A stretch of DNA of 23,048 bases from NCBI GenBank assembly GCA_021784715.1, contig JAJYHP010000084.1, positions 1 through 23,048 of the forward strand. The letters are read 5' to 3'. A program made the translations under genes and the position numbers. This document shows positions 1-23,048 of this stretch, in pieces. The notes under the pieces were generated by a model that worked only from the letters and a program-made list of their open reading frames with translations, searched no databases and had not been told where the DNA came from. Source of the DNA: a bacterium. GTDB taxonomy: Bacteria > Eremiobacterota > Eremiobacteria > Baltobacterales > Baltobacteraceae. The first letter of the stretch is position 1. Each line of letters begins with the position of its first letter.

Positions 1-1442
1 TCGATGAGCTCGGCCATCCGCTTGGCGGCAGAGCGAACGCGTCCGAGATAGCCGCGGCCCGTGTCGTCGAGGAGCGCATCGTAGTCTTCTTCGAGGACCT
101 GACTGAAGCCGTCGATCGCGCGCAGCGGGGCACGAAGATCGTGCGAAACCGAGTAGGCGAATGCTTCGAGCTCTTTATTCGCCGCCTCGAGTTGCACCGT
201 GCGCTCTGCAACCCGTTGTTCGAGTGTCGCGTTGAGTTCGCGAATCTCTCGCTCGCTCTTTATGCGGTTGGTGATATCGCGGATATATCCGGCCAGGCCG
301 TCGGCAAAGGGGTAAATCCGCATATCGTACCATCGCCCGTTCACGCCCGACCGTAATTCCAACGTTACCGGCTTGCGGCTTGCGAGCGCCTCTTCGAAAG
401 CGGCACGCACCATGCTCTCTGATGAGGGTTCGACGAAGTCCATCATCGGACGCCCGATCAGGGCATCCTTCTTCGCTCGATAAAACTGCGCCAAACGTTC
501 GTTGACATAGATGATATGAAGCGCCTTATCGACGGCGACGAAAGCGTCGGTGATGCTATCGAGGATCTCGCGCGTCTGCGCGGTTGCGCGCGAGCTGTGA
601 AAGACCTCCGCGATCGTCGTCGCGACGCTTTCGATAAACCGTTGTCGCGATTCATCAAAATAATTCGCCTGTGGGCTTCCCACGACAATCATTCCGATCG
701 GTTCGTTCTCGGTGCCGATGGGAATGCACGCCACCGATTGAATTCCCTTCGCCATGCGCGCGCGTGCGTCGAGCAGCGGAGCTTCCTCGGTCAGCCTGTC
801 GACGACGATCGCCTCGGCGCGACGAATCTGCGCCGACCCGGCAAAATCGAGCGTCTCTCCGTCGCTGACCGGAGGTGCGACCGCCTCGCCGAGTTCGCCG
901 ACGCGGTCGTAGCGGTCGAGCGAGGGGCGATAACGATACATCTCGGCGGCCGGCGCGTCGAGGTAGGTGCAGAGCAGCTCCAACGCATCCTCACTCACCC
1001 GCGCGAGCGATGCTTGCGAGAGCGCGAGGCGACCGAATTCGATGAGCGCGGCCTGCTGATTGCTTCGCTCGGCCATCACGCGCTCGGCCTCGACCCGTTC
1101 GGTGACATCGCGAAAGTAGACCGATATCCCATCGGGTGCTGGAAAGGCCTTAACGTCGAACCAGAGATACGAGGTTAACGAGTACTCGACGAACGAGGTC
1201 GGGGCACCGGTATCGAGGGCCTTCTGGTACTGCTCTTCAAAGACCGAGTTGGCGAAGGTCGGAAAGAGATCGCGAACCCGCATGCCCACCACCTCGCGTC
1301 CGACTGCTCCGAGAAGCCGCTTTGCCTCGCCGTTCATAAAGCGGATGCACATATCGCGGTCGAGCACGAAGAACCCGTCGGTGATCCGTTCGAGAACCTC
1401 ACCGAGATCGACGGGCAGCGTGTGACTTTTGGCGGCTCCCAT
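1..1442 (-). CDS. PAS-GAF-PAS sensor histidine kinase (3' end cut by window)
   Basis: This is a sensor kinase, probably cytoplasmic, since the 480 visible residues show no membrane segment. Translation of the minus strand from the ATG at 1440-1442 is open to the window edge. It shows a PAS domain (about residues 12-115, ending in [12 protein letters not shown]), a GAF domain (about 135-285), a second PAS (about 290-392, ending in YIRDITNR), a charged coiled-coil linker (about 395-428) and a HisKA dimerisation domain. The H-box is [19 protein letters not shown], with the phospho-accepting His at residue 434. The ATP-binding HATPase_c domain should lie beyond position 1. This layout is typical of bacteriophytochrome-like or soluble PAS kinases that signal through a separate regulator; no response regulator is in view. 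Its ligand is unknown. It follows msrB on the same strand after a 147-base gap, and no clear promoter or terminator is visible there. Confidence 0.88.
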
Positions 1443-1589
1443 CCTATGCTCGCGCTTCCGTTTCGAGCGCGCCCCTCCCTCCGGAAGGGTTAATCTTTTC
1501 CCCGCTCTCCACGGATACATCTTAGGAAGCAGTCGGAGCGAAGCGGGCGCGCCTAGCTGTTTTGTTTTGATTCCGTAAAGGCGGCGTCG

Positions 1590-1997
1590 CTACTTCGGCT
1601 GGAACTGGAGCGAGAGCGAGTTGATGCAGTAGCGCGTTCCCTCCGGGCCCGGCCCATCGTCGAAGACGTGCCCGAGGTGGGAATCGCAGCGCCGGCAGCG
1701 GACCTCGGTGCGAATCATCCCGTGACTCCGATCTTCGATCAGCCGGACGCGCTCCAAATCCTCGGGACGCGTGAAGCTCGGCCATCCGCAGTGCGATTCG
1801 AATTTGGCGTCGGCGGCAAAGAGCGCGGCACCGCAAGCCCCGCAGAGATAGCTTCCCTCGGCGTCGACGGCGAGCAAGGAGCCGCTAAATGGTCGTTCCG
1901 TGCCGGCCTCGCGCAGAATGTGATAGCGCTCGGGCCCGAGTTGGGCCCGCCATTGCGCGTCGGTACGTTGGAATTCGGAGGTTGTGCGCTCGTTCAT
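1590..1997 (-). CDS. msrB: Peptide methionine-(R)-S-oxide reductase MsrB
   Basis: MsrB reduces the R epimer of methionine sulfoxide in oxidised proteins, using thioredoxin-type reductant. The 135-residue product has the family's usual length for a single-domain enzyme. It shows the two structural zinc motifs (CGAC and CRRC), the HCGWPSF signature, and RYCINSLSL with the catalytic Cys near the C terminus. The ATG at 1995-1997 is chosen because the product then starts a normal distance before the core, although no Shine-Dalgarno is visible. An in-frame GTG at 2024 is an alternative. The gene lies 56 bases downstream of tRNA-Thr on the same strand, so it may be read from the tRNA promoter. A perfect 6-bp inverted repeat touches the start codon (listed separately). 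Confidence 0.95.
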   Translation of the reverse strand: MNERTTSEFQRTDAQWRAQLGPERYHILREAGTERPFSGSLLAVDAEGSYLCGACGAALFAADAKFESHCGWPSFTRPEDLERVRLIEDRSHGMIRTEVRCRRCDSHLGHVFDDGPGPEGTRYCINSLSLQFQPK

Positions 1998-2014
1998 ACG
2001 TTCGTAAAGAACGT
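1998..2014 (-). promoter_or_regulatory. Small inverted repeat abutting the msrB start codon
   Basis: ACGTTC and GAACGT are perfect 6-bp arms around a 5-base spacer, ending directly against the msrB ATG where a ribosome binding site would be expected. It could fold in the mRNA and affect initiation, or act as a small operator. Function is inference; a repeat of this size can occur by chance. Confidence 0.3.
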
Positions 2015-2053
2015 CGAAACGCACCGCTCGGATGCATGCACCCCGAACGAGGC

Positions 2054-2128
2054 TGGAGCCGTTGATGGGGATTGAACCCATGACCTCGTCCTTACCAAGG
2101 ACGTGCTCTACCACTGAGCTACAACGGC
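2054..2128 (-). tRNA. tRNA-Thr(GGT)
   Basis: The minus strand folds as a 75-base tRNA with encoded CCA. The acceptor stem GCCGTTG/CAACGGC is perfect, the D-arm carries AGCTCAGTGGTAGAGC, the anticodon stem is CGTCC/GGACG with loop TTGGTAA (anticodon GGT), and the T-arm contains GGGTTCAATCCC. It is the last of three tandem tRNA genes on this strand, just before msrB. Confidence 0.97.
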
Positions 2129-2137
2129 ATTCCTCGT

Positions 2138-2211
2138 TGGAGCGGGCGGCGGGAATCGAACCCGCGCTGTCTGCTTGGAAGGCAGAAGCACTACCACTAT
2201 GCAACGCCCGC
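2138..2211 (-). tRNA. tRNA-Gly(TCC)
   Basis: The minus strand gives a 74-base tRNA with encoded CCA. The acceptor stem is GCGGGCG/CGCCCGC, the anticodon stem TCTGC/GCAGA encloses CTTCCAA (anticodon TCC), and the T-arm is CGGGTTCGATTCCCG. It lies 9 bases upstream of tRNA-Thr in transcription order and 1 base after tRNA-Tyr, so the three are probably one transcript. Confidence 0.97.
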
Positions 2212-2212
2212 G

Positions 2213-2300
2213 TGGTGGGCAGGGCTGGATTCGAACCAGCGTAGCGCTTTCGCGCGCCGAATTTACAGTCCGGTGCCTTTAACCACTCGACCACCTACCC
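2213..2300 (-). tRNA. tRNA-Tyr(GTA)
   Basis: This is an 88-base class II tRNA on the minus strand with encoded CCA. The acceptor stem GGGTAGG pairs with CCTGCCC (one T-G pair). The anticodon loop CTGTAAA gives anticodon GTA, and the long variable arm (CGCGCGAAAGCGC) is as expected for bacterial tRNA-Tyr. The T-arm is GCTGGTTCGAATCCAGC. It is the first tRNA of the Tyr-Gly-Thr cluster and lies about 25 bases after the predicted transcription start. Confidence 0.97.
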
Positions 2301-2331
2301 ACGCGACCGTCTGCCGACGGCTCCGGACGGT

Positions 2332-2360
2332 ACGATACCAAACCCCAAGACTCCTCGCAA
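2332..2360 (-). promoter_or_regulatory. Sigma-A-type promoter for the tRNA-Tyr-Gly-Thr(-msrB) unit
   Basis: On the minus strand, TTGCGA (2355-2360) and TATCGT (2332-2337) are separated by exactly 17 bases. Initiation near 2325 would leave about 25 bases before tRNA-Tyr. The position directly upstream of a tRNA cluster supports it. The call rests on inspection of consensus match only. Confidence 0.6.
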
Positions 2361-2445
2361 CGACTCTCGACAAATTCCTCGGCGACGCTCCACCCGGAGC
2401 TTCCTCGGAGGGTGCGTGCGAGAGGCGTGGAAGCTCGCGCTCTCC

Positions 2446-2521
2446 GCCGACGTGGCTCAGCGGCTACAGCAGCAGTTTTGTAAACTGCCAATCGTGGGTT
2501 CGAGTCCCACCGTCGGCTCCA
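2446..2521 (+). tRNA. tRNA-Thr(TGT)
   Basis: The plus strand gives a 76-base tRNA with encoded CCA. The acceptor stem GCCGACG/CGTCGGC is perfect, the anticodon stem GCAGT/ACTGC encloses TTTGTAA (anticodon TGT), and the T-arm is GTGGGTTCGAGTCCCAC. It is transcribed away from the Tyr-Gly-Thr cluster and ends 24 bases before the ferredoxin-like gene. I could not find a convincing -35/-10 pair for it in the 145-base divergent gap. Confidence 0.97.
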
Positions 2522-2545
2522 TTGCTTTCGCCCGGGAGACCCTTC

Positions 2546-2929
2546 ATGCAAAGCGTACGTCCCAAGTGGCGCTCGGGCGGCCTCGCGCTCGTCTGCGAAC
2601 GCTGTTCGACGAAGCGTATCCCCGAGGAGACGCCGGAGATCGCAGCGCGGCACGGAGAGTTCCGCCTGCGCGACTGGCTCAAGGCCACGCTCAAAGAGCG
2701 CGGCCGATGGGGGCCGATTCGAGCGATTTCGACATCCTGTATGGACGTCTGCGCGAAGGGACTGGTAACGGTCTGCATCGCGCCGAGCGATGGTCGCGAA
2801 AGCGAGATCCTCGTCGTCGATCCGCTCGAGGATCGCGAACGCGTCTACGATCGGGTCGTCGAATTATTGAGCGCGACGGGAGAGATCAAAACGACGAAGG
2901 GTGGAAGTGTGGGAGCGGCGAGCGATTAA
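2546..2929 (+). CDS. Thioredoxin-like [2Fe-2S] ferredoxin-type small protein
   Basis: This 127-residue protein resembles thioredoxin-fold (2Fe-2S) ferredoxin/DUF1636-type proteins. It has a CERC pair at Cys17 and Cys20 near the N terminus and a second pair in SCMDVCAKGLVTV (Cys65 and Cys69), followed by Cys77 and an IAP segment. Such a 2+2 cysteine layout could hold a [2Fe-2S] cluster for electron transfer; this is inference from family pattern, and zinc binding is possible. The ATG at 2546 is supported by GGGAG seven bases upstream. The gene follows tRNA-Thr(TGT) by 24 bases and may share its transcript. Its last codons lie inside a long inverted repeat. The partner and pathway are unknown. 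Confidence 0.65.
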   Translation: MQSVRPKWRSGGLALVCERCSTKRIPEETPEIAARHGEFRLRDWLKATLKERGRWGPIRAISTSCMDVCAKGLVTVCIAPSDGRESEILVVDPLEDRERVYDRVVELLSATGEIKTTKGGSVGAASD

Positions 2930-2964
2930 CTCACGACCCAAGCGAGCCGCCCTACACTTCCACC
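2900..2964. terminator. Long inverted repeat, probable bidirectional terminator
   Basis: GGTGGAAGTGT (2900-2910) pairs perfectly with ACACTTCCACC (2954-2964). The stem continues inward through GGG and CGGC pairings with small bulges, leaving a loop of about 26 bases. It overlaps the last codons of the ferredoxin-like gene and lies 10 bases past the sigH stop, exactly where two converging genes need termination. Neither side has a strong T-tract, so the terminator role is inference. Confidence 0.55.
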
Positions 2965-2973
2965 TACTAGCCG

Positions 2974-3621
2974 TTACTTAAACTCGAACTCCGCGAGGTT
3001 TTTTTCGATTTTGCGTTTGACGCGTTGGAGCGCGTTGTCGATCGATTTTACATGGCGGCCGAGATCGCGCGCCATCTCCTGGTAACTCTTTCCTTCGAGA
3101 TAGGATTCGAGAACCTGCGATTCGAGATCCGAGAGATTCTGGCGAATACGCTGGCGGATGTCGTCGGAGACCTCCTGCGTTACGACCAACTCCTCGGGAT
3201 CGCCGGATTTCTGCGCCGGCATAACGTCGAGCAACGTCCGTTCGCTGTCTTCATCGTAGATCGGTTTGTTCAGCGATATATACTGGTTGAGCGGAATATG
3301 CTTCTGACGCGTCGCGGTCTTGATCGCGGTGATGATCTGGCGCGTAATACACAATTCGGCGAAGGCGCGAAAACTCGAAAGTTTATCGGCCTTGAAATCG
3401 CGGACGGCCTTATATAAGCCGATCATGCCTTCTTGGATGATATCCTCGCGATCCGCGCCGATGAGGAAGTAGCTCTTAGCCTTGATGCGCACGAAGTTCT
3501 TGTATTTGTTGAGTAAGAACTCCATCGCAAGGCTATCGCCGCTCTTTGCAGTCGCAACGAGATCTTCGTCGCCGCGTTCGTGATAGTCCAGCCCTGCAGG
3601 GGCCGGCTGGGTCATTGCCAT
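2974..3621 (-). CDS. sigH: RNA polymerase sigma factor SigH (Spo0H family)
   Basis: A sigma-70-family factor of 215 residues. From memory it is strikingly close to Bacillus SigH: region 2 carries SYFLIGADREDIIQEGMIGL and AFAELCITRQIITAIK, followed by TRQKHIPLN, and region 4 carries the SYQEMARDLGRHVKSIDNAL helix-turn-helix. In Firmicutes SigH drives transition-phase, competence and sporulation genes; its regulon here is unknown. The start could be the ATG at 3621 or the ATG two codons later; neither has a strong Shine-Dalgarno. It has its own sigma-A-type promoter and lies downstream of rlmB, as in the Bacillus cysE-cysS-rlmB-sigH block, though yacP and mrnC are absent. The expected rpmG-secE-nusG genes do not follow; tRNA genes and msrB do. 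Confidence 0.93.
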   Translation of the reverse strand: MAMTQPAPAGLDYHERGDEDLVATAKSGDSLAMEFLLNKYKNFVRIKAKSYFLIGADREDIIQEGMIGLYKAVRDFKADKLSSFRAFAELCITRQIITAIKTATRQKHIPLNQYISLNKPIYDEDSERTLLDVMPAQKSGDPEELVVTQEVSDDIRQRIRQNLSDLESQVLESYLEGKSYQEMARDLGRHVKSIDNALQRVKRKIEKNLAEFEFK

Positions 3622-3698
3622 GGGTGGTATCTGCCTCGTCTAGGACGCGTGGACGCATGACGCGGGCCGGAGCCCGTCGAGCGCGTCGCACGGGTCGG

Positions 3699-3727
3699 AG
3701 TATAGAAGGGCTCCCCTCCACCGTCAA
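3699..3727 (-). promoter_or_regulatory. Strong sigma-A-type promoter of sigH
   Basis: On the minus strand TTGACG (3722-3727) and TATACT (3699-3704) are separated by 17 bases, close to the -35/-10 consensus, with an A-run just upstream. Initiation near 3692 would give a leader of about 70 bases before sigH. It lies in the 133-base gap after rlmB, so sigH can be transcribed apart from the upstream operon. Confidence 0.75.
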
Positions 3728-3754
3728 GCGTTTTTGCCGTATCCGGGCGATTTT

Positions 3755-4558
3755 CTATCCTTCGAGCTCGGCCGCAACTGGGAATCGACGCTGGCGAAGG
3801 GCCTCGTAGAGGAGCACTCCCGCCGCGACCGAGGCGTTGAGGGATGCGACCCCGGCGAGCATGGGGATCTTCACGAGGAAATCGCAGTTCCGCGCTACCA
3901 ATGGGGCAAGCCCGCTCCCTTCCGCCCCGATGACCAGCGCGAGATCGCGACGGAGATCGACATCGTACATGGGCAGCGCTCCCTCGCCGGCCTCCGCCCC
4001 CGCGATCCAAAGCCCGCGCTTCTTCATCGAAGCGATCGTCTGCGCGATGTTGGTCACTTGAGCGATCGGTATGCGCGCCGTCGCTCCGGCCGCGGCTTTG
4101 CGCACCGTCGCATTGACGCCGGCGCTCCGACGGTCGGGCAGAACGACGCCGTTCGCCCCGATGCACGCCGCGGTACGAACGATCGCGCCGACGTTATGCG
4201 GATCGGTCAGATGGTCGACGATGACGACCAGCAGCGGCGCTCCGTCGCGCGGCGTCAGGACGTCCTCGAGATCGGCATAAGGAAACGGTGCACTGCGCGC
4301 GACGACGCCTTGATGTGCCTTATATGGGAGCCGCGCAAAAAACTCGCGCCCTTCGAAACGCGCGCGCAGCCCGCGTTCTTCGGCGACCGAGAGCAGCGCA
4401 CGCAGCGCAGGATCGCGAGCGCGATCGCTTGCAACGTGCAGCGCGAGAATCGATTCTCCGGCCTCAAGTGCTTCCGAGACGGCGTGGATGCCGTAAATGA
4501 CGTCGTCGAAATCGAGCGGAGCTTTCACCCGCCCTCGTGCTAGCGGACGACGCTCCAT
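3755..4558 (-). CDS. rlmB: 23S rRNA (guanosine-2'-O)-methyltransferase RlmB (SpoU/TrmH family)
   Basis: A SPOUT methyltransferase that 2'-O-methylates a guanosine in the 23S rRNA peptidyl-transferase region using S-adenosylmethionine. The 267-residue product has an N-terminal substrate-binding domain (about 20-95, starting IYGIHAVSEAL) and the knotted catalytic domain. Motif 1 is DHLTDPHNVGAIVRTA (115-130), motif 2 is VIGAEGSGL (209-217) and motif 3 is IPMLAGVASLNASVAAG (231-247). The ATG at 4558 overlaps the end of cysS by 19 bases. A GTG at 4528, preceded by GAGGG, is an equally plausible start that would leave an 11-base gap. It is the last gene of the coupled run before the sigH promoter. 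The exact target base is assigned by family, not shown here. Confidence 0.92.
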   Translation of the reverse strand: MERRPLARGRVKAPLDFDDVIYGIHAVSEALEAGESILALHVASDRARDPALRALLSVAEERGLRARFEGREFFARLPYKAHQGVVARSAPFPYADLEDVLTPRDGAPLLVVIVDHLTDPHNVGAIVRTAACIGANGVVLPDRRSAGVNATVRKAAAGATARIPIAQVTNIAQTIASMKKRGLWIAGAEAGEGALPMYDVDLRRDLALVIGAEGSGLAPLVARNCDFLVKIPMLAGVASLNASVAAGVLLYEALRQRRFPVAAELEG

Positions 4559-5997
4559 GCCGAACCCTCCTTACCGTCTTTAATTTCGATTCCGCAACGC
4601 GCAAGCGCATCGCGGAGGCGATCGCTGCGCGCCCAATCTTTGCTCGCACGCGCGGCGAGTCGTTCGGCGATAACGCGGTCGAGCGCCGCGCGCGCATCGT
4701 CGATTCCGTCGAGCCACGGCTCGGCGATCTCCGAACGAAGCGCGAGCGCGAGATCGGTCGGCAACGGAAGCTCCTCCGGAGCCGCCATCCAACGCTCGTC
4801 AGGTTCGATGCCTAAGAGATTCAAGACGGTGCCGAGCTCGCTCAAACGCTCCCGCGCGTTGCCGTCGGCGGGGGTACTCGCGGCGGCGAGAACCTCTCGT
4901 AACGCGGCAGCGGTGTTCATATCGTCGTCGAGCGCCGCGACGACGCGCGCCGTGAGCGCGCCGCCGGTCGCCGTCGCGCCGTCACTTCCCGCTGCGGCCT
5001 CATGCAACGCCCGGTAGTCGCGGCGGAGGCGCTCCAGCGTAGCGACCGCTCCCGCCATCGCCTCCTCGGTAAAGTTCATGACCTTTCCGTAGCCGGTACG
5101 GAGGAAGAGGAGGCGAATCGCTTGCGGATCGTAACGGTCGAGCACATCGGTAAGTGGTTCGAAGTTGCCGAGCGATTTACTCATCTTTCGATTGTCGAAG
5201 AGCAGCAGGCCGCCGTGCAGCCAAAATTTCGCCATCGGCGGCCGTTCCATCAACGGTTCGCTCTGCGCGATCTCGTTTTCATGATGGGGAAAGATCAAGT
5301 CGGCCCCGCCGCCGTGAATATCGAAGCCGGTTCCCTGCGGATCGAGCAGTGCGTGCGACATCGCCGAACATTCGATATGCCAGCCCGGCCGCCCGTCGCC
5401 GTATGGTTCGAACGGCCAATGCGGTTCGCCGGGTTTTGCGAATTTCCAGAGAGCGAAATCGAGCGGTTCCTCCTTCGCCTCGTCGATCTCGATACGCGCA
5501 CCCGCTTCGAGCTCGTCGATATTACGATTAGAGAGCGCGCCGTAGCGGGCGAACTTTCCGACCCGATAATAGATTCCGTCGCTTGCAACGTAAGCATAAT
5601 CGCGCTCGATCAAGGCAGAGATCGTTTCACGAATCTGCGGAATGAAGTCGGTCGCATACGGCTCTTTGTCGGGTTCGCGCACACCCAAGCGACGCATGGA
5701 GCTTTTGAAGTCGGCATAATATCCGGCGACGATCTCGCGCCACGATGTGCCGAGCCGATGCGCGGCCGCGATGCTCCGGTCGTCGATATCGGTAACGTTC
5801 TGCACGTAGGTGACCCGATACCCGGAGAACGCAAGATACCGGCGCAGGATATCGAAAAAGAGAAACGAGCGAGCGTGCCCGAGGTGCGCCTGCGCCGACG
5901 GCGTGAGACCGCAGACATAGATGGAGACCTCACCCTCGCGAATCGGTTGAAACGTTTCGACGCGGCGAGTCCGCGTGTTATAGAGCTGCAGCGGCAT
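4540..5997 (-). CDS. cysS: Cysteinyl-tRNA synthetase
   Basis: A class Ia aminoacyl-tRNA synthetase that charges tRNA-Cys. The 485-residue product is of normal length. It shows the HIGH-type motif as HLGH (38-41), the KMSKS loop (271-275, followed by LGNF), and the zinc-site residues Cys29, Cys210 and the FPHHENE cluster (236-242) used to recognise cysteine. The C-terminal part (after about 300) is the DALR/anticodon-binding region. The start at 5997 overlaps the end of cysE by 20 bases and the stop overlaps rlmB, so translation is probably coupled. Its place next to cysE, which makes the cysteine precursor, follows the conserved cysE-cysS pair of Firmicutes. Confidence 0.97.
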   Translation of the reverse strand: MPLQLYNTRTRRVETFQPIREGEVSIYVCGLTPSAQAHLGHARSFLFFDILRRYLAFSGYRVTYVQNVTDIDDRSIAAAHRLGTSWREIVAGYYADFKSSMRRLGVREPDKEPYATDFIPQIRETISALIERDYAYVASDGIYYRVGKFARYGALSNRNIDELEAGARIEIDEAKEEPLDFALWKFAKPGEPHWPFEPYGDGRPGWHIECSAMSHALLDPQGTGFDIHGGGADLIFPHHENEIAQSEPLMERPPMAKFWLHGGLLLFDNRKMSKSLGNFEPLTDVLDRYDPQAIRLLFLRTGYGKVMNFTEEAMAGAVATLERLRRDYRALHEAAAGSDGATATGGALTARVVAALDDDMNTAAALREVLAAASTPADGNARERLSELGTVLNLLGIEPDERWMAAPEELPLPTDLALALRSEIAEPWLDGIDDARAALDRVIAERLAARASKDWARSDRLRDALARCGIEIKDGKEGSAWSVVR

Positions 5998-6658
5998 CGT
6001 CGTTTCCTTGCGAACGTTCCAACGCCCGTAGGCGCCCTTCGAGTTGAGCTACGCGCGTCTGGAGCTGTGCGATTTGGACGGCATCGGGATCGGGCATGAC
6101 GACGCGCGGGGGTTCGCCGGCATCGCGAACGGGCTCACCGTCGATAAAAACAACCCGCCCGGGCACGCCGACGACCACCGCATTCGCCGGGACGTCGCGA
6201 ACGACGATCGAGCCGCCGCCGATCTTCGTGTTCTCGCCGATGGTAATCGCACCGAGCACCGCCGCGTTGACGCCGACAACGACATTCCGCGCGAGCGTCG
6301 GATGACGCTTGCCGTGCGAGAGACTCGTGCCTCCGAGTGTGACGCCCTGATAGATCGTGCAATCGTCGCCGACCTCCGCCGTCTCGCCGATCACGACACC
6401 CATGCCGTGGTCGATGAAGACGCCGTTGCCGATCGTCGCTCCCGGATGGATCTCGATCCCGGTAAGAAAGCGCACCACGTGCGCGAGCCACCGCGGGAGC
6501 AATGGAATCTTCCAGAGATGCAAAATGTGGATGAAACGATGCGCGAGCAACGCGTGAAAGCCGGGATACGAGAGCAGCACGTCGATCGGCCCGCGCACCG
6601 CCGGATCGCGTTCGAGCGGGGCGCGAAAATCCGCTGCGATAGTCTGAAAGAAACGCAT
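5978..6658 (-). CDS. cysE: Serine O-acetyltransferase CysE
   Basis: CysE transfers acetyl from acetyl-CoA to L-serine, giving O-acetylserine, the carbon skeleton for cysteine. The 226-residue product is the short form. It has a small helical N-terminal domain (about 1-65) and a left-handed beta-helix of hexapeptide repeats (about 66-165) with the family signature around IDHGMGVVIGETAEVGDD, a GGTSL turn and GKRHPTL. The last 30 or so residues (around QIAQLQTRVAQLEGRLRALE) look like a coiled coil instead of the usual short tail that binds CysK, so cysteine-synthase complex formation is uncertain. It starts immediately after the stop of the upstream small gene (0 bases) and overlaps cysS by 20 bases. 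Confidence 0.95.
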   Translation of the reverse strand: MRFFQTIAADFRAPLERDPAVRGPIDVLLSYPGFHALLAHRFIHILHLWKIPLLPRWLAHVVRFLTGIEIHPGATIGNGVFIDHGMGVVIGETAEVGDDCTIYQGVTLGGTSLSHGKRHPTLARNVVVGVNAAVLGAITIGENTKIGGGSIVVRDVPANAVVVGVPGRVVFIDGEPVRDAGEPPRVVMPDPDAVQIAQLQTRVAQLEGRLRALERSQGNDDAAAAL

Positions 6659-7204
6659 CTACTGCGGTCGCTTTCCGTGGATCGGCTCGAACGGCGCACC
6701 GTCGGGGCCGAATGCAATCGGTTCCAGACCACGACCGTGCAACAGCCGCGCGTTAATCGCCCCGATGCGAATCATGATGCGATCGTGGCCGAGTAACGGG
6801 AAAAGCAGTTCGAGCGGCACGTCGTCGCGCAGTCCGGTGAGCGCCATACGAACGCTGTCGACGGCATCCTCGGCTCCGAGACCGAACTCCTCGCCGATGA
6901 TCGGAAGGTCGTGAGCGAGCGGCAGCCCCCGCAACTCGGGCTGAGCATCGACATATTGCGCGACGGCATCGAGAAAAAAGAGTACCTCGCGAGAGCGTAG
7001 ACGCTCGAGTTCGAGCGCCGGTACGACGCAGGATTCCGCTCGCAACGCAAGCACGAGCGGCCGGGCGCGGTCGAGATCGACGAGCCGCTCGCCGTACGCT
7101 TCGAGGAAGGTCTCGATCCAACGGTACGCCGCATCGGGAACCGGACTCTCCAAGAGGCCCCACTCCTGCATCCTGCGCGCAAGCGCGGTTACGTTTGCAT
7201 TCAC
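6659..7204 (-). CDS. Stand-alone GluRS-type anticodon-binding domain protein (no catalytic domain)
   Basis: This 181-residue protein aligns by eye only with the C-terminal all-helical anticodon-binding domain of bacterial glutamyl-tRNA synthetase. The best match is residues 109-151, where VRMALTGLRDDVPLELLFPL is followed by LLGHDRIMIRI. Bacterial GluRS has VR.ALTG....P.LFE...LLGKER...R at the same place. The N-terminal part (ETFLEAYGERLVDLDRARPL) resembles the GluRS segment before the FFF element. There is no HIGH, KMSKS or Rossmann fold. It sits between ispF and cysE, exactly where full gltX lies in Bacillus. It overlaps the ispF stop by ATGA and is followed directly by cysE, so it looks like an intact, selected gene. 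It may be a split GluRS part, a tRNA-binding accessory protein or a neutral remnant. The domain call is fairly sure; the function is unknown. Confidence 0.7.
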   Translation of the reverse strand: MNANVTALARRMQEWGLLESPVPDAAYRWIETFLEAYGERLVDLDRARPLVLALRAESCVVPALELERLRSREVLFFLDAVAQYVDAQPELRGLPLAHDLPIIGEEFGLGAEDAVDSVRMALTGLRDDVPLELLFPLLGHDRIMIRIGAINARLLHGRGLEPIAFGPDGAPFEPIHGKRPQ

Positions 7205-7683
7205 GGCTCGATCTTCTCCACGCTCGCAACGGCATAGACGGCGATCCCCGTTCCGTCACCGGTATACCCCATACCCTCGCTACTCTTTGCTTTTACACTC
7301 ACGGCACTTGCATCGACGCCGCATCGAGCGGCAAGGTTGCAGCGCATCTGCTCGGTATAGGTCGCGAGCCGCGGGCGCTCTACGACGATGGTCGCATCGA
7401 TGTTGCCGACCCGATAGCCCCGTTCGCGCACCAAGTCCACACATGCCGCCAAGAGAACCAACGAATCGGCATCCTTCCAGCGCCGGTCGCTATCGGGAAA
7501 ATGCGCTCCCAGATCGCCCAGCGCGAGCGATCCGAGGAGAGCATCGGCGACCGCGTGCGCCAGCGCGTCGGCATCGGAGTGCCCGAGCGCTCCTCGCTCG
7601 AAGGGGACATCGACCCCACCTAAGATCAAGCGACGTCCCGCGACAAGCCGATGAGCGTCGAACCCGTGGCCGAAACGTATCAT
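7201..7683 (-). CDS. ispF: 2-C-methyl-D-erythritol 2,4-cyclodiphosphate synthase IspF
   Basis: IspF closes the cyclic diphosphate in the MEP pathway to isoprenoid precursors, releasing CMP. The 160-residue product is full length. It starts MIRFGHGFDAHRL with the metal ligands Asp9 and His11, then shows GGVDVPFERGALGHSDAD with the third His, the HFPDSD loop, and the C-terminal KAKSSEGMGYTGDGTG signature. The reading frame stays open upstream, but the ATG at 7681-7683 is the right start: it matches the family N terminus and forms an ATGA overlap with the ispD stop. The stop overlaps the next gene in the same way. Confidence 0.96.
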   Translation of the reverse strand: MIRFGHGFDAHRLVAGRRLILGGVDVPFERGALGHSDADALAHAVADALLGSLALGDLGAHFPDSDRRWKDADSLVLLAACVDLVRERGYRVGNIDATIVVERPRLATYTEQMRCNLAARCGVDASAVSVKAKSSEGMGYTGDGTGIAVYAVASVEKIEP

Positions 7684-8384
7684 CGCAAAGACTCCGCGCG
7701 GCGCGCGCGCGCGGAAAGAATCGCTGCGGCGAGATCGCGGTCGCATGGTTGCGTCACTTTCAAATTCCGCGCCGTCGATGGAACGACTGAACAGCGAACG
7801 CCGAGCGCTTCCAGAAGCGCGATATCGTCGGTCGCCTCGATCCCGGTGCGCGCGGCGCGTTCGTGAGCCGCAAGCAGATCCGTATAGGTTGCAAACTGCG
7901 GCGTCTGCGCCGCCCACACGTTCTCGCGCGGCAACGTCGCTTGGATCACCGTCGATCCATCCTCGGTTTTTTTGAGCGTATCGACGACGCGCGCCGCGAG
8001 CAGCGCCGCCCGTCCCGGCGCAATCTCGCGCATCCCGTCACGAATATCCTCGGACGTTACGCAAGGCCGTGCTCCGTCGTGGATCGCTACCGCGTCGCAA
8101 CGCCCTGCAAGGTGCTGCAGACCGTTCCAAACGCTCTTTTGGCGCGTCGCTCCACCTGCGACCAACGGTAAGAAACGCTCGCCGAGAATCGGCCGCGCGA
8201 CGCGTTCGACCTCATCGAACGCCTCCGGAGCCGTCACGACGACGAAAACTTCGAACGCGGCCACCGCGGCGAGCGCATCGAGGGACCACGCGAGCATCGG
8301 ACGACCGGCGATCTCGACCAATTGTTTGAAGCCGCCGAAACGCCGGCCTTCACCCGCCGCCACCACCAACCCGGCCCAGCGCAC
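7680..8384 (-). CDS. ispD: 2-C-methyl-D-erythritol 4-phosphate cytidylyltransferase IspD
   Basis: IspD joins CTP and methylerythritol phosphate in the MEP pathway. The 234-residue product carries the nucleotidyltransferase signature AAGEGRRFGGFKQ near the N terminus, the HDGARPCV motif, AAQTPQ, a TDD acidic site, and the closing NLKVTQPCD. The start is a GTG at 8382-8384 sharing one base with the TAG of the upstream PIN-TRAM gene, and the stop overlaps ispF by four bases. The ispD-ispF pair after a yacL-type gene is the Firmicutes arrangement. Confidence 0.96.
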   Translation of the reverse strand: MRWAGLVVAAGEGRRFGGFKQLVEIAGRPMLAWSLDALAAVAAFEVFVVVTAPEAFDEVERVARPILGERFLPLVAGGATRQKSVWNGLQHLAGRCDAVAIHDGARPCVTSEDIRDGMREIAPGRAALLAARVVDTLKKTEDGSTVIQATLPRENVWAAQTPQFATYTDLLAAHERAARTGIEATDDIALLEALGVRCSVVPSTARNLKVTQPCDRDLAAAILSARARRAESLR

Positions 8385-9475
8385 TATTCCTCGCCTTCTT
8401 CTTCGCCCTTCGGGCGCGCGAAGATCATCCGGCCGGTAACGGTTTGCAGAACGCTGGTAACGATGACGTCGAGGCGATCGCCGAGATGGCGTCGACCGCG
8501 TTCGACCACGACCATCGTGCCGTCGTCGAGATAGGCAACCCCTTGATGCGGTTCTTTCCCTTCGCGCACGACGTGGACGCGCATCTCTTCGCCCGGGAGT
8601 ACGACCGGCTTGAGCGCCGCCGTTAACTCATGCAGGTTCAGCGTCAGGACGTTTTCAACGCGCGCAACGCGTTGCAAGTTGTAATCGTTCGTTACGATCT
8701 TTGCACCGAATTCGCGAGCGTAACGGACGAGCTTTGCGTCGACGTTTCCCGGGGCGAGCTCGGGATAATCGCGATCGACCACCTCGAGACCGGCGACCTC
8801 TTGCAATCGACCGAGCACGTCGAGGCCACGACGGCCGCGAGCGCGCTTCAGCGCATCCGCCGAATCGGCGATCTGTTGGAGCTCGCGCAAGACAAAGCGC
8901 GGAAGCACGAAAGGCCCTTCGAGGAATCCGCTCTTGATCGCTTCAACGATGCGTCCGTCGACGATCACCGAGGTATCGAGCACTTTCGGTGAGAGCCCCG
9001 AGACCAGCGAAGGTGGAAGCGGAACGATCCGTAATTTCGCCCCGATACGCGCTCCGAGGTAGGCGATAAACATGGCGACGATGAGGTAGAGCAGGATCGC
9101 AATCAAGCTTCCCGTCTTCCCGGCGACGCCGACGAACTCGAAGAAAATGCTCTTCGTTAAATAGGCGATAACCAAGCCGACGATGAGCCCCGCAGCACCG
9201 CCGACGAGTTCCGAGGGAGCGAGCCGTTCCACCGAACGTTCGACTGCACGCGCCTCTTCTTCAAAGAGCGACTGCGCTACCGGCGCGAGAAAAATTCCCA
9301 AGACCGCGCCGACCACCGATGCGCCGATATCCAAGAGAATCTGTACCCCCGAACCCGCCGTATGGAAGGTCAGAATGCGCAGATACGCCTCTTGGCCGAC
9401 GAGAAAGCCGGCGACGGCGAAAAGAACCGCGAAGATCGCGCGCAGAAGCGTCGAGGAGAGAGTTGTCGTTTTCAC
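8384..9475 (-). CDS. Membrane-anchored PIN-TRAM domain protein (YacL family)
   Basis: A 363-residue YacL-type protein, predicted to be a membrane-bound nuclease or RNA-binding factor of unknown target. The N-terminal part has four hydrophobic segments (about 11-27, 44-65, 92-108 and 122-145). A PIN nuclease domain follows: VLDTSVIVDGRIVEA with Asp167 and Asp173, the RRGLDVLGRLQ helix, and the NVDAKLV and IVTNDYNL acidic sites. It ends with a TRAM domain (about 290-355; GEEMRVHVVREGKEPHQGVA) and an acidic tail. The start is a GTG at 9473-9475 overlapping the hemW stop (GTGA). In Bacillus this gene follows radA-disA; here hemW and the fatty-acid module precede it instead. Confidence 0.92.
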   Translation of the reverse strand: MKTTTLSSTLLRAIFAVLFAVAGFLVGQEAYLRILTFHTAGSGVQILLDIGASVVGAVLGIFLAPVAQSLFEEEARAVERSVERLAPSELVGGAAGLIVGLVIAYLTKSIFFEFVGVAGKTGSLIAILLYLIVAMFIAYLGARIGAKLRIVPLPPSLVSGLSPKVLDTSVIVDGRIVEAIKSGFLEGPFVLPRFVLRELQQIADSADALKRARGRRGLDVLGRLQEVAGLEVVDRDYPELAPGNVDAKLVRYAREFGAKIVTNDYNLQRVARVENVLTLNLHELTAALKPVVLPGEEMRVHVVREGKEPHQGVAYLDDGTMVVVERGRRHLGDRLDVIVTSVLQTVTGRMIFARPKGEEEGEE

Positions 9476-10614
9476 TCGAGCGTCACGAAGGCCCCACAGA
9501 CGGTATTGGCGAGTAATCGGCCACGCCGCGTTAAACGGAGATGCTCGCCGCTGCGTTCCAACACCCCGGCCTCGATAAATTCGGCGATGGTGGAAGCATA
9601 CGTTACGAGCGGATCGATGCCGTATCGTTGATTAAAGGCTGACGCATCGACCCCTTGTGCGGTCCGCAATGCCAGCATCATCGCCTCGCCCAAACGAGCG
9701 AGGCCCTCGAGCCGCTCCCGGTCGCGCGGCACCGGTTCACCTCGTTCGACGGCCTCCATGTACGCGGTGAGGCTCCGGCTTGCGGTGCTACGCTCGCCCT
9801 CCAAGTAGGAGGCGGCCCCGACGCCGAGTCCGAGATAGCTTCCGTTCTTCCAATAATTTCCGTTATGGCGGCTGCGGTGCCCCGGGCGCGCAAAATTACT
9901 GATTTCGTAGTGTTCGAAACCGGCGGCGCCCAAACGATCCATCGCGATCTCGTAGAGCCGCGCTTCATGCTCCTCGTCGGCGAATCGATCGGGAGCACGG
10001 GCAGAGAGCCGCTCGAACGGCGTTCCCGGTTCGATGGTAAGGCCGTAGGTCGAGCAATGATCGACGCCCAGCGCGATTGCCGCGTCGAGCGATTCCATCC
10101 AGTCGGCTTCGCTTTGGCCGGGAAGCGCGAAGATGAGATCGACCGAGAGCGAGCGTATTCCGGCGGCGCGCGCGTCGCGCACGCAACGCTCGACATCGGC
10201 GTTGGAATGACGGCGACCGAGCGCTCGCGATTCTTCTTCGCGAAAAGACTGCACGCCGATCGATAGGCGGTTGATACCGGCGCGCGCGTACGCGTCGATA
10301 TCGCCCGGGCGAACGGCGTCGGGGTTCACTTCGATGGTCGTCTCTCGCTGCGAAGCCGCCGCCGGGAAGCGCTCGTTCAGTCGCGCCACCAGCTCCACGA
10401 TTTTCACCGCGTCGTAGGCATTCGGCGTCCCGCCGCCGAGAAAAATGTTCTCGGCACGGCGCGATTCGCTCTCGGCGATCTCGCGGTGCAGTGCCGCTAA
10501 ATAACGGTCGGCATCGCTGCGGCGTAGCGGCCACTTCGCGAAGTCGCAGTACGGGCAAATATAGGGGCAGAACGGCAAATGTACGTAAACGCCGCCGAGC
10601 GCTTCATCAGTCAA
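9472..10614 (-). CDS. hemW: HemW-like radical SAM protein (heme chaperone / CPO-III-like)
   Basis: A radical SAM protein of the HemW family, thought to bind heme and deliver it to respiratory proteins; it was formerly annotated as oxygen-independent coproporphyrinogen oxidase. With the TTG start at 10612-10614 the product is 380 residues. The CX3CX2C cluster motif is CPYICPYC (Cys16, Cys20, Cys23), followed by GGGTPN, VNPDAV, NRLSIGVQSF, ALPGQ, YEISNFA and GLGVGAASY; the C-terminal HemW domain (from about 300) is present. The frame is open further upstream, but that part overlaps fakB1 and looks like noise. TTG is chosen because it lies just before the conserved YVHLPFC start and overlaps the previous stop by 8 bases. 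Confidence 0.9.
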   Translation of the reverse strand: MTDEALGGVYVHLPFCPYICPYCDFAKWPLRRSDADRYLAALHREIAESESRRAENIFLGGGTPNAYDAVKIVELVARLNERFPAAASQRETTIEVNPDAVRPGDIDAYARAGINRLSIGVQSFREEESRALGRRHSNADVERCVRDARAAGIRSLSVDLIFALPGQSEADWMESLDAAIALGVDHCSTYGLTIEPGTPFERLSARAPDRFADEEHEARLYEIAMDRLGAAGFEHYEISNFARPGHRSRHNGNYWKNGSYLGLGVGAASYLEGERSTASRSLTAYMEAVERGEPVPRDRERLEGLARLGEAMMLALRTAQGVDASAFNQRYGIDPLVTYASTIAEFIEAGVLERSGEHLRLTRRGRLLANTVCGAFVTLE

Positions 10615-11455
10615 TCGGCATCGAAAAGACGGCGCAGGCTCGCGGACCCGAGTTGGTAGAGACGACGGGGCCGCAGGCGTAAACGAAGAGCGACTCGCAG
10701 CCGCCGATGAGCTTTTCGCGGATCTCCTTTTCGAATTCGGTTGCCAGCTCCGGGGCATCGACCGCTCCAACCATAAAACGAATCTTCGACGTATTGGCGA
10801 GGCTGCGTAGTGCGATGCTAATCAATTGCCGCCGCGACTTCTCGAAATCGTTCGTTTGCGTCGCCGACTCCGCCACGCCGTGATTGAGCTGGAGAATCGG
10901 GCTCAAGCGCATCATCTGCGCGAGCGAGACGACGGCCTTATTCAAGCGACCGCTCCGGCCGAGAAAGGTAACGTCGGGGAGGACCATGTTGCCGCGTTGG
11001 GTTGCAAGTTTCGAACGTAGGCGCGCCGCAATCTCCTGCAATGGAACCCCAGCCTTCGCGAGTTCCGCCGCAAGCATCGCGTGCAGCGCCAAGCCGCCGG
11101 AAAACGTCTCCGTATCGACGACCTCGACCTTGCCGGGAAAGCGCCGCGCGGCTTCACTCGCCGATGCAAAGGTTTTCGAGAGCTTCGACCCGATCGTGGG
11201 ACAGATCACGTCGCGTCCTGCATCGATCTCTTTCTGAAAGACGACGGCGAACTCATCGCTGGAGGGCTCTTCGGTGATCGGATTTTCCTTCGAACTCATC
11301 AACCGACGATGGAACTCTTCCATCGTGATATCGATGCCGTCGCGAAAGCGTTCGTTTCCCCAAATGACGTAAAGCGGCACCTGCACGATACCGTATTTCG
11401 CTGCCATCTCGCGCGACATATCGCAGGTGCTATCGGTGACGACCGAAACTGGCAT
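10607..11455 (-). CDS. DegV/FakB-family fatty-acid-binding protein, divergent paralogue
   Basis: DegV-fold proteins (FakB) bind a fatty acid and present it to FakA for phosphorylation. This 282-residue copy keeps the VVTDSTCD start, a Ser in SKLSKT (90-95) and Arg170 in FLGRSGR. It differs at sites that contact the carboxylate in FakB proteins: the TSQPS loop is TEEPS (61-65), and the usual GP(V/I)..H.GPGA motif reads GPVVSTNSGPRA, with Asn268 in place of His. Its C terminus is cysteine-rich (Cys253, 261, 274). The ATG at 11455 has a strong AAGGAAG ribosome binding site, and the gene lies 14 bases after the second degV gene. It may bind a different acyl chain or have lost binding. The family is sure, the ligand is not. 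Confidence 0.88.
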   Translation of the reverse strand: MPVSVVTDSTCDMSREMAAKYGIVQVPLYVIWGNERFRDGIDITMEEFHRRLMSSKENPITEEPSSDEFAVVFQKEIDAGRDVICPTIGSKLSKTFASASEAARRFPGKVEVVDTETFSGGLALHAMLAAELAKAGVPLQEIAARLRSKLATQRGNMVLPDVTFLGRSGRLNKAVVSLAQMMRLSPILQLNHGVAESATQTNDFEKSRRQLISIALRSLANTSKIRFMVGAVDAPELATEFEKEIREKLIGGCESLFVYACGPVVSTNSGPRACAVFSMPID

Positions 11456-11469
11456 CGATATCTTCCTTT

Positions 11470-12354
11470 CTAAATCGACGAAGGTGCTGCAGTAGATCGA
11501 CCGGGATAGGCGTCGGTAACGACGACGCCTATAGCTCCGGCACCGGCATGCACGGCGATGACCGGGCCCGCTTCGACGACATCGATCGAAATGTCGCGAC
11601 CGGCGCAGCGTTCGATAATCCGCTCCCGCATCTGCTCTGCAAGATCGGGGGCTTGGGTGTGGATGACGCGAAAGCGTGCGTTCGCCCCAACGCGGTCGTC
11701 GGAGCAGGCGAGATCGACCATCGTTTCCTGCGCGCGCTTGAAGGTGCGCACCTGGGCGCGCGAGACAACCGCCCCGGCCTCAAGCGTCAGGATCGGAACG
11801 ATCTTCATCAAGCCGCCGAGCACCGCCGCCGCCCGCCCGATTCGACCGGTGCGTTGCACGTGCGAGAGATCCGGAAGCGTTGCGAAGAGCGGAGTTCGCT
11901 CGCGCATTGCGTGGAGATGCGCGAGGATCTCGTCGACCGATGCGCCCTCGGCGGCCATGCGTACGGCATCCTCGACAAAAAGCTGCAACCCACCCGCTGC
12001 GTTGAGCGAATCGAAGAGTTCTATACGAACGCCATCGATATTCTCGCCGGCGGCGCGGGCCGCGTTTATGGTCCCCGAGAGAGCCGAGGAGATCGAAATG
12101 CAAATGACATCTTCGCCGCGTTCGGCAGCGGCCAGAAATACCTCTCGAAACATCGACGAACTCGGTTGCGAGGTCGTCGGCAAGACCGGATCGCTCTTGA
12201 GTCGATCGAAAAATTGTCGGCGCGAGATATCGATATAGTCGCGCAGCGATTCAGTACCGAAGACGACGAAGAGTGGTACGACGCTGATCCCGAGTTCACG
12301 CGCGTGCGCCGGATCGATATCGGCGGTACTGTCGGTGACGATATGAATCGGCAT
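11470..12354 (-). CDS. fakB: DegV/FakB-family fatty-acid-binding protein
   Basis: This 294-residue protein has the complete FakB signature: IVTDSTAD at the start, TTSQPSSSMF (60-69), ISISSALSGT (86-95), Arg171 in VQRTGRIGRAA, and AGPVIAVHAGAGAIG with the ligand-contacting His269. In Firmicutes FakB holds the fatty acid while FakA phosphorylates it; the acyl-phosphate is used by PlsY or exchanged with acyl-ACP by PlsX. It starts at an ATG sharing one base with the plsX stop (TAATG) and is followed after 14 bases by the divergent paralogue. The neighbouring fakA and plsX strongly support the fatty-acid role. Chain preference cannot be read from the sequence. Confidence 0.92.
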   Translation of the reverse strand: MPIHIVTDSTADIDPAHARELGISVVPLFVVFGTESLRDYIDISRRQFFDRLKSDPVLPTTSQPSSSMFREVFLAAAERGEDVICISISSALSGTINAARAAGENIDGVRIELFDSLNAAGGLQLFVEDAVRMAAEGASVDEILAHLHAMRERTPLFATLPDLSHVQRTGRIGRAAAVLGGLMKIVPILTLEAGAVVSRAQVRTFKRAQETMVDLACSDDRVGANARFRVIHTQAPDLAEQMRERIIERCAGRDISIDVVEAGPVIAVHAGAGAIGVVVTDAYPGRSTAAPSSI

Positions 12355-13364
12355 TATGCGCTCGGCACTGCTTCGCCGGCGACGAGCGCAGCGATCTTTC
12401 CGACCACATCGGCGCGCGCCTCTTCGATCGCCGCGCGAATCGCATGTTTGATCCCGTTTCTACTGATACGTCCGTGCGAGACGATACAGTTTCCCCGTAG
12501 ACCGAGGAGCGGCGCTCCCCCGTAGGTCTCGTAGTCGTATCGCTTGCGTAGCCCGCGGAGTCGCGGCAAAAGCAGCGCCGCGCCGAGCTTCGCGGCGAGC
12601 CCGCCGCCTAAGAGCTCCTGTTTCATAATCGAGCCGAGATCGGCGATCATGCCCTCGCATGTTTTCAAGACGACGTTCCCGACGAACCCGTCGGCAACGA
12701 TGACATCGGCCACGTTATGGAACATATCTTTTCCTTCGATATTTCCGATAAAATGGACCGGCGCTCGGTCGAGGAGCGCCGCGGCCTCAAGAACCGCTGC
12801 GTTGCCCTTGGTCCGCTCTTCACCGACGGAGAGAACGGCAACGCGCGGTCGTTCGATACCCAATGCTGCGCGTGCATACGCGCTCCCCATAATCCCGAAT
12901 TGCACGAGCCATTCCGGCCGACAATCGACGTTGGCTCCGGAGTCGAGTAGCACGGAGGGTCCGTTGAGCGCGGGCCAGACCGTCGCGATCGCCGGCCGCG
13001 CGATGCCTTCGATCGTCCGCAGTTTTACGAGCGAGATTGCGAGAAAAGCGCCGCTGTTCCCGGCCGAGACGACGCCGTCGACCTCCCCGGATTTCATCAT
13101 TTCGACGGCCCGTCCAAGCGAGGTCCGCTCCGAGCCGCGCAGCGCCTGCGATGCATGCTGATCCATCGGCACGGCCTCGGGCGCATGCACCACGGCAACG
13201 CGTTCGCCGGTCGCACCGTGCAGCAACGGACGGATGCGGGCTTCGTCGCCGACGAGAACGACGTTCGCCCCAAAGGCTGCGACGGCGAGCAAAGCGCCGG
13301 CAACGACTTCTTCGGGCGCGCGGTCTCCCCCCATTGCATCGACGGCGATGCGCGGCTCAGTCAT
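12354..13364 (-). CDS. plsX: Phosphate acyltransferase PlsX
   Basis: PlsX interconverts acyl-ACP and acyl-phosphate, the donor for PlsY in phosphatidic acid synthesis. The 336-residue product begins with the family mark RIAVDAMGGDRAPEEVV and carries the SAGNSGAFL, LLDSGANVDCRPEWL and GNIEGKDMF segments. The ATG at 13364 fits the family N terminus and overlaps the end of fakA by 8 bases; a TTG three codons earlier is possible. The gene lies between fakA and two fakB-type genes. In Firmicutes plsX is usually beside fapR/fabD and fakA (yloV) lies close by, so the link is known, but placing both fakB-type genes in the same run makes a compact module here. Confidence 0.96.
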   Translation of the reverse strand: MTEPRIAVDAMGGDRAPEEVVAGALLAVAAFGANVVLVGDEARIRPLLHGATGERVAVVHAPEAVPMDQHASQALRGSERTSLGRAVEMMKSGEVDGVVSAGNSGAFLAISLVKLRTIEGIARPAIATVWPALNGPSVLLDSGANVDCRPEWLVQFGIMGSAYARAALGIERPRVAVLSVGEERTKGNAAVLEAAALLDRAPVHFIGNIEGKDMFHNVADVIVADGFVGNVVLKTCEGMIADLGSIMKQELLGGGLAAKLGAALLLPRLRGLRKRYDYETYGGAPLLGLRGNCIVSHGRISRNGIKHAIRAAIEEARADVVGKIAALVAGEAVPSA

Positions 13365-14949
13365 CGAGGGCAATCCAGTACTCTGCGTTGTTCATTCCGC
13401 CGTAATAATACTCCACATCGAGGTTGGGGAAGGCTTCGCGCATCGCATCGGCCAGCACCTTTGCATCGCGCTCGCGCTGGGCACCACCATAGTAAAGGGT
13501 CAGTAACGCCCCACGATCTCCCCCCATCGCCTTCACCACGGCAAGGAGCGTCTCTTTTACCGTCTCGGAAACGAAGAGTTCGCCGTCGAGTTGGGCGACC
13601 GGCTTTCCACGCGCGATACGTAGGCCTCCATGCAGGGCATCTTTCCCCGCAAAAAAGAGTTGCGCCGCTCGCACGCGCATCGACTCGCGAAGAAGCCAGT
13701 CGACCGCCGGAACGCTCTCGTCGCCGAGCGCTCGCAGGGCAAAGAGCCCCGCGATCCCGGTTACGATATTGGGCGTCGGCACGATGCTGACGTGCTTCTC
13801 GCTCCGCTCTACCGCTTCGCGCGCAGCCATCTCGACATTCTTATCGTTGACGAAGAGAACGACTTCATCGGAGAGCGTTTTGTTGATCGCCAGCAGCAGA
13901 TCGCGCACGCTGGGATTGATCGTCGCCGGCACCGTCACTTCCGCACCCAACTCGCGGACGATCGCTTCGAATCCTTCACCGGGAGCGACGACGACGACCG
14001 AGCGTTCGTGCGGGACGCTATCGATGACGAGCACGTGATGCTGGCGCTCCATATCGTCGACTTTGAGGTGCGTGACCGTCCCGTAGCGCTCGACGCTCTC
14101 GGTGACTTGCTGCGGCACGTCGGTATGGATGTGCACCTTTATGCGCGGGCGCTCGCCTATGACGAGGAGCGATTCGCCGAGTCGCTCGAGCGCCGTTCGA
14201 ACTTCGTGGACGCCGACGGACGCATCTTCGAGGATGAACTCGGTGCAGAATTTATTTTCGCCGATCTGCTGCGTCTTTGCGAAGGCACTCTTTTTCGCCG
14301 GACGACGGGGGAAGGCGGTCGCCCGGACCTTCACCTCGGGGCGAAAGCTCGAAATGCCTTCGAGAAAATAGACGAAGCCCGCACCGCCCGCATCGACGAC
14401 GCCTGCCTCTTTGAGGGCGGCGAGTTGTTCGGGCGTACGATCGAGCGCTTCGTTCGCAGCGCGAACGACGCCGGTGAGCAGACGGTAGAAATCGGGTTCG
14501 TGCAACGCGAGGCGATAGGCGGCCTCAGCTGCCGCATCGGCGACCGAGAGAATCGTCCCCTCGACCGGGCGAAGCAACGCCTGGCGCGCGGCCGCGACGC
14601 TCTCACGTAGTGCGGTTGCAAAGACGAAGGTATCGATCTCCCGGCGATGCCGGACGTGGTGGGCGAAGCCCCGCAGCATCTGCGAGACGATCACGCCAGA
14701 ATTTCCCCGGGCACCCATCAGGCTACCCTCGGCCGCCGCCGCAGCGACCTCCGAGAGCGGGGCATGCGCACACTTTGCCGCCGCGATGCCGGCGGAGCGA
14801 ACCGTGAGGAACATATTGGTTCCGGTGTCGCCGTCGGGGACGGGAAAGACGTTGAGATCGTTGAGGACGCCTCGGTACTTCTTGAGGAAGTAGCTGCCCG
14901 CAGCGATGAACTTCGCAAAGGCGCGCCCATCGAGCGCGGTCACATCCAT
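13357..14949 (-). CDS. fakA: Fatty acid kinase FakA (DAK2/YloV family)
   Basis: FakA is the ATP-dependent kinase that phosphorylates FakB-bound fatty acids. The 530-residue product is of normal length. The N-terminal DAK2 domain has NVFPVPDGDTGTNM (33-46, with metal-binding Asp residues), GARGNSGVI (79-87) and DAGGAGFVYFLEG (186-198). The middle domain carries CTEFIL and RIKVHIHTD (269-277). The C-terminal domain is DegV-like and ends in YYYGGMNNAEYWIALDD. The start is the ATG at 14947-14949, preceded by the best ribosome binding site in the window (AAAGGAG, 7-base spacing); the frame is open further upstream but that region is the cupredoxin gene and spacer. It is the first gene of the coupled twelve-gene run. 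Confidence 0.95.
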   Translation of the reverse strand: MDVTALDGRAFAKFIAAGSYFLKKYRGVLNDLNVFPVPDGDTGTNMFLTVRSAGIAAAKCAHAPLSEVAAAAAEGSLMGARGNSGVIVSQMLRGFAHHVRHRREIDTFVFATALRESVAAARQALLRPVEGTILSVADAAAEAAYRLALHEPDFYRLLTGVVRAANEALDRTPEQLAALKEAGVVDAGGAGFVYFLEGISSFRPEVKVRATAFPRRPAKKSAFAKTQQIGENKFCTEFILEDASVGVHEVRTALERLGESLLVIGERPRIKVHIHTDVPQQVTESVERYGTVTHLKVDDMERQHHVLVIDSVPHERSVVVVAPGEGFEAIVRELGAEVTVPATINPSVRDLLLAINKTLSDEVVLFVNDKNVEMAAREAVERSEKHVSIVPTPNIVTGIAGLFALRALGDESVPAVDWLLRESMRVRAAQLFFAGKDALHGGLRIARGKPVAQLDGELFVSETVKETLLAVVKAMGGDRGALLTLYYGGAQRERDAKVLADAMREAFPNLDVEYYYGGMNNAEYWIALDD

Positions 14950-14970
14950 GGCCGCGCTCCTTTGGGCTCT

Positions 14971-15004
14971 CCCGGTCGAATCCTGTCCCCGAGATTCAAC
15001 CGGG
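14971..15004 (-). terminator. 12-bp hairpin between cupredoxin gene and fakA
   Basis: The minus-strand RNA pairs CCCGGUUGAAUC with GAUUCGACCGGG across a 10-base loop. It is fully paired with one U-G wobble; on the plus strand the same position is a C-A mismatch, which favours a role in minus-strand RNA. It lies 16 bases after the cupredoxin stop and just upstream of the fakA ribosome binding site. There is no U-tract, so it could be a weak terminator, a processing site or a leader structure. Confidence 0.5.
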
Positions 15005-15020
15005 CTATCGCAAACGAGGA

Positions 15021-15551
15021 TTACCCGCCGAAATATCCCGGCAGGACCTTCTTCGCACTGGTCGCCGGATTCTGGGCGATCAGCTTGGGATCGGTGGTGA
15101 CGATGATCTCTCCGGCCATCGCCCCGGGGTAACCATGAACGCCGGGCCGGTGCGCCGGCTGAACCGCCGTGCCGTAGGTCTTGGCCAGGATCGCATGGAC
15201 CGAGCAGTAGTAGGCGTAGATCCCGGGTTTCGTCAGTTTCACGGTATAGGTCGCGACGGGGTGTCCGGCCCCGGGTGTACCCGCCGGGTCGCCGTTGATG
15301 AGCGGGTTGAGTTTTCCGGTCGTGGGATGGTAGCCGAGAACGGTATGCGGCTCGGTATCCTCGTTCACGAAGACGACCGGCTCGCCTGGGGCGACCGCGA
15401 CGGTCGGTTCGAGAAACTCGTTCCCGCCGTTCATGTGGACGTAGACCGGCGGGCCGCCGACAGCACCGGCTGTCGCCGCAGGCGAGGCGGCGCATCCGGC
15501 GAGCGGAAGGCCGAGGAGGGCAGCGAGAAGCACGAGAGGGGCTTTTTTCAC
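15021..15551 (-). CDS. Cupredoxin (blue copper) lipoprotein
   Basis: A probable exported, lipid-anchored blue copper protein for electron transfer or copper handling outside the membrane. The 176-residue product starts with a signal peptide (KKAPLVLLAALLGLPLAGC) whose lipobox PLAGC gives the lipidated Cys20. A cupredoxin domain follows (about 36-152). The likely type-1 copper ligands are His69 (EPHT), Cys116 and His119 (YYCSVH) and Met145 (PGAM). The stretch between His119 and Met145 is much longer than in plastocyanin and holds two further His residues. The GTG at 15549-15551 is chosen because it follows AAGGGAG by five bases and gives a correct signal peptide. It lies upstream of fakA in the same direction with a hairpin between them, and divergent from rpmB. 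Confidence 0.85.
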   Translation of the reverse strand: MKKAPLVLLAALLGLPLAGCAASPAATAGAVGGPPVYVHMNGGNEFLEPTVAVAPGEPVVFVNEDTEPHTVLGYHPTTGKLNPLINGDPAGTPGAGHPVATYTVKLTKPGIYAYYCSVHAILAKTYGTAVQPAHRPGVHGYPGAMAGEIIVTTDPKLIAQNPATSAKKVLPGYFGG

Positions 15552-15645
15552 GAGAACTCCCTTCGAGAGTCGAGATGGGATAGATGTCGTCGATGGAACG
15601 CATCCGGGGACGGAATGGTGCCGATGGCCCGCAGCATTGCGGCGC

Positions 15646-15674
15646 TTGAAGTTCGCAGCACCTCGTGGTAAACT
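15646..15674 (+). promoter_or_regulatory. Sigma-A-type promoter of rpmB
   Basis: TTGAAG (15646-15651) and TAAACT (15669-15674) are separated by 17 bases, with initiation expected near 15681 and a leader of about 75 bases. The leader contains a small GCGAC/GTCGC hairpin. The remaining part of the 204-base divergent gap shows a short inverted repeat (CCGCA/TGCGG at 15629-15642) and no convincing promoter for the cupredoxin gene. Confidence 0.5.
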
Positions 15675-15755
15675 GCTCAGGCTTTTGCGAGCCGTACTGC
15701 GGCCCGCTACCTCCCGCGACTTTCGTCGCACCACCGTTGTAAGGAACCGACTCAA

Positions 15756-15947
15756 ATGGCGAAGCGCTGTGAAGTCTGTGGCAAAGGGCCGATGTCCGGC
15801 AACAACGTTAGCCACGCCATGAATAAAACCAAGCGTCGTTGGTTGCCCAATCTTCAGGCCGTCAAGATCGATGTCCGGGGCACCCATCGTACCGCTCGCG
15901 TCTGCACCGGCTGCCTGCGCGCCAAGCGCGTTACCCGCGCCGTCTAA
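15756..15947 (+). CDS. rpmB: 50S ribosomal protein L28
   Basis: A structural protein of the large ribosomal subunit. The 63-residue product begins [20 protein letters not shown] and ends with [14 protein letters not shown]. The CXXC pairs near both ends make this a zinc-binding (C+) form of L28. An AAGGA ribosome binding site precedes the ATG. It is the first gene of the plus-strand unit and diverges from the cupredoxin gene. In Firmicutes rpmB lies close to yloU-fakA (yloV), so its position near fakA is a partial trace of that order. Confidence 0.96.
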
Positions 15948-15964
15948 CATCGCCGCGTAACGGC

Positions 15965-16864
15965 GTGTCGAAGCAACGCGTCGGCGTCGTCGGAGCGGGG
16001 CGAATGGGCGCGAATATCGCGCTCCGCCTCCGCGATCTCGGGTACCCGATCCCCGCGGTCTACGATATCGATGCCGCTGTCGCGCAGCGGCTTGCGGCGC
16101 AAACCGGCTCGGCCGTCGCCGCATCTCTCGCCGATCTTCCCCCGCACTGCGAAACGATTCTCACGGTTGTCAGCGATGACGCAGCGATGCTGCGCATTTT
16201 CGCCGATGACGACCGCTCGCTGTTGCACGCCGCCCGCGGTTGCACGTTCGTCAACTGCGCGACGGTTTTGCCCGCGACCCATATCGAGGTCGAGCGCCGC
16301 GCGCGCGCGGCGGGCGCCGACGCGATCGAGGCATGCATGGCGAGTTCGATCGTCCAGGCCCGCGAAGGAACGCTCTTCCTCATGGTCGGCGGTGCGCGCG
16401 AGGTCTTCGAGCGCTGCGAGCCGCTGCTGCGCGATATCAGTTCGTCGCTCGCCTATATCGGGGAAGCGGGGCGCGCCGCACAACTCAAAGCGCTGGTCAA
16501 CATGGTGATGAACGCGAACACCGCGGCGCTCGCCGAAGGTCTCGGGCTCGCCGACGCACTCGGCCTCGATCTCTCACTCGTACTCGACATCTTCGCGCGG
16601 ACCGGGGCGGATTCGCGCGTGCGCGCGACCGACGGCGCGGATATGATCGCGCGCGAACACGAGACCTATTTCTCCGCCGAGCACGCTGCGAAGGATTCCG
16701 GTATCGCTTTGAGTTTGGCTCGCGAGGCGGCATTGCGCCTTCCGGTCGCCGAGGCGACCTATCGGCAGTACGAACGTTTGAAACGCATCGGTCTCGGAGC
16801 ACTCGATAAATCGGCGATCTCCGAACTCACCTTCCGCTCGCGTCACGCCGACGACGATGCATGA
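15965..16864 (+). CDS. 3-hydroxyisobutyrate dehydrogenase family NAD(P)-dependent oxidoreductase
   Basis: A beta-hydroxyacid dehydrogenase of 299 residues. It has an N-terminal Rossmann domain with GAGRMG (10-15) and a C-terminal helical domain with the conserved catalytic Lys175 in AAQLKALVNMVMNAN. The usual substrate-binding SGG of the family is replaced: the segment reads EACMASSIVQAREGTLFLMVGG (starting at 122, split here by its G-rich end), so the substrate is probably not standard. The start is a GTG at 15965, 17 bases after rpmB, just before the Rossmann fold. The last 8 bases overlap the following hydrolase gene, so the two are probably co-translated. The class (3-hydroxyisobutyrate, glyoxylate/tartronate semialdehyde or similar) cannot be decided here. 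Confidence 0.82.
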   Translation: MSKQRVGVVGAGRMGANIALRLRDLGYPIPAVYDIDAAVAQRLAAQTGSAVAASLADLPPHCETILTVVSDDAAMLRIFADDDRSLLHAARGCTFVNCATVLPATHIEVERRARAAGADAIEACMASSIVQAREGTLFLMVGGAREVFERCEPLLRDISSSLAYIGEAGRAAQLKALVNMVMNANTAALAEGLGLADALGLDLSLVLDIFARTGADSRVRATDGADMIAREHETYFSAEHAAKDSGIALSLAREAALRLPVAEATYRQYERLKRIGLGALDKSAISELTFRSRHADDDA

Positions 16865-17651
16865 GCGCGTCGCGCTCGACGACGGGCGCGAAACGATTCT
16901 CGAACGTTGGGGGAACGACGGCCCAGCGATGCTCTGCATCCACGGAATGACGAGTTCGCGCCGTTCGTGGAGCCGGCTCGCCGAGTACCTCGGTTCGCGC
17001 TACCGTCTTTACGCCTACGACCAACGCGGGCATGGCGACGCCGCCGATCTCTCCGGCCCGATGACGCTCGCCCAATGCACGGGGGATGCCGCAGCGGTCG
17101 CACGCGCGATCGGCGAGCCGATCGAGATGCTCGTCGGACACTCGTGGGGCGGCGCGGTCGCACTCGCGAGCGCCGAGCAGATCGAGGCGCGACACGTCCT
17201 CGCAATCGATCCGATGCTCGTGCAACTCTCGGGGCGTTGGTACGATGAGTTTCTCGTCGAGCTCGCCCGACAATTCTCGCTGCACGGCGAAGATCGCGCG
17301 CGCGCGATTCGCGACGCATACGCCGCCTGGCATCCGCTCGATATCGAGGGGAAGGTGCACGCCGTCGCCACGATGAGCGTCGCACCGATCGTGGGGTTGC
17401 GCGACGAGAATCCGCCCGATACCTGGGATCTTCGCGAGCGCGCGCTCGACTATCCGTTGCCGCTGCTGCTCGCACTTCCGGCGGTCGAGGAAAGCATTAT
17501 CCCCGAAGAGACGTACCGGCGCCTCCTCGACGGAACCGCTCGCGAAACCATCGTGGCGACGCTACCCGGCGATCACAACCTCCACCGCACCGCTTTCGCT
17601 CCACTCGTCGCGATCGTCGACCGCTGGTTCACCCGGCGCGGATTACCGTAA
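16857..17651 (+). CDS. Alpha/beta hydrolase
   Basis: A 264-residue alpha/beta-hydrolase-fold enzyme of unknown substrate. The oxyanion-hole segment is CIHGMTSS (from residue 27), the nucleophile elbow is GHSWGG with Ser96, and the catalytic His is His240 or His243 in LPGDHNLHRTAF. The usual acidic residue after strand 7 is not an obvious Asp: the region reads ALPAVEESIIPEE, so Glu211/Glu212 or Asp118 may serve. There is no signal peptide, so it is cytoplasmic. It overlaps the upstream dehydrogenase gene by 8 bases and could act on the same metabolite. Its stop overlaps the convergent minus-strand gene by 9 bases, leaving no room for a separate terminator. Confidence 0.85.
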   Translation: MHERVALDDGRETILERWGNDGPAMLCIHGMTSSRRSWSRLAEYLGSRYRLYAYDQRGHGDAADLSGPMTLAQCTGDAAAVARAIGEPIEMLVGHSWGGAVALASAEQIEARHVLAIDPMLVQLSGRWYDEFLVELARQFSLHGEDRARAIRDAYAAWHPLDIEGKVHAVATMSVAPIVGLRDENPPDTWDLRERALDYPLPLLLALPAVEESIIPEETYRRLLDGTARETIVATLPGDHNLHRTAFAPLVAIVDRWFTRRGLP

Positions 17652-18065
17652 AAGGGCGTCGAGCCTTGTCGCCGCTCGCCCGATATGATGCGGTTCGAGT
17701 GTAACGAGATATTCCACGCGAACGTGAGCGCGCTCGACGTCGCGTAACATCACTCCCATCAGGACGGGCCCGCGTCGCGTCGGTGCGAAGGTCAGCTCGA
17801 AGAGGCCGTCGGCGAGTTTCACCACCTCGCGCGGGCCATTTCCGCCGGAGATGCGCTCGAGATACGAGCGCAAGCATTCCAACTCGCGCACTCGCACCGC
17901 GAGATTGAAGAGCGTCTCCACCGGCGGCGCGTAGAGGCGCACGGCAATATCCAAAAGGTCGAGCCCGTCGGGTTCGGCGACATCGGGGTAGCGGTAACCG
18001 AGAATATCGATGTCGAGCGCAGCGCCATTTGCACGCTCGCCGAACGGGATGCTGCCGGGATTCAT
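17643..18065 (-). CDS. Small protein resembling the WapI immunity-protein family
   Basis: A 140-residue cytoplasmic protein with no membrane segment. Its layout recalls the WapI-type family: an early DIDILGYRYPDV strand, a middle EL..L..YLE helix (ELECLRSYLERI), an FELTFAP strand, and a closing VEYLVTL.P strand followed by a helix. In that family some members protect against contact-dependent toxins, but many are encoded away from any toxin and have no known role. No toxin gene is visible here. The ATG at 18063-18065 overlaps the stop of the pyridoxal-kinase-like gene by ATGA, so it is translationally coupled to a vitamin-kinase pair. The family call is by eye and uncertain. Confidence 0.5.
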   Translation of the reverse strand: MNPGSIPFGERANGAALDIDILGYRYPDVAEPDGLDLLDIAVRLYAPPVETLFNLAVRVRELECLRSYLERISGGNGPREVVKLADGLFELTFAPTRRGPVLMGVMLRDVERAHVRVEYLVTLEPHHIGRAATRLDALLR

Positions 18066-19021
18066 CCGTAAAGTATTTTGTGCTTCGGCGGAGCGAACTT
18101 CAGGCGCGGTGCGTCGATCGCCGTGGCCTTCATCAGTTCGCTCTTGACGTTCGAGCGCTCGCAAAATCCCATCGTCCGCTGGTCGTCGAGTTGGTACCCG
18201 CTCGGATTCCATTTCTCGAGTGCTGCGACCGGGTCGACCGTTGCGCCGCCGTACGGGGAGCTATTCGCGACCGCGCGCGACGATAGCGTCGTGGCTAATA
18301 AAGCAGCTGCGAACGGCGAAGCACCGAGCGCGACGAAGCAGGCCATCGATGCGGCGAATACGTCGCCTGCACCGTGCGCCGGATAGGCCGGATAATACGG
18401 TGCGGCGATGCGCGCGTAGTTATATCCGTTTGTAAAGAGCAAGCGACTGCGATGTTTTTCGGCATCGCGTTCGTACGACGTCACGACGATACCCTTCGGG
18501 CCGAGATCGAAGAGCGCATTGAGAAAAGCAAACTCCGTCCCGCTATCGCCGACACCACCGGTCAGAACGTCGGCCTCGAAACGATTCGGCGTGATGATCT
18601 GCGCGATCGGGAGCAGCATCTCGACGATCGCGCGTGCGGTCTCCTCGCTAACGTAGAGCCCCTTTTTCCCGTCGCCGATCACCGGATCGAGTACGACGAT
18701 GCCGGAGAAATCCCGCAACGCCTGTGCGACGATATCGACGTAGATTGCTTTCGGGAGAAAGCCGACCAAAATGACGCGCGGCTCCTGCTCGACGAGAAAA
18801 CGAACGTCGCGGCGAAAATTCGTCGGATCGGCATAGTGCGTCGTTCGTCCGGAGAAACCGCCGTGAGCGCTGGCAAACATCGATTCGGCATGGACGACCC
18901 GCAGTCCGAGGCCGTGAGCGACGGCAGTAAAGGCCTGGTTTCCGATAAATCCCATGCCGACGCTATTTTGGATGCTTCCAATGAGCGGGTACGAAAGAAT
19001 TTCCTCGCGGTCGCCGTTCAT
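18062..19021 (-). CDS. pdxY: Pyridoxal kinase-like protein (PdxY/ThiD superfamily)
   Basis: A ribokinase-superfamily kinase, most like pyridoxal kinase, which makes pyridoxal 5'-phosphate from the salvaged vitamer. The 319-residue product begins with a SIQNSVGMGFIGNQA segment and carries VVLDPVIGDGKKGLYVS, the ITPNRFEADVLTGG motif, and AHGAGDVFAAS with the catalytic Asp. The C terminus extends about 40 residues past the usual end. ThiD-type hydroxymethylpyrimidine kinase is the main alternative and would suit the thiL neighbour, but the ITPNRFEA motif fits pyridoxal kinases better. It overlaps thiL at its start and the small WapI-like gene at its end, each by four bases. Confidence 0.78.
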   Translation of the reverse strand: MNGDREEILSYPLIGSIQNSVGMGFIGNQAFTAVAHGLGLRVVHAESMFASAHGGFSGRTTHYADPTNFRRDVRFLVEQEPRVILVGFLPKAIYVDIVAQALRDFSGIVVLDPVIGDGKKGLYVSEETARAIVEMLLPIAQIITPNRFEADVLTGGVGDSGTEFAFLNALFDLGPKGIVVTSYERDAEKHRSRLLFTNGYNYARIAAPYYPAYPAHGAGDVFAASMACFVALGASPFAAALLATTLSSRAVANSSPYGGATVDPVAALEKWNPSGYQLDDQRTMGFCERSNVKSELMKATAIDAPRLKFAPPKHKILYG

Positions 19022-20034
19022 CGCCTCTCTCCTACCTCAAAGTGATCCCAACCATATCGATCGACGGGAACCGTTGCTCCGCTTCTCCGCCAACGGACCC
19101 CGGCCTGCGCGTCGCAATACCCGACTGCTATAAGCGCAACCCCGAACCGCTTGTGAAATCGCGCTTGCAGGTGCTCGAACGCCGGCGTCGCGATCGCAAC
19201 GATCAATTCGTAATCTTCTCCGGCGGAGAGCGCGAGCTCCTCGGCATCCTCGCCGGTCGCCCGAGCGAGCGCCGCCATCTCCGGCGCAACGGGGATCCGG
19301 TCGAGAAGCATCCCCACCTCGGAATGCTCCGCCATGCGGGCGCAGTCGCGGCCGAGCCCGTCGGAGCAATCCATCATCGCATGGACGTTTGCGCTCGCCG
19401 CGAGCCAACGCCCCTCGGAGAGCCGAGCGCGCGCGAGTTCGTAGGCGTCGAGCGCCGACCGACGCAACGCCCCGTCGAGGAGATGCGGATCGCCGAGCGC
19501 GCGCAGGCCGGCGGCGCTCGCTCCGAGCGCTCCGGTCACCGCAATCGTATCGCCGAGGCGCGCGCCGCTGCGCCGTTTGGCATGCGAGGATCGCACTTCG
19601 CCGAGGACCGTCACCGCAATCGAGAGCACCGGTGAAGCGGTACAATCTCCCCCGGCGACGGCGAGCTGCGCACCCTTTGCGACGCGCGCGATCCCGCGGT
19701 AAAGCGAGCGAAGATCGCCGAGCGTGAGGTCGTGCGGGATGCCCAGCGCGACGGTTGCCAAACGCGGACGTGCGCCCATCGCGGCAAGATCGCTGAGACT
19801 CGCATTCATTGCGCGCGCACCGATCCGATCGAGCGAGGTTACGCGTCGCTGAAAATGCACGCCGTCGACGAACGCATCGGTGCTTATCGCACTGCGATCG
19901 CTTCGCGACGGCTGCCAGAGCGCAGCATCGTCGCCGATCCCAAGCTCGATGCGCAGGCAACCAGCCTCGCCCAGCTCCTCGCGAATCGCTGCAATCGCCG
20001 CATTCTCCGAAAAATCCACTTTCCTATTTCGCAA
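19018..20034 (-). CDS. thiL: Thiamine-monophosphate kinase ThiL
   Basis: ThiL phosphorylates thiamine monophosphate to the active cofactor thiamine diphosphate with ATP. The 338-residue product is of normal length and shows IGDDAAL, STDAFVDGVHF, NASLSDLAAMGARP, the AVAGGDCTASP loop and MDCSDGLGRD. The start is uncertain: a TTG at 20034 overlaps the rpe stop by 11 bases, and a GTG five codons later (20019) is also possible; neither has a good ribosome binding site. The stop overlaps the next gene by ATGA, so the rpe-thiL-kinase-small protein run is probably one operon. Confidence 0.94.
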   Translation of the reverse strand: MRNRKVDFSENAAIAAIREELGEAGCLRIELGIGDDAALWQPSRSDRSAISTDAFVDGVHFQRRVTSLDRIGARAMNASLSDLAAMGARPRLATVALGIPHDLTLGDLRSLYRGIARVAKGAQLAVAGGDCTASPVLSIAVTVLGEVRSSHAKRRSGARLGDTIAVTGALGASAAGLRALGDPHLLDGALRRSALDAYELARARLSEGRWLAASANVHAMMDCSDGLGRDCARMAEHSEVGMLLDRIPVAPEMAALARATGEDAEELALSAGEDYELIVAIATPAFEHLQARFHKRFGVALIAVGYCDAQAGVRWRRSGATVPVDRYGWDHFEVGERR

Positions 20035-20677
20035 CGAGCGCGCGTAGGCTGCGAAGTTTTTCCGCCGGATCCGTTCCGTCGAAGACCGCCGAGCCCATCA
20101 CCGCCACGTCGGCTCCGGCCGCAGCTACGAGCGGAAGCGTCGCGGCATTGATACCGCCGTCCACTTCGATCTCGCATTGCGGATTTCGCTGCGCGACGAG
20201 TGCTCGCGCCTCGCGAATTTTCACCAGCGAGCGCTCCAAGAAGCGCTGTCCGCCGAAGCCGGGGTTCACGCTCATAATCAGGATCAAATCGCAGTCCTCG
20301 ACGATATCGACGAGTGCGCCGACCGGCGTCTGCGGATCGATCGCAATGCCGGCTTTCACGCCGAGGCCCCGCAGATGCGCGAGCAAACGTTGCGCGTGCG
20401 GAGTCGCTTCGAGGTGGAAGGTGACGATATTTGCTCCCGCCGCTACGAAAGACTCGACGTAGCGCTCCGGCTCGACGATCATCAAATGGGCATCGAAGGG
20501 CAGCTCGGTCAGCGCCCGAAGATCGCCGATGATCTTCGGTCCCCACGTAATGTTGGGAACGAAGCGTCCGTCCATCACATCGAGATGTAAATAATCCGCT
20601 CCCGCACCGACGACCGCGGCGATCTCGGCAGAGATGTGCGCGAAGTTTGCCGAGAGGAGCGACGGGGCAAACTTCAT
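20024..20677 (-). CDS. rpe: Ribulose-phosphate 3-epimerase
   Basis: Rpe interconverts ribulose 5-phosphate and xylulose 5-phosphate in the pentose phosphate pathway. The 217-residue TIM-barrel product has APSLLSANFAH at the start, the metal site LHLDVMDGRFVPN, FDAHLMI, the MSVNPGFGGQRF loop and EVDGGIN. All are standard, with no missing catalytic residue. The ATG at 20677 overlaps the yebC stop by ATGA and a TAGGA lies directly before it. In Bacillus rpe lies in a different block, with rsgA. Confidence 0.97.
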   Translation of the reverse strand: MKFAPSLLSANFAHISAEIAAVVGAGADYLHLDVMDGRFVPNITWGPKIIGDLRALTELPFDAHLMIVEPERYVESFVAAGANIVTFHLEATPHAQRLLAHLRGLGVKAGIAIDPQTPVGALVDIVEDCDLILIMSVNPGFGGQRFLERSLVKIREARALVAQRNPQCEIEVDGGINAATLPLVAAAGADVAVMGSAVFDGTDPAEKLRSLRALVAK

Positions 20678-21426
20678 CCTACCGCCAGCTCTTCCAACGC
20701 CGCCTCGCTGACATCGAGATTCATAAACACGCGAACGATGTCGGGATGCTCCTCGAGCGCATCGTAAAACGCAAGCGCCTGGCTCAGCGCTTCACCCTCG
20801 AGCGCAATCGGGCTCTTCGCACGCACGCCGAGGTAGGCATCGCGCACCGCGAACCCGCAGTCGCCGAGGGCCTCGCGGACGCTGCGGAGCGCCTCGATCT
20901 CGCAGAATACCGTCGCATTGGGATCGCCGAACTCGACATCGATAACGCCGTCGATGAGCGCGCGTTCGAGAAAGCCGTCTTCGTCGCAACCGGTCGCATC
21001 GACCTCGATGACCCCCACGCGATCGAACATCCAGCCGACGCTTCCCGTCTCGCCGAGCACGCCCTTATGCTTTTGAAACAGAAACCGAAGCTCGCCGGCG
21101 GTACGATTTCGATTATCGGTCGCCGCATCGGCGATCACCGCAAGCCCATGAGGCCCGTGCCCTTCGTAACGAATCTCTTCGATCTCGCGCTCGTTCCCGG
21201 CACCGCTGCCGCGCGCGACCGCGCGAGCAATATTCTCGCGCGGCATATTATTCGCGCGCGCCTTCTCCATCGCCATCTTCAGGCGGTAATTGGCCTCGGG
21301 GTCGGGGGAGCCCCCGCGCACCGCAAGGATGATCTCCTTGCTGAGCTTCGTAAAGAGGGCACCCCGCTGTGCATCGACCTTGCCTTTTCGAAGGCGGATG
21401 TTATGCCATTTGCTATGACCGGACAT
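20674..21426 (-). CDS. yebC: YebC/PmpR (TACO1) family translation/regulatory protein
   Basis: A YebC-family protein of 250 residues. Members were described as transcriptional regulators, and more recently as factors that help ribosomes through difficult stretches such as prolines. The N terminus MSGHSKWHNIRLRKGKVDAQ is the family's hallmark and fixes the start at the ATG 21424-21426, even though the frame is open for ten more codons. The central NMPRENIARAVARGSG and YEGHGPHGLAV motifs and the VGWMFDRVGVIEV strand are present. The 62-base gap to the upstream PMT gene holds no clear promoter; the A-run beside a GCGGCCGC palindrome there is not a good terminator. Confidence 0.95.
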   Translation of the reverse strand: MSGHSKWHNIRLRKGKVDAQRGALFTKLSKEIILAVRGGSPDPEANYRLKMAMEKARANNMPRENIARAVARGSGAGNEREIEEIRYEGHGPHGLAVIADAATDNRNRTAGELRFLFQKHKGVLGETGSVGWMFDRVGVIEVDATGCDEDGFLERALIDGVIDVEFGDPNATVFCEIEALRSVREALGDCGFAVRDAYLGVRAKSPIALEGEALSQALAFYDALEEHPDIVRVFMNLDVSEAALEELAVG

Positions 21427-21488
21427 ACCCGAAGGGTTCGTCCGCCCTCCGCGCATTTCCGTCTAGCGGCCGCTTTTTTCCCCGCTCG

Positions 21489-23048
21489 CTACCCCGGACC
21501 GATGATCCACTTCGAGAACCACATGCGTTCGTGCCATTGATTCCAGGTGATCGGCGTCGCCGAGAGGATCGGGAAGAAGTAGACGAACCCGGCGATCACG
21601 AGCAAGACGTAGGCGCCGACGAGGCCGCGCGCGATGAACTTCTTGCTCTCCTCTTGTCGATCTCCCCATTGCCAGAGCCGCTGCAAAACGATGGCGTTGC
21701 AAATACAAACCAACGGGATATCGACGTAATAATGATATTCAAAGGCGATGCGCGGCGAGAGCGACCACGGCAGCCATTGCAGCAGGTAGTCGAGCACCAG
21801 GAGCGCATAGCCTTTATGTCGCTCTCGCCAGGCAAGAACGCCGACGATCGGGATCGCCAATAACCCGAACCAGAGAATAAACGGATTGGGCATCGAGGTG
21901 ATCTCGCGGACGCAGCAACCGTTCGGATCGGCCGGGTTTCTCCGGAGATCCTTGTAGTAATAGGCGACCGGAACCATATCGAGCGGCCACTCCCAAAACT
22001 TCGACGAGTAGGGATGCGTCGCTTTGAGGTGGTCGTGGTATTCGAACATCGTGTACTGTCGATAGACGACGTCGTTGAAATTATGAATTTCGTTGACCGA
22101 TTTCGCATTCCGAGCGATGTCGGGCACCCACGCCAACATGTAGACGGTCATACTAATAAAGACGATCGAGAGCAGCGCGACGTCGAGTCGGAAGCCGCGC
22201 GGATTCCCCCAGAGCGCGATCTTCTTCTTCCAGAAACGCTGCGAGGCGACGAGAATCAACACCAGCCAACTCACGCCGAAGCCCATCACGCCGTACCATT
22301 TACTGGCGATCAGGCACCCCAAGGCAACGGTAAAGGCGATCAGCCAGAGCCCTGCGTGGCGCCCCTCTTCACGCTCTCCGGCGTCGCTCTCGATGCAATT
22401 ATCGCGATAGGTGACCGCACCGTCGGGTGACTCGTACCGCACGCTGCCGTCGCGCCGATATTCGAAGGTCACGCCCGGCTCGAGTGCGGCGACGAGATTG
22501 CCGTTCCGTGCCGTCGTCTGCGAGCCGCGCACCGGCGTCTTGCTGCCCGGCTCGATGCGGCCGCCGTCGAAGGTCGAAACGCGGACGCCGTCCGGGCCGA
22601 TCAACGCATACGAACCATCCGGGAAACTGCGCTCGCGACGGCCGTCGCCGTAGATCTTCGGCAGCACCATCAGCCGTGCGATTAGGTAGAGGCCGACGGC
22701 AACGTAGAGCGATATCAGAACCTCCGCGACGATCGTAACGGTTGGATTCGCCATCGGGTTGAGCTTGGTGAAGACCGCGCCGTAAAATAGTCCGAATAGC
22801 GAACCGACCGCCAGCGAGATCGCAATCGTCGTCGGGTAGATCCACCACGGGAGATCGACATGCTGCCGTTCGTTGACTTGAGAGGCGATCCAGAAACGGT
22901 AAAACGCATAGACCGCCGCAACGGAGAAGACGATAACGATCCCTTCGGGCGTCGCGATACGCGACTGCACGTAGTGCATGCCGTCGAAGAGAAAGAGCGT
23001 GGTAGCGATCGTTGCGAAGAGCGTCGAGCGGGTAACGCGGCGCGCGAA
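21489..23048 (-). CDS. PMT-type dolichyl-phosphate-mannose glycosyltransferase-like membrane protein (5' end cut by window)
   Basis: A polytopic GT-C glycosyltransferase of the PMT family, which transfers mannose from a polyprenyl phosphate to proteins at the outer membrane face. The frame is open to the window end, so the N terminus is missing; the visible part has 519 residues. It shows the HYVQSRIATPEGI segment near the missing part, a SKWYG motif, EYHDHLKATHPYSSKFWEWPL with the following VAYYY typical of the PMT C-terminal domain, and several transmembrane helices. Between HYVQSRIATPE and SKWYG there are two extra hydrophobic helices and a soluble loop of about 100 residues (22353-22649) not usual for bacterial PMTs. 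It is upstream of yebC on the same strand. Confidence 0.82.
   Translation of the reverse strand, partial: FARRVTRSTLFATIATTLFLFDGMHYVQSRIATPEGIVIVFSVAAVYAFYRFWIASQVNERQHVDLPWWIYPTTIAISLAVGSLFGLFYGAVFTKLNPMANPTVTIVAEVLISLYVAVGLYLIARLMVLPKIYGDGRRERSFPDGSYALIGPDGVRVSTFDGGRIEPGSKTPVRGSQTTARNGNLVAALEPGVTFEYRRDGSVRYESPDGAVTYRDNCIESDAGEREEGRHAGLWLIAFTVALGCLIASKWYGVMGFGVSWLVLILVASQRFWKKKIALWGNPRGFRLDVALLSIVFISMTVYMLAWVPDIARNAKSVNEIHNFNDVVYRQYTMFEYHDHLKATHPYSSKFWEWPLDMVPVAYYYKDLRRNPADPNGCCVREITSMPNPFILWFGLLAIPIVGVLAWRERHKGYALLVLDYLLQWLPWSLSPRIAFEYHYYVDIPLVCICNAIVLQRLWQWGDRQEESKKFIARGLVGAYVLLVIAGFVYFFPILSATPITWNQWHERMWFSKWIIGPG
22353..22649 (-). other. Soluble insertion domain inside the PMT-like protein
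   Basis: This stretch encodes roughly 99 hydrophilic residues without a membrane segment, flanked by hydrophobic helices. It is rich in short DG-containing turns (FPDGSYALIGPDGVRVSTFD, then YRRDGSVRYESPDGAV) that suggest a small beta-rich domain. Eukaryotic PMTs carry MIR domains in a large loop, but this sequence does not look like MIR. Function is unknown. Confidence 0.55.

Follow-up and report, generated by a model that had tools for sequence, protein, structure and literature searches.

In a family of uncultured bacteria (family f1, to which the DNA studied here belongs), the catalytic half of a spare glutamyl-tRNA synthetase (GluRS) has decayed and been lost, probably more than once, and its anticodon-binding domain (ABD) has been kept. 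We identified one such free-standing ABD in the window (the whole stretch of DNA analysed, 23,048 nucleotides), in a compact cluster between ispF and cysE. The features of the window that matter here are:

6659..7204, minus strand: stand-alone anticodon-binding domain of GluRS (181 aa, start codon GTG)
6746..7204, minus strand: ABD core, residues 1-153, predicted to be all-helical; R40 and R119 align with R358 and R435 of Thermus thermophilus GluRS
6680..6745, minus strand: final part of the last helix plus the C-terminal tail, residues 154-175 (LLHGRGLEPIaFGPDGaPFEPI), almost invariant across family f1; pLDDT about 74 in the predicted structure
7201..7683, minus strand: ispF, overlapping the ABD gene by 4 bases
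7680..8384, minus strand: ispD
5978..6658, minus strand: cysE, starting immediately after the ABD stop codon
4540..5997, minus strand: cysS
2054-2521: four tRNA genes, Thr(ggt), Gly(tcc) and Tyr(gta) on the minus strand and Thr(tgt) on the plus strand

The 181-aa protein contains the C-terminal helical anticodon-binding domain of GluRS and lacks the catalytic Rossmann domain with its HIGH and KMSKS motifs, the start of its gene being overlapped by ispF. It scores 10.9 bits against the gltX profile TIGR00464 (cut-off 289.95) and 14.2 bits against PF19269 (Anticodon_2), below the curated cut-off of 23.6; most of the listed homologues carry PF19269 in precomputed Pfam annotation, and the full-length protein of lineage B (see below) in G014 scores 38.1. 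Structure comparison of the modelled protein indicates that the GluRS ABD fold is retained, with the domain borders and the ALTG...LLG signature of the known domain (PF19269; residues 323-468 in T. thermophilus); R146 is shared with the ABDs of all three GluRS lineages described below (A, B and C), and R119 with those of A and B. The protein differs from a GluRS ABD in having no catalytic domain, in 38 private invariant residues, in an extra conserved tail and in being acidic. The copy in the closest genome (G001) is 98% identical. The preliminary description had taken the protein for a GluRS ABD standing alone and for the mirror case of YadB (GluQ-RS), and we agree with it on both points: YadB is likewise one GluRS half with a gene of its own, but it is the catalytic half, an enzyme without ABD, whereas the window protein is the anticodon-binding half, which contains no catalytic site.

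Pairwise scores and a tree divide the GluRS proteins into three lineages, A, B and C. In the lineage tree (calculated without five near-copies of C), A (13 rows) and C (22 rows) each form one clade (support 99 and 100, respectively), and the 22 rows of B fall into one clade (99) that also takes in two unassigned rows; nine rows were left out of a separate tree that includes the ABD and B genes (six near-identical ABD genes of genus g1, G040_B, G046_B, and G049_B). The outer relatives, families f2 and f3, have both A and B, with A adjoining glmU and B full length behind ispF. B was directly behind ispF in all nine f2 and f3 genomes inspected (G038-G042, G044, G045, G050, and G051; contig ends split B in G041 and cut it in G040), and also in the f1 genomes G014, G015, G032, G035 (where it is split), and G093. 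In two other genomes of the phylum, the GluRS does not directly follow ispF: in G057 it lies at a distance of about 1.1 kb, and in G059 on different contigs. As had been proposed, the ABD gene sits in the slot of gltX (lineage B in these relatives); it descends from that gltX. The next gene is glmU after A in the four loci tested and after C in the one tested (L089 (G001), L077, L084, L082, and L103); since this neighbor is common to A and C, it seems that the distant GluRS C replaced A at its own locus, and in most of family f1 it appears to have taken over A's position. The best solved relative of C is a Pseudomonas enzyme, and the HIGH motif of C reads HVGT in G001, a form that a section of PMC3927822 assigns to the alpha/gamma GluRS group acquired by transfer.

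We also looked for a catalytic partner, since the protein had been suggested to be one half of a split GluRS working with a separately encoded catalytic half. G001 and other carriers encode a single additional GluRS (lineage C), which is full length and includes an ABD, so that the gltX of these kin genomes is neither absent nor catalytic-only. The one separate catalytic piece seen in the kin genomes is a contig-cut second GluRS of unsettled type in the ABD-only genome G012 (L184, C13), whose frame ends after the catalytic part, and nothing like it was seen in other ABD-only genomes; in G019, a contig ends within a C-like piece of 61 residues. A catalytic-only gene of the YadB type was found above the cut-off in 0 of the 99 f1 genomes, with a profile that works, as it detects YadB genes in two f2 genomes (L247 (G038) and L248 (G041)). 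On the evidence of these kin genomes a split enzyme is extremely unlikely, even though the protein corresponds precisely to the ABD half, with the domain border as its limit, and the ABD-only genome G012 has the catalytic-only piece just mentioned. An extra GluRS-like frame of 561 aa, 47-52% identical to C, lies at L232 (G125:C18). GlnS was likewise above its cut-off in 0 of the 99 f1 genomes, and GatB was found in 40 of the 42 genomes searched (f1-f3). With no GlnS above the cut-off and GatB found in most genomes, GluRS C presumably charges tRNA-Gln as well, and on these gene contents Glu-tRNA-Gln is presumably made in these genomes.

The ABD profile matches 69 of the 99 f1 genomes. Of the 99, five have a motif-intact B, eight have a B of full length but with broken catalytic motifs, 57 have only the ABD, and 29 have neither. 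The 57 are the 69 matching genomes minus the four with intact and the eight with broken B that match (the ABD of G032 falls below the profile cut-off, and G035 is split by a contig end); for genomes assigned by frame length, the ABD-only status means an open frame of at most 381 aa, too short for an additional catalytic domain, and longer frames were inspected directly (508 aa in G019 and 403 aa in G103). The genomes with motif-intact B (G014, G015, G032, G035, and G093) have A and lack C. In G093 (L228; a 63% complete MAG) this B shows a frame break in the ABD, either genuine or from assembly, and A is assigned by identity only. All broken-B genomes belong to genus g9 (G122-G127, G129, and G131, seven of them being G061-G067), and so do three ABD-only genomes (G018, G128, and G130). 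C is matched at no less than 57% identity in 91 of the 94 genomes that lack an intact B, in some of them only by fragments; G125 matches C at 52%, and G006 and G077 (84 and 68% complete) have no C match. The 29 genomes with neither ABD nor B, some of them far from complete, include 18 of 18 in genus g45 and 8 of 8 in genus g19; the ABD gene, which these two genera and a few more genomes do without, is thus not essential and is dispensable over long times. A peptide-pattern scan of genome contigs with two profile patterns gave 54 loci (45 ABD-only, seven broken B, and two intact B), labeled, with two exceptions, as Eremiobacterota/Eremiobacteria, Vulcanimicrobiota, WPS-2 or plain bacterium. The exceptions, L167 and L169 (G017 and G025), are labeled Rhodospirillales and group with the rest in trees; their names are probably wrong.

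The broken-B genes (L168:3089-4558, L151, L173, L174, L177, L178, L180, and L227) come from eight genomes of the one genus. The APSPTG, EDTD, and KLSKR motifs are broken in seven of these full-length genes and in an eighth (G125). In the seven aligned proteins, for example, APSPTG is replaced by APAPVG, PS-AAT, PSPAR or APSSTG, and EDTD by DDA, DDT, EDG, GDT or DDL; KLSKR appears as -GEHL, PAKDD, LSARD, a gap, LSRQH or LSEGD. HIGH has become AFGV in L151 and is also lost in G125. About 46 consecutive residues of the catalytic domain are missing from the seven aligned proteins; caution is needed here, as B of G015 lacks about the same stretch and yet keeps its motifs. The glutamate--tRNA ligase profile still recognizes most broken-B proteins in part. 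The ABD and tail of broken B are intact, with 64-67% identity to the window protein, and seven of the genomes also carry C. Judging from the motifs, broken B probably cannot charge tRNA.

The two halves of these genes evolve very differently. The ABD is under purifying selection, as had been supposed: among ABD-only genes of genus g1 and the window, Nei-Gojobori dN/dS has a median of 0.075 and a range of 0.034-0.15 (55 pairs from 11 sequences, with dS above 1 in several comparisons with the window), and no internal stops occur in the listed ABD copies. In broken B the catalytic part changes faster than the ABD, with a ratio of catalytic to ABD dN of 1.49-3.19 (median 2.03; all 21 pairs of seven genes, the eighth, from G125, not being among them), compared with 0.21-0.41, or about 0.3, in six hand-chosen pairs of ordinary B. 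The dN/dS of the broken-B catalytic part is 0.20-0.58, so evolution there is not simply neutral. Among A, C, and f3 B, none of 520 pairs has an ABD identity that exceeds the catalytic identity; for B of G014 and G035 the two values are 73.9% (ABD) and 73.0% (catalytic; length-weighted from 68.8% over 221 residues and 83.0% over 94). In 252 of 276 genome pairs, conservation is higher in the ABD-only protein than in the ABD of C, and in 5 of 276 it is higher than in the catalytic part of C; 66 of the 181 positions of the ABD-only protein have one residue in at least 97% of 151 proteins. A slowly decaying, functionless remnant would fit the origin from a redundant enzyme and the complete absence of the gene from the 29 genomes mentioned above, but it is very unlikely given this degree of constraint and the survival of the ABD where the catalytic part was deleted. 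Decay with accelerated change, which the preliminary description had named as evidence against its reading, is found in the catalytic half in genus g9 and not in the ABD.

Two gene trees bear on how often the catalytic part was lost. In the ABD tree (eight of the 54 scan loci, ten having been chosen and two lost to the motif filter, besides the broken-B loci; seven near-copies, G032 B, and all f3 B left out), the broken-B genes form one group (86/95) nested among ABD-only genes, with G018, G029, L181, and G027 as neighbors (forks 88/51, 99/87, 96/86, and 98/85). Forcing all ABD-only genes together makes this tree 31 log units worse with an AU p of 0.067, so that a single ABD-only clade, and hence one deletion, is compatible with the ABD tree at the 0.05 level. 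The C tree (without four near-copies) is separate evidence: the ABD-only genome G018 pairs with the broken-B genome G066 (98/99) within a clade of eight (100/100), and G029 is the next branch. Because both trees intermix ABD-only and broken-B genes, the catalytic part was probably deleted repeatedly and the ABD kept; at least three deletions are likely. The sequences themselves show the three states, namely B, broken B, and the lone ABD, and the order of these is read from the trees. The distance from the ispF stop to the equivalent of window residue 1 is -11 to +5 bases in many genomes, 20-29 in some, and 56-73 in six; the exceptions are G026 and G025 (ispF run-on), L181 (3.2 kb), and G018 (no ispF match). 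Leaders such as MTILDYSQPPF are present in five of the six genomes with 56-73 bases (G029 has none), and this short likeness to the start of B (MTRLDYDVPQR in G015) may mark them as its remnant. The ispF frame extends past the ABD gene start by 567 bases in L028/L169 (G025) and by 124 bases in L025/L175 (G026).

A regulator of the neighboring cysteine or isoprenoid genes, another role put forward earlier, would be in keeping with the tight coupling to ispF and cysE in the window and with a cysE match at 82 of 86 loci and ispF upstream at 75 of 86 (some genomes counted twice). This role is very unlikely, however, since the gene order is the ancestral order of gltX itself and the coupling is not constant. 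Although ABD-only genes in family f1 otherwise occupy the slot behind ispF, no ispF match was found in the upstream sequence covered for seven broken-B genes, ispF is about 3.2 kb from the gene in G125 and L181, and no cysE match was found behind the gene in L100 (G018), L147, L178, L181, and L229 (G128). In L100, L178, L229, and L181, the whole stretch from the ABD or broken-B gene to cysS is without a cysE match. Where the ABD is missing, ispF is followed by cysE at short distance (G024, G028, and G031; three of three g19 genomes inspected), the distance being at most about 175 bases in six of the seven g45 genomes inspected; in the seventh, G078, about 476 bases without an ABD match separate the aligned parts of ispF and cysE.

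The conserved residues point to a surface peculiar to the family. Among 147 aligned ABD-only proteins, a single residue reaches at least 95% at 73 positions (the conservation alignment took in 116 of 120 listed homologues; alignment A1 consists of the window protein and 29 of the 120), and 38 of the 73 are family-specific, the same residue occurring in fewer than 30% of A, C, and f3 B. Of the 38, thirteen fall within residues 55-94 and twelve within the tail (155-172). This tail is largely missing from the other classes, most A, C, and f3 B having nothing that aligns with it; B of G041 (f2) has part of it. All 38 are present in seven of seven broken B and in B of G014, and 37 in B of G035. As motif-intact B already has these residues, the special surface predates the loss of catalysis, and so, on this sequence pattern, did probably a second function of the ABD.

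The positions that align with R435 and others of T. thermophilus GluRS are ones we take to be anticodon contacts. Of the 31 ABD-only genes, 29 have R at the R435 position; the K426 and R417 positions are not retained. The R358 position, described as an anticodon contact in a section of PMC3927822, is R in 23 of 31 ABD-only genes, 13 of 13 A, 27 of 27 C, and 0 of 22 B, although the alignment may be off by one here. These residues, the retained fold and the presumed making of Glu-tRNA-Gln speak for the main rival of the reading we favor, a tRNA helper acting in trans, in which the ABD would bind the anticodon arm of tRNA-Glu or tRNA-Gln and present it to, or shield it for, GluRS C or GatCAB. Set against it are the net charge of about -9 (pI 5.0), more acidic than the ABD of C (+0.4), the loss of K426 and R417, the privacy of 38 of the 73 near-invariant positions to the family, and the fact that C has an ABD of its own; we regard such a helper as possible but tentative. 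More doubtful is a version in which the ABD became autonomous with a function that arose while the enzyme was intact, and acts in trans by, for example, steering C or GatCAB between tRNA-Glu and tRNA-Gln.

We lean, by a little more than an even chance, toward an adaptor with a private conserved surface. The sequences support the first part of this reading: the gene is the ABD of a second GluRS (lineage B) that stood in the ispF-gltX-cysE slot, the distant GluRS C now lies where A used to be in family f1, and the catalytic part of B decayed and was deleted, probably in several lineages independently, with the ABD and its C-terminal tail remaining under purifying selection meanwhile. In the second part, the ABD would have gained an aminoacylation-independent job while B still had its catalytic motifs, and would now do that job alone as a non-catalytic binding protein. 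Its working surface would be the family-specific face (residues about 55-94, the last helix, and the tail), and its putative ligand a translation partner, with or without a tRNA in the old anticodon groove. Selection on the ABD and its survival through the deletions indicate that it is useful without aminoacylation, and its retention after loss of the catalytic half suggests a separate job. We infer both the adaptor role and the inactivity of broken B from sequence comparison, which found no partner, ligand or phenotype of the ABD. Also weighing against this reading are the dispensability of the gene, the AU result of the ABD tree, the remaining constraint on the catalytic part of broken B, and the position of GluRS in G057 and G059.

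Other stand-alone proteins derived from aminoacyl-tRNA synthetases are HisZ, AlaX, Trbp111, and Arc1p, in which a module or paralogue is reused without charging its tRNA; they differ from the ABD in fold and in the synthetase concerned, and Arc1p and Trbp111 are tRNA helpers in trans for other synthetases. Searches of the full-text literature (open-access papers) returned no paper on a free-standing GluRS ABD, as judged by title or the start of the abstract. The GluRS2 enzymes and the proposed mobile C-domain (PMC3927822) are alike in that a second GluRS is involved and the ABD and catalytic part evolve apart. In the sections of that paper considered here, isolated GluRS catalytic halves (YadB) are said to be rampant in bacteria and are the basis for separate movement of the two domains; mobility of the C-domain is deduced from trees, and the isolated N-domain (YadB) is the only one cited there, whereas here an isolated C-domain exists. 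If the ABD did become autonomous, it would be the isolated C-domain that models of GluRS domain shuffling assume. Within one bacterial family, the intact-motif enzyme, the full-length protein with broken motifs, the lone domain, and nothing at all are visible as stages, and the surviving domain is, in the ordinary GluRS compared, the faster-evolving of the two. This opens to testing the way in which a domain of a synthetase acquires a second function ahead of the displacement of its enzyme.
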